In this document: piece by piece, positions 1-64,000 of the stretch
How positions within the stretch are numbered: position 1 is the stretch's first letter
How the letters are laid out: every line of letters starts with the position of its first letter
Assembly (NCBI GenBank): GCA_030424545.1
Contig: JAUHWL010000001.1
Location: 62,001 to 126,000 of the forward strand
DNA length: 64,000 bases
Origin: Bacteroidia bacterium
GTDB taxonomy: Bacteria > Bacteroidota > Bacteroidia > Flavobacteriales > Schleiferiaceae
Reading direction: 5' to 3'
Translations under genes and position numbers: made by a program
Notes under the pieces: model-generated
Database searches by the model: none
What the model was told of the DNA's origin: nothing
What the model saw: the letters and a program-made list of their open reading frames with translations, nothing else

Positions 1-829
1 CTTGCAGATTAAAAGAATAATTTTTGTACAGCAAGTTTACATAGCCTTGCGCATGTACACCAAACGCATGCTGATACTTTACATTTATGTTGAATCTTTT
101 CTGGCTTATGCCGTTGTAAAAACCGTCTAGCTCTGTAGATGCACCGTTCTCCCCGTTCCAGTTTTCAAAAGACCAAGCGGCATAAAGTTGAACAAAGTTT
201 TTGGCGTTAAAATCATAACTCACAGTGCCCGAAAACTTCAACCCATTTGTGTAGATATCAGAGTTGCCGTAGGTTGAGTCTCTAACATACCCAACGTTAA
301 ATTTTGTATTAGACCGTTTAAACCACTCCACGCCAGGATAAAACGCTAGTTTATCTGAAAACTTGATTGCGCCTACATAATTAACATGAAACGTGTTGAA
401 ACAAGATCTGTTTGCGAAAGCGGTTTGGCATTTGTCATCATCATAAATTGCAAAGAAATTATCCTCGGCACCAAAACTATAACCCACATTAATTACGGTT
501 GAATTATAAAAACCCGAGTTGTTGTGAAGCTGATAGCCGGCATCAACAGCTACATCGTCTAAACCCCACGTTTCCCTACTAACATTAGATGTTGGAAGCA
601 AAACACCAATTCTAAACCTTTTAATTCCCCAGTTACCCCGAAAGCCTGTTTCCAAAACAGCAGTGCCCAATCCGTGCTCCCAAGAACCAGCCACGTGGTA
701 CCCGCCAAACCCTTCTACAGACGTGTAAATCTGTGTGGGATCGCTGGCCTTCATTTTCAAAAAATCTGCATTTTGGGAGAATACAGAAAATGACAACAGC
801 AATGCGACAAGTGAATAAGCTATTTTCAT
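1..829 (-). CDS. Outer-membrane beta-barrel-like protein, C-terminus cut by the window
   Basis: An open frame runs from an ATG at 829-827 to the window edge without a stop (276 codons visible). It starts with a signal peptide (MKIAYSLVALLLSFSVFSQ, probable cleavage after the Ser-Gln). The rest alternates short polar turns with aromatic beta-strand-like stretches (for example VSYDFNAKNFVQLYAAWSF), as expected of an outer-membrane barrel. Two cysteines lie close together (DDKCQTAFANRSCF) and may form a disulfide. No specific transporter family could be named. The frame, the signal peptide and the lack of any better reading are seen directly; the barrel assignment is inference. Confidence 0.75.
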   Translation of the reverse strand, partial: MKIAYSLVALLLSFSVFSQNADFLKMKASDPTQIYTSVEGFGGYHVAGSWEHGLGTAVLETGFRGNWGIKRFRIGVLLPTSNVSRETWGLDDVAVDAGYQLHNNSGFYNSTVINVGYSFGAEDNFFAIYDDDKCQTAFANRSCFNTFHVNYVGAIKFSDKLAFYPGVEWFKRSNTKFNVGYVRDSTYGNSDIYTNGLKFSGTVSYDFNAKNFVQLYAAWSFENWNGENGASTELDGFYNGISQKRFNINVKYQHAFGVHAQGYVNLLYKNYSFNLQ

Positions 830-964
830 TTTTTATAAATTTTGAGCAAAACGAAAATAAGTCAATCCCATGAATAGGAAGAAGGATCATCATGTTTGGC
901 TAACTAATTTCTAATTGCCAGGCCATTCTCATTGACTTATTAAAATATTGGCAGTATTACCGCA

Positions 965-2080
965 TCAATTCCTCTTCCGATAGCCTCTTACCGCCAGTAT
1001 GAGCATGGTCACTGCAAAAAGAGAAATTTTCACAAACTCCCATTGCATTTGGGCAAAGGTGCTGCCCTTGAGTAATACACTACGCAGCACTTTTATCAAG
1101 TATGCCACCGGGTTTACATAGGTTAGTTTTTGTGCCCAATCTGGCATGTTTTCAATTGGCGTGAAGAGGCCGCTCATTAAAATGAAGATGACGGTAACAA
1201 ACCAAGCCAAAAACATGGCTTGTTGTTGCGTGTCTGCAAAACCGCTTATCCACAAACCCATGCCCAAAACCACCAACATGTAAATGGACACGTAGCTGAA
1301 AAGTAAAATCAAACTCCCATTTACGGGGATGTTGAATATGAGGTAGCCTATAGTTAAACCAAATGCCATTTCAAACATGGCTATGACCCAAAAAGGAAGC
1401 AGCTTACCGATAAGAAAATGCACCTTGCTAATTGGCGTTACATTGATTTGTTCTATGGTGCCAATTTCTTTTTCGCGAACCACATTCATGGCCGATAAAA
1501 ACAAGCCGATCATGGTGACGAGTAAAGCAAGTATGCCCGGTACCATGAGGTTTTTATAGGCCATCTCGGGATTGAACCAATAGCGTTTTTCTACTTGAAT
1601 GGGCATGGTTAGTTGTTCCGGCAAGCCATTCCATTCTTGGCGAATTTCACTGCTAAAACTGTTGATGATGCCACTGGCATAACTAAATGACAAGGTTGCT
1701 GCCTGGCCGTCAATACTATTCACATCAAGCATAATTTGTGCACTTTTCTCCTTGGCCAAATCATGTTCAAAGCGGGGAGGAATGCGAATGAAAAGCGTTG
1801 CTTGATTCTCATCAAGTGCGCTCATGCCATCGTTAAAATTGGCCATCGCCCCTTTAAACTTGAAAAATGGAGAAGCCGCAAACTGATTCATTAGCCGCTC
1901 TGATGTTTGACTTTTGTCTGCATCGTAGACCACGTATGTGATGTTCTTCAGCTCAAAGTCTGCCGCAAATGTTAATACCACAAGCTGCACAATGGGCAGC
2001 ACAAAAATGATCGGTAGCATGGCCTTGTTCCGAAAAATTTGCAAAAATTCCTTTTGCAGTAAAAACTTCAATGTTCTCAT
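965..2080 (-). CDS. ABC-2 type transporter permease (second of pair)
   Basis: A 371-residue membrane subunit of an ABC exporter. It has the ABC2_membrane_3 layout: one N-terminal membrane helix (about residues 22-42), a large periplasmic domain (about 45-175), then five more helpless-free hydrophobic segments to the C-terminus, with the typical NVVREKEIGTIEQINVTPI cytoplasmic stretch near residue 200. It is related to the YhhJ/YbhR/YbhS permeases. Its ATG overlaps the stop of the upstream permease gene by four bases (2077-2080), so the two are probably translationally coupled and form a heterodimeric pore. It is the last gene of the minus-strand export operon that begins with the TetR regulator near 7.7 kb. 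Confidence 0.9.
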   Translation of the reverse strand: MRTLKFLLQKEFLQIFRNKAMLPIIFVLPIVQLVVLTFAADFELKNITYVVYDADKSQTSERLMNQFAASPFFKFKGAMANFNDGMSALDENQATLFIRIPPRFEHDLAKEKSAQIMLDVNSIDGQAATLSFSYASGIINSFSSEIRQEWNGLPEQLTMPIQVEKRYWFNPEMAYKNLMVPGILALLVTMIGLFLSAMNVVREKEIGTIEQINVTPISKVHFLIGKLLPFWVIAMFEMAFGLTIGYLIFNIPVNGSLILLFSYVSIYMLVVLGMGLWISGFADTQQQAMFLAWFVTVIFILMSGLFTPIENMPDWAQKLTYVNPVAYLIKVLRSVLLKGSTFAQMQWEFVKISLFAVTMLILAVRGYRKRN

Positions 2081-3180
2081 TGCAATCGAATTTTGAATTT
2101 CTTCACGCTCACCCCGATAAAAAAGGCGGTCATGCCTAACAATATTAAGGTCTCTTTCCAGATATAAGCCATCCCAATACCTTTAAGCATGATGTTTTTA
2201 ATGATAATCAAAAACCATTTTGCCGGTATGATATTGCTGATAACTTGTAAGGGCAGTGGCATGTTAGCAATGGGAAAAATGAACCCCGAGAGGAGGATGG
2301 TTGGCATCATCAACCCAAAAAGCGAAAGCATGAGCGCAGTTTGTTGGCTGTCTGCCACAGTAGAGATTAACACCCCTAATCCCAAAGATGTCATGATGAA
2401 AAGTAGCATTTCAAAAAGCAGTAAAACAACACTACCATTCACAGGTACCGAAAACACCAGCCACGCTACCAACAGGATAAGGATGGCATTTATAATGCTA
2501 AGTATTGCAAACGGCAGCACTTTACCCACAATAATCACTGCGGGTTTTAGCGGTGACACATAGAGAATTTCAATGGTGCCCAATTCTTTCTCTCTTGTAA
2601 TGGAAATACTTGTGAGCATGGCAGACACGAGCATGAGAATGATGGTTACAACCCCTGGAACGAACATTTCTGCACTCTTCAACTCTGGGTTATAATGCCA
2701 GCGAACTTGTGGATCTATTGTTTCAATTTGAATGTTTGTTCCAGCACGCTCCTTCATCCACGTCATGATAACCGCCTCTGCGCTACTTGTTAAAATCGTG
2801 GCGAGATTCGGGTCGCTACCATCTGCAATCAATTGAATCTTGGCGTTCCCCGCTGTTACATTTTGCTCAAACTTGGGCGGAATGACCACCACCATTTTTA
2901 GTTTGTTGGTCTGAAAGGCTTCAAGCATCTCAGCCTCAGAGTTGATGTTCGCAGACAACCTGAAAAAATCAGATCCTGTCATACGCTGTACAAGGTCGTT
3001 AGAGAACTGACCCGGACTTTGATTGTAGATGCCAATGTTGGCATTGTTCACCTCTGTGGTAATTGCGAAACCAAACAACAGCAATTGCGCAATGGGCATA
3101 CCAAACAGAACCATAAGCGTGCGCTTATCACGAAAAATGTGATAGAACTCCTTGCGAACAAAAGCCAAGAATTGCTTCAT
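2077..3180 (-). CDS. ABC-2 type transporter permease (first of pair)
   Basis: A 367-residue paralogue of the following permease, with the same layout: N-terminal helix, periplasmic domain, five C-terminal membrane segments and the ITREKELGTIEILYVSPL stretch. The reading frame is open further upstream, to 3318, but the ATG at 3180 is chosen. It begins MKQFLAFVRKEFYHIF, which matches the start of the paralogue, and it overlaps the stop of the ATPase gene in a TAATG junction. The extra upstream 46 codons would lie entirely inside that ATPase gene. Known members of this family work with a two-ATPase module and an HlyD adaptor, as found here. Confidence 0.9.
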   Translation of the reverse strand: MKQFLAFVRKEFYHIFRDKRTLMVLFGMPIAQLLLFGFAITTEVNNANIGIYNQSPGQFSNDLVQRMTGSDFFRLSANINSEAEMLEAFQTNKLKMVVVIPPKFEQNVTAGNAKIQLIADGSDPNLATILTSSAEAVIMTWMKERAGTNIQIETIDPQVRWHYNPELKSAEMFVPGVVTIILMLVSAMLTSISITREKELGTIEILYVSPLKPAVIIVGKVLPFAILSIINAILILLVAWLVFSVPVNGSVVLLLFEMLLFIMTSLGLGVLISTVADSQQTALMLSLFGLMMPTILLSGFIFPIANMPLPLQVISNIIPAKWFLIIIKNIMLKGIGMAYIWKETLILLGMTAFFIGVSVKKFKIRLQ

Positions 3181-3929
3181 TATTCTGATCGTTTGCTTCG
3201 CACCGCCATGTGTAAAAACACATCGTTCATGGTGGGGAGGTTGTACTTTGTTCTCAGTGCAGTTGGGGTGTCCAAGTCGCGCATTTCGCCATCCACCATA
3301 ATGCTCACGCGGTCGCAATATTCGGCTTCATCTAAGTAGTGGGTGGTTACAAAAACGGTTATTCCTTTCGCGGCAGCGCTATAAATCATACCCCAAAACT
3401 GGCGCCTGGTAATTGGGTCAACGCCACTAGTAGGTTCATCTAAAAACACAATTTTTGGGTTGTGAATAATGGCGATGCTAAAGGCTAATTTCTGTTTCCA
3501 GCCCAATGGCAATTCAGCTACAAAACGTTTGGCGTAGTTTTCTAATCCAAGCTCTTTTATTAGTGCAACGCTGCGCTCTTTTATTTCGGTTGATTTTAAA
3601 CCATAAATACCCGCATAAAAGCGGATGTTTTCTTCAACCGTTAAGTCACCATACAAACTGAAGTGTTGGCTCATGTAGCCGATGTTCTTCTTGATATCTT
3701 CCGGCTGTTTGTAGATGTCGAATCCCGCAATGTTGGCTTCTCCAGAACTGGGTGAACTCAGGCCACAAAGCATTTTGATGGCCGTAGTTTTCCCTGCACC
3801 ATTCGCCCCAAGGAAGCCAAAGATTTCACCTTTCTTCACCTCGAAAGTAATGGCGTCTACAGCTGTGAAATCACCGAACGTTTTAGTCAAGTTTTTCGCG
3901 GTAATTGTATGTTCGGCTGGCTTAAGCAT
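3180..3929 (-). CDS. ABC transporter ATP-binding protein with degenerate signature motif
   Basis: A 249-residue nucleotide-binding domain. Walker A is GANGAGKT (41-48), Walker B is VFLDEP (161-166) and the switch histidine is present in TTHYLDEAE (His197). The signature position reads LPLGW (140-144) instead of LSGGQ. It resembles one half of the two-domain ATPases YbhF/RbbA, and the other half is the separate upstream gene. The start overlaps the preceding ATPase gene by eight bases and the stop overlaps the permease start, indicating coupled translation. The degenerate signature is complementary to the defect of its partner (see findings). Confidence 0.93.
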   Translation of the reverse strand: MLKPAEHTITAKNLTKTFGDFTAVDAITFEVKKGEIFGFLGANGAGKTTAIKMLCGLSSPSSGEANIAGFDIYKQPEDIKKNIGYMSQHFSLYGDLTVEENIRFYAGIYGLKSTEIKERSVALIKELGLENYAKRFVAELPLGWKQKLAFSIAIIHNPKIVFLDEPTSGVDPITRRQFWGMIYSAAAKGITVFVTTHYLDEAEYCDRVSIMVDGEMRDLDTPTALRTKYNLPTMNDVFLHMAVRSKRSE

Positions 3930-4848
3930 GAGCAGATTCTTCCAAATTTCCGCGAACCATTAAGTCCATGAAACAGTCTTCAATATTCGGTGTGCCTACA
4001 CTGACTTCGGGATTTTTTAGACCGCCATTTTCAAGAACTTGCTTTATCGCGTTCGCTGAAGTTATTTCATCAGCATAAACATGAATCTCTTGACCAAAGC
4101 TGTATGCGTTCTGGGTTGCAGGATTGTTTTCCAGCGCTTGCAAAGCTGGGTAGATGGCGACATTGCTTACGATGAAAAGCTGTCGTTCAAATTGCTCAAC
4201 AATACCTTTTGGTGTATTTATATCGAGTATTCTGCCTTTCTGGATAAGCGCGATACGATCGCACAATTCGGCTTCATCCATATAAGGTGTGCTCACCAAA
4301 ATGGTGACACCCTTTGCCTTCAGGCTTTTCAGCATGTCCCAAAACTCTTTGCGGCTAACAGCATCAACCCCAAAGGTGGGCTCATCCAACACCAAAACTT
4401 TAGGCTTGTGGATCAAAGCACAACTCAATGCTAGTTTTTGTTTCATCCCACCGCTTAACGCTCCAGCCTTACGGTTGCCAAATGGTTCGAGCTGCTGGTA
4501 GATATCTTTAATGAGTTCGTAGTTTTCGTCAATTGTGGTGTTGAAAATTGTCGCAAAGAACTTTAGGTTTTCTGTCACGCTTAAATCTTGATAGAGCGAG
4601 AATTTCCCAGGCATATAACCTACGTTTTCGCGGATGTACTTGTAATCTGCCACCACATCTTTGCCGTTAAACAGCACATTGCCGCTATCGGCCAAAAGCA
4701 CGGTTGTGAGAATGCGAAAGAGGGTGCTTTTTCCAGCACCATCAGGCCCGATTAGACCAAATAGTTCGCCTTCACCTACCGAAAAAGACACATCCTTTAC
4801 GGCTTCGTTTTCGCCATAGCTTTTGTTGATGTTGTGGAACTCAACCAT
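3922..4848 (-). CDS. ABC transporter ATP-binding protein with altered H-loop
   Basis: A 308-residue nucleotide-binding domain with a C-terminal extension of about 80 residues. Walker A is GPDGAGKS (34-41), the signature is canonical LSGGM (131-135) and Walker B is VLVLDEP (151-157). The H-loop reads STPYMDEAE, so proline 188 replaces the usual histidine. It most resembles the N-terminal half of YbhF/RbbA-type exporters. The ATG overlaps the last base of the HlyD adaptor's stop codon, placing it inside the same operon. It probably pairs with the downstream ATPase to drive a drug or envelope-compound exporter; the substrate cannot be read from the sequence. Confidence 0.93.
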   Translation of the reverse strand: MVEFHNINKSYGENEAVKDVSFSVGEGELFGLIGPDGAGKSTLFRILTTVLLADSGNVLFNGKDVVADYKYIRENVGYMPGKFSLYQDLSVTENLKFFATIFNTTIDENYELIKDIYQQLEPFGNRKAGALSGGMKQKLALSCALIHKPKVLVLDEPTFGVDAVSRKEFWDMLKSLKAKGVTILVSTPYMDEAELCDRIALIQKGRILDINTPKGIVEQFERQLFIVSNVAIYPALQALENNPATQNAYSFGQEIHVYADEITSANAIKQVLENGGLKNPEVSVGTPNIEDCFMDLMVRGNLEESAHA

Positions 4849-5789
4849 TATTCTGCGGTACTTATCCAGAGTTCGCCAGGCATGCCTAGCTTTAGTTTTC
4901 CGTCATTTTTAACGCGCAGTTTAATAGCATACACCAAGTCTACCCGGTCCTTTTTTGTCTGAATCGTTTTCGGGGTAAACTCCGCCTGGTCAGATATCCA
5001 TATCAACTCACCTTGGTAATCCAGCATTTCGCCTTCCGGACCATCAATTTTTACAGAATAGGCCTTGCCAATCTCAATTGTCGAAAGTTGATCACCGGAA
5101 ACAAACGCACGTAGATTTAAGGCGCTCATGTCTGCCACTTTATACAAAGGTTTACCAGGAGCAGTCATCTCGTTTTGCTCCACCAGCTTGGCCAATACAA
5201 TGCCATTTACCGGATTGGTGATCACAGCATCTGCAATCATTTTTTCAAGAAGATCGTTCTTGGCGGTTATAGCGGCTACCTGTGCTTCAATAGCTGGATA
5301 TTGCGTTTGCAAGACTTGTAACTTGTTTCTAGCAATAGTTGCCGCACTGTTAATGTCGTCCAATTGCTTTTGAGTTGCCGCTTTTTCGGCATACATTTTC
5401 GATATCCGCTTTTGATCTTTTTCTATTCGCTCTAGCTCATCTTTCGCCACTTGAATTTGGGCGGCAATGTTTTGCTTTTGGGCTTGCGTTGAAAGCAGGT
5501 TTGCGGCAAGTTCAGCTCGTTGCAGGTGAAGGTTTGTGGTATCTACCAAACCCACAACTTCGCCAGCCGCCACGGTTTGCCCTTCAACAATGCTAAAGCT
5601 TAGAAGCTCGCCTTGCGCCTTTGCAGAAATGGTTATTTCGTCTGCTTCAAAATTGCCGTAGGCATCGGCTTTATCTCCGTTGTTGTTGCAAGATGAGACA
5701 AACAAGGCCCAACTCAATGTTGCAAAAGCAAACAACAACCTTTTCAGTTGCCGATAAGCAGTGCGGGTTTGTATTGTTATTATTTTCAT
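4848..5789 (-). CDS. HlyD-family membrane fusion lipoprotein
   Basis: A 313-residue periplasmic adaptor linking an inner-membrane ABC exporter to an outer-membrane channel. A lipoprotein signal ends at LFVSSC with Cys34 as the likely lipidated residue. Next come a biotinyl-lipoyl-like half motif (about 45-90), a long alpha-helical hairpin rich in Gln, Ala and Glu (about 90-190), the second lipoyl half (NPVNGIVLAKLVEQNEMTAPGKPL region) and a beta-barrel domain. This is the domain order of YhiI/YbhG-type adaptors. It lies between the TolC-like gene and the ATPase genes, consistent with a complete tripartite exporter. Confidence 0.92.
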   Translation of the reverse strand: MKIITIQTRTAYRQLKRLLFAFATLSWALFVSSCNNNGDKADAYGNFEADEITISAKAQGELLSFSIVEGQTVAAGEVVGLVDTTNLHLQRAELAANLLSTQAQKQNIAAQIQVAKDELERIEKDQKRISKMYAEKAATQKQLDDINSAATIARNKLQVLQTQYPAIEAQVAAITAKNDLLEKMIADAVITNPVNGIVLAKLVEQNEMTAPGKPLYKVADMSALNLRAFVSGDQLSTIEIGKAYSVKIDGPEGEMLDYQGELIWISDQAEFTPKTIQTKKDRVDLVYAIKLRVKNDGKLKLGMPGELWISTAE

Positions 5790-5852
5790 GTTATCTGTTT
5801 TTTAATGTGGTATCTTCTATTGTTTTACAGCCGTTTGGAGACACTGTACTGA

Positions 5853-7121
5853 TTACTCACCCAGCAAATTGTTATAATTTAAAATGGCAACTTGCAGCTG
5901 AATTTTGTGCAGTTCTAAATTGCTCTCCGCTTCTTCAACCTTGTTTAGTTGTGCAATGTATTCTGCGCTTGTAATGGTGCCATTTTTAAGTTGTGCGGCA
6001 TAAGCATCAGCTACCAATTTATACAGACTTACCAACTCTGCATCATCTTGCATAAGTGTTTTTACCTTTTCTATTGTATTTAGCTGTGCGGCCGTTTGTA
6101 CACCAATTTGAGATGATAATTGCACTTTTTTTAAGTCTATTATTTTTTGGTTGATGCTGAGGTTTTGACGCAATACACGACCTTGATTCCAATCAAACAT
6201 CTTCCACCTCAACGTTACCCCAACTCTGGCCATAGGCGCTAGGTTATCATTAAAAATATTATAACCCGGCAACCCAATTCCACCATCAGCAAACAAGCCA
6301 ATTTTTGGTAAATACACAGACTTAGTTAACTCCTTTTGTGCTTCTAACAAATATGATTGATGATCTAGCAACAACATATCTGGCCGGTTTGAAAGGCTTG
6401 ATTCAAAACGAATATCGGTTGGAACCGCATTAAACAACGTTCCTTTTGGAATAGGTATGCCGAGTAGGTTTTCCAAAGACTTTATACTCTCCATTAAACT
6501 AAACTCAAGCTCTGTAGTTTGTTGCTTTAGCTGCACACTTTCTGCTTTAAGTAAATTTTTATCACTTTCTAAGAGCAACCCGTTTTCTACTGCTGTGCTC
6601 ACCTCGCTCAACCTGCTTTGAAGCATAGCTTGCTTATCTCTTAAAATTTGTTGTTGAGTTTGTTTTAATAAAATGCCAAAATATACCTGAGTTATTTTTG
6701 TTTTAACATTCAGCTTTTGCACCTCAACTTCTTGCATTCTTATATTCCCGTTGGCCGTTTCAATCACTTTTTTATGTTGTGTTAAACTACCGTCAAAAAT
6801 CCATTGGCGCATGGTAACCAATGCGTTATTTAAGTTTAGCGGTGCAACAGGTGCATCAAGCCCAGGAAGGGCAACAGGAATTTCAATTTGTTCGTTTTGG
6901 TAGGTAGAAACGGCATTTAATTCTAAACTCGGCAAATAGCCTTTGTTAAGGTTTTTAATGTTTAGCTCCGCTATCTGCGCATTATATTCTATTTCTTGAT
7001 TAAACTGAAAGTTTCTGTTGGCTTGGTTGATGCAAGAATCTAACGTAAGCACATATTGCGCAGATCCTTCTACGGCAAAAACCATAATAAACAGCACGAA
7101 AATATTTTTTATCCTAACCAT
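5853..7121 (-). CDS. TolC family outer-membrane efflux protein
   Basis: A 422-residue outer-membrane channel component. A signal peptide (IFVLFIMVFAVEGSAQ) precedes two homologous halves of long amphipathic helices with barrel-strand insertions, the usual TolC/OEP layout. The conserved stretch NRPDMLLLDHQSYLLEAQKELTKS opens the second repeat. It follows the TetR gene by only four bases. A six-base inverted repeat with a two-base spacer (7115-7128) overlaps the regulator's stop and this gene's start. It likely serves the downstream HlyD/ABC exporter. Confidence 0.92.
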   Translation of the reverse strand: MVRIKNIFVLFIMVFAVEGSAQYVLTLDSCINQANRNFQFNQEIEYNAQIAELNIKNLNKGYLPSLELNAVSTYQNEQIEIPVALPGLDAPVAPLNLNNALVTMRQWIFDGSLTQHKKVIETANGNIRMQEVEVQKLNVKTKITQVYFGILLKQTQQQILRDKQAMLQSRLSEVSTAVENGLLLESDKNLLKAESVQLKQQTTELEFSLMESIKSLENLLGIPIPKGTLFNAVPTDIRFESSLSNRPDMLLLDHQSYLLEAQKELTKSVYLPKIGLFADGGIGLPGYNIFNDNLAPMARVGVTLRWKMFDWNQGRVLRQNLSINQKIIDLKKVQLSSQIGVQTAAQLNTIEKVKTLMQDDAELVSLYKLVADAYAAQLKNGTITSAEYIAQLNKVEEAESNLELHKIQLQVAILNYNNLLGE

Positions 7122-7128
7122 GTGGTTA
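7115..7128. promoter_or_regulatory. Second operator-like palindrome at the tetR/tolC junction
   Basis: Arms TAACCA and TGGTTA with a two-base spacer repeat the core and spacing of the upstream operator. The site spans the stop of the regulator gene and the ATG of the TolC-like gene. It may be a weaker internal operator or a coincidence of coding constraint. Confidence 0.4.
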
Positions 7129-7731
7129 AATTTTATTTACATCAATTTGCAACCCTAGCAAAATCAATTGCGTGATATGAATCTTTCTTTCTGCTATAAA
7201 AGCACCATATTCTTTTTCGTTCATACCACTTAACATTTGTAATATTGGTTTTGCTATAAACGGAAAAACGCATAAACCGATAATATCTGCTATGAGGTGA
7301 AACGGACCTACTGGCAGCATCTTTTTATCTGCTACGGCTGCCTGAATTTGGTTTATAAAAACAAGTGGTTTTTGGTTTGAAAGCTGAAGCTGATCTAGAA
7401 TAAATGCTGGGTTTTGATTCATTTCATTCAGTACAAAAAGCGGTATTCTAGGGTTCTGAGAGATAAAATCTAAATACAAATCAACAACGCTTTCTATTTT
7501 TTGAACCAACGGTTTATTAGAATTGAGCAAGGCCAAAACCGCAGGAAACATCTCCATCATGGCTCCAAGAAGAACAGCCTTAAATAACTTTTCTTTAGAT
7601 TGAAAATGGTAATGAAGTAGGGCTTTGTTTACTCCACAGGCATCTGCAATTTCTTGCATGCGCGCACCTTCAAATCCTTTTTCATGAAAAGTTGCCTTTG
7701 CCGCTTCTATAATTTTATCTTTTGTTTTCAT
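7126..7731 (-). CDS. TetR/AcrR family transcriptional regulator
   Basis: A 201-residue repressor with the TetR N-terminal helix-turn-helix (TFHEKGFEGARMQEIADACG, then VNKALLHYHFQSKEKLF) and a helical ligand-binding C-terminal domain. An in-frame ATG six codons upstream (7749) is possible. The ATG at 7731 (MKTKDKIIEAAK) fits the family start better and lies just downstream of a TACATTTG -7 box. It is the first gene of the export operon. A large palindrome overlaps the -33 region, so autorepression is likely. Such regulators usually respond to the substrates of the linked pump. Confidence 0.92.
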   Translation of the reverse strand: MKTKDKIIEAAKATFHEKGFEGARMQEIADACGVNKALLHYHFQSKEKLFKAVLLGAMMEMFPAVLALLNSNKPLVQKIESVVDLYLDFISQNPRIPLFVLNEMNQNPAFILDQLQLSNQKPLVFINQIQAAVADKKMLPVGPFHLIADIIGLCVFPFIAKPILQMLSGMNEKEYGAFIAERKIHITQLILLGLQIDVNKI

Positions 7732-7736
7732 CGCCC

Positions 7737-7744
7737 CAAATGTA
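7737..7744 (-). promoter_or_regulatory. Bacteroidota-type promoter of the tetR-export operon
   Basis: On the minus strand a -7 element TACATTTG fits TAnnTTTG and is preceded, 21 bases upstream, by a TTTG -33 element inside the operator palindrome (7757-7780). Transcription would start very near the ATG at 7731, giving a nearly leaderless message. The motif match is seen; its activity is inference. Confidence 0.55.
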
Positions 7745-7756
7745 AACAAAAAAATT

Positions 7757-7780
7757 AAATTTAACCAAATGGTTAAATTT
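7757..7780. promoter_or_regulatory. Probable TetR operator upstream of the export operon
   Basis: Perfect 11-base arms AAATTTAACCA and TGGTTAAATTT are separated by two bases. The centre contains the TTTG -33 element of the promoter reading into the TetR gene, so a bound repressor would block RNA polymerase. The position directly in front of a TetR-first operon is the usual one for autoregulation. Confidence 0.75.
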
Positions 7781-7898
7781 TGTTTTTACACCCACATTCA
7801 ATACACTAGAAAAGATCAAGACATCTTACCGATGAACATCAATCATATTAGGAACACATTATTATTCTAGTAGCCATTTTAATCTCCTTAAAAAGCAA

Positions 7899-7932
7899 AA
7901 AGCGGCACAACAATAATTTGTTGTGCCGCTTT
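7899..7932 (-). terminator. Rho-independent terminator after the T9SS protein gene
   Basis: A perfect 14-base stem (AAAGCGGCACAACA) with a six-base loop lies 31 bases downstream of the minus-strand stop codon at 7963. On the minus strand it is followed by a T-rich tract. Confidence 0.85.
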
Positions 7933-7962
7933 CTAAACTCGCGTTTATTGATTGGTTAGTTG

Positions 7963-9141
7963 CTATTTAACAATGATTTTGCCGTGTGCTCTCTTTTTGG
8001 CCTGTTTATCAAAAAGTTGGTAGAAGTAATTCCCGGCCGGCAATAACGCGGATAATTGTATTCTGTAATCCTCAGTACCCATTCGCTGTGGATTGGCTTC
8101 TTGTACTACTCTACCCATTACGTCTAGTAATAAGAATTGTGTATCATCTCCAAAACCATCTGCCGTAATATTTATTTGGCCGTTTTTTGCTGCTGGATTT
8201 GGAAAACAGTTGCTTTGAACCATATCAAATTCATTGATATTGGCAGTGCTTTGCCCATCAGCTTGCGGACGCCACTCTAAAGTATTGGCCATATTCCCGT
8301 TTAAATTGAGGGCAAAAACAGGGGCTCCAAATCCTACTGTATAAAATAACATGGCGCTATCTAGTTGCGTAGCGCCTTGGGTTACACCAAAAGCATTTAG
8401 CAATATTGCTGATGCTGGTTGGCCTCCAACAAAAAAACTATCTACTTCTGTTCGAAAAGATTGAATTTGCAAAACTTGGATTGATGAACTTGCTCCGCTC
8501 TGTGTTGGGATAATAATATCACCATAGCCTGTCACTACACGGTTGTCCGTATACGTCCGAACGCGTTTGCCCGGAGTTTTATTCAAACCTAGCGAAGCAA
8601 CAGAAAGCTCAAACTGAAAGGTTTCTTTTCTTGATTGTGTCCATTGATCTTGATACGTTGTTGGAAACTTAACTCGATCTACGCGACCTTGAAACGGCTC
8701 TACTCCTCCAACAAGATGGATGCTATCCGCAGATGATCCGGTTAATGCTTGCAAAGTCATGGTGGTGTCTTCTACATAATACCCCATTATAAACCAACCG
8801 TTCGCATCCACACTTTCATATTCTTGAAGCTTAAATTCAAACACCTGAAAACCAACTAAATGATTTTCCTTATTGATTGCATTTGCAAAATTTGGATCTG
8901 AAGTTGCATCAAAATAATCCCAATAATAACTCTTAGAATAAGTAAGCCCAGAAAAGTCCCATGTTTGGTTAGCTCCTGTTGCAGGTATGTTAATGTTTGT
9001 TTCTGCCGCATACCACACTGAGTCTGTAAAGCCAATGGGGCGATTAAACGCAGCTTCTGTAATTGTTATTTGAGCATCGCTAAAAATGCTCATGACAAAC
9101 ATTGTTACAATAAGCATCAAATTTTTTGTAATTTTTTTCAT
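7963..9141 (-). CDS. Secreted protein with T9SS type A C-terminal sorting domain
   Basis: A 392-residue exported protein of unknown function. A signal peptide (LMLIVTMFVMSIFSDAQ) is followed by about 280 residues with no family I recognise. The last 80 or so residues form a type IX sorting domain: it starts near SNCFPNPAAKNGQINI, contains LLDVMGRVV and ends HGKIIVK. Such domains direct cleavage and surface attachment or release by the type IX secretion system of Bacteroidota. It is monocistronic, with its own terminator. Confidence 0.9.
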   Translation of the reverse strand: MKKITKNLMLIVTMFVMSIFSDAQITITEAAFNRPIGFTDSVWYAAETNINIPATGANQTWDFSGLTYSKSYYWDYFDATSDPNFANAINKENHLVGFQVFEFKLQEYESVDANGWFIMGYYVEDTTMTLQALTGSSADSIHLVGGVEPFQGRVDRVKFPTTYQDQWTQSRKETFQFELSVASLGLNKTPGKRVRTYTDNRVVTGYGDIIIPTQSGASSSIQVLQIQSFRTEVDSFFVGGQPASAILLNAFGVTQGATQLDSAMLFYTVGFGAPVFALNLNGNMANTLEWRPQADGQSTANINEFDMVQSNCFPNPAAKNGQINITADGFGDDTQFLLLDVMGRVVQEANPQRMGTEDYRIQLSALLPAGNYFYQLFDKQAKKRAHGKIIVK

Positions 9142-9280
9142 CTTGAAATGGTTTTAAAATTGATTGCTCAAAGATGACATGATTGCTTCGTCTCGGCTGT
9201 CAATTTCCAATCAAATAGTATAAAAATTCAACCAAAACGAGCTTCTAAACCAGAAATATGGGCTGTTTTTTACAAGCGTG

Positions 9281-12061
9281 TTATTCGCGCAATAAACTAC
9301 CGGGTGTTTTACCAAAGGCTTCGCGAAAGCATTTTACGAAATATGGGGTGCTACTAAATCCTGTTAAATAAGCAACTTCTGAAACATTGCCTTCTTGGTT
9401 TTCTAACATGGTTAACGCCTTTTGCAAGCGCACATGCTGTATATACTTGTTTGTGCTAAGGCCGGTAAGCGCTTTTAGTTTTCTGTTGAGTTGAGTATTG
9501 CTTGCAGACATGGCTTGAGCAAACACATCTACATTAAACTCGCTATTGCCTAGGTTTTCGGTAATAATTAAAAAAGCTTTTTCTAAAAGGTGTTTGTCTA
9601 GCTGCGAAATTTCTTCGGCCGCAAAATTTTGTATTGGCGATGCCAGTATTTTTTTGCGCAAATGAGCCCGCAACTCTATTAATTTACGTACCCTAATTTC
9701 CAGCTCTTTGGCATCAAAAGGTTTGGTTAAATAGTCATCGGCACCAAATTCTAAGCCTTCTAGTTTTTCTTCTTGGCTGGCGCGAGCTGTTAGTAAAATA
9801 ATGGGGATGTGACTTGTGCGTTCATCCTGTTTTATAAAATCACAAAGCTCAAATCCATTTTTTTTGGGCATCATTACATCACTAATAACAATTGCGGGGT
9901 TGTATTTTAATGCTTGTTCAATGCCAAGTTCACCATCGGCCGCCTCTATTATATTGTAATCGCTGCCTAGTATCATTTTCATGTATTCACGTACATCGGT
10001 ATTGTCTTCAACCAATAAGAGTGTGGGCACTTTTTTAGTCACATTCTGTTTTGTTTCATTCTCATTCATCACTGGCCCCGGCAAATAAACCTGCTCTGCA
10101 TTACTCAACTTCTCATTTGCTTTTGTTTGTGCCAGATTAAGCTCAAAACGGCTAAAATGATTGCTGCCTTTTTTAAGAAAAATGGTAAACGTGCTTCCTT
10201 TACCCAGCTTGCTTGAAACACTAATTCTGCCTTGATGCTGTGCAACAATTTCTTTCACTAACGGAAGACCCAGTCCGCTGCCTTCAACATCACTAGCCAT
10301 GTGTGTTTTTACTTGAAAAAACCGCTCAAAAAGATGAGGCAGATCATCTTCTAAAATACCGCATCCAGAATCGCGCACACATATAGAAACCTCTCTTTCC
10401 TTCTCAATGAGCAATACAGAAACTTCTCCTTCTCGGGTAAATTTAAAGGCGTTACTCAGCAAATTAAGGATTAGTTTTTCCATGAGGTCTGCATCAAACC
10501 ATAGCAACAAATCTGGGTTTTGGCTGGCAAAATGAAGGCGAATATTTTGTTGTCTCGCCAATGATTCAAAAGACATAGTAGCCCCCTTTAGCAGCTTGGT
10601 TATGTTTTGTTGCTGCACCTGTAAATGTTGTTTTTCGCTTTCTAGCTTAGATAAATCTAACACTTGGTTTACATAAGCTAAAAGGCGGTGGGCATTTTTT
10701 AAGGCCACCTTCAGCAATTTTTCATCACGCGCATTGTTTGTTTTTTCTAACAACTGGTTTATGGGCCCCATAATTAAGGTAAGCGGTGTGCGAAATTCAT
10801 GCGAAATATTAGCAAAGAATGTAGATTTAATATGGTCTAGTTTTTCTATCCGCGCCTTTTCTTGTTGGATAAGGTTTACCTTTTCAAACAGGTTATAAAA
10901 CAGCAATAATGAAAATAAGAAAGTGCCTATCTGAAAGCTGTTTTTTGTAAATACACTCGAAGGAATAATTTTCTCTAGCGTTAAAATAAAAATAACTCCC
11001 GAGACAAATAAAATACCAAAGGCAACAACCAATCGCTGTGCCATGGCATCTTTTTTTGCTGCAACAATTGAGATGAGCGTAATACTGAAAATAGTCCAAA
11101 TTAAAATGAATAGATTATTAAGGCGCACACCTAAAAAATCTTGCCTTGTGAGCAGCATAAAAACGTGCGAAAAACAGGCAACAAAAAGTGTAAAACCCAC
11201 GTAAGCCGTAAACAACTTAGGTAAATAGCTGCGCAGTTTTACATAATTTACTGCAAATAAAAAGACGCTAAGTATAAGTAGAGAGATACTTATATGGTTC
11301 TGTATTTTAAAATACTCTGGGTTAGTAGCGCTCACAATTCCCCCTAGGACGCGACTGGTATTTAAAAAATAATACACAAAAGCCAGCTGGAGAAACGCAA
11401 AGTATATAAAGGTTTTGTCTTTAAAGAGAAAGTACGCAAACAAACCGAGCATTAAAAAAATAAACATTGCGCCTGCATATAAAAACTGAAACGTATTACG
11501 CTCTACAAAGGGTTTTATAATGCTTTTAGAAGAAGCAACTGTCAATTCATTGAGGTGCGATGCCAGAACTTCTTTTGAAAAAAAAACGGCATAGGCATAC
11601 GTTTGGCTTTTTGCTTCGCTTAACCAAATGGGGAATAAATTTATGTTAGATGGAAAAAACCTTTCTTGTAGCGGGGTGCTTTTTGATAAAAAAACGGTAT
11701 CGGTAGGCAGCCCATTCATGAGTGGGAAAACATAAATTGAGTCGGCTTCTGCGCAAAAACCCAAGTATCCGCTTTCTAGTTGATTTGTTTTATTTACCAA
11801 TGTTGCACGGCCAAATACCACAAGTGGAAATGGAATACTTTCATTTAAAGGCAATACGCGGAAAGCACTTTCTGATGTACGAAGAAGAGCCTCAATGGAA
11901 AAACGCTTTGTCGTATCAATAAACACTGGAACATTCTGCAAGAACATTCTTTGTTCTGCATTGTGTTCGGTAATCAACACTTTAAACCCACCCGAAGCAT
12001 GTGCCCTAAAGTTTATCAGACAAGAAAATACAAGGAGATAAAACGCAATGCTTTTGCTCAT
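9281..12061 (-). CDS. Hybrid two-component sensor: 7TM-DISM, histidine kinase, receiver, AraC output
   Basis: A 926-residue one-protein signalling pathway. Order: signal peptide, extracytoplasmic 7TMR-DISM-type sensor (about 25-185), seven membrane segments (about 190-395), HisKA with FANISHEFRTPL (phospho-His near 420), HATPase with N box NLLSNAFKF and G boxes DSGCGI and GSGLGLPLV, a receiver domain (LLVEDNTDVREYM, phospho-acceptor in VISDVMMP, Lys in LTKPF), and a C-terminal AraC helix-turn-helix (YLTGFSSTPYFVKCFREAFGKTP). Such fused sensors usually regulate nearby or nutrient genes. Here the target is not obvious, because the flanking genes are unrelated. Confidence 0.93.
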   Translation of the reverse strand: MSKSIAFYLLVFSCLINFRAHASGGFKVLITEHNAEQRMFLQNVPVFIDTTKRFSIEALLRTSESAFRVLPLNESIPFPLVVFGRATLVNKTNQLESGYLGFCAEADSIYVFPLMNGLPTDTVFLSKSTPLQERFFPSNINLFPIWLSEAKSQTYAYAVFFSKEVLASHLNELTVASSKSIIKPFVERNTFQFLYAGAMFIFLMLGLFAYFLFKDKTFIYFAFLQLAFVYYFLNTSRVLGGIVSATNPEYFKIQNHISISLLILSVFLFAVNYVKLRSYLPKLFTAYVGFTLFVACFSHVFMLLTRQDFLGVRLNNLFILIWTIFSITLISIVAAKKDAMAQRLVVAFGILFVSGVIFILTLEKIIPSSVFTKNSFQIGTFLFSLLLFYNLFEKVNLIQQEKARIEKLDHIKSTFFANISHEFRTPLTLIMGPINQLLEKTNNARDEKLLKVALKNAHRLLAYVNQVLDLSKLESEKQHLQVQQQNITKLLKGATMSFESLARQQNIRLHFASQNPDLLLWFDADLMEKLILNLLSNAFKFTREGEVSVLLIEKEREVSICVRDSGCGILEDDLPHLFERFFQVKTHMASDVEGSGLGLPLVKEIVAQHQGRISVSSKLGKGSTFTIFLKKGSNHFSRFELNLAQTKANEKLSNAEQVYLPGPVMNENETKQNVTKKVPTLLLVEDNTDVREYMKMILGSDYNIIEAADGELGIEQALKYNPAIVISDVMMPKKNGFELCDFIKQDERTSHIPIILLTARASQEEKLEGLEFGADDYLTKPFDAKELEIRVRKLIELRAHLRKKILASPIQNFAAEEISQLDKHLLEKAFLIITENLGNSEFNVDVFAQAMSASNTQLNRKLKALTGLSTNKYIQHVRLQKALTMLENQEGNVSEVAYLTGFSSTPYFVKCFREAFGKTPGSLLRE

Positions 12062-12239
12062 TTTTTGGGTTGGTTCTTCACGTTATAACGATTGACTAAA
12101 ATAAGCCGTTTTTAACCTTTGGCTAAGGCTTAAAACAGAGAGTTTGCCAAAGTGAGGGTTGGCTAATTATTTCCTCAATTCATGAATTATGAATCAAAAG
12201 ATAAATGGTGAAATAAATTGCGTGATCAACTAAATATAT

Positions 12240-12319
12240 CGCCCTGCTTTGCTACAAAAACCAATTTTAGGATCGGTATCATTCCCAAGTATTAAAAAGT
12301 TACTTTAAAACGCAGGGCG
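12240..12319. repeat. Inverted repeat in the gap after the sensor kinase gene
   Basis: CGCCCTGC (12240-12247) and GCAGGGCG (12312-12319) face each other across 64 bases in an otherwise A/T-rich gap. A further small hairpin (GAGGT to ACCTC, about 12330-12346) follows towards the minus-strand gene end at 12353. The core GCCCTGCGTTTT recurs near 60.4 kb. Function unknown. Confidence 0.4.
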
Positions 12320-12352
12320 TAAAGACTGAGAGGTTTAAAATACCTCGGGTTT

Positions 12353-12667
12353 TTAGTCCTTATTCGGATTGGGAACCTCAACCCATTTGTCTTTTATAAA
12401 TTCATAATATTTTTTTCTACCATACCACGTTCTCGTTGTGCGGTAATATTTCGTTGGTTTCCATGGAACAAACAATGAAGTATCTCGAAGTGCTCTAATA
12501 CAATTTATGTTTGGGCTCCAATAGTTTGCTCCAACGTTTGGTTCATCCACTTCAAACGAATCAATCAGTTCATTCATTATATACACGGCTAGCACATACT
12601 GACTTTTTTCATGAGTCACCATCACACTGAGAAATTTTTTTTTGATTTGCAGAAAAAGGAATAGCAC
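12353..12667 (-). CDS. C-terminal fragment of a frameshifted secreted protein
   Basis: A 104-codon frame whose sensible part starts around FLSVMVTHEKSQYVLAVYIMNELIDSF and ends VEVPNPNKD. It overlaps the previous frame by 59 bases and shows no ribosome-binding site or signal peptide of its own. The overlap contains nine consecutive A residues on the coding strand (12635-12643). With eight, the upstream frame would continue into this one as a single protein of about 210 residues. I read this as the broken or mis-sequenced second part of one gene. Family not recognised. Confidence 0.55.
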   Translation of the reverse strand: MLFLFLQIKKKFLSVMVTHEKSQYVLAVYIMNELIDSFEVDEPNVGANYWSPNINCIRALRDTSLFVPWKPTKYYRTTRTWYGRKKYYEFIKDKWVEVPNPNKD

Positions 12668-12989
12668 GCCTTAATTTCTGCAACGTAGAATCATTTCCTT
12701 CTACGGTCCAATTCGTTTCAACTGTCTTTTTTTCATACGCGTAATAGGTGATTTGTTTTCTTTTCAGATTGTACTCATGCTTAAAAAGCACAACACCGTA
12801 ATAAATATCTTCACCAGGATAATGACTAAAAAACACCAAAGTATCGTTGGTATTTACGGAGTCTTTAATCTCTAAAAAACGGCTTTCAACGGGCCCGCCA
12901 GGATTGATAAAATTCTGTGCATGGCCATAAAAACTTGCCAAAAAAACAATCCCAAAAGTGAGCACCATTCTAACCATATAAGTCTCCAT
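12609..12989 (-). CDS. N-terminal fragment of a frameshifted secreted protein
   Basis: A 126-codon frame starting METYMVRMVLTFGIVFLASFYGHAQ, a good signal peptide, followed by a mature region (NFINPGGPVESRFLEIKD onward) with no recognised domain. It ends abruptly (ISQCDGDS) just after an A9 run. Reading through with one A fewer joins it to the downstream frame. The start is three bases after the stop of a small membrane protein gene, so the two are probably co-transcribed. Confidence 0.6.
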   Translation of the reverse strand: METYMVRMVLTFGIVFLASFYGHAQNFINPGGPVESRFLEIKDSVNTNDTLVFFSHYPGEDIYYGVVLFKHEYNLKRKQITYYAYEKKTVETNWTVEGNDSTLQKLRRAIPFSANQKKISQCDGDS

Positions 12990-12992
12990 AAA

Positions 12993-13223
12993 TTATATCA
13001 GAACCCGATATGCTAAAAAGGTCAGCGGCAATGCGCTTATACCTATCCAAAGTAAACTTGGCAACAATGCTCTTCTAAAAATTATAATAATAGCGAACAC
13101 GTTTAAGCTAGATAGCAAAATACTGCCATAAAATATAAAAAGCGCAGATAAATCAACATAAGTAAAAAGCCATGTTCCGCGATAAAACGAAATGCTATAT
13201 TTTAAAAAACAGCCGAAAAACAC
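12993..13223 (-). CDS. Small hydrophobic membrane protein
   Basis: A 76-residue product made almost entirely of membrane-compatible residues, with two or three predicted helices (LSALFIFYGSILLSSLNVFAIIIIF and LLWIGISALPLTFLAYRVL). No family recognised. It abuts the downstream frameshifted secreted-protein gene, which argues for a real small operon. The ATG at 13223 is the first in frame; a shorter start is possible because the N-terminus has no clear ribosome-binding site. Confidence 0.5.
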   Translation of the reverse strand: MFFGCFLKYSISFYRGTWLFTYVDLSALFIFYGSILLSSLNVFAIIIIFRRALLPSLLWIGISALPLTFLAYRVLI

Positions 13224-13339
13224 GTGGCATTATTAAGTAGAGCTACTTTTTTACTCCAATGAAGGTTTTTGAAATAACGGATCATTTTGCTGAAAGTCAA
13301 AACAATTAGAAAATGCCAATACGCATTTGCTTATTATAT

Positions 13340-15433
13340 TTAATACGCCAGCATCTCCGCAATCTTTGTGCTTACTTTATCGGCATTCGGCAACATCGTT
13401 GCTTCTAGCGTGCTGTTTAGCGGGATAGCCGGTGTATCTATAGAGCCCATAAACATTACCGGTGCATCTAAATCCTCAAAACATTCTTCCTGAATTTTTC
13501 CGGCATACGCACGGCCAATGGTTGGTCCGTCTGGTTCTTCGGCCAGTACAATTATTTTACCGTGTGCGCGGGCGCGTTCAAAAACCAAGTCTTTGTCCCA
13601 CGGAATTAATGTGCGTAAATCCAACACTTCAACCTGACCTTTGTGCTGCTTGGCGGCATTGGTTGCCCAATAAACGCCCATGCCGTAGGTTACAATCAGT
13701 ACAGAATTGCCAGAATTAATTTGTGCTTCGTCTGCGGCAAGCGCGATGCGGCCTTTACCAAACGGTATCACATAATCCTCATCTGGCTCTATGGTTTTGG
13801 CAGCTTCGGTGCCTTTAATTTTACTCCAGTACAAACCTTTGTGCTCCAGCATCACCACCGGATTCGGGTCGTAATAGGCAGATTTCATCAAGCCTTTTAA
13901 ATCGGCACCGGTGCTTGGGTACGCCACTTTTATACCGCGAATATTGGTTACCACAGATTCTACAGAACTGCTGTGGAATGGTCCGCCAGAGCCGTAGGCG
14001 CCAATGGGCACACGTAAAATCATGCTCACGGGCCACTTGCCGTTGCTCAAATAATTGCTGCGCGAAACTTCGGTAAAAAGCTGATTTAAGCCCGGCCAGA
14101 TGTAATCGGCAAACTGGACTTCAACGATTGGTTTTAGGCCAACGGCACTCATCCCAACGGTGCTGCCCACAATAAACGCTTCTTGAATGGGCGTATTAAA
14201 TACACGGTCATCGCCAAAGGTTTGGGCTAGAGTTGCGGCTTCGCGAAAAACCCCGCCAATACGCGCGCCAACATCTTGTCCGTAAAGCAACGCTTCTGGG
14301 TGTTTGTGCATAATTTCTTTAATGGCAAAAAGGGCAGAATCGACCATCACGGTTTTCTCGCGGCCAGCTGGCTCACGTACTCCTTTTTCTTCGGTGATGG
14401 GCGTTGGCGCAAAATAGTGGTCCAACAAGTCTTCAGGACGAGGGTCTTCTGCTTTCAGTGCTTCGGCATAATCTGCGGCAACCGTGGCTACGGCTTGATT
14501 TTCCAAGTCTTTAATCTCGGCTTCCGGCACTCCGGCATCTACTAATTCTTGAATCAATTTTGGGTACGGATCGCGGCTGCGCGCTTCCGCCAATTCTTCT
14601 TTGTCGTGGCGATACATATCCATGCGCACACCACTTGTGTGGTGGTTTAACAACGGAACTTTGGCGTGCACCAAAAACGGCCTGCGTTCTTTTCGCACCA
14701 AACCAATCACTTCATTTAACGTGTTGTAGCTTTCGGTAAAAACAGAGCCATCTATGCTGCGGGTTTCTATTTTTTTAAATCCGAGGGCATATTCTGCCGC
14801 ATTCATGGCGCGGGTTTCTTCTTCGTTTGCGCTAATATCCCAGCCGTTGTCTTGCACCAAAAAGATAATGGGCAATTGCTTGAGTGCAGCCATTTGCATG
14901 GCTTCAGAGATTTCGCCTTCGGTCATGGCAGCATCGCCAATGCTACAAACCACAACGGGTTTTTCATCGCCAAAATCTTCGCCCAATTTGTGCAATTCTT
15001 TTAGCGCAATGCCCATAGCAACTCCGGTTGTCGGAATGGCCTGCATGCCCGTTGCCGAACTTTGGTGAGGGATTTTTGGCTTGTCGGCATCATTCAAACT
15101 CGGGTGAGCATAATACGTTCTTCCGCCAGAAAACGGATCATCACGCTTGGCCAACAATTGCAACATTAAATCATACGGGCGCATGCCAATTCCTAACAAC
15201 ATAGCATCGTCACGGTAATATGGTGCCACCCAATCTTGCGGTAACAATTGCATAGCTGTGGCCAATTGTATGGCTTCGTGACCGCGACTTGTAGCGTGCA
15301 CATATTTACCGGTTACCTCTTTTTTGGCTTCATAAAGTTCGGCCATAGCTTTGGCTTGTGCCATTAGCAAAAAGGCTTGTTTTAAAACTGAAATTTCTGA
15401 TTGATTTTGCACCGCAGCGTTGCTCATTTTCAT
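13340..15433 (-). CDS. 2-oxoacid dehydrogenase E1, fused alpha and beta subunits (branched-chain type)
   Basis: A 697-residue thiamine-diphosphate enzyme that decarboxylates a 2-oxoacid and passes the acyl group to a lipoyl-E2. The alpha half (about 1-330) has the TPP motif GDAAMTEG to QDNGWDIS. The beta half (about 360-697) has EAFIVGSTVGMSAVG, RVPIGAYGSGGPFHSSS and the C-terminal transketolase domain. The fusion is common in Bacteroidota, where it is annotated as 2-oxoisovalerate dehydrogenase E1. No E2 or E3 gene is adjacent, so partners must be elsewhere. A start two codons in (MSNAAVQ) is equally likely. Substrate is inferred from family. Confidence 0.88.
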   Translation of the reverse strand: MKMSNAAVQNQSEISVLKQAFLLMAQAKAMAELYEAKKEVTGKYVHATSRGHEAIQLATAMQLLPQDWVAPYYRDDAMLLGIGMRPYDLMLQLLAKRDDPFSGGRTYYAHPSLNDADKPKIPHQSSATGMQAIPTTGVAMGIALKELHKLGEDFGDEKPVVVCSIGDAAMTEGEISEAMQMAALKQLPIIFLVQDNGWDISANEEETRAMNAAEYALGFKKIETRSIDGSVFTESYNTLNEVIGLVRKERRPFLVHAKVPLLNHHTSGVRMDMYRHDKEELAEARSRDPYPKLIQELVDAGVPEAEIKDLENQAVATVAADYAEALKAEDPRPEDLLDHYFAPTPITEEKGVREPAGREKTVMVDSALFAIKEIMHKHPEALLYGQDVGARIGGVFREAATLAQTFGDDRVFNTPIQEAFIVGSTVGMSAVGLKPIVEVQFADYIWPGLNQLFTEVSRSNYLSNGKWPVSMILRVPIGAYGSGGPFHSSSVESVVTNIRGIKVAYPSTGADLKGLMKSAYYDPNPVVMLEHKGLYWSKIKGTEAAKTIEPDEDYVIPFGKGRIALAADEAQINSGNSVLIVTYGMGVYWATNAAKQHKGQVEVLDLRTLIPWDKDLVFERARAHGKIIVLAEEPDGPTIGRAYAGKIQEECFEDLDAPVMFMGSIDTPAIPLNSTLEATMLPNADKVSTKIAEMLAY

Positions 15434-15542
15434 TTTATTTTCTGGGTTGACAAATATCGTAAATCATGTTCAGCAGAAAAGATGATCTTATGTGATTATT
15501 TAACCTTTTGCTTTAAGCTCACTTTCAATGAATTAAACGCTT

Positions 15543-15563
15543 ATTTAGAATGATTTTCTAAAT
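15543..15563. promoter_or_regulatory. Fur-like palindrome, distal
   Basis: Arms ATTTAGAA and TTCTAAAT around five bases, about 70 bases before the chelatase-like gene. It resembles the A/T-rich inverted repeats bound by Fur/PerR-family metalloregulators. Regulator identity is inference. Confidence 0.45.
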
Positions 15564-15608
15564 TATTTTTTTGCTTGCTCAATTTTGTTCTTTAGCAGTT
15601 ATTTGCAA

Positions 15609-15625
15609 TTTAGAATCATTCTTAA
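15609..15625. promoter_or_regulatory. Fur-like palindrome, proximal
   Basis: TTTAGAAT-C-ATTCTTAA: the central AGAAT-C-ATTCT is a perfect repeat with a one-base spacer, the 7-1-7 style of Fur/PerR boxes. It ends nine bases before the ATG at 15635, a position where binding would block transcription or initiation. Confidence 0.5.
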
Positions 15626-15634
15626 TAGAGTAAA

Positions 15635-16534
15635 ATGAGAGTTATAAAAGCAGCCTTACTATCCCTTGTTGTTGCATTTACTGCATGTAAATCACCCGAA
15701 GCGGAAACCGCAACCAATGAAAAAAACATTGGTGTATTATTGGTTAATCATGGAAGCCATTCTGAAATGTGGCGAGATATGCTTGTTGACATTGAACACC
15801 AGGTAAAAGAAGAAATCTTGGCGAACGAAAAGATTTCGGGCATTAAAACTGCCTTTATGGAATACAACGAGCCTAGCATTGCTACGCGCTTAAAAGAGTT
15901 TGATGCCGAAGGGTTTGATGAAATTGTAATCGTTCCTATTTTCTTAACTGTTAGTTCGCACTACTCGCATGATATTCCTGTGATTTGTGGAATTAGTGCA
16001 GACATGAAGGTGCAGGAAGATTTGGCCAAAGAAAAAATTGAAGTATACAAACCAAAAGCGCGCGTAACCATTACGCCTCCGCTAGATTACACCACCATTT
16101 TAAAGAAAAATATAGAGCGCAGAGTTTCTGCCTTGAGCGAAAACAGCGCAAATGAAGGTGTACTTTTAGTTGCCTATGGCGATGCCGATTACAACCAACA
16201 ATGGGAAGAAATGGTGAGTGATATTGGCAAGTACCTAAAAGTAAAAACCGGCCACGAAAGCATTGCGTACGCTTGGTGTGGCCACTTGGTAAATTATTCT
16301 ACACAGCCAACCAAAGACGGCATTACCAAACTTTTTGAGTTGGAAGACAACGTAATTGTTGTGCCTCTTTTAGTGGCTAACGACCCCTATTTTCAAGACG
16401 AAATTATTCAAACAGCCGTAAACGAAGTGGCAGGCTCTAGCAAAGTAAAATACGTGCAAGACGCCATTTTACCAGACAAAAACATTAACACTTGGGTGGT
16501 TGACATCACAAATAAAACCGTTGAAACTCTGTAG
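15635..16534 (+). CDS. Lipoprotein with CbiX-like tetrapyrrole chelatase fold
   Basis: A 299-residue exported lipoprotein: the signal MRVIKAALLSLVVAFTAC ends in a lipobox with Cys18. The body looks like a two-domain CbiX/sirohydrochlorin chelatase. In the first half, VNHGS (His39) and SSHYSH (His109, His112) sit where class II chelatases carry their metal-binding histidines. The second half repeats the fold (GVLLVAYGDADYNQQW), but the histidine of HGS is replaced, giving YGD. Ordinary CbiX is cytoplasmic. A lipid-anchored copy suggests metal-tetrapyrrole chemistry or binding in the envelope. The next gene starts three bases later, and Fur-like sites lie upstream. Family assignment is fairly firm; role is inference. 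Confidence 0.8.
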   Translation: MRVIKAALLSLVVAFTACKSPEAETATNEKNIGVLLVNHGSHSEMWRDMLVDIEHQVKEEILANEKISGIKTAFMEYNEPSIATRLKEFDAEGFDEIVIVPIFLTVSSHYSHDIPVICGISADMKVQEDLAKEKIEVYKPKARVTITPPLDYTTILKKNIERRVSALSENSANEGVLLVAYGDADYNQQWEEMVSDIGKYLKVKTGHESIAYAWCGHLVNYSTQPTKDGITKLFELEDNVIVVPLLVANDPYFQDEIIQTAVNEVAGSSKVKYVQDAILPDKNINTWVVDITNKTVETL

Positions 16535-16537
16535 GCA

Positions 16538-17944
16538 ATGCTTGCAAAAACCTTTATACAAGAAGAAAAATACAAACTGCTGGCCACCATTTTGGTGGCC
16601 GCTTTTTTCCTATACTTTTGGGTAGAAGGGCCGTTGCAACAAACCGAGCCTATCTTAAAACTAGAGCAAGAACCCACTGAATTTGCCCAACCAAAACTGG
16701 TAAATCATGCGGGCGAAAACAATAGCCATTACGGCACTGTGGGTGATGCCGAAACCAAAGGCCACGGCAATGGTTTGGTGCTTAATAAAGTTGAAGAAAA
16801 AAGCAAAACAAGCCTCATTTTCGACCCCGAAAAAGATGTTACGCACTCGGCAGATTTTGGCATAAAACTAGTCAACCACGCACAAAAGCTTTCGCCCGGG
16901 CAAGCCGAGTTAAAAGCCAACGCCAACCTTTTTTATGTTGTCGTAAAAGGCGATAATGAAAACCATATTTATACAGAAAGTACCGGCATTATTACCGATG
17001 TGCGTGGGTATGCCGGCCCAGTAAACGTTGCTGTTTTGGTTGATGATGATGGCAAAATTTCGGGCGTGCACCACGTTTCTTCTAAAGAAACAGAAAGCTA
17101 TTTAAAGAAGATTGCCAATGCAGGGTTTTACGAGCAATTAATTGGCCTAAAAGTAAAAGGCGAAAATACCGTTGATGCGGTTTCTGGCGCCACATTAACC
17201 ACCGAAGCCATTGCACAAACAGCCACACAATTGCTGGAAAAAGCCATGCCTGAGCCACTGGTTACCTTTGCAGATGTTAGCGAAATGGATGGATTCTCGG
17301 TAGATGCAAAACTTACCTGGTTTTGGATTGTACACATCTCCGTAATCTTTTTGATGTTTTTATATGGTTTCCAAAAGAAGCTGCGCAAGACTAAAAAAGG
17401 CATTACCATTCTCAGCATTTTATCGGTGGCGTACATTGGTTTTTTCTTGAATAACTCTTTTACCTACATTTCATTTTTGCACCCATTTGTGGGCACACAA
17501 GTTTCTAGCTTGGTAGGGCTTTATGCGCTATTTACCTTACTTGGCGCTATATGGGGAAAAAACACATACTGCAAATATGTTTGTCCGTTTGGCAACGCAC
17601 AACGATTAATTTTACAAATTTCACCCAAAAAGGCCCGCGCCAAGTTTTTCATCCCCAACAAATACATTAACAAAATTAGGCTGGGCATTACCATGGTTTT
17701 GCTAGCGGGCGTTTTATTGGGCATGCGGAGCTGGAGCAATTATGAGCTATTTCCAGATTTGTTTGGACTAGACGTAACCACCTTTTGGTTTTTTATGGCT
17801 GTAATCACTGTATTTTTTACAGCGCGCTACCCCATGATTTGGTGCCGATTGCTTTGCCCAACAGGCTCGGTTTTAGATTTAATTTCTGATGCCGTGAATT
17901 ACAAACCGAAGGTGAAGAATAAGAAAATAGCCATTGCAAAATAG
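16538..17944 (+). CDS. Membrane FMN-binding and 4Fe-4S electron-transfer protein (NosR/NapH-like)
   Basis: A 468-residue redox protein. An N-terminal anchor (LLATILVAAFFLYFWVEG) precedes a periplasmic FMN-binding domain whose threonine flavinylation motif is VSGATLTTEAIA (near residue 220). A group of membrane helices follows (about 265-445), with two polyferredoxin-type motifs, CKYVCPFG and CRLLCPTG. The domain order matches NosR/RnfG-plus-NapH-like proteins that move electrons across the inner membrane. It is coupled to the chelatase lipoprotein gene (gap of three bases), so it may supply electrons to chemistry on that protein. No nos, nap or rnf genes are nearby. Confidence 0.87.
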   Translation: MLAKTFIQEEKYKLLATILVAAFFLYFWVEGPLQQTEPILKLEQEPTEFAQPKLVNHAGENNSHYGTVGDAETKGHGNGLVLNKVEEKSKTSLIFDPEKDVTHSADFGIKLVNHAQKLSPGQAELKANANLFYVVVKGDNENHIYTESTGIITDVRGYAGPVNVAVLVDDDGKISGVHHVSSKETESYLKKIANAGFYEQLIGLKVKGENTVDAVSGATLTTEAIAQTATQLLEKAMPEPLVTFADVSEMDGFSVDAKLTWFWIVHISVIFLMFLYGFQKKLRKTKKGITILSILSVAYIGFFLNNSFTYISFLHPFVGTQVSSLVGLYALFTLLGAIWGKNTYCKYVCPFGNAQRLILQISPKKARAKFFIPNKYINKIRLGITMVLLAGVLLGMRSWSNYELFPDLFGLDVTTFWFFMAVITVFFTARYPMIWCRLLCPTGSVLDLISDAVNYKPKVKNKKIAIAK

Positions 17945-18029
17945 GCCTCAATCGTCTATATGTTATTGTTATGTAGAATTAAATTATCGTTTATCAATAA
18001 TTTATTATTATTGCCGAAAATATATTACA

Positions 18030-18527
18030 ATGAAAAAGGCGATTGTTTTTAAAACATTGATTGATGTATTCTACATTTTTCACATTGGCGTTCCGGTTTA
18101 TATTTTACTCATTGTACCGTTAGAGGCCGTTAAGTTAGACACGGGCGAAGCCGGTTTAAACAATTGGACGTTTAAATATTGGGCGCTCGCAATTGTAAGC
18201 AGTTTAACTTATGTCATTTTCCTCAGAGGTTTGTATTTTCTTAGAAAAGTGGCAAGACGCCTGTTGTCTCGAAAATATTTCTCGGAAGAAATTATAACTC
18301 ATTTACGCAAATCTGGTATGCACTTTCTAATTGCAGGGAGCATATTTATTTTCGTTCAGGTGCTTTTGTGGCTGAGCCAACTTTTTGTAGGCCAACTAAA
18401 TTTGAGTTTCGAAATCAACTCCATTGCGCCACTTTTTCTAGTGATTATTGGCTTGTTTTTTATAATTCAAAGTAATGCGTTGCTTTTGGCGAAAGACATA
18501 AAAGCAGAAAACGACTTAACGGTTTAA
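18030..18527 (+). CDS. DUF2975 family membrane protein
   Basis: A 165-residue protein with four predicted membrane helices and the pattern of DUF2975 (start MKKAIVFKTLIDVFYIFHIGVP, later FLRKVARRLLSRKYFSEEIITHLRKSG). The frame is open from 17934, but the ATG at 18030 gives the usual family start and avoids overlap with the redox gene. DUF2975 genes are typically followed by a tiny Xre regulator, as here, with a gap of three bases. They are thought to form a regulatory pair of unknown purpose. Confidence 0.85.
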   Translation: MKKAIVFKTLIDVFYIFHIGVPVYILLIVPLEAVKLDTGEAGLNNWTFKYWALAIVSSLTYVIFLRGLYFLRKVARRLLSRKYFSEEIITHLRKSGMHFLIAGSIFIFVQVLLWLSQLFVGQLNLSFEINSIAPLFLVIIGLFFIIQSNALLLAKDIKAENDLTV

Positions 18528-18530
18528 TTT

Positions 18531-18737
18531 ATGCCAATAATTATAAACCTTGATGTAATGCTTGCCAAGCGAAAAATGCGAAGCAAAGAGCTGGCAGAAA
18601 AAATTGGAATTACCACGGCAAATTTTTCCATTTTAAAATCTGGAAAAGCAAAAGCCATTCGGTTTTCTACACTAGAAGCCATTTGTAAAGAGCTAGACTG
18701 TCAGCCAGCAGATATTCTTGAATACCTAGAAGACTAG
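18531..18737 (+). CDS. Small Xre/YozG-like helix-turn-helix regulator
   Basis: A 68-residue DNA-binding protein consisting of little more than one HTH_3 domain (MRSKELAEKIGITTANFSIL, then KAKAIRFSTLEAICKELDCQPADIL). It is translated right after the DUF2975 protein. In families with this pair the small regulator is thought to control its own operon or to be held by the membrane partner; neither is shown by the sequence. Confidence 0.88.
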   Translation: MPIIINLDVMLAKRKMRSKELAEKIGITTANFSILKSGKAKAIRFSTLEAICKELDCQPADILEYLED

Positions 18738-18787
18738 GAATAATGATGGCTGTTAATCGGCTAAAAAACATGGTTGCTTTTTTCCCC

Positions 18788-18863
18788 GACCTGACATGAT
18801 TCGCCAAATTGGATTCTGGAAATAAATTTAAACCAACGGCTCTTTTTAAAAACCTGTCAGGTC
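18788..18863. repeat. GACCTGACA inverted repeat (dispersed-repeat type)
   Basis: GACCTGACA (18788-18796) and TGTCAGGTC (18855-18863) face each other across 58 bases. The right arm itself contains the short palindrome ACCTG-T-CAGGT. Elements built on CCTGTCAGG are familiar intergenic repeats in Bacteroidota genomes. Nothing else is recognisable in the 218-base gap. Confidence 0.4.
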
Positions 18864-18955
18864 TTGGCTTAATCAATTCTCTACGCAGCTTTAAAAAACA
18901 ATATAACTTTTGGCAACTGCGATTTGTATTTTAGTAGCAAAAATCAAATTTCATT

Positions 18956-19621
18956 ATGCAATATTTTTCATCTGACTTTGCCCAATTCTTTAAAGATTTA
19001 GCCGCCAACAACCATAAAGAATGGTTTGATGAAAACCGCAAGCGCTACGAAAAGGAAGTGAAAAACCCGTTTAAAAAATTGGTGGAGGACTTGATTGTTG
19101 AAATGCGCGTTGAAGAACCAGAGCTTTTGGTAGAAGCAAAAGATTGCATTTTCCGTATAAACCGAGACATACGCTTTAGCAAAGACAAAACACCCTATAA
19201 AACCCAAGTGAGTGCCATAGTATCGCCAGGCGGCAGAAAAGACATGACAACGCCCGGTTTGTACATTGAGCTTGGCCCAGAAAAAATGGCGGTATATGGC
19301 GGTGTTTATATGCCCAATACACAAATGCTAAAAGACATACGCTGGTACATAGCAGAAAATTTAGATACGTTTAAGAAAGCGTACAGCGACAAGAATTTTG
19401 CAAAGCATTATGAATGCATTCGTGGTGAGCAAAACAAGCGGTTGGATAAGAATTTTTTAGAAGCTGCCGAGAAGGAACCTCTATTATTCAACAAGCAGTT
19501 TTACTATTATGAACATCTACCAACTTCGCTATATACCAGCGATAATTTGTTGAAAACCATTCTAGTTTCTCATCGTGCATCGGCACCTGTAAAGGAATTT
19601 TTACGAAAAGCTGTGGCATAA
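18956..19621 (+). CDS. DUF2461 family protein
   Basis: A 221-residue protein with the DUF2461 (TIGR02453) signature across its length: FFKDLAANNHKEWFDENRKRYE at the N-terminus, then FRINRDIRFSKDKTPYKTQ and YIELGPEKMAVYGGVYMP. Members occur widely in bacteria and fungi, without a known activity. It is monocistronic and ends directly at a strong terminator hairpin. Confidence 0.92.
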   Translation: MQYFSSDFAQFFKDLAANNHKEWFDENRKRYEKEVKNPFKKLVEDLIVEMRVEEPELLVEAKDCIFRINRDIRFSKDKTPYKTQVSAIVSPGGRKDMTTPGLYIELGPEKMAVYGGVYMPNTQMLKDIRWYIAENLDTFKKAYSDKNFAKHYECIRGEQNKRLDKNFLEAAEKEPLLFNKQFYYYEHLPTSLYTSDNLLKTILVSHRASAPVKEFLRKAVA

Positions 19622-19646
19622 AAAAGCCCCATTGCCGGGGCTTTTT
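19621..19646. terminator. Bidirectional terminator between convergent genes
   Basis: AAAAAGCCCC and GGGGCTTTTT form a perfect ten-base stem with a six-base loop. It has A- and T-runs on both sides, so it can end transcription from the DUF2461 gene (+) and the DUF3078 gene (-). Confidence 0.88.
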
Positions 19647-19684
19647 ATAATTTAAATATAGCTCTTCTTTAAAGAGAGTATCTA

Positions 19685-20653
19685 TTATTTTTTAAAGGCT
19701 CCAAAGCTGTACGCCAAACCAACACCTAATATTTGTTTGAATTGGGTACCAGGAGCATTGTTTACGCCATCACCATTTGTGTCTTGCACATGAATGTCGT
19801 TATCATAAATAAGGTGTAACGAAAGGCTAACCGACAAATTGGAATATACCTTCATCAACAAAAGTGTTTCCCAATTCACATCAATGTTTTGTGGTCTATC
19901 TAAATAGTTGCTAAACAAATTTAATTTTGAGGTTACCTCAAATTGTTCAGAAAACGCATTTTTATAAATTATATCTAGATAGGCTCCTAACTCTGTTCTG
20001 TAAGACCCGCCATTTTCAAGGGCGGCAACGTTTGGTGCATCGGTTGCATAAAATGTTCCGTTTGCAGATAATGCCGAATCTAACACAAAGGTTTGTTTTA
20101 CTTGAATAGGAGAGAAATAAACGTTTAACCCTTTAAAACTCGCATTGGTCATACCAATACCATAGGTTAGGTATGCGGGAGACATGAATTTAGATATTGG
20201 GTTGTCATAATCTGGATCTTTAAAACCATCTGCAAATTGAGTTCTGAAATTTGCAAATAAGCTCACCCGCCAGCTTTCTGTTTTTAGTTCTCTATCTAAA
20301 CGCGTTGTAAACTCCAATCTATCGTCTGTTTTTACATCGCGGCCTGGCTGAAAGTTGTAGCCAAAATTGGCTTCAAGCAAATTATTCCAAACCCATTTGT
20401 TTTTAGAGTAAACACCTAATTGCTTAATTAAACCATTTATGTTTACGTTATTGTTTCCCCCAGCTGCCCAGTTAGTTAGCGAGGTTTGCGTCATTGCGGC
20501 ATTGTACAAACCAGACCATGCCCAATGCTTTACGGTATCTTTAGCAACATCTCCAATAGCATCTGCGCTCTTAGTGAGTTGATTTCCGTCTGTTTGCGCA
20601 AACAGTCCAACTGTAAAACAAACTGTAAAAACAAGAAGGGTAATTTTTTTCAT
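19685..20653 (-). CDS. DUF3078 family outer-membrane protein
   Basis: A 322-residue exported protein: signal peptide ITLLVFTVCFTVGLFAQ, then the DUF3078 hallmarks (WSGLYNAAMTQTSLTNWAAGGNNNVNINGL, NLLEANFGYNFQPGRDVKTDDRLEFTTR) and beta-strand-rich sequence ending ILGVGLAYSFGAFKK. Family members are Bacteroidota outer-membrane beta-barrels of unknown role. The leader before the ATG contains TTTTAAAACCAT, also found before the T9SS gene at 9141, perhaps a shared 5'-UTR element. Confidence 0.9.
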   Translation of the reverse strand: MKKITLLVFTVCFTVGLFAQTDGNQLTKSADAIGDVAKDTVKHWAWSGLYNAAMTQTSLTNWAAGGNNNVNINGLIKQLGVYSKNKWVWNNLLEANFGYNFQPGRDVKTDDRLEFTTRLDRELKTESWRVSLFANFRTQFADGFKDPDYDNPISKFMSPAYLTYGIGMTNASFKGLNVYFSPIQVKQTFVLDSALSANGTFYATDAPNVAALENGGSYRTELGAYLDIIYKNAFSEQFEVTSKLNLFSNYLDRPQNIDVNWETLLLMKVYSNLSVSLSLHLIYDNDIHVQDTNGDGVNNAPGTQFKQILGVGLAYSFGAFKK

Positions 20654-20684
20654 TTCTATGGTTTTAAAATTTATGGCAAAAAAA

Positions 20685-21455
20685 CTATTTCTTTTTGAAA
20701 GACGCTATGGCTGTGCGCGTAAAATCTGACAAAACCAATGTGCCACTAATTGCTGCCCTGTCTATGAGCAGTTTATCCCAATGATTGGTTCCTTCCCAAA
20801 ATATTTGCTTTAACTCTTTCATGGCTTCTGGGTTGCTTTTCGCAAGTTTTTGCGCCAATTCTTCTATGGCTTGGTCCATTTCTTCTGCTGTTTCAAAAAC
20901 ATCGGTGTAAAGCCCTTTTTGTTTTGCCCATGCTGCATCAAAAAAAGCAGTGGCGTTTATGGCCATAGCGCTCATGGCAGATACGCCCACTTTTCTTTCT
21001 ACCGCTGGGCCAACCACAAAGGGGCCTATACCCACCGCAAGCTCACTAAGTTTTACGGCTGCAAATTTTGTGGCAAAACAATAGTCTACCGCTGATGCTA
21101 ATCCAACACCACCACCAACAGCTTTGCCTTGCACCCTACCAATAATAAATTTGGGGCATTGACGCATGGCGTTAATCACGTTAGCAAATCCACTAAAGAA
21201 TTTTTTTCCTTCTTCTAAGTCTTTGATAGACATTAGCTCATCAAAACTTGCGCCTCCGCAAAAAACACGGTCTCCGGCAGAGCGAAGGATGATAACATGC
21301 ACATCGGTACGCTGGCCTGTTGTGGTAATTTCATTTGCTAATTGTGCTAATACCTTGCCCGGTAAACTATTGCTTAACGGGTGATGAAACTCTATTGAAG
21401 CCACTGCATCTTTTATGCTTACGGTTACACCACCTTGATCTATTGCGTTACTCAT
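20685..21455 (-). CDS. Enoyl-CoA hydratase/isomerase family protein
   Basis: A 256-residue crotonase-fold enzyme. The oxyanion-hole motifs are visible: FCGGASFDELM (about 67-77) and GRVQGKAVGGGVGLASAVDYCFAT (about 107-130). A glutamate in KLSELAVGIGP sits at the usual catalytic position. Members hydrate or isomerise enoyl-CoA thioesters. The presence of paa genes in the window makes a role in phenylacetate or fatty-acid breakdown possible, but the gene is not linked to them. Exact substrate not assignable. Confidence 0.88.
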   Translation of the reverse strand: MSNAIDQGGVTVSIKDAVASIEFHHPLSNSLPGKVLAQLANEITTTGQRTDVHVIILRSAGDRVFCGGASFDELMSIKDLEEGKKFFSGFANVINAMRQCPKFIIGRVQGKAVGGGVGLASAVDYCFATKFAAVKLSELAVGIGPFVVGPAVERKVGVSAMSAMAINATAFFDAAWAKQKGLYTDVFETAEEMDQAIEELAQKLAKSNPEAMKELKQIFWEGTNHWDKLLIDRAAISGTLVLSDFTRTAIASFKKK

Positions 21456-21538
21456 AAATTAATCTTGTTATTTTTTGGGCAAATATCATTGTTTTTTCTA
21501 TTTGCTCTTCTTGTTTTCATCAACCTCAAAACGTTACA

Positions 21539-21868
21539 TTAAAGCAATTCTGGGTGCCAAAGGCTATGGCTTTCTACTTTTACCAACATGCTGTGGTATG
21601 CTGAGTACCATTGTTTGCCATGGCTTTTTGCTTTTTTATGCGTTGCATTTTCTCTCCACCTATTTATGGCCTCCATATCTTGCCAATACGATATAAAAAT
21701 TCTACGCGTTTCTGTGCCGGTAACTTCATAACCTAAAAACCCTTTAATATGCTGTACTTCGCTTAATGTGGCTTCGTCCATTGCTGCGTAACCTTCTCTA
21801 TCTGTACTGGGTACATAACTAAAAATATTGGCATAAAATGGTGGTTTTAACTCTTCTCTGTTCAACAT
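21539..21868 (-). CDS. Antibiotic biosynthesis monooxygenase (ABM) domain protein
   Basis: A 109-residue single-domain protein of the dimeric ferredoxin-like ABM fold. Typical stretches are FYANIFSYVPSTDREGYAAMDEATLSEVQHIKGFLGYE and the ISYWQDMEAINRWRENATHKKAKSHGKQWYSAYHSMLVKVE segment. Such proteins include heme-degrading and quinol monooxygenases, but many have no known substrate. It lies 12 bases downstream of the small zinc-ribbon-like gene, probably in one operon. Confidence 0.88.
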   Translation of the reverse strand: MLNREELKPPFYANIFSYVPSTDREGYAAMDEATLSEVQHIKGFLGYEVTGTETRRIFISYWQDMEAINRWRENATHKKAKSHGKQWYSAYHSMLVKVESHSLWHPELL

Positions 21869-21880
21869 GTTTATTCTTTT

Positions 21881-22240
21881 TTAGTGGGCGTTAGTTATTA
21901 TGTAACTCTTAGATAAGTCTTTTAGCCAATAATCACCAACATGATAAAGCGGCTGATTTTCTGTTTCAAAATGCAGTTTAAATGGCCCATGTATATCAAA
22001 ACCCTGATCTATCAAAGCCGATTTTAACACAGAAACACGATCCATGTTGATGGATTTCATATAGCTATTTATGATTCGCGCATTACGCTCCATAACGGCA
22101 TAATCTCTTCTTGTTGTTTTTCTAAGCAACAAATCTTTTTCATTGTTGGCTATGCTTTTGCATTTAAGGGAACAGAAGATTTTATTTTTTCGTCCTTCAA
22201 ATTCTTTTCCGCATTGTTTACAGCTTTTTACACTCGCCAT
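21881..22240 (-). CDS. Small protein with N-terminal zinc-ribbon-like motif
   Basis: A 119-residue protein starting KSCKQCGKEFEGRKNKIFCSLKCKS. Its two CxxC pairs resemble the zinc-binding knuckle seen in many short Bacteroidota proteins. The remainder (SYMKSINMDRVSVLKSALIDQGFDIHGPFKLHFETENQ) is not a family I can name. It is divergent from the + strand gene at 22294. A nucleic-acid-binding role is plausible but unproven. Confidence 0.8.
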   Translation of the reverse strand: MASVKSCKQCGKEFEGRKNKIFCSLKCKSIANNEKDLLLRKTTRRDYAVMERNARIINSYMKSINMDRVSVLKSALIDQGFDIHGPFKLHFETENQPLYHVGDYWLKDLSKSYIITNAH

Positions 22241-22293
22241 TTATAAAATAATTTTCGCTAAAATAGTACGTTCATTTTCACTAATTTCCTATT

Positions 22294-22596
22294 ATGAAAA
22301 ATGCCGATTTTTTATTGGATAAATTTATTGCTGCGAGCTGTAGAATAAACGCCCCTGTAATTTCTACTCATAGTGGAATACAAATTTGCCCGCATGTAAA
22401 CACCGCCATTTTTACGGCAAAAAAAATGCTACCTCTCATAGAGGATTCTGCCATAAAAAACCGCGTTATAAATATCTTGCATGATATTTACAAAGAGTTA
22501 AAAACAGACATTAAAAACAGAGGTGCGCTTGTAAATGGCCATAAACATCCTGCACTAGATTGTAGTTTACAAGCGTATAGAATTATTATTTCTTGA
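22294..22596 (+). CDS. Hypothetical protein, 100 residues
   Basis: A short soluble product with several histidines and cysteines (ISTHSGIQICPHVNTAIF and NGHKHPALDCSLQAYR). It has no signal peptide or membrane segment and no family I recognise. It starts 53 bases from the divergent zinc-ribbon gene and is followed by a strong terminator, which supports its being expressed. Confidence 0.65.
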   Translation: MKNADFLLDKFIAASCRINAPVISTHSGIQICPHVNTAIFTAKKMLPLIEDSAIKNRVINILHDIYKELKTDIKNRGALVNGHKHPALDCSLQAYRIIIS

Positions 22597-22612
22597 TTTT
22601 TATTACATAAAA

Positions 22613-22641
22613 AATCCTTCAACTTTATGAGTTGAAGGATT
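22613..22641. terminator. Bidirectional terminator
   Basis: A perfect 12-base stem (AATCCTTCAACT) with a five-base loop sits between the convergent genes ending at 22596 (+) and 22665 (-), with A/T runs on both flanks. Confidence 0.85.
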
Positions 22642-22664
22642 CTTGATTTATTATATGCGCTACT

Positions 22665-23132
22665 TTATAATTTTTTGCTGAGGCCAAACTGAGAACCAAA
22701 TCCACCGGCACCACCGCCAAATTCTAAGTTAATTCCCCAATCACTCCAGTACCATCTTCCTCCAATTTGAAGTCCAAGGTCTAAACCATCATGGTAGTCT
22801 TTGTCGTTATCATTATTAATGTCTGCATTAAATCCAAGTTTTAACCCTGTGTAAAAGTCCCAGTTTTGCGGAATTTCTAATAACGTGTTAAAGTGATAAT
22901 CTCCTTTACACGCTATGCCAAGCCAATTAAACCCATTTAAATTGGTGGCCAATTGGGGGGTGATTGTAATGTCTGGGTGTACTCCAAAATCATACGAAAC
23001 ATAAACAGGAACTCCGTTGGTGCTCAAGGCAACGCCAAAATTCACTTGTTTTCCTCCTTTGCCAATTGGGCTTTGTGCATTTGCAAAAAAACATCCTACT
23101 AATGCCAACATAAAAATGGTTTTTTTCATCAA
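22665..23132 (-). CDS. Small outer-membrane beta-barrel-like protein
   Basis: A 155-residue exported protein: signal peptide IFMLALVGCFFANAQ, then glycine- and aromatic-rich strands (VNFGVALSTNGVPVYVSYDFGV, YWSDWGINLEFGGGAGGFGSQFGL). It looks like an eight-strand barrel but no named family. Its ATG overlaps the stop of the LpxH-like gene by four bases, so it is likely translated from the same message. Confidence 0.72.
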   Translation of the reverse strand: MMKKTIFMLALVGCFFANAQSPIGKGGKQVNFGVALSTNGVPVYVSYDFGVHPDITITPQLATNLNGFNWLGIACKGDYHFNTLLEIPQNWDFYTGLKLGFNADINNDNDKDYHDGLDLGLQIGGRWYWSDWGINLEFGGGAGGFGSQFGLSKKL

Positions 23133-23902
23133 TCTTTTTCTTTAATTACTTGTTTTTCTAGTTTTAATTCTTCGCCATCAAAAACGGCATAAGTAAAATA
23201 ATTAATCCAGTCGCCTAAATTAATGTACGTGCTTTTTGGTGTTAATTGGATGTTCAAAGGTAAATGCCTATGCCCAAACACAAAATAATCATAATGTGTT
23301 TTTTTTAGTTCTTCTTTAGCGTAGTGCACCAGCCATTCATTTTCTTCACCTAAAAAAATGGCATCATCTCCACCTGTTTTAGCACGGCTACTTTTGCTAA
23401 AATAATCTGCTAGCCAAATGCCAAAATTAGGATGCAGCCGCTCAAAAAGCCATTGACATATTTTGTTTGCAAATACTTTTTTTATGAATTTATAACCATA
23501 ATCACCTGGCCCTAATCCATCTCCATGACCAATTAAAAACTTTTTGCCATTCCATTCTCTGGTAATGGGTTCGCGATAAAGTTTTGCGCCAATTTCGTTG
23601 GGGAGGTAATCAAAAATCCACATATCATGGTTGCCTGTAAAAAAAGAAATAGGAATACCGCTATCTGCAATTTCGGCCAATTTCCCTAAAACACGTACGT
23701 AACCTCTAGGTACAGCGCGTTTGTACTCAAACCAAAAATCAAAAAGATCACCAACAACAAACAACTCTGTAGCGTCTGTTTTAATTTCATCCAACCATTT
23801 TACCAGTCGTTTTTCTCGTACAAGGCTTTCTTGTGCGTTTGGCGCACCTAAATGTACATCACTAACAAAGTAAATTTTTGTAGGTTTTTGCATGGTGGCC
23901 AA
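23129..23902 (-). CDS. lpxH: UDP-2,3-diacylglucosamine diphosphatase (LpxH)
   Basis: A 257-residue calcineurin-fold phosphoesterase that releases UMP from UDP-diacylglucosamine in lipid A synthesis at the inner membrane. All metal-binding motifs are present in order: SDVHLG (14-19), GDLFDFW (51-57), GNHD (about 91-94), HGDG (about 125-128) and GHRHLP (about 209-214). Length and motif spacing match Bacteroidota LpxH. It heads a two-gene operon with a barrel-like protein. Confidence 0.88.
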   Translation of the reverse strand: MATMQKPTKIYFVSDVHLGAPNAQESLVREKRLVKWLDEIKTDATELFVVGDLFDFWFEYKRAVPRGYVRVLGKLAEIADSGIPISFFTGNHDMWIFDYLPNEIGAKLYREPITREWNGKKFLIGHGDGLGPGDYGYKFIKKVFANKICQWLFERLHPNFGIWLADYFSKSSRAKTGGDDAIFLGEENEWLVHYAKEELKKTHYDYFVFGHRHLPLNIQLTPKSTYINLGDWINYFTYAVFDGEELKLEKQVIKEKD

Positions 23903-23968
23903 ATTAGCAAAGTAAATGCACGATTAATACTGGTTTCTTCAATTAAATGTGAACAACGCTTTTTGCTG

Positions 23969-25384
23969 CTATTTTTTAGTCAGGATGGTGTATCCCCAAG
24001 CTGGAAGTTCTAACGTTGTACTTTCTGCAACCTCTTTTGTTTGGTTTAAGCCATGCATTTGGTAAACTCCAGCATGGTTTTGCGTTTGTGCAATAACCGA
24101 AACGGGCTGTGCAGAGAAGTTTATAAACACCAAAACTGTATTAGTCTCTTTCTCTCTTGCAAATGCATATACCTCCTCTGGTTTGTCTGTAGTTACTTTA
24201 GCAAAAGAACCACCGTATGCCCCGTTAAAAATAGCGGGGTTTTGGTGCTTTAATGCAAACATTTGTTTGTAAAATTCTTTTTGCGTTGCACTTTTTCCGT
24301 CCCAATAGTCTTTTTCAAAAAAGTTTAAGTTTTTGTCTAGTCCATTTTCTTGTCCTCCAAATAATACGGGCATGCCATTAATAAATGTTGTAGCGAGCAC
24401 AAAGCAAGCGTTATTGGCTTGTCCAAACCTTTCTGTAGCGCTTCCGTCAAAGGCATTTAAAAACGGCCCCGAGGTGAAGTATAAAGGCACATCGGTTGGT
24501 AAAAACTGGGTGTAAAAATGAGTAACATAATCATCTAAGGCGGTTATGCTTTGTTTCTTATTCGCCACATTAAAAATCGTTTCATAAAATGTATTGCCAG
24601 CAACCATGTTCATCGTTTCTAACTGTTTGGTGTTCTCAAAGTCAGAGATAAACAACAAATCTTGCTTGGTTTGTTTTATTCTTTCTGGCATTATTTCCCA
24701 GAAATCTTGTGGTACGTATTGCGCATCTACGCAGTAAAAACCATCTACGTCTAACTGAGCCACCCAATCTCTCATGGCTTCTATCATGGCGCCCAGCAAA
24801 TCTCTTTCTTCGTAGTTTAAATCTGCAGCATCTGGCCTTCCTAAAGGCTTACCATCATTATCTTTTGCCAATACCGGAAAGTTGTTTTCACTATATCCTG
24901 TGTAAAAGTCTGGGCGCATTTCTACCCAAATATTGTCAAAGGCGGTGCTGTTAGGTTGCCAATCTAAAATCACTTTAAAGCCAAGTTCGTGTGCTTTCTC
25001 AACAAATGCTTTAAATTCATCAAACGTCCCGTATTCAGGATTTACATCACCATAATCATATATTGAATAATAGTTTCCCAATGTTCCTTGCCGGTTTTTG
25101 ACCCCTATTGGTTGTACCGGCATCATGCGCAAAATATCAACTCCCATATCTTTTATTTGGGGCAGCATTTTCTGAAAAGATTTAATCGTGCCTTCTGGCG
25201 TTATATGCCTAAGATTTACAGTGTACATGTTGGCACTTTTTATCCACTCTGGTTGCGGCACCACCGCTCTTGCTGGTTTTGGTTCAATCTTTTTTGGTAT
25301 AACCATTTGTTTAGGTTCCTCTTCGCAAGCAACAATACCTATGCATACAGTTAGTAGAATTAATACCTTTTTTAAATAATCCAT
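23969..25384 (-). CDS. GH13 alpha-amylase-like lipoprotein with eroded catalytic motifs
   Basis: A 471-residue lipoprotein (VLILLTVCIGIVAC, Cys20) with a TIM-barrel layout and C-terminal beta domain of family GH13 amylases. The conserved regions are altered. Region I reads LDWQPNST instead of DxxxNH. Region II reads DGFYCVDA instead of the usual DGFRCDVA. The acid/base region reads FISDFEN. The NHD region reads FTSGPFLNAF. Most catalytic residues therefore look replaced, so it may bind glycans rather than cleave them. It is monocistronic. The family call is firm; loss of activity is inference. Confidence 0.85.
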   Translation of the reverse strand: MDYLKKVLILLTVCIGIVACEEEPKQMVIPKKIEPKPARAVVPQPEWIKSANMYTVNLRHITPEGTIKSFQKMLPQIKDMGVDILRMMPVQPIGVKNRQGTLGNYYSIYDYGDVNPEYGTFDEFKAFVEKAHELGFKVILDWQPNSTAFDNIWVEMRPDFYTGYSENNFPVLAKDNDGKPLGRPDAADLNYEERDLLGAMIEAMRDWVAQLDVDGFYCVDAQYVPQDFWEIMPERIKQTKQDLLFISDFENTKQLETMNMVAGNTFYETIFNVANKKQSITALDDYVTHFYTQFLPTDVPLYFTSGPFLNAFDGSATERFGQANNACFVLATTFINGMPVLFGGQENGLDKNLNFFEKDYWDGKSATQKEFYKQMFALKHQNPAIFNGAYGGSFAKVTTDKPEEVYAFAREKETNTVLVFINFSAQPVSVIAQTQNHAGVYQMHGLNQTKEVAESTTLELPAWGYTILTKK

Positions 25385-25641
25385 TACAGTTCCTTTTTGT
25401 TTGATTTGGCCAATTTTAGAAAACTAAAAACCGCTTAAAATATAGGGTTATTCTACCTAAACCATTAACCGCCTTTTGCTGGCAAATTAATTGCCAATTA
25501 TGGTATAAATCAATTTTTGATGAAAAATTTAGCGCGCAATTATTCTACGGAAATGTCCGTTTTCTAATTACCAGACTTAGCATGGGGCGTAAAGGCCTAG
25601 CTTTATCAAGAACGTAACGAATATTTAGAATTCCCTTTTTT

Positions 25642-27048
25642 TTGAAAACCGCAACCTTCATATGCTTCCTACTGTTTTTGGCAACACCTCTTTTTGGGCA
25701 AAACCAACTTGGACTACATACGGGGCATTATAGCGGCACAGCAGGTTTATCAGCAAATCCCGCTGCATTTCAAGCATCGCCATACCAATGGGATGTTACA
25801 TTGCTTTCTGGTGGAACTTTTGTAGAAAATGATTACCTACAAATAGAAAACACTAGTGTGTTCAATTTAATTTTTAAAGACATTGCGTTGGTTGATGGAA
25901 CTTTTGACGAAGGTCTTGCTACTAGCGAAAACCAAAAAATTTACCGCTTTATTGATGCCACTAAGCCTATGCACAATGCCGTAAATAGCTTTGCTGGTGC
26001 TCCTGCATTTGCAAAAAGGCTAAATAAAAAGTGGAGTTTTGGTTTTTATGCAAAAGCGCGATTGGCATTTAATGCAAACTTTGTTCACCCAATGTGGAGT
26101 TACCCGCAATTAAATGACTGGGATTATGGCCAAACAAAAACTTCAGATCCCATTTGGGTAACGGGAATGATGTGGACTGAATTTGCCCTAAATGTGGCCA
26201 CAACAAAAACCATAAATGGATTAAACGTAAGCATGGGGGTTAATGCAAAATATTTGATGGGTAACGATGGGCTTTACGCTTTTGTGCCTAACGCTACCGA
26301 CATAACGCTATACCCACAAGACTACGAGGTAGATGCACAAATTGCACACTATGGGTTTACCAATCTAGATGAGGGGTTTTCTTTTGCAAGAAAAGGCAAT
26401 GGTTTAGGTGCTGATATTGGAATAATTATAGAAAATAAAACCAACGAAAACGAGCGAGGCAAATGGAGAACAAGCATTTCTATTATAGACATTGGTTGGG
26501 TTACATTTAATAACAATGCCCAAAATCATACTACAACGGCAACCAATAACAGTCAACTAAACAGAGCCAGCTTAAATACTATAACCAGTTTAAATGAGTT
26601 TGCACAGACAATTAGTAGCGAAGTGATGGGTAGCCCAACAGCTAGTTTGGTCGGAAACCGTTTTACAATTCTCACCCCAACCGCACTGCTTGTTGGAATT
26701 GATTACAAAATGAGCAAAAATTTATATGCCCAATTCGAAATTTCTAGGCATCTTATTTTACATCCTCAGCAATTGCAAAGAGACAATTACATAACCATAT
26801 CTTCTCGGTACCAAACTTCATGGTTTGAATTTGGTGTGCCTTTGATTCTTTACAACGATGTAGACTTACGTGCAGGCCTATGGTTGCGAATGGGGCCACT
26901 TACTGTTGGCTCTGACAATTTTACAACGCTATTCATCCCGCAACAGCGTTTAACCGGAACCGATATATACTTTGCATTGCGCATCAACGATTTTACGTTC
27001 GCAAAAAATCGCAACAAGAAAAATAGCCCTGAAGATTGTTATTGGTGA
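25642..27048 (+). CDS. DUF5723 family outer-membrane protein
   Basis: A 468-residue exported barrel protein. Signal ATFICFLLFLATPLFGQ is followed by the recognisable LGLHTGHYSGTAGLSANPAAFQASPYQWDVTLL start of DUF5723, and the strand-rich body ends FALRINDFTFAKNRNKK. The start is TTG: no in-frame ATG precedes the signal peptide, and the TTG gives a complete hydrophobic leader. Upstream (25385-25641) I see only A/T-rich sequence with a small ACGGA-AATG-TCCGT hairpin at 25547-25560. Function unknown. Confidence 0.85.
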   Translation: MKTATFICFLLFLATPLFGQNQLGLHTGHYSGTAGLSANPAAFQASPYQWDVTLLSGGTFVENDYLQIENTSVFNLIFKDIALVDGTFDEGLATSENQKIYRFIDATKPMHNAVNSFAGAPAFAKRLNKKWSFGFYAKARLAFNANFVHPMWSYPQLNDWDYGQTKTSDPIWVTGMMWTEFALNVATTKTINGLNVSMGVNAKYLMGNDGLYAFVPNATDITLYPQDYEVDAQIAHYGFTNLDEGFSFARKGNGLGADIGIIIENKTNENERGKWRTSISIIDIGWVTFNNNAQNHTTTATNNSQLNRASLNTITSLNEFAQTISSEVMGSPTASLVGNRFTILTPTALLVGIDYKMSKNLYAQFEISRHLILHPQQLQRDNYITISSRYQTSWFEFGVPLILYNDVDLRAGLWLRMGPLTVGSDNFTTLFIPQQRLTGTDIYFALRINDFTFAKNRNKKNSPEDCYW

Positions 27049-27138
27049 AAGCGTATTCCTATTATAGCAAAATGAAACGTTTCTTTCTTAGCGAGTTTAT
27101 AACGGTACCCTCAACTTTATTTATTAAAAGCCAAAAAA

Positions 27139-27162
27139 ACGCCCCAAATTTCTTCAGGGCGT
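27139..27162 (-). terminator. Terminator after nrdJ
   Basis: ACGCCC and GGGCGT form a six-base stem across 12 bases, followed on the minus strand by seven T residues. It lies about 40 bases after the ribonucleotide reductase stop at 27201. Moderate strength. Confidence 0.6.
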
Positions 27163-27200
27163 CTTCATCGTTTTATCAATTATCTATCTGGCTTAAACGT

Positions 27201-29783
27201 TTACCCACACTTGCTGTGTCCACAACTTTTGCAGTTTAAGCAGCCTTCTTCATACACAAGGCCTTCGCTATCTCCGCAACTGGGGCATTTTTTGTCTTGG
27301 GCTTTTGTGCCGTCTGGTATAAATTGTTTTAGCGTGCGCACCACACCGTTTTTCCAGGTGTTAATGTTATCGCTGTACAGGTTTAAATCTTCTATTAAAT
27401 CTACCACAAATGGGATGGGCATGCCGTGGCGCAAAACGCCAGAAATTAATTTGGCGTAATTCCAAAACTCTTTATTGAAACTACGGCTTAATCCCTCAAT
27501 CGTAACACGATATCCGTCTTTGTCTAGATATTGAAAATCATAGCGCGCCATGTTTTCATCATCTCTGTTTTTTATAACCCAACCTTCTTTAACAAACGTT
27601 GGCAAGTAAAAACTGTCTTCTGCTTTACCCGTAAAAATTTCATATGGCCTGCCGTTCATTACACCAATTACGGCCATCCACTTTTCATTTTGATTGTTGA
27701 AACGAACCACCTTTGCACCTAGTTTATCTGGGCGAGCAGGTGCTTTTGTTTCAATGATTTCATCTACTGTTTTTTCTTCTTTTTTGCTTGAGTCTATCAA
27801 TACCCCGCTGCGGCTTCCATCTCTGTAAACCGTAATTCCTTTTAAACCTTTTTTCCAGGCTTCTAAATAAATGCTACCCACCTCATCTACGGCAACATCA
27901 TTTGGTAAGTTAATGGTACTGCTGATGCTGTGTGTAACATATTTCTGTATGGCACTTTGTATTTCTACGCGTTTCATCCAATCAATTTCTGGGGCTGTGC
28001 TGCCGTAGTATGGGCTGCTTTCAATGGCTTTCTCTCCGGTTACTTCCATCCATTTTTTCAACTTGGCATGGTAAACGGTAAACTCTTCCCATGTATCACC
28101 CATGTCGTCTATAAAAGAAACTTTTGCGTTGGGGTCGCTAGGGTTTATTTTTCTTCTGCGGGTATAGCTTAACAAATAAACAGGTTCTATACCGCTAGAT
28201 GTTTGTGCCAGCATACTTAACGTTCCGGTAGGTGCAACAGTGCTAATGCTAATGTTTCTACGACCGTGCTTCATCATGCGGTTGTAAATTTCAGGCATTT
28301 CTTTTTGCATCATGTGAATAAACTCACTGGTATCTTCTATTTTTTTATCAAACCCAACAAAAGGACCGCGTTCTATAGCCATATCTATGGAGCTATTAAA
28401 TTCCGCTTCGCATTTTGTTTTCATGATGTTTTCAATCATGGCAATTGACTCATTACCATCATAAGCCAGACCTAATGCAGCAACGGCATCGCCAAGGGCG
28501 GTAAAACCTAAACCGGTTCTTCTACCATTTTTACCATTATCATACAGCAATTGCCAAGTAGCTCTTTCTACAGCTTTTATGTTGTCTGGTTCACTGTCAT
28601 TGTCAATTTTTGCCATAATCCGATCTATGGCTTCTAACTCTAAATCAACTAAATCATCTTGCAAACGCTGGGCTTCATAGGTGATTTTATAAAATTTCTC
28701 AAAATCGAATCGCGCATTTTTTGTGAATGGTTCATCTACGAAATTGAAAAGGTTAATTGCAATCAAACGACAGCTGTCTCCGCCTTGCATAGCAATTTCA
28801 GAACACGGATTGGTAGATACATTTTCATAACCTGGATAGACAGAACTTGTAGAATACTTATGCTGACGATCCCAAAAAATAAGACCTGGTTCTGCTGTAT
28901 TATGCGCGCTAGTAATTACGGTTTGCCATAAATCGCGTGCATTAATTTCTTTGGTTACTTGTGGTTTTTTACTGTTTATTGGCCAACGATGCGTGTACGT
29001 TTTATTCTCGGCAACGGCCTGCATAAACTCATCGCTTAAACGTATAGAAACATTAGCTCCCGTAATTTTTTTAAGGTCTTGTTTAATGGTTACAAAATCA
29101 GCAACATCTGGGTGTGCAATGTCCATCGTAATCATAAGCGCACCACGTCTGCCGTTTTGGGCAACTTCACGCGTTGTGTTGCTAAAGCGTTCCATAAAGC
29201 TTACGGCTCCGCTTGTTGTACCGGCCGCGTTACTTACACTTTGCCCAGATGGTCGCAAGGAGCTAATATCTATACCTACCCCACATCTGCGCTTAAAAAG
29301 TTGCGTTAATTGCTGGTCTGTATACATTACCCCTCCGTAACTATCATAAATTTCTGGGAGTACAACGCAATTACTCAAACTCGCAATCATATGCTTATTG
29401 CCAAGAGCGCTCATTACACTGCCTTGCGGTATTACATATTTAAAGCCTTTAAACAGTTCATAAATTTTTTCGCCTGTAAGGTCTTCTCTTTCCTTGCCAT
29501 AGGTGCTGCGTAGTTCTGCTGTGCCATTTAAATACATGTTTTGGCGGTACCTTTCTTCAATACGCCCAAACTCACGCGCCATACGCCAATGCATTTGGTC
29601 TGGATTGCTTTCTAAAAACTCACCCTTTTTATTGCGCATTGCATATTTATTCATCCAAGTTGTTGCAGCCAACTCATCGTTATCAAAAAATGCCAATGAT
29701 GCTTTTAAGGTTTCATCATAAGAAAAGGTTTTTTCTTTTTTTGCTTGAACAGGTGAGGCGGAAGTTTTTTTTGCAGCATTCAT
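27201..29783 (-). CDS. nrdJ: Adenosylcobalamin-dependent ribonucleotide reductase (class II)
   Basis: An 860-residue enzyme making deoxynucleotides with coenzyme B12 as radical source, with no need for a second subunit. Landmarks: SLSNCVVLPE (Cys139, redox Cys), the RRCGVGIDISSLRPSG substrate loop, the active-site block NPCSE (326-330: radical-site Cys328, Glu330), and PTGTLSMLAQTSSGIEPVY. At the C-terminus is a zinc-ribbon-like region with CPSCGD, CLNCKSCG and the final Cys-Gly. Length fits the long class II enzymes of Bacteroidota. No cobalamin riboswitch is visible in its 196-base upstream gap, where a spaced ACACTAT/ATAGTGT repeat occurs instead. Confidence 0.95.
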   Translation of the reverse strand: MNAAKKTSASPVQAKKEKTFSYDETLKASLAFFDNDELAATTWMNKYAMRNKKGEFLESNPDQMHWRMAREFGRIEERYRQNMYLNGTAELRSTYGKEREDLTGEKIYELFKGFKYVIPQGSVMSALGNKHMIASLSNCVVLPEIYDSYGGVMYTDQQLTQLFKRRCGVGIDISSLRPSGQSVSNAAGTTSGAVSFMERFSNTTREVAQNGRRGALMITMDIAHPDVADFVTIKQDLKKITGANVSIRLSDEFMQAVAENKTYTHRWPINSKKPQVTKEINARDLWQTVITSAHNTAEPGLIFWDRQHKYSTSSVYPGYENVSTNPCSEIAMQGGDSCRLIAINLFNFVDEPFTKNARFDFEKFYKITYEAQRLQDDLVDLELEAIDRIMAKIDNDSEPDNIKAVERATWQLLYDNGKNGRRTGLGFTALGDAVAALGLAYDGNESIAMIENIMKTKCEAEFNSSIDMAIERGPFVGFDKKIEDTSEFIHMMQKEMPEIYNRMMKHGRRNISISTVAPTGTLSMLAQTSSGIEPVYLLSYTRRRKINPSDPNAKVSFIDDMGDTWEEFTVYHAKLKKWMEVTGEKAIESSPYYGSTAPEIDWMKRVEIQSAIQKYVTHSISSTINLPNDVAVDEVGSIYLEAWKKGLKGITVYRDGSRSGVLIDSSKKEEKTVDEIIETKAPARPDKLGAKVVRFNNQNEKWMAVIGVMNGRPYEIFTGKAEDSFYLPTFVKEGWVIKNRDDENMARYDFQYLDKDGYRVTIEGLSRSFNKEFWNYAKLISGVLRHGMPIPFVVDLIEDLNLYSDNINTWKNGVVRTLKQFIPDGTKAQDKKCPSCGDSEGLVYEEGCLNCKSCGHSKCG

Positions 29784-29875
29784 ACGCGGTAATTAAAGGG
29801 ATTGTTATCAGAAAATTTACTTTTCAAGTTTAATCAATCAATAAAGCCGATTTACTAAAAACCTATCAACTTTAT

Positions 29876-29898
29876 ACACTATAAAAAGTTAATAGTGT
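29876..29898. promoter_or_regulatory. ACACTAT/ATAGTGT inverted repeat upstream of nrdJ
   Basis: Seven-base arms separated by nine bases lie about 95 bases before the nrdJ start. The half-sites look like those of NrdR boxes, which normally abut without a spacer. It could be a regulator site or a small RNA hairpin. Confidence 0.35.
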
Positions 29899-29979
29899 GG
29901 AAAAATATTATTTGAAACCTTGAGAAATGTCATGAAATAACAACGAGCATCTAAAAAGGGGGAATTGGAAAAAGTTATT

Positions 29980-31287
29980 TTACTGCATTACGCGGCCAAC
30001 CAATTTTTTCATCAGTATTTCATTGGCTTTGGCCTGGTACTCAGCGGTTAAGTATCTACCGTCCGCCTCTAATTGCGCACGCTGCGCTTCTCTAAACTCT
30101 AACTGATTTATACTACCGATGCGATATTTCTCTATGGCTAAATCTAAATTGGCCTGTGCCAATTGCAAACTTTTTCGCTCAAAAGTAACCAGCTTTTTAG
30201 CACTTATATAATTTTGATAAGCCGAATATAATTGTGTGTTCACGCTGGCACGTAACTCGGTTTCTTGCAATAAAGCAATCTCACTTTCTACCTGCGCATT
30301 TTTCACATTGATGCGGTTTTTGTTTCCATCAAAAATATTCATCCGTAAAACCAACCCAATGGCAGGACCGTAGTTTTGGTTCAAACTCATAAATCCGCTA
30401 CCAGAATTTATGTTCGCCCCGCTATAATTGGCAATAAAATCTAATTGCGGATATAGTTTGCTTCGCTCTTGTTTAACCATGAGCATGCTTATTTCGCTTT
30501 GCTTTTTGGCGGCCAAAATGCTGTAATTCTGTTGGACCAATTGTTGGTTAAGCTGGTTGTAATTTAGATCACTCACACTCGTAATAAAGGTGTCTGTAGT
30601 AAAAGTTGTTGCCGCATCACGTCCCAACAAATAGTTTAGTTCTGCTTTACTTATTTCTATGGCTACAACTTGGTTGTAATACAATGAGCTGTCTTTGTTT
30701 AAATCTACCTGCGCTTGCAACAACTCAGTTTGAGAACTGCTACCAATTTTGCGTCTTTTTTCTATAACCTCAGCTCTTTTGTACGAAATATCTATAGCGC
30801 TTTTTATAGATTCTATAAGCCTTGCTTGCTGCACAACCTTAAAATAAGCAATTTGCACTTGGGCAATATTTTCCTCTATATCTGCCTTTAATTGCAATCT
30901 AGATTGCGACTCAAATGCTTCCAGTTTGTCTTTTTCTGCAAACATGTAAAAACCATCAAAAAGCGTCCAGTTTAGCTGAACTCTACCCGTTAACCCTTCT
31001 GTTTTCGCTGCATCTATTTCGCGCACTTCGCCTGATATAAACTCTTGCTTTGCGTTGGTAGAATTTAAATCATATCCTCCAATTAACTCCACCGATGGTG
31101 CAAAACCAGCGTTACCAAGCGTATTGCTGTTGTTGGCAATCATGGTGTCTTTTTGTGCCAATTGTATACTAAAGTTATTTTTTAGCGCAAGGGCAATAGC
31201 ATTTTCTAACGGCAATATTTCTTGCGCGTTCGCGGATGTAAACATTGCCACCAAACATAATATTGTCATCGAAAATTTCTTTTTCAT
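29980..31287 (-). CDS. TolC family outer-membrane channel of an RND efflux system
   Basis: A 435-residue outer-membrane factor: signal ILCLVAMFTSANAQ, then two OEP repeats of long coiled helices (QVQIAYFKVVQQARLIESIK; LVTFERKSLQLAQANLDLAIEKYRIGSINQLEFREAQRA). It shares its first base with the stop of the RND pump gene, so the operon order is adaptor, pump, channel. Together they form a complete envelope-spanning exporter. Substrate unknown. Confidence 0.93.
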   Translation of the reverse strand: MKKKFSMTILCLVAMFTSANAQEILPLENAIALALKNNFSIQLAQKDTMIANNSNTLGNAGFAPSVELIGGYDLNSTNAKQEFISGEVREIDAAKTEGLTGRVQLNWTLFDGFYMFAEKDKLEAFESQSRLQLKADIEENIAQVQIAYFKVVQQARLIESIKSAIDISYKRAEVIEKRRKIGSSSQTELLQAQVDLNKDSSLYYNQVVAIEISKAELNYLLGRDAATTFTTDTFITSVSDLNYNQLNQQLVQQNYSILAAKKQSEISMLMVKQERSKLYPQLDFIANYSGANINSGSGFMSLNQNYGPAIGLVLRMNIFDGNKNRINVKNAQVESEIALLQETELRASVNTQLYSAYQNYISAKKLVTFERKSLQLAQANLDLAIEKYRIGSINQLEFREAQRAQLEADGRYLTAEYQAKANEILMKKLVGRVMQ

Positions 31288-34200
31288 TAGGCTGATATTT
31301 TCGTTTCATTCACTTTTTTAGTCGAAGCCATGTATGTGTACAAAGACGGGATTACAAGCAGTGTTAATGCCAATGAAAACAACAGTCCACCAATAAGCGC
31401 AAGCCCCATAGGTATTCGGCTTGTTGCTGCATCGCCCAGTGCTAGTGCAATAGGGAGTGCTCCCAAAATAGTGGCCATACTCGTCATTAAAATAGGGCGC
31501 AAACGTTGAGTTGCCGCTTCTAATGCAGCCTCAAATTTGCCCATGCCCAACTCTTGTTTTTGGTTGGCAAACTCAACAATGAGAATACCGTTTTTGGTAA
31601 CAATCCCAATAAGGACGATAATACCAATCTGGCTAAAAATGTTTAATGTTTGACCAAAAAGCCAAAGCGTTAAAATTGCTCCCGCCAATGCCAACGGCAC
31701 CGTAAACATAATAATCAACGGATCTATAAAACTTTCGAACTGTGCCGAAAGTGCCAAATAAATTAAAACCAACGCCAGCAAAAGGGCAAAAACCAAAGAG
31801 TTAGAACTTTCTGAAAATTCTTTGGATGTTCCTGCCAAAGAAGTTTGAAAGCTCTCGTCAAGCACATCATTGGCAATGCTTTGCATTTCATCAATGCCTT
31901 GCCCAATGGTGAGTCCATCGGCCGGAGCACCAGAAATGGTTGCCGCAACATAGCGGTTGTAGCGGTACAATATGGGCGGTGTAGATTCATATTTCAACGT
32001 CACTAAATTGCCGAGTTGAACGGTTTCGCCACGGTCATTGCGCACGTACACATTTTTCAGATCTATGGGTTCATTGCGGTTATCGCGGGTGGCCTCTCCC
32101 AAAACTTGGTATTGTTTTCCGTTCATGATAAAATACCCGTAGCGCTGATTACTGAATAACATTTGTATCGTTTGAGCAATATCGCGCACCGAAACGCCTA
32201 AATCGCGCGCACGATTCCGGTCTATTTCTACTTGCAATTCAGGCTTGCTAAATTTTAAATCCAAATCGTACATAGAAAAAGTTGGGCTCTGCGAAACGCG
32301 ATCCATAAACGCGGGTATTACTTCTTTAAGCTTTTCTATTGTTGGCGCTTGCACCACAAATTGCACGGGCAAACCGCTTAATCCGCCACCGCCACCAATG
32401 GTTTGTTCTTGAATAACCAAGGTGCGCGCAAAGTTGTATTTAGAAGTAACGCCTCTTAAATACGTGGCCAGTTCTTCTTGCGAACGGGATCTATCTTTTG
32501 GTTCAACCAATGTAACGCGCACAAAGCCTGTGTTTACTGAAATTTTAGAACCAAAGCCGGGCGCAGTTACTGCCAGTACCGACTCTGTTTCTGGAAGTGT
32601 GTCGGTAATGGTTGTCATTTCCGCAACATATTTATCCATCATTTCGTATGATGTTCCTTCAGGCGCGGTAGTCATTAGGCGCAAACGGCTGCGGTCTTCC
32701 ATAGGCGCCAACTCAGAAGGAATTAAAGAACCGAGGCCAAAAACCATGGCCATAGATCCAATCATAATGGCCACAGAAATCACGGGCATGCGCATAAAAC
32801 GCTTCAACAAGTTGTGGTAGCCATTGTTTAAGCGGACGAAGAAAACCTCAGTTTTATTAAAAAACCAACTTTTCTTTTGGTTTCTTTTCAACAGTTTAGA
32901 GGCCAACATGGGCGTAAGCGAAAGCGAAACAAAAGCTGAGATAATTACCGATCCGGCCACCACAACACCAAATTCGCGGAATAATCGGCCCGTAATACCT
33001 TGCAAAAAGATGATGGGTAAAAACACCGCCACCAACGTAATTGTGGTAGAAATAATAGCAAAGTAAATTTCTTTAGAGCCTTCGTGCGCAGCACGCTTCA
33101 CTTTCATTCCTTTTTCAATTTTGGCGTAAATATTTTCCAGCACAACAATGGCATCATCCACCACAATTCCCGTGGCCAACACTATACCTAAAAGGGTTAA
33201 TAGATTGATAGAAAAATCGGCCAAATACATGATAAAAAACGAACCGATGAGCGATATAGGAATGGCAATAACGGGAATAAGCGTAGTGCGCCAATTCCGC
33301 AAAAACAGGTAAATAATGAGAACAACCAATAAAAATGCAATGATTACGGTTTCTTCTACTTCGGTAATGGCTTTGCGAATATTTTTGGTCGTATCTAGCG
33401 CCACACCCAACTTCACATCTTCGGGCAGGTCTTTTTTAATCTGCTCAACGCGTTCGTACACCTGATCTACAATATCAATATAGTTGGCGCCCGGCTGCGG
33501 TTGAATGGCAATACCAATCATGGGGATTCCGCCATTTCCGCGCAAAATTGTACGCTCATTTTCAGGAGCTAATTTTGCGTTGCCCACATCTTTTAGCTTG
33601 ATGATAGCACCGTCTTCTTCTTGAATTATTAGGTTATTAAAATCTTCTGGAGTAGTTAATCGGCCCAACGTTCTGATGCTTAATTCGGTGTTGTTGCCGT
33701 AAATAATTCCTGAAGGCAACTCTACGTTTTCGCGTGCTAAGGCGGCCTGTACATCTAGCGGAGAAAGATTGTATGCCGCCAGTTTTGCGGGAGAAAGCGT
33801 AAGCTTCATGGCGTATTTTTTCTCGCCCCATATACGTATTGAACTTACACCCTGAATGGTTTGCAAGCGTTCTTTAAACACGTTTGTACCCAAATCCGTA
33901 AGCTCCAATAAATTGCGTTTATCACTCTGTACGGTTAGTGAAAAAATAGTTTCAGAGTCAGCATCGCTTTTTTCTACAATAGGCGGATCGGCATCAGCTG
34001 GCAAATTCTTCGCTGTTTTAGAAACTTTGTCGCGCACATCGTTGGCGGCTGCTTCCATATCAACGCCCAATTCAAATTCTACTTTTATAGAGCTTCGTCC
34101 ATCGCTGCTGGTAGATGTTAGCGAACGAATTCCGGCAATTCCGTTGATGGCTTCTTCAATCGGCTCGGTAATTTGGCTCTCAATAATTTGTGCGTTGGCC

Positions 34201-34358
34201 CCCGGATAATTTTGTGTAATGGTAACAATGGGCGGATCTACACTCGGGAATTCGCGCACGCCCAAATAGGTAAACCCAATAATGCCGAACAGCACAATGA
34301 CAATAGAAAACACACTGGCGGTAACCGGTCTGTTGACGCTGAGTGATGATAGATTCAT
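31287..34358 (-). CDS. RND family efflux pump permease (HAE1/AcrB type)
   Basis: A 1023-residue proton-driven exporter. It has two halves of six membrane helices with large periplasmic loops: N-terminal SVNRPVTASVFSIVIVLFG, FPSVDPPIVTITQNYPGANA, and the proton-relay helix LATGIVVDDAIVVLENI (paired aspartates near residue 400). The second half contains MFTVPLALAGAILTLWL and the GIVTKNGILIVEFANQ helix. Length and motifs match the hydrophobe/amphiphile class rather than metal pumps. It is flanked by its own adaptor and channel. Confidence 0.96.
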   Translation of the reverse strand: MNLSSLSVNRPVTASVFSIVIVLFGIIGFTYLGVREFPSVDPPIVTITQNYPGANAQIIESQITEPIEEAINGIAGIRSLTSTSSDGRSSIKVEFELGVDMEAAANDVRDKVSKTAKNLPADADPPIVEKSDADSETIFSLTVQSDKRNLLELTDLGTNVFKERLQTIQGVSSIRIWGEKKYAMKLTLSPAKLAAYNLSPLDVQAALARENVELPSGIIYGNNTELSIRTLGRLTTPEDFNNLIIQEEDGAIIKLKDVGNAKLAPENERTILRGNGGIPMIGIAIQPQPGANYIDIVDQVYERVEQIKKDLPEDVKLGVALDTTKNIRKAITEVEETVIIAFLLVVLIIYLFLRNWRTTLIPVIAIPISLIGSFFIMYLADFSINLLTLLGIVLATGIVVDDAIVVLENIYAKIEKGMKVKRAAHEGSKEIYFAIISTTITLVAVFLPIIFLQGITGRLFREFGVVVAGSVIISAFVSLSLTPMLASKLLKRNQKKSWFFNKTEVFFVRLNNGYHNLLKRFMRMPVISVAIMIGSMAMVFGLGSLIPSELAPMEDRSRLRLMTTAPEGTSYEMMDKYVAEMTTITDTLPETESVLAVTAPGFGSKISVNTGFVRVTLVEPKDRSRSQEELATYLRGVTSKYNFARTLVIQEQTIGGGGGLSGLPVQFVVQAPTIEKLKEVIPAFMDRVSQSPTFSMYDLDLKFSKPELQVEIDRNRARDLGVSVRDIAQTIQMLFSNQRYGYFIMNGKQYQVLGEATRDNRNEPIDLKNVYVRNDRGETVQLGNLVTLKYESTPPILYRYNRYVAATISGAPADGLTIGQGIDEMQSIANDVLDESFQTSLAGTSKEFSESSNSLVFALLLALVLIYLALSAQFESFIDPLIIMFTVPLALAGAILTLWLFGQTLNIFSQIGIIVLIGIVTKNGILIVEFANQKQELGMGKFEAALEAATQRLRPILMTSMATILGALPIALALGDAATSRIPMGLALIGGLLFSLALTLLVIPSLYTYMASTKKVNETKISA

Positions 34359-34368
34359 TTTGTTCCGG

Positions 34369-35421
34369 CTACTTTTGGTTGCTGTTTTCTACACTTTTTA
34401 CACCTACGGGCATGCCCGGCTTTACTTGCAACAAGCCGCTGGTAATAACCGTATCGCCAGGCTGCAATCCTTTTGATACCAAAACGCTACTGCTTGTATA
34501 TTCTGATGTTTTTACAGAAACGGGCGTTACTTTTCCGCCTTTTTTAAGCCATACTCTTTGGCCTTGCAGTTCTTGAATTATGGCCTGCGAAGGAATTAGT
34601 AAAGCATCTGGAATTGTTTCAAAGCCAACAACAATGTCTGCAAATTGACCTGGCACCAAACGATCTGTGTTTTTTACCAGCGCTCTAGCTTTAATTGTGC
34701 GTGTGCTGCGATCAACCATAGGCTCTATGGCATAAATATTTGCTTTGTAAAGGCTATCTGAGGTAGCCACAGAAAAAGTGACCGGTGTATTTATTTTTAG
34801 TTGGTGCGCAAATTCTTCAGGCAAATCAAATTCCAATTTTAATTGATCTACTTGTTGCAATGTTGCCACGGGTGTATTTGAGGTAATAAAATCTCCCTCA
34901 GAAACTTGACGCAACCCTACCAAACCAGTAAATGGTGCGTAAATGCGCGTTTTGTTTAAGTTGGCTAAATCAAGATGATAATTGGCTACGGCTGTTAGGT
35001 AGGCGTTTTCTGCCTGATCATATTCTTCTTGACTAATGCCATCTATTTTTAGCAACTCATCTTTACGGCCCAATTCTGTTTTTAGCATTTTCTGTTGTAA
35101 GTCTGCCTTTTCCACTTGCGCTTTTAGGTCATCATTTTGCAATTCTACCAACAAGGTGCCTTTCACTACGCGGCTGCCTTCTTTAAACCTTATGGTTTTA
35201 ATTTTTCCAGAACTTTCGGTGGTTAAATTCACAGATTCATATGCCATTAAAGACCCTGTTGCTTTATGTTTAAGCTGAAACGGACTTGGTGTTGTTACAA
35301 AAACATCAACGCTAATAAGTGAGGGGCCTCCTTTTTTATCGAGGTGATCTTCTTGATTTCCACAGGAAACAAGGGTAAAAAACAACGTGACTGCAAAAAG
35401 TGCTTTAAAAATGTACTGCAT
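34369..35421 (-). CDS. RND efflux periplasmic adaptor lipoprotein
   Basis: A 350-residue HlyD/AcrA-like adaptor. The signal peptide ends LFFTLVSC with Cys20 lipidated. A lipoyl half (SGKIKTIRFKEGSRVVKGTLLVEL), a short helical hairpin, the second lipoyl half (RIYAPFTGLVGLRQVSEGDFI) and barrel and membrane-proximal domains follow. It is the first gene of the operon, ten bases ahead of the pump. A TAAATTTG promoter element precedes it. Confidence 0.94.
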   Translation of the reverse strand: MQYIFKALFAVTLFFTLVSCGNQEDHLDKKGGPSLISVDVFVTTPSPFQLKHKATGSLMAYESVNLTTESSGKIKTIRFKEGSRVVKGTLLVELQNDDLKAQVEKADLQQKMLKTELGRKDELLKIDGISQEEYDQAENAYLTAVANYHLDLANLNKTRIYAPFTGLVGLRQVSEGDFITSNTPVATLQQVDQLKLEFDLPEEFAHQLKINTPVTFSVATSDSLYKANIYAIEPMVDRSTRTIKARALVKNTDRLVPGQFADIVVGFETIPDALLIPSQAIIQELQGQRVWLKKGGKVTPVSVKTSEYTSSSVLVSKGLQPGDTVITSGLLQVKPGMPVGVKSVENSNQK

Positions 35422-35431
35422 GTTTTTTAAA

Positions 35432-35439
35432 CAAATTTA
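35432..35439 (-). promoter_or_regulatory. -7 promoter element of the RND efflux operon
   Basis: TAAATTTG on the minus strand matches TAnnTTTG, with ATTG 18 bases upstream as a possible -33 element. The adaptor's ATG is at 35421, giving a very short leader. Confidence 0.45.
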
Positions 35440-35614
35440 GAGGTTCAAAGAACGTAACAATTGTTTAAACATTAAGTTATAGGGAGGGGTAAAAAATGTT
35501 ATTCTTTGTGAAAAATCACAAACTGTTTTGTACGCTTCTAAATACTTTAATGTGGGGTTTTATTGGCGAAATTATGTCGCCCATACAAAGCTTGTTTCCA
35601 CACCTTTTAAAACC

Positions 35615-35815
35615 AATGTGCTACGCACATCATTTATATAATTCGTCCTTATGGGACTTAGAAAATGGCAAAATAAAAGTCTTAGAAGGGCAATGAAGAA
35701 ATTGATAAATGAAATTCGTTTTCGTCCTGAAGGGACGGAATACCTGAGCGAAGGATGAAATCCTCTGTACAAAAAAACACGAAAAGAAAAGCCCCGAAAG
35801 GGCAACATATTTTAT
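35615..35815. repeat. Intergenic element of four small GC-rich hairpins
   Basis: The 448-base gap between the RND operon and the methyltransferase gene holds GTGC-TAC-GCAC, GTCC-TTAT-GGGAC, CGTCC-TGAA-GGGACG and GCCCC-GAAA-GGGC stems in a row. Open frames here (+ 35496-35696, - 35572-35808) are rich in residues forced by these repeats and look spurious. It resembles dispersed intergenic repeats common in Bacteroidota. No gene seen. Confidence 0.5.
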
Positions 35816-35869
35816 TGTGCGAAAGAAGGAGCTAGCGGATTGGCCAATGCGGGCATTCCTTAATTCGTT

Positions 35870-36793
35870 TTAAGAAATAATATACCCATGCGTAATGGCC
35901 ATATCTGTTTCAGAAAAATGACCAAACTCCGAATGTACATTTACTTGTTTTAGGCTTTCGAGATTTCCTTTTCTTGTCTCTTCTTCAAGAATGGGAATAT
36001 TTAAATCAGCATAAATTTTTTGGTAATCTGGCCAGCGCATGCGGTTTTGTGGCTGAATAGAATTATCAATCAAATCCCATTGTTTGGCAGAAAACTTCAA
36101 GAAATTATATGCGGTAATGCTTGCATCAAAATGGGCAAAATGATCGGTTAAATCTATAAAGTGACTTTGTACACCTTCAGTTTTAATTAACCTTTTAAAT
36201 TCTTTTAAAATATCAATAAGTATGTTTTTAGGAATGTGCTCAAACGTATTGTTGCTGCAAATAAAATCGAAACTTTGCGCTTTAAAATTTGTGTTGCGTG
36301 CATCTATTAAATGCGTTTGTAAATGTATTTTCTGGTTAAAAGCTTCTTTTGTTTTTAGTTGATCTTTTAAAATGGCCATCAATTCTTGCCAACGTGATTC
36401 TTGCAGATTTGGCAAATACGCATCCAACTTTCCGGCATCACGCCATTCTTTAAATTTTTTAATGGTGGTTAGCTGACTTTCGGTGGTCATCCAACTTTGA
36501 ATATCTATAGAAACCGTGTTCTTAAACCCGTTTAAAAAAAGGGCAATGGGCACAATGGGATACCAGCCGGTACCAAGCTCTAAAACCTGTGCTTCTTTAA
36601 CATTTGTTTTAGAAAATTTGGTAAAATAATTTACATGGTCTCGTGCATGGGTAATTTTCCAATCAAAATGTTGGTCTGTAAGCAAAACGGCTTTTGTAAC
36701 ATGCTTTTGAAAAAGAAAGTTTACTTTTTCGCTGTTTGGCAAAAAAGAAATTCCTTTTTGAATAATGGCTTTTGCCATCCATTTTAAGCCCAT
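35870..36793 (-). CDS. Class I SAM-dependent methyltransferase
   Basis: A 307-residue protein with a Rossmann-type methyltransferase core. The SAM-binding strand is AQVLELGTGWYPIVPIALFL (motif I), the acidic strand is VSIDIQSW, and FDFICSNNTFEHIPKNILIDILKEFKRLIK matches the motif IV/post-IV region of SAM methyltransferases. An extra N-terminal 70 residues and a long insertion (about 105-150) are not assigned. Substrate unknown. No close partner gene. Confidence 0.85.
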   Translation of the reverse strand: MGLKWMAKAIIQKGISFLPNSEKVNFLFQKHVTKAVLLTDQHFDWKITHARDHVNYFTKFSKTNVKEAQVLELGTGWYPIVPIALFLNGFKNTVSIDIQSWMTTESQLTTIKKFKEWRDAGKLDAYLPNLQESRWQELMAILKDQLKTKEAFNQKIHLQTHLIDARNTNFKAQSFDFICSNNTFEHIPKNILIDILKEFKRLIKTEGVQSHFIDLTDHFAHFDASITAYNFLKFSAKQWDLIDNSIQPQNRMRWPDYQKIYADLNIPILEEETRKGNLESLKQVNVHSEFGHFSETDMAITHGYIIS

Positions 36794-36862
36794 TGATCGA
36801 TAAAATTTAAAAGTGCAAGTAAACGGAATTTAAGTGAAATGGGAAATTTGCCAAAAAACAAA

Positions 36863-36889
36863 AATCCTCCTACAATTTGCAGGAGGATT
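36863..36889 (-). terminator. Terminator after the TPR protein gene
   Basis: AATCCTCCT and AGGAGGATT form a perfect nine-base stem with a nine-base loop, followed on the minus strand by a T-rich run. It starts three bases after the stop codon at 36892. Confidence 0.85.
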
Positions 36890-36891
36890 GA

Positions 36892-37407
36892 CTATAAAAA
36901 GATACTTAAAATTTCAATTGGGTTCAATCTACTTCTCAATCTTTTCATCTCACTTTTGATATAAATGAGATACGGTGTGTTTGTTGCGTCTGCGTATGCT
37001 TTCTTCAAACATTTGTAGGCTTTGCGGTATTCACCTTTACGTTCGTAACCACTACTCAACACATCATATACAATCGCAAATTCAGCACCGGGCACTTCTA
37101 AAACGCGATTCAAAATGGCTTCGGCTTCAGAATATCTACGCAATTGAACATACAACCTACCCAAGTTAATGTAAACCGCAGGATAATCTGGGCTATATTT
37201 TAACGCAAGGTTGAAGAGTTCTTCAGCACGTGCTGTATTTTCTACTCTAGCTACATAAAACCAACCAAGGTGGTTGTATGCGCGGCCGTAGTGCGGGTCA
37301 ATCATTAAAATTTCATCGAGCAAGTTTTTTCCCTCTTCGATTCTGTTTTCACTCATGGCAGCATCTGCCATGGCGAATAACACGTCAACGTCAGATTCGT
37401 TTCTCAT
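36892..37407 (-). CDS. Tetratricopeptide repeat protein
   Basis: A 171-residue soluble protein made of about four TPR units, with the Ala8/Gly8 and Pro32 pattern visible in AYNHLGWFYVARVENTARAEELFNLALKYSPDYPAVYINLGRLYV and YERKGEYRKAYKCLKKA. Such repeats mediate protein contacts; the partner is unknown. The gene has an unusual structured leader (37410-37540) with two interlocked inverted repeats and an upstream terminator, suggesting RNA-level control or a separate small RNA. Confidence 0.88.
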   Translation of the reverse strand: MRNESDVDVLFAMADAAMSENRIEEGKNLLDEILMIDPHYGRAYNHLGWFYVARVENTARAEELFNLALKYSPDYPAVYINLGRLYVQLRRYSEAEAILNRVLEVPGAEFAIVYDVLSSGYERKGEYRKAYKCLKKAYADATNTPYLIYIKSEMKRLRSRLNPIEILSIFL

Positions 37408-37430
37408 GGCGTTTTAGTATTAAGCTCACC

Positions 37431-37507
37431 GCTCCGGGAAGTTTGGAGCATTTATAACTGCACACAAGCTCTTCCCGGTATTGGTGGTTTGTCTCCGAGT
37501 TGTGTGC
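37431..37507 (-). ncRNA. Possible pseudoknotted leader RNA before the TPR gene
   Basis: Read on the minus strand, GCACACAA (37507-37500) pairs with TTGTGTGC (37467-37460), and CCGGGAAG (37478-37471), inside that loop, pairs with CTTCCCGG (37441-37434) beyond it. This interlocked 8+8 bp arrangement is an H-type pseudoknot. A competing hairpin GCTCC/GGAGC (37449-37445 and 37435-37431) uses the same bases. It does not match a riboswitch class that I know. Confidence 0.45.
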
Positions 37508-37536
37508 AAAAAAAATCCCCTCGCAAAGCAAGGGGA
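37508..37536 (-). terminator. Terminator upstream of the TPR leader
   Basis: TCCCCTTGC paired with GCGAGGGGA (one G-U), loop of three, then eight T residues on the minus strand. It must end a minus-strand transcript that starts to the right, where no protein gene is seen, or act as an attenuator for the TPR gene. Confidence 0.7.
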
Positions 37537-37577
37537 CAATAAAAAAAATGTGAGTTTCTTTCGTCTATTGCTTTTGT

Positions 37578-37662
37578 GAGAAATGGATAATCTCCTGTCC
37601 GAAAAATATTGGCAGGTTAGTTTGTTTTGTAAAATGGCGATTCATCGCGTACATAATTTCTC
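37578..37662 (-). ncRNA. Candidate structured small RNA ending at the 37.5 kb terminator
   Basis: GAGAAAT and ATTTCTC enclose two smaller hairpins, GCGAT-ATCGC (37637-37648) and CCTG..CC/GG..CAGG (37594-37616). This makes a three-way-junction-like fold in a gap without a protein gene, about 40 bases upstream (in minus sense) of a strong terminator. Weak evidence; 6S RNA and similar were considered, but no diagnostic sequence was found. Confidence 0.3.
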
Positions 37663-37939
37663 TCTTTAAAGTGGTGCGAATATACCCATGCTGTAGTTCT
37701 CTGGGGATGAGATTACACGTATAAAGAATTTGGTTGTTTAGAATGGCTAATCAATTGAGTTATCGATTTTTTATAAATAAACATTTATTTAAAACTTTGC
37801 GTTTCTTTGAAAATAATAGACTATAGAATTAATACCTACCCAATGCCAAACCCGATTTCCTATTCGCAATATTTCAGCTATTCTTATATGTTTATACGGT
37901 GTCATGTTATAGATGCAAATGGCAATACATTCACTCTAA

Positions 37940-38161
37940 AAAGAACTATGTTATATACCTGTTAATGGTGGACAATTACATAATAAAAAACTAAAAAGTG
38001 TAACCAAGGGTAAAAATTCGGTTCAATTAGACTTATCAGGTTTAAATTTATCGTCAGAAACCTATATTCTCAAATTAGTGTCATCAAAAGAATCACAAAA
38101 AGCCTCTTTTGTAATGGCAAAAATAAATCCGTTATGTTATCAAGACAAATTATACAATTAG
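37940..38161 (+). pseudogene. Remnant of a T9SS type A sorting domain
   Basis: This frame, bounded upstream by a stop, reads YIPVNGGQLHNKK, then NSVQLDLSGLNLSSETYILKLVSS, then KASFVMAK, which is the last third of a type IX sorting domain. No start codon, signal peptide or enzyme region precedes it. The frame runs 27 bases into the next lipoprotein gene. It looks like the tail left after deletion or recombination of a secreted-protein gene. Confidence 0.6.
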
Positions 38162-38703
38162 GGTTTTTCACAATGTGCACAATCTTGTTCTTTTCGTCAT
38201 GTAAAAAAGAACACTTGGATGAGATTCCTTATACAGGCAATGTAAATGCACTTATTAATGGCGTGCTATGGGAAGGCGATGCACACATGCTTGATCGAGG
38301 ATCAACTTTTCATCTAGGTGGAGATAAGTACAAAGATATTGGCAATGGCATAGTAGTTCCTTGGGAACACCTTGGAATGGCATATATAAATAAAAGTGTT
38401 GGAAATAGGCAGAAAATTATACCCGAAGATTCCTTGTATTTTACCATACCTCCACAGACAATTCACGCTTATGGTGCGTTTGGAACTAGTCAAGATGACG
38501 GAGATGTAGCGTGTGATTTATATCAAGTTTTAGGCAATGATTCCGTAAACAACTGGGTGCGTGTTATTCGCCAAGAAAACAATTACAGTGAAGTTTGGGG
38601 CAGTTTCAGTATGCACTTATATCGAATTTATACCTGCAATGTGTCTACTTACCCAGACACTTTGCTCATAACAAACGGTTCATTCTATTTTAAAATAAAA
38701 TAG
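38134..38703 (+). CDS. Hypothetical lipoprotein
   Basis: A 189-residue product with a lipoprotein signal (LGFFTMCTILFFSSC, Cys23) followed by KKEHLDEIPYTGNVNALINGVLWEGDAHM. The 'INGVLWEGDA' opening is typical of small Bacteroidota surface lipoproteins of the DUF6252-like kind, whose role is unknown. A later start at the in-frame Met14 would leave too short a signal. It ends 19 bases from the convergent paaD gene. Confidence 0.75.
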   Translation: MLSRQIIQLGFFTMCTILFFSSCKKEHLDEIPYTGNVNALINGVLWEGDAHMLDRGSTFHLGGDKYKDIGNGIVVPWEHLGMAYINKSVGNRQKIIPEDSLYFTIPPQTIHAYGAFGTSQDDGDVACDLYQVLGNDSVNNWVRVIRQENNYSEVWGSFSMHLYRIYTCNVSTYPDTLLITNGSFYFKIK

Positions 38704-38721
38704 CAAACCAACCCTTGTAGC

Positions 38722-39201
38722 CTAAATACACTTAAAATAATCAAACGGCTCTTGGCAAGTGTTGCATTTGTATTGCGATTTACAGGCGGTGCTGCCAAAG
38801 GCAGAAACCATTGTGGCTTCTAAAGATTTGCAATAGGGGCATCTCGGTTTTGGTGATTCAGCAAACAAAGCGCGTTTGTCGGCTGTGTTTTTTACTGGTG
38901 GTGCAATCCCGTATTCTTCCAGTTTTTGTCTCCCTTCCTCTGTAATCCAATCTGTGGTCCACGGTGGTGATAAAACTGTTTTAACAACAACGTTTTCTAT
39001 TTGATGGTTTGTCAAAGCTGTTTTTATATCGGCTTCAATCACATCCATTGCGGGGCAGCCCGTGTAGGTTGGCGTTATAACAATTTCTATTCCTCCGTTT
39101 ACTTCATTTACCCCCCGAACAACGCCCATATCTAAAACAGTAAGAACAGGTATTTCAGGGTCTTTTACAGTTTTGAGAATAGAAAATATATAATCGTTCA
39201 T
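38722..39201 (-). CDS. paaD: Phenylacetyl-CoA epoxidase maturation protein PaaD
   Basis: A 159-residue protein of the MIP18/SufT-like family fused to a C-terminal zinc site. The DUF59 part carries VKDPEIPVLTVLDMGVV and ITPTYTGCPAMDVIEADI. The tail has CPYCKS, STACKSQYKCNTCQ and a final FKCI. PaaD is thought to help assemble the iron centre of the PaaABCE monooxygenase. It is separated from paaC by an unrelated lipoprotein gene, which is unusual. Confidence 0.93.
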   Translation of the reverse strand: MNDYIFSILKTVKDPEIPVLTVLDMGVVRGVNEVNGGIEIVITPTYTGCPAMDVIEADIKTALTNHQIENVVVKTVLSPPWTTDWITEEGRQKLEEYGIAPPVKNTADKRALFAESPKPRCPYCKSLEATMVSAFGSTACKSQYKCNTCQEPFDYFKCI

Positions 39202-39245
39202 AAATGCTTATTTCCAAAACAGATGAGATTTCTAAACCTTTTCTC

Positions 39246-39785
39246 TTACAATGGGTTTGCTGTAACGTCTAGTGTATAAATCAATTTTAAATCAGCAACA
39301 ACGGGCACCTTAGATACCATTCCATTCACGTTATATGTAATCATTTTTTGATTTAACAGCTGATCTTTCATATAATTAAACGCGCCAGCATTATCGCTTA
39401 AATCTATGATTGTACCTGAATCAAATGCGTTTTGAATGTTGGTTGGTGGAATGGCAAGAAAATATCCTCCACCTAAATCTATAGACCCAGATAATTCGGC
39501 ATTTGGTGCGCTGTTGCTGCTTAATACCTGTAGCTGAATTCTCTTTACCACAATATTTTCTAGTTTGTTTACGTACTCTTTTACCTCTCCGTCATTCAAA
39601 TCTATTGTAGCACTTTCTGTAAACACGGCCGAGCTATCAGGCTCCGTTGCTGTTTGAATGTCCAAAGCAAATGTTTCATCAAACGTGGTTTCAAAAGTGA
39701 TGTTTGCGGCATCTTTTAATTTATCGCAACCCGTAAAAACGAGCAGTGCAATTGCAACTAAGAGTAATATTGGGTTTTTTTTCAT
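39246..39785 (-). CDS. Hypothetical lipoprotein inside the paa operon
   Basis: A 179-residue protein with a lipoprotein signal (PILLLVAIALLVFTGC, Cys20). The mature part (KDAANITFETTFDETFALDIQTATEPDSSAVFTESATIDL...) is an acidic, beta-rich domain of no family I can name, similar in style to small Bacteroidota lipoproteins. It sits between paaC (62 bases) and paaD (44 bases) on the same strand, so it is probably co-transcribed with them. A link to phenylacetate use is suggested only by position. Confidence 0.75.
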   Translation of the reverse strand: MKKNPILLLVAIALLVFTGCDKLKDAANITFETTFDETFALDIQTATEPDSSAVFTESATIDLNDGEVKEYVNKLENIVVKRIQLQVLSSNSAPNAELSGSIDLGGGYFLAIPPTNIQNAFDSGTIIDLSDNAGAFNYMKDQLLNQKMITYNVNGMVSKVPVVADLKLIYTLDVTANPL

Positions 39786-39847
39786 GACTATCTATTATCT
39801 ACAAAATATTGCAGTGTTAAAACGAACCAGTTTATTGAATTTTTCTA

Positions 39848-40648
39848 TTACCATTTTGCATCTGGATAGGCGCGTGGCAAGAATTGCATTTCGGCTAAAA
39901 TATATCCAAGGTGCTCGCTATGCACACCTTTGCGGCCGCCTGTTTGTGCCCAAGTATCTGTGGGTAATGTTAGCGTTGCCATTTCCATTACCTGGTTAAT
40001 TTTACTTTGCCAAGCATCTTTTAAATCGGCTGTTTTATAGCCAATACTTGCTACCGCCATCATTTCTTCAACTTGGTCGGTTTCAAACATTTCGCCCACC
40101 CACATCCAAATATCATCAATAGATTTTTGCATTTTTTGCTTGCTTTCTTCTGTGCCATCGCCTAGTCTAATCATCCACTCTGCGCTCCATTGGGCGTGGT
40201 AAGTAATTTCTTTAATGGCTTTCTGGGCAATTCCCGCAAGGTTTTCGTTGGCGCTTTCTGTTAATTTCTCAAACAAGAAATAGTTTAGCGTATCATAAAA
40301 AACAAGTTTGGCTATGGTGTCGCCCCAATGTCCGTTAGGTTGTTCTAGCAACAAAAAGTTTTTAAACTCGTTGGTATCTCGCTTATAGGCAAAATCGTCT
40401 TCTGTTGTGCCGTCCCCTTTAATTTCGGCCGCCATTTGATATAGCAGTCTAGCCCGCCCAATATGGTCTAACGCCATGTTGCTCATTGCGATATCTTGCT
40501 CTAGCACGGGTCCTTTGCTGCACCATTCAGAAAGTCGTTGACCAAGAATTAAGGCATCATCAGCTAAGCGCAATACGTATTGCAATAACGCCTCTTTTTC
40601 AGAAATTTTTTGTTCGGTGATGTTTAACCACCCTCCTTTAAAACTCAT
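39848..40648 (-). CDS. paaC: Phenylacetyl-CoA 1,2-epoxidase structural subunit PaaC
   Basis: A 266-residue ferritin-like subunit that stabilises the catalytic PaaA in the multicomponent epoxidase. Characteristic stretches: LRLADDALILGQRLSEWCSKGPVLEQDIAMSNMALDHIGRARLLY, then FLLLEQPNGHWGDTIAKLVFYDTLNYFLF and the C-terminal GGRKGVHSEHLGYILAEMQFLPRAYPDAKW. PaaC lacks the metal centre of PaaA. It follows paaB by 11 bases. Confidence 0.96.
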   Translation of the reverse strand: MSFKGGWLNITEQKISEKEALLQYVLRLADDALILGQRLSEWCSKGPVLEQDIAMSNMALDHIGRARLLYQMAAEIKGDGTTEDDFAYKRDTNEFKNFLLLEQPNGHWGDTIAKLVFYDTLNYFLFEKLTESANENLAGIAQKAIKEITYHAQWSAEWMIRLGDGTEESKQKMQKSIDDIWMWVGEMFETDQVEEMMAVASIGYKTADLKDAWQSKINQVMEMATLTLPTDTWAQTGGRKGVHSEHLGYILAEMQFLPRAYPDAKW

Positions 40649-40659
40649 GTTTATTAAAT

Positions 40660-40950
40660 TTACATGTGGCCCACTTCATCGGGTATTTCATAAAATGTTG
40701 GATGACGATAAATTTTATCATCACTCGGTGTAAAAAGCGGTTCCTTTTCATCTGGGCTCGTTGCGGTTATTTGCTCGCTAGGAACAACCCAAATACTTAC
40801 GCCTTCACTTCTTCTGCAATATACATCACGTGCATTGCTAATGGCCATATCTGCATCTGGGGCATGTAGGCTCCCAACGTGTTTATGGCTAAGTCCGTTT
40901 TTACTTCTTATAAAAACTTCCCAAATTTTAAAGTCCGATTTTTCTGCCAT
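40660..40950 (-). CDS. paaB: Phenylacetyl-CoA 1,2-epoxidase subunit PaaB
   Basis: A 96-residue small subunit thought to bridge PaaAC heterodimers. The sequence matches the family from end to end (IWEVFIRSKNGLSHKHVGSLHAPDADMAISNARDVYCRRSEGVSIWVVPS). The frame is open to 41043, but the ATG at 40950 (MAEKSDFK) is chosen because the longer version would overlap paaA by about 80 bases and add a non-family leader. It lies ten bases after paaA. Confidence 0.95.
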   Translation of the reverse strand: MAEKSDFKIWEVFIRSKNGLSHKHVGSLHAPDADMAISNARDVYCRRSEGVSIWVVPSEQITATSPDEKEPLFTPSDDKIYRHPTFYEIPDEVGHM

Positions 40951-40960
40951 GATTATGGTT

Positions 40961-41911
40961 TTATGCTGCTGATTGTTTTTTTCTTGCTTGTTGTTTCTTT
41001 GCATAGGCGTTGGCGGCTTCACGCACCCATGCTCCTTCTTCATGAGCCTTAATGTGGTTTATTATGCGTTGTTTATTGCAAGGGCCATTCCCTTTTACCA
41101 CGGCATAGAATTCATCCCAATTCATTTCACCAAAGTCATAACTTTTGCGCTCTTCGTTCCATTTTAAATCTGGATCTGGAATGGTAAGCCCTATAAACTC
41201 CGCCTGCGGAACAGTTTTATCTACAAACTCTTGGCGCAAGGTGTCATTGCTTTTTCTTTTAATTCTCCACTTCATGCTTTGTGCACTGTTGGGTGAATTA
41301 TCATCGCTTGGGCCAAACATCATTAAACTAGGCCACCACCAACGGTTTAGAGCGTCTTGAGCCATTGCTTTTTGCTCTTTTGTTCCCGCAGCCAAACGCA
41401 TCATTATTTCATAACCTTGACGCTGATGAAAAGATTCTTCTTTACAGATTTTCACCATTGCTCTGGCATACGGACCGTAGCTTGTACGGCAAAGCATTAC
41501 TTGATTTTGTATTGCGGCTCCATCAACCAACCAGCCTACGGCACCCATATCTGCCCACGTTACCGTAGGGTAATTAAAAATGGATGAGTACTTGGCTTTT
41601 CCTGTCTGTAATTGGTTGATTAATTCATCTCTGGTAATACCAAGCGTTTCTGTTGCAGAATACAAATAGAGCCCATGACCAGCTTCGTCTTGCACTTTGG
41701 CAAGCAATATTAATTTGCTTCGTAATGAGGGTGCGCGAGTAATCCAATTTGCTTCTGGCTGCATGCCAATAACTTCAGAGTGCGCATGCTGACTCATTTG
41801 TCTGATTACCGTTTGCCTATATTTTTCAGGCATCCAGTCTTTCGGCTCAACTTTGTTTTCAGCCTCTACATATTGCTGAAATCTATCTTCTAAACTATAT
41901 TCTTCTCCCAT
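40961..41911 (-). CDS. paaA: Phenylacetyl-CoA 1,2-epoxidase catalytic subunit PaaA
   Basis: A 316-residue di-iron oxygenase subunit that forms ring-1,2-epoxyphenylacetyl-CoA from phenylacetyl-CoA with O2. Iron-ligand motifs of the ferritin-like fold are visible: [13 protein letters not shown] (Glu and His) and [17 protein letters not shown] (Glu and His). Length fits the family. It is the first gene of paaA-B-C-lipoprotein-D and is divergent from paaE. A TATTTTTG element (41947-41954, minus) is a possible -7 promoter box, with no clear -33. Confidence 0.97.
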
Positions 41912-42008
41912 AGCAACAAACGTTCTATTTTCTGGTTACAAGATTACAAAAATAGCAAGCTTTATTCTTTAGCTGATTACTATCAGTTGTAAGATTCCAC
42001 AAGTGTAC

Positions 42009-42016
42009 TACTTTTG
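42009..42016 (+). promoter_or_regulatory. -7 promoter element of paaE
   Basis: TACTTTTG matches TAnnTTTG, with GTTG 19 bases upstream as the -33 element. It lies 13 bases before the ATG at 42030 and so excludes the earlier GTG (42003) as a likely start. Confidence 0.55.
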
Positions 42017-42029
42017 GCAAATTCTAAAA

Positions 42030-43184
42030 ATGACCATGCTCATGCTTAAATTTTTTGGCCGTAAAAAAGAAGCAAAAACTTCTTTGGTAAATAAGACACT
42101 TCAAAATAAAGCCGGACACTTTCATGTATTAAAGGTTACGGATATTAAACAAGAAACTCCCGATTGTGTTTCGGTTGCTTTTGATTTACCGGATGAATTG
42201 GTTGAAACCTATAAATATATTCCCGGACAATACCTCACCTTTAAAAAAGATTTTGATGGCGTAGAGGTTAGACGGTCTTATTCTATTTGCTCATCTCCTC
42301 TTGAAGGAGAATTGCGCGTTGCCATTAAACAAGTAGAAGGCGGCTTGTTTTCTACCTATGCCAACAACGAATTAAAGGTTGGTGACGAACTTGAAGTGAT
42401 GAGCCCCATGGGGCACTTTGTTGCAGAACCCAATGCCGAAAACAAAAACACATATGTAGCCATTGCAGCCGGATCTGGTATAACCCCTGTTATGAGCATT
42501 GTAAAAAGTGTTTTAGAGGTAGAACCAAATAGCAACGTTGAGCTAATTTACGGCAATAGAAGCAGCAAAAGCGTGATTTTTAAGGAAGAGCTAGAAGATT
42601 TAAAAGACAAATATTTAAGCCGGTTAGAAATACACCACGTGCTTAGCCGAGAAGACCAAGGCAGCGATTTACTTTATGGACGTATAGACAACAAAAAACT
42701 AGACCAGTTTGCCGAGCAGTTTTTTAGAGCCAAAAGTGTAGCCGGCTATTTCTTGTGCGGACCCATTGATATGATTAACGCAGCGCGAGAAGTTTTAGAA
42801 AGCAAAGGCGTTGACAAGAAAAAAATTCATTACGAATTATTTACAAGTGCCGGTGTGGCTGATAAGGTAGATCACAGCAAAGACCAAAAAACGGCCGAAA
42901 AAATAGATAGCCGCGTAACCGTAGTTTTAGATGGTGATGAAACGCACATGGAAATGACCAGCACCGGAAAAACCATTTTAGACGCTGCGCTTGATGCTGG
43001 TGCTGATGTACCATTTGCCTGCAAAGGAGCGGTTTGTTGCACATGCCGCGCCAAAGTTTTAGAAGGTAGCGCCCGCATGGAAATGAACTACGCCCTGATG
43101 GATGACGAAGTTGCCGATGGCTACATATTAACCTGCCAAAGCCACCCAACCAGCGAAAAAGTGGTGGTGAGTTACGATGAATAG
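42030..43184 (+). CDS. paaE: Phenylacetyl-CoA epoxidase reductase PaaE
   Basis: A 384-residue electron-transfer subunit passing electrons from NAD(P)H to PaaA. Ferredoxin-reductase part: FAD motif RRSYSICSSP, NAD(P) motif AAGSGITPVMS and CGPIDMI. C-terminal plant-type 2Fe-2S domain: CKGAVCCTCRAKV plus a distant Cys in LTCQSHP. The ATG at 42030 is preferred over the GTG at 42003 because of the promoter. A start at 42042 (MLKFFGRKK) is also possible. It is transcribed away from paaABCD. Confidence 0.94.
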   Translation: MTMLMLKFFGRKKEAKTSLVNKTLQNKAGHFHVLKVTDIKQETPDCVSVAFDLPDELVETYKYIPGQYLTFKKDFDGVEVRRSYSICSSPLEGELRVAIKQVEGGLFSTYANNELKVGDELEVMSPMGHFVAEPNAENKNTYVAIAAGSGITPVMSIVKSVLEVEPNSNVELIYGNRSSKSVIFKEELEDLKDKYLSRLEIHHVLSREDQGSDLLYGRIDNKKLDQFAEQFFRAKSVAGYFLCGPIDMINAAREVLESKGVDKKKIHYELFTSAGVADKVDHSKDQKTAEKIDSRVTVVLDGDETHMEMTSTGKTILDAALDAGADVPFACKGAVCCTCRAKVLEGSARMEMNYALMDDEVADGYILTCQSHPTSEKVVVSYDE

Positions 43185-43245
43185 GCCTCCCTGCCCCCAG
43201 AAGAGGGTTGCAACGCGCAAACTTTTAACCTTAAACGTTTAAACC

Positions 43246-43482
43246 TTGAACTCAAATTACACCCCGGTTCCCTGCGCGCTTTATGATGAGTTGGCGTTAT
43301 TAGCCATTCGCCAAAGCCCAGCCGAGATAGAATTGACCAGTGGAGAAAAAATTTCTATTCTAGTAAAAACCATTGAAACGCGCCCCAGCAAAGAAGAATT
43401 TTTAATTGCCGCCACAGGCCAAGAACTGCGTTTAGACAAAATCAAAACCTTGAACGGGAAAGCGTTTGGGGAGTTTTGTTAG
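43246..43482 (+). CDS. Rho-binding antiterminator (Rof)-like protein
   Basis: A 78-residue Sm-like small protein. The N-terminus YTPVPCALYDELALLAI and the middle EIELTSGEKISILVKTIETRP, then ELRLDKIKTLNG, follow E. coli Rof (YaeO), which binds Rho and inhibits termination. The only start is TTG, since no in-frame ATG exists near the conserved N-terminus. It follows paaE by 61 bases and may share its transcript. Assignment from remembered similarity, moderately sure. Confidence 0.72.
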   Translation: MNSNYTPVPCALYDELALLAIRQSPAEIELTSGEKISILVKTIETRPSKEEFLIAATGQELRLDKIKTLNGKAFGEFC

Positions 43483-43489
43483 TTGAGTC

Positions 43490-43503
43490 GATGGTCGATA
43501 GAC
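43490..43503. repeat. TGGTC-GATA-GACCA hairpin repeat
   Basis: A five-base inverted repeat with a GATA loop, within GTCGATGGTCGATAGACC-type sequence that I remember as a recurrent intergenic motif of Bacteroidota genomes. It sits between the Rof-like gene and the next ATG. Confidence 0.35.
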
Positions 43504-43539
43504 CACGGACGACAGCTTGAACGGAAATATTTAGCGAAT

Positions 43540-44148
43540 ATGAAGACGAATCGGTTTTCTGAAAAACTGATTAGCAAGAGTTCCTTAGAACTAAAGGAAA
43601 TCGCAAATTCTAAAAGCACATTTGACTCAAGTTTCATTTTAGCATCCTTGTGGGAACTCGAGAATAGGAATGAACTGAGTGAAGATTTAGGCGCGCTAAA
43701 AACTTCACTGGAAACCCAACTGGCGGTAAAACAGAAAGCTAAAGCATACAATTCGTATTTAATTCCACCCGATTTACCGCTAACTATTAAGTTGGCCGCT
43801 TTTGCTTTCATGCTGGATATTGTAATCGAATTAATTGGAATAATATTTTTAGGCCGTTCAAGCTATCTTTCAATTGCTGGAATTGAAATTCCCGGATCGC
43901 TAATAACATTGACAGTTGGAATTTTTCTTCTTTTTGGAAAGCATTGGGCAAAGTATGCGCTTTTCGTGGTTTGGGCACTTTCGACTTTATTTTTTGTCTT
44001 ATTTGCCACCACCAAATTTGGTCCAATTGAAATTCTACAACAACTTACAATCACAGCTGCACTTGTATTGATTTTATTGAAACCAGCAAGTTTTGGTACA
44101 ATCACGTATAGTTTCTTCTCCAAAACAAGCCCAACCCTCTTCAGATAA
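43540..44148 (+). CDS. Membrane protein of unknown function
   Basis: A 202-residue protein with a soluble, helical N-terminal part (about 1-95) and four predicted membrane helices (IKLAAFAFMLDIVIELIGIIFL, LITLTVGIFLLFG, YALFVVWALSTLFFVLFA, LTITAALVLILL). The frame continues upstream to a TTG at 43483, but that section covers a TGGTC-GATA-GACCA repeat typical of intergenic DNA, so the ATG at 43540 is chosen. No family recognised. Confidence 0.7.
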   Translation: MKTNRFSEKLISKSSLELKEIANSKSTFDSSFILASLWELENRNELSEDLGALKTSLETQLAVKQKAKAYNSYLIPPDLPLTIKLAAFAFMLDIVIELIGIIFLGRSSYLSIAGIEIPGSLITLTVGIFLLFGKHWAKYALFVVWALSTLFFVLFATTKFGPIEILQQLTITAALVLILLKPASFGTITYSFFSKTSPTLFR

Positions 44149-44185
44149 GAAACTACCGCGTTAATTTTCCTCCACTTTGGGGAGA

Positions 44186-44632
44186 TTAGGAGGGGCTGCA
44201 TATCATCTCCACATGCGGAATGCCATCTTCTAAAAATTCTTCGCTGGCTATTTTAAATCCAAAATCGGCATAAAAATTAACCAGATAAACTTGCGCCATA
44301 ATGCGCACATTTTGCTCTGGGAAGAGAGTTTTGATTTGGTTTAAACTCGCAGCAAAAATTTCTTTGCCTAATTTTTTACCACGATATTTTGGTGAAGTCA
44401 CCACCCTGCCAATTGCCGGTTCGGTATGTTGTGTGCCTGGTTTTAAAATTCGCGCGTAAGCCGCTAAATCATCATCAACAAAACCCAACATGTGCCAAGC
44501 ATCCTGGTCTTGGCCGTCTACATCTTGGTAAGCACAGTTTTGCTCCACCACAAAAACTTCGGCTCTTAGCCTTAAAATGGCATACAATTCTGCTTGCGTT
44601 AGCCAAGAAAACCGTTTACACGTAACAATCAT
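44186..44632 (-). CDS. GNAT family N-acetyltransferase, ElaA-like
   Basis: A 148-residue acetyltransferase. The start FSWLTQAELYAILRLRAEVFVVEQNCAYQDVDGQDQDAWHMLG is diagnostic for the ElaA subgroup, and the acetyl-CoA loop reads RVVTSPKYRGKKLGKEIFAA. Substrate unknown. It is transcribed towards the membrane protein gene at 43540 and is not obviously in an operon. Confidence 0.92.
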   Translation of the reverse strand: MIVTCKRFSWLTQAELYAILRLRAEVFVVEQNCAYQDVDGQDQDAWHMLGFVDDDLAAYARILKPGTQHTEPAIGRVVTSPKYRGKKLGKEIFAASLNQIKTLFPEQNVRIMAQVYLVNFYADFGFKIASEEFLEDGIPHVEMICSPS

Positions 44633-44681
44633 TTCACAAGGTTAGCACAATTTTTTAATCCGTTCATTCTATTTTTGTGGC

Positions 44682-45053
44682 ATGCAACTTCCTCAACATT
44701 TGTCTGGCAACTATTTGCAAAACCACCTTAGCACAACCGAGATGCGCCAGCAACTTTTAAATCAAACCATAAAAGATTTTGGCGTTGAACCATGGCAGGT
44801 TAATACCGAAAGCGAGGACTTTTTTAACCTTTTAGAAAAAGAGATTTACTACACCTTGCAAGCCATAGTAGAGTGCCAGCCACAACTGCTGCCCAATATT
44901 ATTTACAGAATTGATTTAAACGAAAAACGCGTTAGAGAACTGCTTAACAATCCAGACCAAGACGCCATTGGCGGGTTAACAAAAATGGTGCTTGAAAGAG
45001 AAATGAAAAAAGTGTTTTATAAGAACGTTTACAGCGGAAAAATTAAAATTTAG
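44682..45053 (+). CDS. Hypothetical protein, 123 residues
   Basis: A soluble, mostly helical product (LSTTEMRQQLLNQTIKDFGVEPWQVNTESEDFFNLLEKEIYYTLQAIVE) without signal or membrane segment. It resembles short conserved Bacteroidota proteins, but I cannot name a family. It is divergent from the ElaA-like gene by 49 bases, and its last four bases overlap the end of the convergent barrel-protein gene. Confidence 0.75.
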   Translation: MQLPQHLSGNYLQNHLSTTEMRQQLLNQTIKDFGVEPWQVNTESEDFFNLLEKEIYYTLQAIVECQPQLLPNIIYRIDLNEKRVRELLNNPDQDAIGGLTKMVLEREMKKVFYKNVYSGKIKI

Positions 45054-45709
45054 AATCCGAACCCAACGCCAATTCTAAACACCCATGGGCTACTATAATA
45101 ACTGTCTTGTGCATTGCTCCATGATACGTTGTATAAAACAGTAATAAATACAGTTGAGTTTCCACCAAACTCTTGAGCTATTCCCCCACCCAACAACACA
45201 TTGTTTATCCAAACTCTTTCTTCGCCTATTATGTAGTAGTTGGCATCAACATTTATGCGTTCAAAACTAAGTGGTTCATATTCTGCTTGAAGAAATATGG
45301 GGTCAAAAATTTTATAAATTCCAAAGAAATTAAACCCATAAACATAGCTTTCATCATAGGGTGATGGATAATCTTTAAACTTGGTGTAGTTAAAGGTAAT
45401 TCCACTTCCAACAAGAAGTTTGTCGGAAACGGTGTAGTATAATCGTGGGGAAATTGCCACATAAGTAACTGTTCCAAAACCCAGACCAAAATTTCCCCCA
45501 ATCTGTGCATTATCCCAAAAATTATAACGGTTTGCCTTAACGGGCTTACTCGTTCTGGTTGGTTTTTTGCTTGGTGCTGGTGCCTGTTCCTCGGCTTGTT
45601 CTAATGGTTTTTCTTCTTTCTCTACAAACCTTTCCTGGTTTTGCGCCAATATTGATAAACCTAAAAAGACAGTAAAAAGTAGCAACAAATATTTTTTCAT
45701 CTTAATCAT
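45050..45709 (-). CDS. Outer-membrane beta-barrel protein
   Basis: A 219-residue exported protein: signal YLLLLFTVFLGLSILAQ, a charged linker (ERFVEKEEKPLEQAEEQAPAPSKKPTRTSKPVK) and a strand-rich barrel (AQIGGNFGLGFGTVTYVAISPRLYYTVSDKLLVGSG ... VFRIGVGFGF) ending in aromatic Phe. The Pro/Glu/Lys linker before the barrel is unusual and might contact peptidoglycan or another protein. Start may be three codons later (MKKYLLL). Confidence 0.82.
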   Translation of the reverse strand: MIKMKKYLLLLFTVFLGLSILAQNQERFVEKEEKPLEQAEEQAPAPSKKPTRTSKPVKANRYNFWDNAQIGGNFGLGFGTVTYVAISPRLYYTVSDKLLVGSGITFNYTKFKDYPSPYDESYVYGFNFFGIYKIFDPIFLQAEYEPLSFERINVDANYYIIGEERVWINNVLLGGGIAQEFGGNSTVFITVLYNVSWSNAQDSYYSSPWVFRIGVGFGF

Positions 45710-45808
45710 TTTCGGGTTCCAAAGTTACATCAACACTTAATTAATAAATAAATTGCCTTTCACAAATCGTATTCCGCATTTTTGGCTTTTTGGTGAGGCG
45801 AATTATGT

Positions 45809-45816
45809 TAGTTTTG
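45809..45816 (+). promoter_or_regulatory. -7 promoter element of sucA
   Basis: TAGTTTTG matches TAnnTTTG and lies 24 bases before the ATG at 45841. TTTG sequences upstream are spaced 16 or 24 bases, so the -33 element is uncertain. Confidence 0.4.
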
Positions 45817-45840
45817 TCAAAATTTTTCGGACAAGAAACA

Positions 45841-48579
45841 ATGGACCGATTTTCATTCTTAGGCAATACAAATGCCGATTTTGTAGACGAACTCTACGAA
45901 AAATATTTAGTGACTCCTGACGAAGTAGAGCCTAGTTGGCGTGCTTTTTTTCAAGGATTTGATTTTGCCAAAGAAAGTTACAATGGCGAAGAAACGTTGC
46001 TAATGAATAATGGGCAGGAGTGTATTCCGCCCGAAGTTATACAAGAGTTTAAAGTTATCGCGTTAATACAAGATTACCGTAAACGAGGCCATTTGTTTAC
46101 GTTAACAAATCCTGTACGAACACGCAGAACGTACTCGCCAAACCTGGCTATAGAAAACTACGGACTTTCTGATGCAGATTTAGATACCGTTTTTAATGCG
46201 GCCAAAGAAACTGGGTTACCTCAAGCAGATACGCTTCGAAACATTTTAACTCACCTCAACGCCATTTATTGCCAATCTATTGGTGTTGAGTTTACCCACA
46301 TTCGCAACCCAGAAATAATTACGTTTATTAAGAGTTGGGTACATAAAAACGACAATCTGCCGCAATTAAATTTAGGCGAGAAAAAGCGTATTCTACACAA
46401 ACTAAACGAAGCTGTAGCGTTTGAAAGCTTTTTAAATACCAAGTTTGTCGGCCAAAAAAGGTTTAGCATAGAAGGTGCCGAATCGCTTATCCCATCATTA
46501 GATTTTGCTATTAAAAAAGCCGCTGAATTGGGTGTTGCCGAATTTGTTTTAGGCATGGCACACCGTGGGCGTTTAAATGTGCTTACCAACATTATGGGTA
46601 AACCACAACGCGAAATCTTTAGCGAGTTTGAAGGCAAGCGATTTACAGAAAAAGAATTTGATGGAGACGTAAAATACCATTTAGGCTACTCTACAACGGC
46701 CAAACTTGATAATGGCGGCACAGTAAAACTAAATTTAGCGCCAAACCCAAGTCACCTTGAAGCTGTAAACCCGGTTGTAGAGGGAATAGCTCGCGCCAAA
46801 ATAAATAATGATTATGATGCTGACCGTAGCAAAGTAATGCCCATATTAATTCATGGTGATGCTGCCATTGCTGCACAAGGCATTGTATATGAAGTATTGC
46901 AAATGGAGCGCCTTGTCGGGTACGAAACCGGTGGTACGCTGCACATCGTTATTAACAACCAAGTTGGTTTTACTACCAACTATTTAGACGCTCGCTCTAG
47001 CACATATTGCACAGATGTTGCAAAAACTGTAATGGCTCCTGTAATGCACGTAAATGGCGATGATGTTGAAGCTGTATGCCACGCCATGCATTTTGCAACC
47101 GAATACCGTCAGCGTTTTAATAGAGATGTTTTTATTGACCTGCTTTGCTACCGAAAATATGGTCATAACGAAGGTGATGAACCTCGTTTTACCCAGCCTC
47201 TATTGTACAAAGCTATAGCTCGCCACCCCAACCCACGAGACATCTACAACAAAAAATTGTTGCAAGAAGGTGCTGTACCAGACACGCTTGTGAAAGAAAT
47301 GGAGTTGGAGTTTAAAACCATGCTGGAGGAAGATTATGACGAGAGTAAAAAAATAGAGCGCAACTACATCACACCTTTTATGGAAGATGAATGGAGCGGT
47401 TTTCGTCAAGCTACACCTTCAGATTTTCATAAATCCATAGACACCTCTTTCTCGATAGAGAAACTAAGAGAAATTGCCACCGCTATTACTGAATTACCGG
47501 CTGGAAAAAAATTCTTGAATAAAACACAACGCCTCATCAAAGACCGCAATGACATGGTTTTTGAACGCAACCAACTAGATTGGGGCATGGCAGAATTATT
47601 GGCCTATGGGTCTCTATTAGTTGAAGGCCAAAACGTGCGTATTTCTGGAGAAGACGTAGAACGCGGCACATTCTCTCACCGACATGCCATTCTAAAAATG
47701 GAAGATTCGGAAGAAGAATACACGCCTATAAATAATATAAAAGACAAAAAAGGCCGATTTGCCATTTACAACTCGTTGCTTTCTGAATACGGTGTTCTCG
47801 GTTTTGATTATGGCTATGCCATGGCCAGCCCAGATACATTAACCATTTGGGAAGCCCAGTTTGGCGATTTCGCCAATGGTGCGCAAATCATTATCGACCA
47901 ATTTATATCGGCTGCCGAAGACAAATGGAAAATGCAAAACGGTTTAGTTATGTATTTGCCACATGGTTACGAAGGCCAAGGAGCCGAGCACTCTTCGGCA
48001 CGCCTAGAGCGCTTTTTGCAGCTTTGTGCACAATACAATATGCAAGTGTGTAACGCCACAACACCGGCCAACCTATTCCACATTTTACGCAGACAGCAAC
48101 ACCGCGAGTTTAGAAAACCGTTGGTGATGATGACACCAAAAAGCTTATTGCGCCATCCAAAAGTAGTGTCTGGGTTAGAAGAATTAGCCGAAGGAAAATT
48201 CAAAGAAATCATAGAAGATGATTTGCCAAAAGCAAACATTAAAAAAGTAGTTTTCTGTAGTGGAAAATTCTACTACGATTTACTTGCGAAACGCGAAGAA
48301 CTCAAAGATACAACCACCGCATTGGTGCGTTTAGAACAACTATATCCGTTGCCTGAGGCGCAATTAAAAGGCTTGTTAGAAGAATACAACCATGCCACTA
48401 AATTTATTTGGGCGCAAGAAGAACCCGCCAATATGGGCGCGTGGTTGTATATGATGTGGTTGTTCCCAAAACGATTAGAGTTAGTTTCGCCAAAGGCCAG
48501 TGCAGCCCCAGCTCCTGGTAGTTACCAAGCTGCTATGGCAACGCACAATAAGATAATAAACAACGTATTTAGCATTTAA
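45841..48579 (+). CDS. sucA: 2-oxoglutarate dehydrogenase E1 component
   Basis: A 912-residue thiamine-diphosphate enzyme that oxidatively decarboxylates 2-oxoglutarate in the TCA cycle. Recognisable: N-terminal FVDELYEKYLVTPDEVEPSWRAFFQGF, the active-site block FVLGMAHRGRLNVLTNIMGK, the Mg/TPP region ILIHGDAAIAAQGIVYE, and C-terminal LPHGYEGQGAEHSSARLERFLQL. The frame is open from 45790, but the ATG at 45841 (MDRFSFLGN) matches the family and follows a promoter-like box. sucB follows after 12 bases. Confidence 0.96.
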   Translation: MDRFSFLGNTNADFVDELYEKYLVTPDEVEPSWRAFFQGFDFAKESYNGEETLLMNNGQECIPPEVIQEFKVIALIQDYRKRGHLFTLTNPVRTRRTYSPNLAIENYGLSDADLDTVFNAAKETGLPQADTLRNILTHLNAIYCQSIGVEFTHIRNPEIITFIKSWVHKNDNLPQLNLGEKKRILHKLNEAVAFESFLNTKFVGQKRFSIEGAESLIPSLDFAIKKAAELGVAEFVLGMAHRGRLNVLTNIMGKPQREIFSEFEGKRFTEKEFDGDVKYHLGYSTTAKLDNGGTVKLNLAPNPSHLEAVNPVVEGIARAKINNDYDADRSKVMPILIHGDAAIAAQGIVYEVLQMERLVGYETGGTLHIVINNQVGFTTNYLDARSSTYCTDVAKTVMAPVMHVNGDDVEAVCHAMHFATEYRQRFNRDVFIDLLCYRKYGHNEGDEPRFTQPLLYKAIARHPNPRDIYNKKLLQEGAVPDTLVKEMELEFKTMLEEDYDESKKIERNYITPFMEDEWSGFRQATPSDFHKSIDTSFSIEKLREIATAITELPAGKKFLNKTQRLIKDRNDMVFERNQLDWGMAELLAYGSLLVEGQNVRISGEDVERGTFSHRHAILKMEDSEEEYTPINNIKDKKGRFAIYNSLLSEYGVLGFDYGYAMASPDTLTIWEAQFGDFANGAQIIIDQFISAAEDKWKMQNGLVMYLPHGYEGQGAEHSSARLERFLQLCAQYNMQVCNATTPANLFHILRRQQHREFRKPLVMMTPKSLLRHPKVVSGLEELAEGKFKEIIEDDLPKANIKKVVFCSGKFYYDLLAKREELKDTTTALVRLEQLYPLPEAQLKGLLEEYNHATKFIWAQEEPANMGAWLYMMWLFPKRLELVSPKASAAPAPGSYQAAMATHNKIINNVFSI

Positions 48580-48591
48580 ATAATCACCCCG

Positions 48592-49794
48592 ATGATTCTC
48601 GAAATGAAAGTGCCCTCTCCGGGCGAATCGATTACAGAAGTAGAAATAGCCCAATGGTTGGTAGAAGATGGCGACTATGTGGAAAAAGATCAGGAAATCG
48701 CTGAGATTGATTCTGACAAAGCCACCCTTGCACTTCCGGCCGAAGAAAGCGGCATCATTAAATTGTTGGTAGAAGATGGCACTATGGTAGAAGTAGGCCA
48801 AGTAGTTTGCCACATAGATACTTCGGCCGAAGGCACCGTAAAAAAATCGGCTCCAAAAACCGATGCAGCGCCAGAACCTGGCCCAGTTGCACCCTCTGCC
48901 GCACCAGCTCCTGCTAGCACAAATTACGCTACCGGAAGCCCAAGCCCAGCAGCCAAGAAAATTCTTGACGAAAAAGGCATTACCCTAGAAAAAGGTACTG
49001 GCCGTGACGGACGTGTTACCAAAGAGGATGCTGTAAAAGCAACAGCAAGTATGGGCACCGCTACAGGCGAAAGAAAAGTGGAGCGCAAAAAAATGAACAT
49101 GATGCGCAGAAAATTGGCAGAACGCCTTGTATCTGTGAAAAATGAAACGGCCATGCTTACCACCTTTAATGAGGTAGACATGAAGCCCATTTTTGATTTA
49201 CGTAAAAAATACCAAGCGCAATTTGTAGAAAAACATGGTTTCAAACTTGGATTCATGAGCTTCTTCACGTTGGCTTCTGTTAAAGCATTAAAAGAATTTC
49301 CTCAGGTAAATGCCATGATTGACGGCCAAGAAATGGTCATGCACGATTACCAAGATATTTCTATTGCCGTTAGTGGACCAAAAGGTTTAATGGTTCCTGT
49401 AGTACGTGGTGCCCAAAACTTATCATTTGCCGGTGTTGAAGCAGAAATTGCACGCCTAGCAGCTAAAGTGCGTGAGGGAACTATCTCAGTAGATGAAATG
49501 ACGGGTGGCACATTTACCATTACCAACGGTGGTGTTTTTGGCTCAATGCTTTCTACACCAATTATCAATCCTCCCCAAAGCGCCATTTTGGGCATGCACA
49601 ACATTGTAGAGCGCCCGGTTGCTATAGACGGAAAGGTAGAAATTCGCCCGATTATGTTCTTGGCGTTAAGCTACGATCACCGCATTATAGACGGACGCGA
49701 AAGTGTTGGTAGTTTAGTTGCCATTAAAGAAGCGCTAGAAAACCCCATAGAAAAACTTATGGGTGGCAATATTGAAAAAGCTTTAGGATTATAG
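48592..49794 (+). CDS. sucB: 2-oxoglutarate dehydrogenase E2, dihydrolipoyl succinyltransferase
   Basis: A 400-residue core enzyme. The lipoyl domain carries the lipoylated lysine in [10 protein letters not shown] (Lys43). An Ala/Pro linker, an E1/E3-binding domain ([29 protein letters not shown]) and the acyltransferase domain with catalytic SYDHRIIDG (HxxxDG) follow. It is co-transcribed with sucA. An alternative start at Met5 (MKVPSPGES) gives the usual family N-terminus. Confidence 0.96.
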
Positions 49795-49840
49795 TTACTC
49801 TTGCTCCTAGAACCAGAGAGAATAAACGATTGAAAAATAA

Positions 49841-49868
49841 AATCCCGTAAACAGTAGTTTGCGGGATT
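49841..49868. terminator. Bidirectional terminator after sucAB
   Basis: AATCCCGTAAAC and GTTTGCGGGATT pair over 12 bases (one G-U) with a four-base loop and A/T tracts on both sides. It lies between sucB (+) and the convergent unknown gene (-). Confidence 0.87.
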
Positions 49869-49887
49869 TTATTTTTTAAGCCTCTTT

Positions 49888-50742
49888 TTAAAGCGCAATC
49901 GTTCGGTCCATTAAAACATCATCAAACGCAATTAATTTGGCGTGGATGGTTTGTCCTTGGTACGGCATTGCATCAAAAACATATTCTACCTTATGCCTCC
50001 CTGGTTTTGCTTTTTGCTGATAAATTTCTTGTAAAACAATACCATCTTCTGTAAACAATGCAATGTGTATAGGTACAGGCCTGCTAAACGAAAATGCAAA
50101 ATACCCTCTTAATTCTGCTTTATACTCAACTGGCGAGACTTTTCTAGAAGCCTTCTTATAATCTTCTTCAGATACTTTTGGTTGCCCTGTAATTACAGCA
50201 ATCTCATCTAAAAGCAAACGCTCGTTATTCGTATTCATACCGATTATTCCTGTAAGCTCATTTCCATCAGAAACCACCCACATAGCGCGCTGTCCCTGAT
50301 AATCTTGCCTATTAAGTCTTGCAATTACTTCGGCTGTCTGTTTTAATTTTGGTTTAGCCCATCCCGACAGCGAAAATGAATCATTTACATCTGGCGCACT
50401 GTGATGATTTTGAATGCACATACCACTTAATTGTATGTCAACACTTTCTTTAGGATTTAATACAATCCATTGTTCTTGCGTAATAATAATGTCTTGAACA
50501 GTACTGTCATCACTTTTAAAATGATATCCAGGCGGCACAACAAAGCTCACCTTCTTTGTTGTAACATTTGCGAAACTGGCGGTAAGCGGCTTTAAATAAT
50601 GTGTACTATTTTCAGTTCCCGTAAATGATGCTACAACGGTTTTTGACCGAATAACATCTGTTAGAAAAGAATCATGGTTTGTGGTTGCCGAAAAAAAACC
50701 TACACCAATGCCCATCACCAAAAAATAAATTGACTTTTTCAT
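49888..50742 (-). CDS. Hypothetical exported protein, 284 residues
   Basis: Signal peptide-like start (YFLVMGIGVGFFSATTNH), then a beta-rich protein in two parts. The first contains FANVTTKKVSFVVPPGYHFKSDDSTVQDIIITQEQWIVLNPKESVDIQLSGMCIQ, reminiscent of an Ig-like or cupredoxin-like fold. The second (YKAELRGYFAFSFSRPVPIHIALFTEDGIVLQEIYQQKAKPGRHKVEYVFDA) looks like an all-beta sandwich. No family named. It is monocistronic. Confidence 0.75.
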   Translation of the reverse strand: MKKSIYFLVMGIGVGFFSATTNHDSFLTDVIRSKTVVASFTGTENSTHYLKPLTASFANVTTKKVSFVVPPGYHFKSDDSTVQDIIITQEQWIVLNPKESVDIQLSGMCIQNHHSAPDVNDSFSLSGWAKPKLKQTAEVIARLNRQDYQGQRAMWVVSDGNELTGIIGMNTNNERLLLDEIAVITGQPKVSEEDYKKASRKVSPVEYKAELRGYFAFSFSRPVPIHIALFTEDGIVLQEIYQQKAKPGRHKVEYVFDAMPYQGQTIHAKLIAFDDVLMDRTIAL

Positions 50743-50918
50743 ATTTGTGTTGTCTAAAGATTAGGTAGTTTTTTTTCATATGATGAGAATACCTTAAATA
50801 ACGTGCCACAAAAAATAAATCATATATAAGCCAAAAAATTCTAGTGACTTAGCACAAATGCGTGCATTTTTACGTTTTATTATTTGGATAAAATTTTTAG
50901 CGGTATTTTGCCTTTTAA

Positions 50919-53900
50919 ATGAGATTTTACAAGCGTCTTACTTGGTTTCTGTTGCTCTTTATTGTTCCGCTTTTTAGCGAGGCACAATTCTATTATGGGC
51001 TTCATCAAAACTTTGGGAAAAACCGGGTACAATACAACGAGTTTGACTGGAAGTTCTTTAGATACCAAAAGTTTGACGTTTTCTTTTACAAAAATGGAAA
51101 GCCTATTGCAGAAAAGGCCAGTGTGATGACTGACAGGAATTTAAAAAGCATACAAGGCTTTTTAGATCATACCTTAGACCAACGTATACGCATAATTGTA
51201 TTTAATAGTCTTTCTGATTTAAAACAAAGCAACCTCAACCCGAGCGATGATGACAGCTACAATACCGGTGGTGTAACCAGAACAGCCGGAACGCGCATGT
51301 TTGTTTATTTCAACGGTGATTATGCGCATTTAGAACAACAAATCAAAGAAGGGCTTGCATACTTAATGCTTAGCAATATGCTTTACGGTGGTTTTACTTC
51401 CTCCATAAAAAATTCAACCCTACTTAATTTACCCGAATGGTTTTCTGAAGGGCTTATTTCCTATTTAAGCAAGCCTTGGAATCCAGAAATTGATGAACAT
51501 GTCATGGACGGGTTCACCTCCAAATCGTATAAAAAACTTAATTCTATTGCGGGCGAAGAAGCTAAAATATGCGGACACTCTATCTGGCAATATATTTCGG
51601 ACACATACGGAGATGGGGTAATTAAAAACATTTTGTACATGACTATTGTAAGCCGATCTGTAGATCAGGCATTGCAGCATGTTTTGGGCGTACCTCTTAC
51701 GGAGTTTACCACAAATTGGAAATCATACTATAGTGCCAAATATCAAAATGCGTTGGCCGCAGAAAGTTTAGAAGGCCATCAAATCATTAAATCTAGAAGA
51801 GAAGAAAAAATATTTGGCTTAACCATTAGTGCCGATGGAAAAACAATGGCTTATGCTAGCAATGAACAAGGGTTGTTTCGTGTAAAAACGTATGATTTTG
51901 AAAAGAAAAGAAAAAAGCTTGTTTTAAGAAAAGGGTACCGAATTGCCCAAAATAATGATTACAGTTACCCTCTGCTCGCTTGGAACCCGAATAACAGAAT
52001 ATTGGCTTTTATTACTGAAGAAAAAGGGTTTATCTGGTTATATTTTTATGATAAAGAAAAAAAGAAGTTAGACAAAAGAGAAATTTTTGGATTTCAAAAA
52101 ATAATGTCCTTTAGTTACTCTCCTGATGGAAAAGAGCTTTTGTTAAGCGCTGTAAAAAACGGAAAACCTGATATTTTTATATATACCATCCTTTCTAAAT
52201 CTATAGAGCAGATTACAGACGATGACTTTACAGATTTATACCCCGCCTTTTATAATGGAAACAAACAAATCGTTTTTAGCTCAAACAGGATAGATGACTC
52301 TTTGCGCACAGACCAAGTGGCTTGGCGCTTTAACCCTAACAATGATTTATTTATCTACCACAGGTTTAGAAAAGACAATAAAGTTTTGTGGCGCTTAACC
52401 AATACGCCAAATCAAAACGAAATTAAACCGCAAGAATATGAGCATGGTTATTTAGCCTTTTTAAGCAATCCTTTTTCTCACCAAGAAAGGTTTATGATTG
52501 CTATTGATAGTTCCATTGCCTACGTAGATACCACTACACACTACGCCTATTCTTTTACAAGATTAAAAGCAACCAACTATACAAGAGGAATTAGCACAGA
52601 AGATTTTAGTGCTGTAGGAGAACGAAATGTAAACCTCTTTTTTAAAGACAAGCGTTACCGCATTTATGAAAGTGAATATATACCCGCCAACCAACTAATT
52701 CTTCTTGATGAAGGTGATGAAAGGAAACGCGAACGTGAAGCCAATGAAGAGCGAAAACGAATTTTTGCTGACTTTGAAATAACCGAAGACACCACCGTAA
52801 AAAATGTAGTTAAGTTTGAAGTTGATATTGATAATTATGAGTTTGACCCCAGCTTAGTTGAAAATTACGGACCCAAAAGAAAAACACCTACTAAACCACC
52901 AGAGCCCGTAGCTCAAGTGCCCATAACCTCCAACATTGAAGATGAAGAAGATTATGAGTTTCCGCCAGCGCGCAATTATTTTATTACGCTGTTGAGAGAC
53001 AACTTTACGGCAAAAGTTGATTTTGTTTTTGATAATCCGCAATACCAGCCGTTTACAGGTGTACCACAAGACAATTTGTTAAATGCCGGATTCAACGTCC
53101 AATTTAAAGTTGGGGCTGTAGACCTATTTAACAATTACCGTTTGGTTGCAGGTTTTAGAACAGATTTCCAGCCCGTACCTGGTTTAAGTCTTAGCCCAAA
53201 TTCTGAAGTAATGATTGGGCTTATTAATGATAAAAAGCGGTTTAACAAGCAACTTACCTTTAACAGGCGTAGTCAATTTACAACGCTAGACGATGCTTTT
53301 TATGTGCGTATTTTAACTTACGAAACCCAACTTAAAGGGATTTGGCCGTTTAATGAAGTACAATCTGTACAAGGGTCTGTTGGATACCGTTTTCAAAGAG
53401 GAATAATATTAAGTGATGGCCCCATTTCTTTACCCCAAGAAGATAGTTATGGCAACTATGGTATTTTAAAAGCCGCCTTTATACATGATAATACCCGGAA
53501 ACTTGGTTTAAACCTATACAGAGGCACGCGCTACAAAGTGTTTACAGAGTACTATAGAAACCTCTCTATAAGTAATTCAGGTATGCACACTTTAGGTATT
53601 GATTTTAGAAATTACCAAAAACTGCATAGAACATTAATTTTAGCTACACGCTTTGCAGCCGGAACATCATTTGGTCCAGAAAAACTTATTCATTATTTGG
53701 GTGGTGTTGATAATTCAATCAGTCCAAAACTAAATACAGAAACTCCTATTTCTAGAACAGAAAACTACACGTTTCAAACCATTGTTACCAATATGCGCGG
53801 CTTTAGGCAAAATGCCCGTAACGGAAATAGTTTTGCTGTACTAAACGGTGAAATTCGCTTTCCAATTTTTAATTACTTGGTTAACAAACCAATCCGTAGC

Positions 53901-54185
53901 GATTTTATCAATAGTTTTCAAATTGTTGGTTTTGGCGATTTGGGAACAGCATGGAACGGCCCTTCGCCATGGGATGATGAAAATGCTTTTAACAACAAGG
54001 TAATTAAAGATAAAAACCTAACAATTTCTGTTAACAGGCAAACAAACCCGCTCATTGGCGGATATGGTTTTGGATTGCGCTCTCGTGTGTTGGGTTATTT
54101 TATACGTGCAGATTGGGCCTGGGGCGTAGAAAATGGTGTTATTCTAGACAACATATTCTATTTTTCTTTAAGTACTGATTTTTAG
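50919..54185 (+). CDS. Peptidase MA-like, beta-propeller and outer-membrane barrel fusion
   Basis: A 1088-residue exported protein. Signal peptide (LTWFLLLFIVPLFSEAQ), then a domain with LLNLPEWFSEGLISYLS that resembles gluzincin Peptidase_MA, except that the HExxH position reads QIKEG. TolB/PD40-like propeller repeats follow (ISADGKTMAYASNEQGLF, FSYSPDGKELLLSA), then a charged linker (about 600-690) and a C-terminal barrel ending NIFYFSLSTDF, as in Omp85/patatin-associated barrels. Similar giant proteins occur in Bacteroidota, but the role is unknown. The zinc-protease activity appears lost. Confidence 0.8.
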   Translation: MRFYKRLTWFLLLFIVPLFSEAQFYYGLHQNFGKNRVQYNEFDWKFFRYQKFDVFFYKNGKPIAEKASVMTDRNLKSIQGFLDHTLDQRIRIIVFNSLSDLKQSNLNPSDDDSYNTGGVTRTAGTRMFVYFNGDYAHLEQQIKEGLAYLMLSNMLYGGFTSSIKNSTLLNLPEWFSEGLISYLSKPWNPEIDEHVMDGFTSKSYKKLNSIAGEEAKICGHSIWQYISDTYGDGVIKNILYMTIVSRSVDQALQHVLGVPLTEFTTNWKSYYSAKYQNALAAESLEGHQIIKSRREEKIFGLTISADGKTMAYASNEQGLFRVKTYDFEKKRKKLVLRKGYRIAQNNDYSYPLLAWNPNNRILAFITEEKGFIWLYFYDKEKKKLDKREIFGFQKIMSFSYSPDGKELLLSAVKNGKPDIFIYTILSKSIEQITDDDFTDLYPAFYNGNKQIVFSSNRIDDSLRTDQVAWRFNPNNDLFIYHRFRKDNKVLWRLTNTPNQNEIKPQEYEHGYLAFLSNPFSHQERFMIAIDSSIAYVDTTTHYAYSFTRLKATNYTRGISTEDFSAVGERNVNLFFKDKRYRIYESEYIPANQLILLDEGDERKREREANEERKRIFADFEITEDTTVKNVVKFEVDIDNYEFDPSLVENYGPKRKTPTKPPEPVAQVPITSNIEDEEDYEFPPARNYFITLLRDNFTAKVDFVFDNPQYQPFTGVPQDNLLNAGFNVQFKVGAVDLFNNYRLVAGFRTDFQPVPGLSLSPNSEVMIGLINDKKRFNKQLTFNRRSQFTTLDDAFYVRILTYETQLKGIWPFNEVQSVQGSVGYRFQRGIILSDGPISLPQEDSYGNYGILKAAFIHDNTRKLGLNLYRGTRYKVFTEYYRNLSISNSGMHTLGIDFRNYQKLHRTLILATRFAAGTSFGPEKLIHYLGGVDNSISPKLNTETPISRTENYTFQTIVTNMRGFRQNARNGNSFAVLNGEIRFPIFNYLVNKPIRSDFINSFQIVGFGDLGTAWNGPSPWDDENAFNNKVIKDKNLTISVNRQTNPLIGGYGFGLRSRVLGYFIRADWAWGVENGVILDNIFYFSLSTDF

Positions 54186-54268
54186 AAAAATCATTCCTTT
54201 TAATACTTCTTTTTCTTGTCTATGTATATTTTTGCTCTAAAATCACAACATCAATAAACACAACTTCT

Positions 54269-57049
54269 ATGCGGTTTAAGAAACAATTTCTTTTGCTAAA
54301 CGCAATCCTTTTATTCGTATTAACGGAAAAAACAAATGGCCAAATAACCGTTTTTGGGAATCATTTAGAATTTAAAAGTGTAAACGAAGACTTTGTTCAG
54401 ATTCCTGACAACGCAAGTTTAGACATTAATGCGAGTACCGGTTTTACAATTCAGTTTTGGTTAAATCCAAAATCGCTTGATGTAAACCCTAATGCTTTTC
54501 AAGGTTTAGTAACAAAAAAAACGGCTGGTGGTATAGGCTATGGCGTATTTTGGGACGTTACATCTGGAGGAGTGGGTAGAATTCAATTGGCCTTAAAAGA
54601 AACAGGTGCTGGCGGAGGTTCTTCAAAAACAATTTCTTTAGATACAAATATTAGTGGAGAAGGTTGGCTACATATAACAGCTGTCTTTCAAAGAGGATCG
54701 CCAAATGACTCTGCATTTATCTATTTAAACGGACAGAAACTAGAAAAAGATGGGTTTAATACTATACAAGACTTAACCAATAGCCAAGACGTTTTTCTAT
54801 TTAATTATGCGGGCGGAGCCACCACAAATACACCAAGCGGAAGTTTAGATGATGTGCGAATATGGAATATTGCTTTATCAGAAAAACAAATTCAGCGCTT
54901 TTATGCAGAACCTATTTCCGAAATAACAACTGGGCTTTTAACTGGTAAAGTTCAAGGTGCCGCCTCTGGAAAAAGGTCTTTTCTGCTTAACTGGAATAAC
55001 CTTGTTGGCTACTGGCCTATGGAAGACCCTCCGTTTGGAAATACAATTAGTGACTTTTCTTTAAATGCAAACACTGGTAATTTTTATTCAGGTGCCATAG
55101 CTTGTGCAGGAGCCCCTTGTGGCCCTGATATCGTTTCTACTATTTCTGCTGCGCCAACATCGTTTATTGCTCAAAATAGCGGGCTCTGGTCTGATGTAAA
55201 TACGTGGGGTGGTAACGCCCCCCCTAATAGCGACCGTTCCATTGTATTTATAAATGCTGGAGTAACGGTTACTTTAGATGGCACATACATGTGTGAGTCT
55301 ATTACAATTAAATCGGGTGGCACGCTTACTGCACAACCCGCAAGCGTTCTACAGGTTACAAAGTATTTTGATGTAGATGGAGTATTAGATTGCAAAACCA
55401 ATGGAAACATACTATTTGATCAAAATGGCGACCATAAAATATTTGGAGAGGGGCGCTTAGACTTCTTTGATTTTGAACTTTATCAAAACAGCCAAATACA
55501 AGTAGAAACAGAACTAGGTAGCCCAGTGAACATTTATGGAATTTTATTGGTTGGTGATGGCCGCATAAGAACGGGTGATAATATGGTTTTACGTGTTAAT
55601 AAAGCAAACTCTTCTCGCCCTTATGGATTGATTTCTCCTGTAGGAGTGGGCGCACCAGATATAAGAGGCACGCTTAAAATGGATAAAGTTTTGAGCTCTA
55701 GCAATTATGGGTGGCGACAAATGTGCATGCCTTTAAAAGGCCAGCTTTCTGATTTTACAGGAATGACACTTTTTGACAATACTGCGCTAGCTTCAAATCA
55801 AAATGTGTTTTTCTGGGACAATGCTTCAAATCCGCTTGTTCCTGCAAACAATGTAGGGTGGACAAGTGCACCTATGGGCATAGGACAAGGCAAGCCTTTC
55901 TCCGTTTATTTAGGCGATCCTGCTTTTAGCTTTTCTGATACCATCACTTTTGAAGGCGACTACAATTGGGGAGATACTACCTATGTTTTAACTTATTTTA
56001 ATGACCCTGGAAATGGAGTAACAATAGGCAACGCAGGGTATGAAAACGGTGTTGGGTGGAATTTTATTCCGAACCGTTACCCTAGCCTTTTAGACGTGCA
56101 ACAAATGATTGCCGATAACCCATTAGCATATAAAAACATACATATATGGGATGCCAACACACAACAATACATGGCGTTTACGGCCAACAACAACGATTAT
56201 ATTGTGCCTTATAATAATAGCGGCACAACAACTGCGGAGCTTGCTGGTGCGGCTATAGAACCTATGCAGGGTTTCTGGGTTAAAACAGAAAGTGGAGAAA
56301 ACGGAGCTACATTTGATGTAAAAGATACATGGAGAAGCGTAAACTTTGGATTAAACCCACACCAAAGTTTAAAAAACGGTTCTCGTTTTCAAATTAATGT
56401 GTTTGCAGAAGTTGATAGTGCATGGGATGGTGTTGCGGCATCTTTAGAACAAAATGCCACAGAGTATTTTAATGGCACTCGCGATGTCTATAAAAAACTA
56501 TCAAATGGAGATGTTCCCAGTTTGTTTTTAGAAAAAGACTCTCGTTTTATACAAAATGGTGTATTTCCAAAAGATGTTAGTCGTATAAAAATGCATTTCA
56601 AGGCTAGCCCTAAAAATAAAAACGGATTGTACTTTTTGCATTTGCAAGCTCCCGTAGAAAAAGGCAAAGCAATTGTTGTTGAAGATCTAGCAACCAAAAG
56701 CAGACATAATTTAAGCCAAGCGAATTATCATTTTTATGCTGGTAATTACCCTAGCTCCAATCGGTTTATAATACATTATGTAAACGAAAAAGACGCACAA
56801 CCTGAAGTGCTTAACGCAAACACCATTACTGCTTATAACACGCTAGACGAAATTATTTTGCAAAGTGCATTTGTTTCTGGCCCAGCTACGATACACATTA
56901 CCGATATGAGCGGGCGTGTTTTGCTACACAAAAATATAAACCTTGATGTTGAAAACAGGTTTGCAGCACCTCAAACAAATGGTGTTGTGGTTTTAAAAAT
57001 TCAACATATCAACGGAATGGAAATTATAAAAATGACCTTGACGCAATAG
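54269..57049 (+). CDS. LamG-domain secreted protein with T9SS sorting domain
   Basis: A 926-residue secreted protein. Signal (LLLNAILLFVLTEKTNGQ), an N-terminal LamG/concanavalin-like jelly roll (about 25-215: FVQIPDNASLDINASTGFTIQFWLNPKS ... GSLDDVRIWNIALSEKQIQRFYAE), a middle region with a short beta-helix-like stretch (DRSIVFINAGVTVTLDGTYMCESITIKSGGTL), and a type A C-terminal sorting domain ending EIIKMTLTQ. LamG modules bind glycans or proteins, so this is probably a surface adhesin or matrix protein. It follows the propeller-barrel gene by 83 bases. Confidence 0.9.
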   Translation: MRFKKQFLLLNAILLFVLTEKTNGQITVFGNHLEFKSVNEDFVQIPDNASLDINASTGFTIQFWLNPKSLDVNPNAFQGLVTKKTAGGIGYGVFWDVTSGGVGRIQLALKETGAGGGSSKTISLDTNISGEGWLHITAVFQRGSPNDSAFIYLNGQKLEKDGFNTIQDLTNSQDVFLFNYAGGATTNTPSGSLDDVRIWNIALSEKQIQRFYAEPISEITTGLLTGKVQGAASGKRSFLLNWNNLVGYWPMEDPPFGNTISDFSLNANTGNFYSGAIACAGAPCGPDIVSTISAAPTSFIAQNSGLWSDVNTWGGNAPPNSDRSIVFINAGVTVTLDGTYMCESITIKSGGTLTAQPASVLQVTKYFDVDGVLDCKTNGNILFDQNGDHKIFGEGRLDFFDFELYQNSQIQVETELGSPVNIYGILLVGDGRIRTGDNMVLRVNKANSSRPYGLISPVGVGAPDIRGTLKMDKVLSSSNYGWRQMCMPLKGQLSDFTGMTLFDNTALASNQNVFFWDNASNPLVPANNVGWTSAPMGIGQGKPFSVYLGDPAFSFSDTITFEGDYNWGDTTYVLTYFNDPGNGVTIGNAGYENGVGWNFIPNRYPSLLDVQQMIADNPLAYKNIHIWDANTQQYMAFTANNNDYIVPYNNSGTTTAELAGAAIEPMQGFWVKTESGENGATFDVKDTWRSVNFGLNPHQSLKNGSRFQINVFAEVDSAWDGVAASLEQNATEYFNGTRDVYKKLSNGDVPSLFLEKDSRFIQNGVFPKDVSRIKMHFKASPKNKNGLYFLHLQAPVEKGKAIVVEDLATKSRHNLSQANYHFYAGNYPSSNRFIIHYVNEKDAQPEVLNANTITAYNTLDEIILQSAFVSGPATIHITDMSGRVLLHKNINLDVENRFAAPQTNGVVVLKIQHINGMEIIKMTLTQ

Positions 57050-57070
57050 TATTTACGCTCTTCAAATAAA

Positions 57071-57098
57071 AAAGGCCGAGGAAAATTCCTCGGCCTTT
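57071..57098. terminator. Bidirectional terminator
   Basis: AAAGGCCGAGGAA and its exact complement form a 13-base stem with a two-base gap, with A- and T-runs outside. It separates the LamG gene (+) from the prohibitin gene (-). Confidence 0.88.
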
Positions 57099-57122
57099 TT
57101 AGTATGTTACTTTTTGACCTTA

Positions 57123-57938
57123 TTAATTGTTGCCACCCAATATAATAGGCATTCCATCTTTACCTTGGCCAATCACAATTACTTTACTGTTGTTCGATTT
57201 TGCTAACTCTACCGTTGCTTGAATTCCTTTTTCTCTCAGAATTTTATCGGTTAACGAGGCACTTAAAATATTGTTGGCATTCGCTTTTCCTTCAGCCTCA
57301 ATTTTTTGGCGTTCTGCTTCCTTGGTTGCTTGTTGCAATCTAAACTCATATTCTAAGCTCATTTGCTCTTGTTGTAGTTTGCGCTCAATACTTTCTTGCA
57401 GTTTTGTTGGTAGCACTACCTCTCTTATCAATACAGCATCTAAAACAAGGTGCTTAGGTGCTATACGGCTTGCTGTTAACTCAAATATTTCCACTTGTAT
57501 AGATTCTCTTTTGGTAGAGTACAATTCTTCGGGTAAATACTTACCAATTACCTCTCTGGTTGCCGAACGTATTTCTGGAATAATAATACTTTCTAAATAA
57601 CCCGCACCAATTTCGTTGTGCAAGTAGCCAATTTCTTGTTGTACTGGGCGGTAACGGTAAGAAAGCTCAGCTTTAATGGTTAGTCCGTTTTTTGAAAGAA
57701 CTTCCATGATTGATTTATCTTCTTGAATTCTCACATTGTAGATATACATTCTATTCCATGGAGCAATCATTTTTAAACCTTGATCATATACAGTTTCTAC
57801 ATCTATCCCTGTAAATAAATTGTATAAAACTCCGCGTTCTCCTGGCTGAATTTTCACAAATATTTTGGCACCAAAAAAGACGATTAATAAAAAAACAACA
57901 AATCCTATAACTGCTGCTTTGGGGAATTTTGTATTCAT
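57123..57938 (-). CDS. Prohibitin/SPFH (band 7) family membrane protein
   Basis: A 271-residue protein with one N-terminal membrane anchor (AAVIGFVVFLLIVFFGAKIFV), the band 7 domain (VKIQPGERGVLYNLFTGI to IREVVLPTKLQESIERKLQQEQ) and a coiled-coil tail. It is close to eukaryotic-type prohibitins. Such proteins form membrane rings that scaffold proteases or lipid domains. The frame opens at 57965, but the ATG at 57938 (MNTKFPKAAV) gives the usual N-terminus. It is divergent from hslR. Confidence 0.92.
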   Translation of the reverse strand: MNTKFPKAAVIGFVVFLLIVFFGAKIFVKIQPGERGVLYNLFTGIDVETVYDQGLKMIAPWNRMYIYNVRIQEDKSIMEVLSKNGLTIKAELSYRYRPVQQEIGYLHNEIGAGYLESIIIPEIRSATREVIGKYLPEELYSTKRESIQVEIFELTASRIAPKHLVLDAVLIREVVLPTKLQESIERKLQQEQMSLEYEFRLQQATKEAERQKIEAEGKANANNILSASLTDKILREKGIQATVELAKSNNSKVIVIGQGKDGMPIILGGNN

Positions 57939-58004
57939 GATATTTGTTTTTAATATTGATTGCAAACCTAACCTTTATCAACTGACTATTGTTCTTATAA
58001 CCCC

Positions 58005-58367
58005 ATGCGTATAGACAAATATTTATGGTGCATTCGTGTTTTTAAAACGCGCAGCATTGCCTCTGAACAAGTACGCGGTGGTAAGGTTTTAATAGACGAG
58101 CAAGAGTCTAAACCCTCTAGAGAAATTAAGGTAAATGATGTTATTACCGTAAAAAGGCATGGCTATAAACAAGAGTTTAAAGTTTTGGGCTGGCCAAAAT
58201 CTAGAGTTGCCGCAAAATTGGTTGCCGATTACGTAACGGAAGTAACACCAGCAGAAGAAATTGAAAAGAAAGAGTTTTTACAGCTTGCCCAAAATTTTAA
58301 TCGGGCGCGTGGCACGGGCAGGCCAACCAAAAAAGACCGTAGAGATTTAGACGGTTTTGAACTGTAA
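58005..58367 (+). CDS. hslR: S4-domain RNA-binding protein Hsp15-like
   Basis: A 120-residue protein with an N-terminal S4 domain (MRIDKYLWCIRVFKTRSIASEQVRGGKVLIDEQ) and a basic C-terminal tail (GTGRPTKKDRRDLDGFEL), the layout of Hsp15. E. coli Hsp15 binds 50S subunits stalled with nascent chain and helps recycle them. The fit is good over the whole length. Confidence 0.92.
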   Translation: MRIDKYLWCIRVFKTRSIASEQVRGGKVLIDEQESKPSREIKVNDVITVKRHGYKQEFKVLGWPKSRVAAKLVADYVTEVTPAEEIEKKEFLQLAQNFNRARGTGRPTKKDRRDLDGFEL

Positions 58368-58463
58368 CGAGATGCCGTGAAAAACCCGTTAAAGGGCATT
58401 TATAGCGTTCTGTTTTTTGCTGAAATGGGGGCATCAGCTACTTGTGTTGTTGTGCGTTATTAT

Positions 58464-59468
58464 TTAATTGAACCAAGTTCTTGGATTTAAAAAACTGAGT
58501 TTTCGCCTTCTTGCAAACTTTCTTTTATACTTTTCATAATCACGCCTTTCTTTGTGATTGTAATACCTCAAAAAGATATCATCATCAGAAGTTGGTTCTA
58601 AGTCAAGAAAGACCCATTTGACAGTTTTATTTGTTGAATCAAGGATGTAATTATTAGGAATGATTTCTTCAAGTGTCTCCAATTCTATATCATGTAGTTG
58701 CATTATTATTTCTGCAAGATCAATCGTTTTATACCATCCGCTACCTGTCTCAAGGATATAATTAAAGTATCTAAAGTTCGCTCTGTATCCAAGACCTGAT
58801 GGTAGAGAATACACAACTTTAATTTGCCTTTTTTCCTGATTTTTGAATTTGACGTTCCATATATACCATGGAAAGTTTCCTTTTTCTTTTTGTTTATTAA
58901 ACTCATCCCAGAGAGCAAAGCTATTTCTAGGATGAGTAATTCGCCATTCATTTAACTCCCTTAATCCTTTTTTAACAAGTTTATAAGAGCCTTCAGGATA
59001 GTAGACTGCACTACCATTTTCGACAGTCACACCATATGCCTTATAAATACTATCACGCTTACGCTGATATTCCTTATCATAAAAGTATAGAGACATGTAC
59101 TTTTTATAAATGCTGTCCATTTCAGAAGGCACCTTTATGTCATCTTCTGTGAGTGCTAAACCGTCAACGAAAATTTTAAACTTTCCTTTATCAGTAGGCG
59201 TGTACTTGTTCACAGACCAATAATGGAAGTTCATTTCAGGAAATCCGATTTGAATCTCAGTTTCATTTCCAAAATTTTCAAGATTGAACGTGCATTCAAC
59301 TGTAGCCGAGTCATTATACAAGTTCGCAAATACATATTCACTTGTCATTTGAATCTTGCACTCGCTAACTGTGTAAATACCCTTCACAATGATGGGATTC
59401 GGTGCGATGTCTGCAAACAACTGGTAAAACGACACAACAACTAATATCAAAAACAGAATTTGTTTCAT
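58464..59468 (-). CDS. Hypothetical exported protein (DUF4424-like)
   Basis: A 334-residue exported protein: signal MKQILFLILVVVSFYQLFA, then beta-rich sequence with MTSEYVFANLYNDSATVECTFNLENFGNETEIQIGFPEMNF and, later, NFPWYIWNVKFKNQEKRQIKVVYSLPSGL. This alternation resembles DUF4424-like proteins, tentatively. The ATG at 59468 is preferred to 59483 because it gives a clean signal peptide. It is the leftmost of three minus-strand genes separated by related repeats. Confidence 0.72.
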   Translation of the reverse strand: MKQILFLILVVVSFYQLFADIAPNPIIVKGIYTVSECKIQMTSEYVFANLYNDSATVECTFNLENFGNETEIQIGFPEMNFHYWSVNKYTPTDKGKFKIFVDGLALTEDDIKVPSEMDSIYKKYMSLYFYDKEYQRKRDSIYKAYGVTVENGSAVYYPEGSYKLVKKGLRELNEWRITHPRNSFALWDEFNKQKEKGNFPWYIWNVKFKNQEKRQIKVVYSLPSGLGYRANFRYFNYILETGSGWYKTIDLAEIIMQLHDIELETLEEIIPNNYILDSTNKTVKWVFLDLEPTSDDDIFLRYYNHKERRDYEKYKRKFARRRKLSFLNPRTWFN

Positions 59469-59486
59469 ACAAAATGTATACATGCT

Positions 59487-59617
59487 CTACAACGGTTAAA
59501 ATAAAGACAGTGCGGCTTCGTCCGTGGTGTTGTAAAGAAACGAAAGGTTTCTCTGACCACCGTAAAGCCACTACCGGAGCCGGGTTAAAACCGGCTTGCG
59601 CTTATTTGTTGTTGGGC
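59487..59617. repeat. Cassette-boundary-like repeat, copy A
   Basis: The + strand end GGCTTGCGCTTATTTGTTGTTGGGC (stated in parts: GGCTTGCG at 59593-59600 and the rest to 59617) overlaps the stop codon of the 59602 gene. Inside are stacked hairpins GAAAC-GAAAG-GTTTC (59537-59551) and AGCCGG-CCGGCT (59578-59596). The other edge reads CCGTTG on the minus strand. Compare copies B and C. Confidence 0.45.
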
Positions 59618-60201
59618 TTAGTTTTTTCTTTTCTATTTATCATTAGGTCAAGTCGATTATAAAGAGAACCATAATGGTTAAGGGTCATGGTTATTTTTGG
59701 AATTGGGTCGGTCTTATTCGTAAAATAGCTGTAACCAGATTCTCCTTCTGGCAACAGATAAAGTGAGTCGATACGTTCATGATGATTTTTTAGGAGCTGG
59801 TCTATGAGTCGAAATTGTTCCTTTATGGCTATGGTATCAGACTTTAAATAGTTCGCATGAAGATTGATAAATATGATTTTTTCGGGATATAGATACTCCC
59901 TAAAGGTATTGCTATCCAATCGTTCAGAAATCCAAAACTCATCCTTGTGTATTTCAAGCTGATAGATTTTTGCAGGATAATTGAAAGAGTTATTTTGCTT
60001 TAGAAATCCTGAGATTGAAGTGTCCGTAGAATTGTTGCGGTCCAATTCTAGATTTCGAGCAGATCTTAATAGTTCACTATAATTCCCTTCTATCGGTAAA
60101 TTCCAAAAATATTCCTTCAGTTGTCTTTGGTTCAAAGAAGGTTCAGTCGGAATTGAGAGAATTCCAAATAAAAACGAAAATATGGTAAGGATTGGTTTCA
60201 T
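59602..60201 (-). CDS. Hypothetical exported protein, 199 residues
   Basis: Signal-like start MKPILTIFSFLFGILSIPTEP, then a mostly polar protein (LPIEGNYSELLRSARNLELDRNNSTD ... IDQLLKNHHERIDSLYLLPEGESGYSYFTNKTDPIPKITMTLNHYG) with no recognised family. The frame is open to 60351, but the ATG at 60201 gives a signal peptide and lies 9 bases after a GGGCGTTG boundary motif. Its stop codon lies within repeat copy A. The short leader and repeat-bounded position resemble a mobile gene cassette. Confidence 0.65.
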   Translation of the reverse strand: MKPILTIFSFLFGILSIPTEPSLNQRQLKEYFWNLPIEGNYSELLRSARNLELDRNNSTDTSISGFLKQNNSFNYPAKIYQLEIHKDEFWISERLDSNTFREYLYPEKIIFINLHANYLKSDTIAIKEQFRLIDQLLKNHHERIDSLYLLPEGESGYSYFTNKTDPIPKITMTLNHYGSLYNRLDLMINRKEKTKPNNK

Positions 60202-60204
60202 AAA

Positions 60205-60286
60205 TGTTGCACAACGCCCAGTGTATGTTGTCGTATTTTTCCGCTGGCGGAAAATATGCGACATACATATTGTGTCTGTTGCACAA
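60205..60286. repeat. Long imperfect hairpin flanked by TGTTGCACAA direct repeats
   Basis: TGTTGCACAA occurs at 60205-60214 and 60277-60286. Between them a near-palindrome of about 45 bases (about 60222-60267, centred on CCGC-TGG-CGG) folds with a few unpaired bases. It ends nine bases from the start codon of the minus-strand gene at 60201. Confidence 0.5.
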
Positions 60287-60289
60287 TCC

Positions 60290-60728
60290 GAATATCGCTG
60301 AATATTTCCCAAACGACTTTCTGTACAGGGCATTGATTGATCAGGAATCATACTTTGTTTATTTTAATAATTCCGATTTTTGCTGTTTACTCAGTTGTGC
60401 AACGGCTACTCTTGTTGCCCTGCGTTTTTTATTAAGCGCCCAGTTGCGCATTTTTTTGGTTTTGTAAACATAAAGGTTTAGCAGCTTTTTTTAAGCACAA
60501 ATTTTTTAGATCTGCGCCCCGAAAACACGAGTCGCTAAAGTCAGCGTGCAGAAGTGCGGTTAGATTTTTAAAGTCCAGCGTTGCGTAAACGGAAGGTTTT
60601 AAAGTCCGATTTTACGCGCTGTGCCAGCCGCGCAATGTTTACTTTTTTAAACGACCAGTTTTGCGTTGCGATTTTTTTAAGCGGGAGGGAGAGCAATGCA
60701 GGGCAACGGTTAAATAAACACTGGCGAT
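60290..60728. repeat. Repeat-rich intergenic stretch without a gene
   Basis: No convincing coding frame. It holds a GTTGCCCTGC (60413) / GCAGGGCAAC (about 60694) inverted pair, two TTTTAAAGTCC direct repeats (about 60569 and 60597) and several TTTTTTAAGC runs. Base composition is richer in G and C than other gaps in the window. Confidence 0.4.
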
Positions 60729-60752
60729 AGCTTGGGTTTATTTGTTGTTGGC
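60703..60752. repeat. Cassette-boundary-like repeat, copy B
   Basis: AGCTTGGG (60729-60736) followed by TTTATTTGTTGTTGGC to 60752, sharing TTATTTGTTGTTGG exactly with copy A. GTTTATTT and AAATAAAC form an inverted pair inside, and the minus-strand outer edge reads CCGTTGCC. It lies 13 bases after the stop of the 60765 gene. Confidence 0.45.
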
Positions 60753-60764
60753 AAATCGTTTTTT

Positions 60765-62456
60765 TTAGTTCTTCACAAGCTTAAATGTTGCTTTCTCATT
60801 TTGCGATTGCACTGTCAAAAGATAAATGCCCTGAGGCTGATTTAAACTTAGATTTATTAATTGACCATTTGTGATGTCAATAGAACGTAAAACCCGACCA
60901 GTTAAATCAGTCATTGTAATTTGAACAGAACTAAAGGTTTTACCTAAGTCAATGGAGAATTCTCCATTGTTTGGATTAGGGTATACCAAAAAATCATTGC
61001 CAAATCCATTTTCTGGTATTCCAATGCTTGTACTACTCAGTTTCAGAATGTAGCTGTCATCATAATTTATTGGTAATAAGTTGCTTATTCCAGTGCCAGG
61101 GTCAAAGTCTACAGGTACGTTACTCCTAAAAGTTCCACATGTATAAATATTGGATGAAGCATCAGTTTCTATTGCATATGGAATCTCAAATCCATTACTT
61201 CCGATTTGATTTACCCAAAGGAAGTCACCATTAGCATTAAGTTTCTGTATATATATGTCCGCACTGCCATTTGAAGTAAGATTTGTAACACCAGTGCTAG
61301 GATCAAAATCTACAGTATGCTCAAATTTACCAGTTGAATAAACATTACCCGATGGGTCAACTGAAATTGCATACCCCATTTCCTGATTGTTGTTACCCAT
61401 TTGTTTAACCCAAACATAATCTCCATTAGTATCAAGTTTAAGGACGAAAATGAGGCCATTGGTGGAAATCAATGTTTCATCATTGACTCCTGGGTCAAAG
61501 TCAATCGAATTAGAGAAATAACCTGTAGAGTAAACGTTTCCCAAGTTATCTGTAGTCAGAGAATAGGCTACTTCGGAAGCTACTCCACCGAAGTGCTTTA
61601 CCCACTGGAAGTTTCCACTCGAGTCAAGTTTTTGAATATAAAAATCAAAATTTCCAACGGTATTTAATTTAGTCTCACCAATTCCTGGATCAAAGTCTGT
61701 TTCACTAGAAAAAGTACCAGTGCTGTATACATTTCCATAAGGGTCTAACGCAAGGGAAACACCATTTTCAAATCCAACTCCACCCATTTGTTTTGCCCAA
61801 ATGAGATTACCATTAGAATCGAGTTTTTGTATAAAAATATCTCGATTGCCATTTGAAGCCATAATAAGTTCGCTAGTTCCAGGGTCAAAATCAACGGTGT
61901 CATTAAAATAACCAGTGATAAAAATATTATCATTGGTATCTACTTCTATTGAACTACCAATATCATCTTCAATGCCGCCAAATTGCCTTACCCATTGTAG
62001 GTTTCCACTAGCGTCAAGTTTTTGAACGAAAAGGTCGCTTCCACCTTTTGAAATTAACTCTTGTATACCACTACTTGGGTCAAAATCTATAGTGTCCTTA
62101 AAATAACCTGTAGCATAAATGTTTCCATGGGTATCTACAGTAATTGAAGCACCGAAACATTCTCCATTTCCTCCCATTTGTTTAACCCAAAGAAAATTTC
62201 CATTTGCATCTAGTTTTTGAACAAAAATATCTGCTTGGTATCCAGCAACTCTTGTTTCCGAGCCAGTTACTCCGTTAAACTCGGTTATGTTCTCAAATAT
62301 CCCAATTGTATAAACGTTACCTAAGTCATCTGTTGTAATAGCAGTAGTGATTTGAGAACCAAAGCCTGCAATCCGTCTGACCCATTCAAAATTTGTGGAT
62401 TGACCATTGCTTATAAGAGAAGAAAAGCATAGAAATAATATAAAGTGATTTTTCAT
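60765..62456 (-). CDS. SBBP-repeat secreted protein with T9SS sorting domain
   Basis: A 563-residue exported protein. Signal (FILFLCFSSLISNGQ), then about nine copies of a 45-55-residue beta-propeller repeat of the SBBP type. Each has the pattern W(V/A)KQMGG...VDxxGNVYxTGxFxxTVDFDPG...IQKLDxxGNF. A type A T9SS sorting domain ends it (FLVYPNPNNGEFSIDL ... ATFKLVKN). The DFDPG and TGYF motifs are regular enough to suggest an extracellular propeller. Ligand unknown. The repeated DNA is well conserved at protein but not base level. Confidence 0.9.
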   Translation of the reverse strand: MKNHFILFLCFSSLISNGQSTNFEWVRRIAGFGSQITTAITTDDLGNVYTIGIFENITEFNGVTGSETRVAGYQADIFVQKLDANGNFLWVKQMGGNGECFGASITVDTHGNIYATGYFKDTIDFDPSSGIQELISKGGSDLFVQKLDASGNLQWVRQFGGIEDDIGSSIEVDTNDNIFITGYFNDTVDFDPGTSELIMASNGNRDIFIQKLDSNGNLIWAKQMGGVGFENGVSLALDPYGNVYSTGTFSSETDFDPGIGETKLNTVGNFDFYIQKLDSSGNFQWVKHFGGVASEVAYSLTTDNLGNVYSTGYFSNSIDFDPGVNDETLISTNGLIFVLKLDTNGDYVWVKQMGNNNQEMGYAISVDPSGNVYSTGKFEHTVDFDPSTGVTNLTSNGSADIYIQKLNANGDFLWVNQIGSNGFEIPYAIETDASSNIYTCGTFRSNVPVDFDPGTGISNLLPINYDDSYILKLSSTSIGIPENGFGNDFLVYPNPNNGEFSIDLGKTFSSVQITMTDLTGRVLRSIDITNGQLINLSLNQPQGIYLLTVQSQNEKATFKLVKN

Positions 62457-62544
62457 TTTGGTTTGTTTGTTTAAAAGAACGTCTACAGTTTATTTATGTT
62501 ATATCTACCTAGTAGGTGGATTCTTTTACTCGAAGTAATGTTTG

Positions 62545-62634
62545 CCAACAATTAGATAAACACCACAGTGGCGTTTATTTCTTCTTTATGCGAACATATT
62601 TAAAAATTAACAACGGCTTGCGGTGTTGTTAGGG
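62545..62634. repeat. Cassette-boundary-like repeat, copy C
   Basis: GGCTTGCGGTGTTGTTAGGG (62615-62634) overlaps the stop codon of the 62629 gene, as copy A does for its gene. AACAAC and GTTGTT flank it as a short palindrome. Nearby, ATAAACACCAC and GTGGCGTTTAT (about 62554-62576) form a hairpin with one mismatch. Confidence 0.4.
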
Positions 62635-63294
62635 TTTCGTGTTTTGTTCTGCTTCCTTTAAAATTTCTCCCAATAATTCTGGGTAAATTTTGTGTCCGCC
62701 TGCATAAAAATGCGGAGTTATCTTTATGTTTTGCTCCTTTAATTGTGCCAATAGCTTTCGTGCATCCTCTTCAGAAATATATTCATCGGCATTACCAAAG
62801 CATGTGTGCATACAATAAGCAGCAAACTTGTCGCTCTGCAACTTGTAGTCTATGTCTGGCGGAAAACTCCCTGCCCAACAAATAACCGATTTTATGGGGA
62901 GCGTAGTTTTATTAACCCACCGTAAAGCGGTAGAAACCCCTTGCGAAAAGCCTAGAACGTGCATTTTACAATCGTCTGCCAAAAGATTGCGGGTGTTGCT
63001 AACAAGGTTTTCTAAATAATAAAATTGGTCTTCAATATCTGCCAAACGATTTTCTTTGGTCATCCAGCTAGCGCCAACGCGGCCACTTGTACCGTTTAAA
63101 TAAAAATGATGCGGTCCTTCGGGGATGATAAATAGGCGTTCTTCGTTTTGAAAAGCCGAAAAATTGCGCGCAAAAAATCGCGCTAATTGGCCGTAACCGT
63201 GCAGACAAACCCACACGTTTTTAACCAAAGAAGTCGGTTCGCCAACGGTAACATAGCGAACCGACTTTTGTATGGAAAACTGTTTTTCTAGCAT
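62629..63294 (-). CDS. Alpha/beta hydrolase of the phospholipase/carboxylesterase family
   Basis: A 221-residue soluble hydrolase with the nucleophile elbow GFSQG (serine near residue 118), VCLHGYGQLARFF as oxyanion region, and a late His in YAGGHKIYPELL. Asp is probably in CFGNADEYI. Length matches the YpfH/EstB-like carboxylesterases acting on short esters. It directly abuts the enoyl-CoA hydratase gene (stop and start adjacent at 63294/63295), so they form an operon. Substrate unknown. Confidence 0.88.
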   Translation of the reverse strand: MLEKQFSIQKSVRYVTVGEPTSLVKNVWVCLHGYGQLARFFARNFSAFQNEERLFIIPEGPHHFYLNGTSGRVGASWMTKENRLADIEDQFYYLENLVSNTRNLLADDCKMHVLGFSQGVSTALRWVNKTTLPIKSVICWAGSFPPDIDYKLQSDKFAAYCMHTCFGNADEYISEEDARKLLAQLKEQNIKITPHFYAGGHKIYPELLGEILKEAEQNTKP

Positions 63295-64000
63295 TTACTT
63301 CCCTGGAAAATTGGGCTTGCGTTTTTCTAAAAATGCGGTGGTGCCCTCTTTAAAATCTGCCGTGCCAAAGCAATCGCCAAAGGCATTAATCTCGGCTGTA
63401 AAACCGTTTACACCATCCTCAAAACCAGCATTAACAGCATCTATGGCGTAACCTATGGCAACGCTAGAGTTCTTGCTAATGGCGGTTGCAATTTCGTTGC
63501 ACTTGGCAAGCAATTCGCTTTGTGGCACTACGTGATTTACTAACCCCATGTTTAAAGCCTCATCTGCCTTAATCATTTTTGCTGTAAAAATTAATTCCAT
63601 GGCTCGGCCTTTGCCTATTAATTGCGCCAAGCGCTGCGTGCCCCCATAGCCCGGTATTAACCCCAAGCTAGTTTCGGGCAAACCCATGCGGGCATTATCG
63701 CTGGCTACGCGTAAGTGGCAAGACATGGCTAGCTCTAATCCGCCACCTAGCGCAAACCCATTAATGGCTGCAATAACTGGTGTGCGTAGGTTTTGTGTTA
63801 AATCAAATAGTTTTTCATGGCCTTGACCCGCCAAGCGTTTTCCTTCGTTTACGCCAAAATGAGCAAACTCCTTAATATCAGCTCCGGCAACAAAGCTTTT
63901 TTCTCCGCTACCCGTAATGATAATTGCTTTTATGTTTTTGTCTTTATCGGCAGTCATCAACGCCTCGCTCAACTCGTTAATTGTGTCTCTGTTTAACGCG
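63295..64000 (-). CDS. Enoyl-CoA hydratase, N-terminus cut by the window
   Basis: A crotonase-family enzyme of which 235 codons are visible. The frame continues beyond the window edge with LNRDTINELSEAL, the family N-terminus. Oxyanion-hole motifs: FVAGADIKEF and NGFALGGGLELAMSCHLR. Both catalytic glutamates appear in place: GGGLELAMSC and GLPETSLGLIPGYGGTQRL. It resembles short-chain enoyl-CoA hydratases (FadB/PaaF-like). With the paa genes it could serve phenylacetate degradation, though beta-oxidation is as likely. Confidence 0.92.
   Translation of the reverse strand, partial: ALNRDTINELSEALMTADKDKNIKAIIITGSGEKSFVAGADIKEFAHFGVNEGKRLAGQGHEKLFDLTQNLRTPVIAAINGFALGGGLELAMSCHLRVASDNARMGLPETSLGLIPGYGGTQRLAQLIGKGRAMELIFTAKMIKADEALNMGLVNHVVPQSELLAKCNEIATAISKNSSVAIGYAIDAVNAGFEDGVNGFTAEINAFGDCFGTADFKEGTTAFLEKRKPNFPGK

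Follow-up and report, generated by a model that had tools for sequence, protein, structure and literature searches.

The window, a stretch of 64,000 nucleotides from a Bacteroidia bacterium of the Schleiferiaceae, contains a real gene pair in which a CbiX-type chelatase gene is followed by a gene for a membrane redox protein (Table 1), and the best explanation of this pair is probably a module for the reductive release of iron from heme outside the cytoplasm. We also lean towards reading it as a second, independently built form of reductive heme iron extraction, where a lipoprotein of class II, the ferrochelatase fold, would run in reverse outside the cytoplasm with a dedicated, exchangeable membrane electron donor, a flavoprotein in one clade and a PepSY cytochrome-like protein in the other. 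An earlier sequence-only reading of this DNA had suggested extracytoplasmic metal-tetrapyrrole chemistry, such as reductive heme-iron release. The conserved lipobox and redox neighbour and the chelatase fold support this suggestion, and a survey of related loci adds HmuY, TonB receptors, feoAB and a recurring palindrome in its favour.

Table 1 Features of the chelatase locus, with positions in the window
Feature	Position	Strand	Basis or remark
Imperfect palindrome TTTAGA-N7-TCTAAA, distal copy	15544..15562		3 mismatches to 7-1-7 form TTAGAATNATTCTAA
Palindrome TTTAGAATCATTCTTAA	15609..15625		15/16 to TTTAGAATNATTCTAAA; starts 26 bases before start codon
CbiX/SirB-fold lipoprotein chelatase, 299 aa	15635..16534	+	Pfam CbiX, conservation, AlphaFold2, structure matches
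Membrane FMN-binding/NapH-like electron-transfer protein, 468 aa	16538..17944	+	Pfam FMN_bind and Fer4_5

As read in the window, the two open reading frames (ORFs) adjoin, with the 3-base spacing between chelatase stop and partner start that had been described before. The start then given for the region, 15434, takes in upstream DNA, and the chelatase gene itself begins at 15635. In profile searches, the chelatase scored 60.1 bits against Pfam CbiX (cut-off 22) and 14.7 bits against Pfam CbiK, below the cut-off of 26.2, while PF02514 (CobN-type class I) was absent among its matches up to an E-value of 0.1. Its N-terminal domain is CfbA-like, with a score of 77.3 that lies below the curated CfbA equivalog cut-off of 120. 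By pattern reading only, the N-terminus resembles a signal peptide with the lipobox FTAC and Cys18, suggesting that the lipoprotein sits at the cell envelope. Of 44 aligned proteins in which this position is occupied, 41 have Cys18, in agreement with the earlier description of a lipid-anchored CbiX-like chelatase.

Of the histidines highlighted earlier, His39 and His109 are conserved in 45/45 and 46/46 aligned proteins, whereas the position of His112 holds a histidine in just 15 of 40 aligned relatives and drops out as a key residue. His217 is conserved in 45/45 close relatives. Across the two main clades, His39, His109 and Met75-Glu76 are invariant in 36/36 aligned members, and His217 is likewise among the conserved residues. 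The HG and HxxxDIP histidines of CfbA correspond in the alignment to His39 and His109, a dyad that we take to be the metal-binding site of the chelatase family. The AlphaFold2 model (mean pLDDT 89.8) matches SirB (Z 20.6, rmsd 3.2 over 238), Desulfovibrio vulgaris CbiK-P (2xvz; Z 17.7, rmsd 3.1 over 233) and FetB (9b86; Z 17.5, rmsd 3.4 over 228 residues, 15% identity), with CpfC also among the fold matches. Hence the predicted structure has the chelatase fold that the sequence-only reading anticipated, and places His39 and His109 in the metal-site motifs of the family.

The partner matches Pfam FMN_bind (51.3 bits, cut-off 22) and, over two stretches, Pfam Fer4_5 (45.1 bits, cut-off 22). Together with its SGAT motif (Thr219) and two CX3CP motifs (345-350 and 436-441), these are features of NapH/NosR/PceC-like flavinylated membrane proteins; a score of 28.2 against the curated NosR equivalog cut-off of 1000 indicates that it is not NosR proper. 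It had been described as a membrane FMN/two-4Fe-4S protein. The FMN-binding membrane protein stands, but the partner has four cysteines in total (345, 349, 436 and 440), which by count allows at most one four-cysteine cluster, not two 4Fe-4S clusters. All four cysteines, as well as D213, G217, A218 and T219, are invariant across 20 partner sequences; the model of the partner is poor (mean pLDDT 67.7). From the motif, FMN may be attached covalently at Thr219 by ApbE, whose gene is present in the window's own genome and in 23/23 genomes with an FMN partner vs 7/16 with a PepSY partner. ApbE serves other proteins too.

A genome-neighbourhood survey was run over 43 related named loci, 39 of which have DNA downstream of the chelatase gene; the other four end within 196 bases. 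In all 39 readable loci, a transmembrane electron-transfer gene lies directly downstream of the chelatase, which rules out a chance neighbourhood of the redox gene. It is of the FMN/Fer4_5 type in 23 loci and PepSY_TM-like in 16 (the PepSY match of L062 is at 8542-9084); in L020, L028 and L034 the partner is split into two ORFs, perhaps by assembly frameshifts. Beyond the 43, L073 and L074 have a PepSY partner, and L075 and L076 an FMN partner, fused. On two Persicobacter plasmids, the FMN partner is fused in one ORF to a TonB receptor, followed by HmuY; the fusion has an internal stretch that resembles a signal peptide. The two partner types follow two chelatase clades, each type corresponding to one change on the tree (support 98/100; the 40 aligned rows are the window, 34 of the 43 surveyed loci and five further loci; nine of the 43 were left out). 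The need for an electron carrier therefore outlasts the kind of carrier. Overall, almost every close homologue retains the lipobox and the redox neighbour. A distant group in family f24 departs from this pattern: L068-L071 adjoin an ORF of 1,210-1,217 aa, with no redox or HmuY gene adjoining, and the four aligned members of this group are without the lipobox, His109 and His217. According to record titles, nearly all of metagenome bins, the system is spread over Bacteroidota, Chlorobiota, Calditrichota and Pseudomonadota. Strong chelatase relatives were found in 8/296 genomes of a phylum sample, four of them with HmuY, and most HmuY genomes of that sample are without the chelatase.

HmuY is encoded in 27 of the 43 loci, a TonB receptor in 30, and either or both in 32; the TonB figure is a raw count in phyla where such receptors are common. 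Within the available locus DNA, 11/43 loci have neither; in seven of these (L023, L031, L034, L044, L049, L053, L057) the flanks are long. At the genome level, HmuY is found in 35/43 and FeoB_C in 41/44, and the genomes of L031 and L043 contain an hmuY-TonB-feoA-feoB-hmuY cluster, which points to Fe(II) as the product. In the window itself, a scan of 16 larger ORFs, both flanking the pair and farther away, found neither HmuY nor a TonB receptor. Its genome has HmuY, a TonB receptor and HmuY in a row across two contigs (C30/C20, overlap 127 bases), HmuY being over the Pfam cut-off and the receptor identified by Pfam. Their best matches among chelatase-locus proteins have 34 to 44% identity, which shows homology, not nearest kinship, because the comparison set consists of chelatase loci only. 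The same genome has FeoB, and profile searches of it gave no match to CobN/HmuS, CbiC or ferrochelatase.

CobN-type genes are present in 6/43 genomes. Four of these genomes (G303, G304, G322, G326) have CobN on the same contig as CbiC, so that it is probably a cobalamin or chlorophyll gene there; in G314 (L038), CobN is found beside HmuY plus the chelatase/redox pair. Of the 96 genomes with HmuY in the phylum sample, seven gave a CobN match of any kind. With up to two candidates scored per genome, CobN was seen close to HmuY in G253 and G290 alone. A mutual exclusion of the pair and HmuS is weakened by this rarity of HmuS in the sample, and its absence accordingly says little in favour of the pair's role.

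The two palindromes noticed earlier in front of the pair were located (Table 1). In Maribacter polysiphoniae DSM 23514 (L037), the homologue has the 17 letters of the proximal copy in its upstream region. A score of at least 13/16 was reached in 21/116 CbiX/TonB/HmuY upstream stretches vs 14/392 other genes, and in 0/24 partner genes and 0/15 PepSY genes. The best of 60 permuted half-sites reached 7/116 upstream stretches and none attained the real count; the ratio test with permuted motifs is noisy, 15/60 reaching the real ratio with very small counts. The palindrome recurs before chelatase genes, which share it with HmuY/TonB upstream stretches. No paper on a Bacteroidota Fur box was found in the literature searched, which lay mostly outside subscription journals.

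From the computed gene pair, its conservation, fold, lipobox, heme-uptake context and exchangeable redox partner, we infer a substrate, a reaction direction, an electron path and a location of the active face. HmuY-type proteins would capture heme and a TonB receptor would pass it into the periplasm, both being encoded elsewhere in the window's own genome and close by in most relatives. In the periplasm, heme would be bound between the two domains of the lipid-anchored CbiX-fold protein, where His39/His109 would form the metal site. Electrons, drawn from the quinone pool or a different donor, would enter the partner at its CX3CP site and reach the heme iron through an FMN covalently attached to Thr219. 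In a reversal of the ferrochelatase reaction, the ring would then give up Fe(II), which FeoB would import, and protoporphyrin would remain.

Two other readings are unlikely. Metal insertion by ferrochelatases uses metal(II) and needs no electrons. If the envelope protein exchanged metal or loaded scavenged porphyrin with, for instance, Mn or Co, as has been reported for FetB of Porphyromonas gingivalis, the redox partner would have to serve another step, although a redox gene is present in 39/39 readable named loci; the feoAB genes in the HmuY cluster of two genomes, pointing to an Fe(II) product, also speak against this. Among the structure matches listed, FetB is the sole envelope protein from P. 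gingivalis; a review attributes the formation of Mn-protoporphyrin to it and leaves open that it removes iron first (PMC13402209). The second, of comparably low probability, is a heme carrier in place of an enzyme: the CbiX fold would hold periplasmic heme, the partner would reduce it, and heme would be handed on or iron would leave elsewhere. Periplasmic binding proteins are indeed among the weaker structure matches, and intact heme may be wanted in a genome that gave no ferrochelatase match. However, His39, His109 and Met75-Glu76 are invariant in 36/36 members, a degree of constraint beyond what a carrier seems to require.

A somewhat more doubtful reading keeps reductive metal release but has another imported tetrapyrrole, or a ferric chelate, as the source in place of heme. 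TonB receptors take many different ligands, and 8/43 genomes, including the L046 genome from a green sulfur bacterium, have no HmuY match; against it, HmuY belongs to a heme-binding family and is frequent in both the loci and the genomes. An ordinary cobalamin or siroheme chelatase with an incidental signal peptide, in line with the Pfam CbiX match and the CfbA-like N-terminal domain, is barely credible and was rejected, as CbiC gave no match in the window's own genome and is present in only 7/44 genomes, the lipobox is conserved, relatives have heme-uptake neighbours and the score is below the curated CfbA cut-off.

For reductive heme-iron release, the closest precedents are HmuS, of unrelated fold, and the CbiK-type IhtB/FetB of Porphyromonas gingivalis, presumably one protein under two names. 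The latter is nearer than the precedents cited in the sequence-only reading, which did not recognise the layout as described; for the two-protein layout itself, no description was found in the literature searched (few subscription journals, main texts only). SirB, CbiX and CfbA, soluble biosynthetic enzymes without signal peptide, share the two-domain fold and the His dyad with the window chelatase, which differs in its lipobox and, in relatives, in its heme-uptake neighbours. Periplasmic D. vulgaris CbiK (2xvz) is likewise a class II fold outside the cytoplasm but belongs to the CbiK family, and we know of no redox partner for it.

HmuS, from the hmuYRSTUV operon of Bacteroides thetaiotaomicron, is a heme de-chelatase that needs a reductant, in a scheme where Fe(II) is drawn as imported by FeoB (PMC12583661); its electron donor in vivo is stated as unresolved (PMC13227078). 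The likeness lies in de-chelation outside the cytoplasm, for the window pair as a proposal only, and in the HmuY/TonB-receptor system. In contrast to HmuS, a 1,469-residue CobN-type (class I) membrane protein (PMC12583661), the window chelatase is a 299-residue class II-fold lipoprotein with its own membrane redox partner. Disruption of the cobalt chelatase gene in Bacteroides fragilis reportedly had no effect on heme-iron use (unpublished data in PMC6460266), which weighs against the proposed module. IhtB is described as a CbiK-like envelope lipoprotein of chelatase type, in a system with the TonB receptor IhtA, that is proposed to take heme iron; it is also reported to lie outside PgFur control, a further point against (PMC10913741). 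An envelope location, predicted for the window protein, and the chelatase fold are common to both, whereas the window chelatase misses the Pfam CbiK cut-off; a TonB-receptor neighbour is found in related loci and not among the window ORFs scanned. The passages covered name no redox partner for IhtB/FetB, and report Mn insertion by FetB. As to the donors, the partners of the two chelatase clades are of the NapH-like and PepSY-like kinds of flavinylation system. PepSY-like clusters (PF03929, PF16357) have been tied to TonB receptors and iron in a paper whose main text contains 'chelatase' 0 times and mentions no chelatase as electron acceptor (PMC8238504).

Not until the recent work on HmuS was heme de-chelation by an enzyme demonstrated (PMC12583661). 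The gene layout described here itself proposes an electron donor for the reductive reaction. As a two-protein system of modest size, the pair makes reductive de-chelation directly testable. If the reading is true, it would be another bacterial route to heme as an iron source, and in HmuY-bearing bacteria with the pair and without HmuS, the pair could explain heme-iron use.

Two genes three bases apart encode a CbiX-fold lipoprotein and a membrane partner. The lipoprotein begins with a signal-peptide-like stretch and the lipobox FTAC (Cys18). Using it as query, 43 named loci were retrieved, and 46 proteins were aligned (43 loci, with a second copy in two, and the window). The lipobox Cys is present in 41 of the 44 proteins having a residue there, which agrees with the lipid anchor predicted by the sequence-only reading. 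His39 (45/45), His109 (46/46) and His217 (45/45) are all kept. The first two align with the HG and HxxxDIP histidines of CfbA. His112, also named by that reading, is poorly conserved, with His in just 15 of the 40 rows of alignment A1 (34 of the 43 loci, the window and five other loci). With A1 as input, AlphaFold2 gave a model of mean pLDDT 89.8. The best match among solved structures is SirB (Z 20.6, rmsd 3.2 over 238); next come CpfC (Z 18.6, rmsd 3.2 over 242), periplasmic CbiK (Z 17.7, rmsd 3.1 over 233) and the P. gingivalis protein FetB in its apo form (Z 17.5, rmsd 3.4 over 228).

Features of the window and of related loci (L-numbers, DNA loci with relatives of the lipoprotein or heme-uptake genes).
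Feature	Location	Strand	Remarks
CbiX-fold lipoprotein, 299 aa	15635-16534	+	Pfam CbiX, 60.1 bits
Membrane partner, 468 aa	16538-17944	+	Pfam FMN_bind, Fer4_5
E1/transketolase-type dehydrogenase, 697 aa	upstream of pair	-	
DUF2975 protein	downstream of pair		
FMN/Fer4_5-TonB fusion ORFs	L075:7947-11618; L076:7962-11597		two Persicobacter plasmids
hmuY-TonB-hmuY clusters enclosing feoA-feoB	L077:2912-9840; L078:4982-11867		
DUF6686-type small proteins	L021:12261-12575; L075:6632-6955		about 105-120 aa
HmuY with type IX secretion tail	L021:8615-9853; L022:8656-9912		Por_Secre_tail
Distant CbiX relative amid TonB receptors, HmuY and PepSY_TM protein	L072:3188-13437		without lipobox, His109/His217
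Two CbiX lipoprotein copies flanking PepSY gene	L046:310-2980		green sulfur bacterial

The redox neighbour noticed in the sequence recurs, an electron-transfer gene being next downstream in every readable one of the 43 loci. The downstream gene is of the FMN/Fer4_5 type in 23 and of the PepSY type in 16 (including L062); at L033, L042, L056 and L059 the DNA ends within 196 bases and this gene is unreadable. The label PepSY_TM_like_2 is the Pfam name of one member. Loci beyond the 43 concur (L073 and L074, PepSY; L075 and L076, FMN), and the midpoint-rooted chelatase tree (40 rows, 33 labelled) shows one change per partner type, with support 98/100. In 20 aligned FMN partners, Asp213, Gly217, Ala218 and Thr219 are invariant, as are Cys 345, 349, 436 and 440. 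These four are the only Cys of the window partner, hence one cluster at most by count, and the two 4Fe-4S clusters of the sequence-only reading are too many. Its SGAT stretch fits the motif at which ApbE attaches FMN and is a candidate attachment site. ApbE-flavinylated systems have been described (PMC8238504). An ApbE gene is found in the window's own genome, in 23/23 FMN-partner genomes and in 7/16 PepSY-partner genomes; this co-occurrence is suggestive only of a flavinylated partner, because ApbE serves other proteins too. In the PepSY proteins (15 sequences), His17, His40 and His131 are invariant and would fit heme ligands. FoxB is a siderophore reductase. It is a PepSY-like protein binding two hemes (PMC11334425).

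The surroundings of the chelatase point to heme uptake. HmuY, a heme carrier, lies in 27 of the 43 loci, a TonB receptor in 30, and either in 32, as called with profiles from the loci's own clusters, some members of which have Pfam names. HmuY is found in 35/43 genomes, with at most five matches per genome (1.2-7.5 Mb). We put the chance that a 20-kb stretch holds an HmuY gene at random at a few percent, an estimate made for HmuY alone; TonB receptors are common. Persicobacter psychrovividus and Persicobacter sp. JZB09 carry CbiX followed by an ORF of 1223 or 1211 aa in which the FMN/Fer4_5 protein and the TonB receptor are fused, with HmuY next. This fusion combines an inner-membrane-type part and an outer-membrane receptor; a signal-peptide-like stretch lies where the two meet, and the product is perhaps a cleaved polyprotein. 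L031 and L043 have no HmuY close to the chelatase; the HmuY/TonB cluster of these genomes lies elsewhere and includes feoA and feoB. The presence of feoA-feoB within hmuY-TonB-hmuY clusters ties heme uptake to Fe(II) import. DUF6686-type small proteins recur in heme clusters, with similar ones at L022, L030, L047 and L061. At L021 and L022, where HmuY carries a type IX secretion tail, a second HmuY stands behind the TonB receptor (in L021, a lipoprotein by its start); the two are perhaps a secreted and anchored carrier pair.

Among 16 other larger window ORFs scanned, none was HmuY or a TonB receptor. On two other contigs of the same genome (C30 and C20, 127-base overlap), an HmuY-like protein is followed by a TonB receptor and then by an HmuY lipoprotein. 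The first has its ends on the two contigs: the C30 part scores under the Pfam HmuY cut-off, and the C20 part shares 37 to 41% identity with the loci's HmuY-cluster proteins. The third is above the cut-off.

Among the 43 loci, 21/116 stretches upstream of CbiX, TonB or HmuY genes match the window's palindrome TTTAGAATNATTCTAAA at a score of at least 13/16, against 14/392 for other genes (Fisher p 9e-7, optimistic because related genes are all counted). Sixty permuted half-sites gave at best 7/116; partner and PepSY upstream stretches, counted separately, gave 0/24 and 0/15. The palindrome may be a Fur-type site. Low iron induces hfp, an HmuY/TonB-type operon of Flavobacterium psychrophilum (PMC9331221), which shows an iron response of a related operon, not of the chelatase-partner pair.

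Judged by record title, the named loci include members of Bacteroidota, Chlorobiota, Calditrichota and Pseudomonadota; some assignments may be wrong, as almost all the records are metagenome bins. In a phylum sample of 296 genomes, relatives at E 1e-5 were found in 13, strong in eight; the sample overlaps the named loci (G149 with L046, G087 with L050) and the counts are not independent. Four of the eight have HmuY; the other four, family f18, have CobN-type genes and no HmuY among the matches listed. The five weak relatives all belong to family f24; the four that were aligned form a distant group lacking the lipobox, His109 and His217. At L068 to L071, a 1,210 to 1,217-aa ORF adjoins and no redox gene is adjacent. 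L072, also with a distant relative, has TonB receptors, HmuY and a PepSY_TM protein around it. At L046, with its two lipoprotein copies, the genome gave no HmuY match, and the substrate may differ.

Overall, the pair is best explained as carrying out reductive iron release from heme outside the cytoplasm, because the lipoprotein chelatase is followed by a membrane electron carrier in all close relatives that could be read, the majority lying within heme-uptake clusters; we infer the direction and the substrate. The window's genome (99.97% complete) has FeoB and gave no match for CobN/HmuS, CbiC or ferrochelatase, the last also unmatched in 13/44 genomes. The lipoprotein is its sole CbiX match, hence the sole member of the CbiX and ferrochelatase families found there. 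Given the lack of a ferrochelatase match, the host may need exogenous heme. A cell that lacks ferrochelatase may also have a use for heme left whole, which gives some probability to the lipoprotein being a heme carrier. Disruption of a B. fragilis cobalt chelatase gene left heme-iron use unaffected, according to unpublished data mentioned in PMC6460266, a point against class II chelatases having such a role in general. Metal insertion, reported for FetB (PMC13402209), does not explain the electron carrier. For reductive release, HmuS provides a precedent, using NADH as reductant to turn heme into protoporphyrin and Fe(II) (PMC12583661); PMC13227078 describes the source of its electrons in vivo as unresolved. 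The chelatase-redox layout was not recognised as described by the sequence-only reading, and no paper on it was found in open-licence full texts. A close precedent for the protein is IhtB/FetB, an envelope lipoprotein that has the chelatase fold and is proposed to work on heme; for the reaction, the precedent is HmuS.
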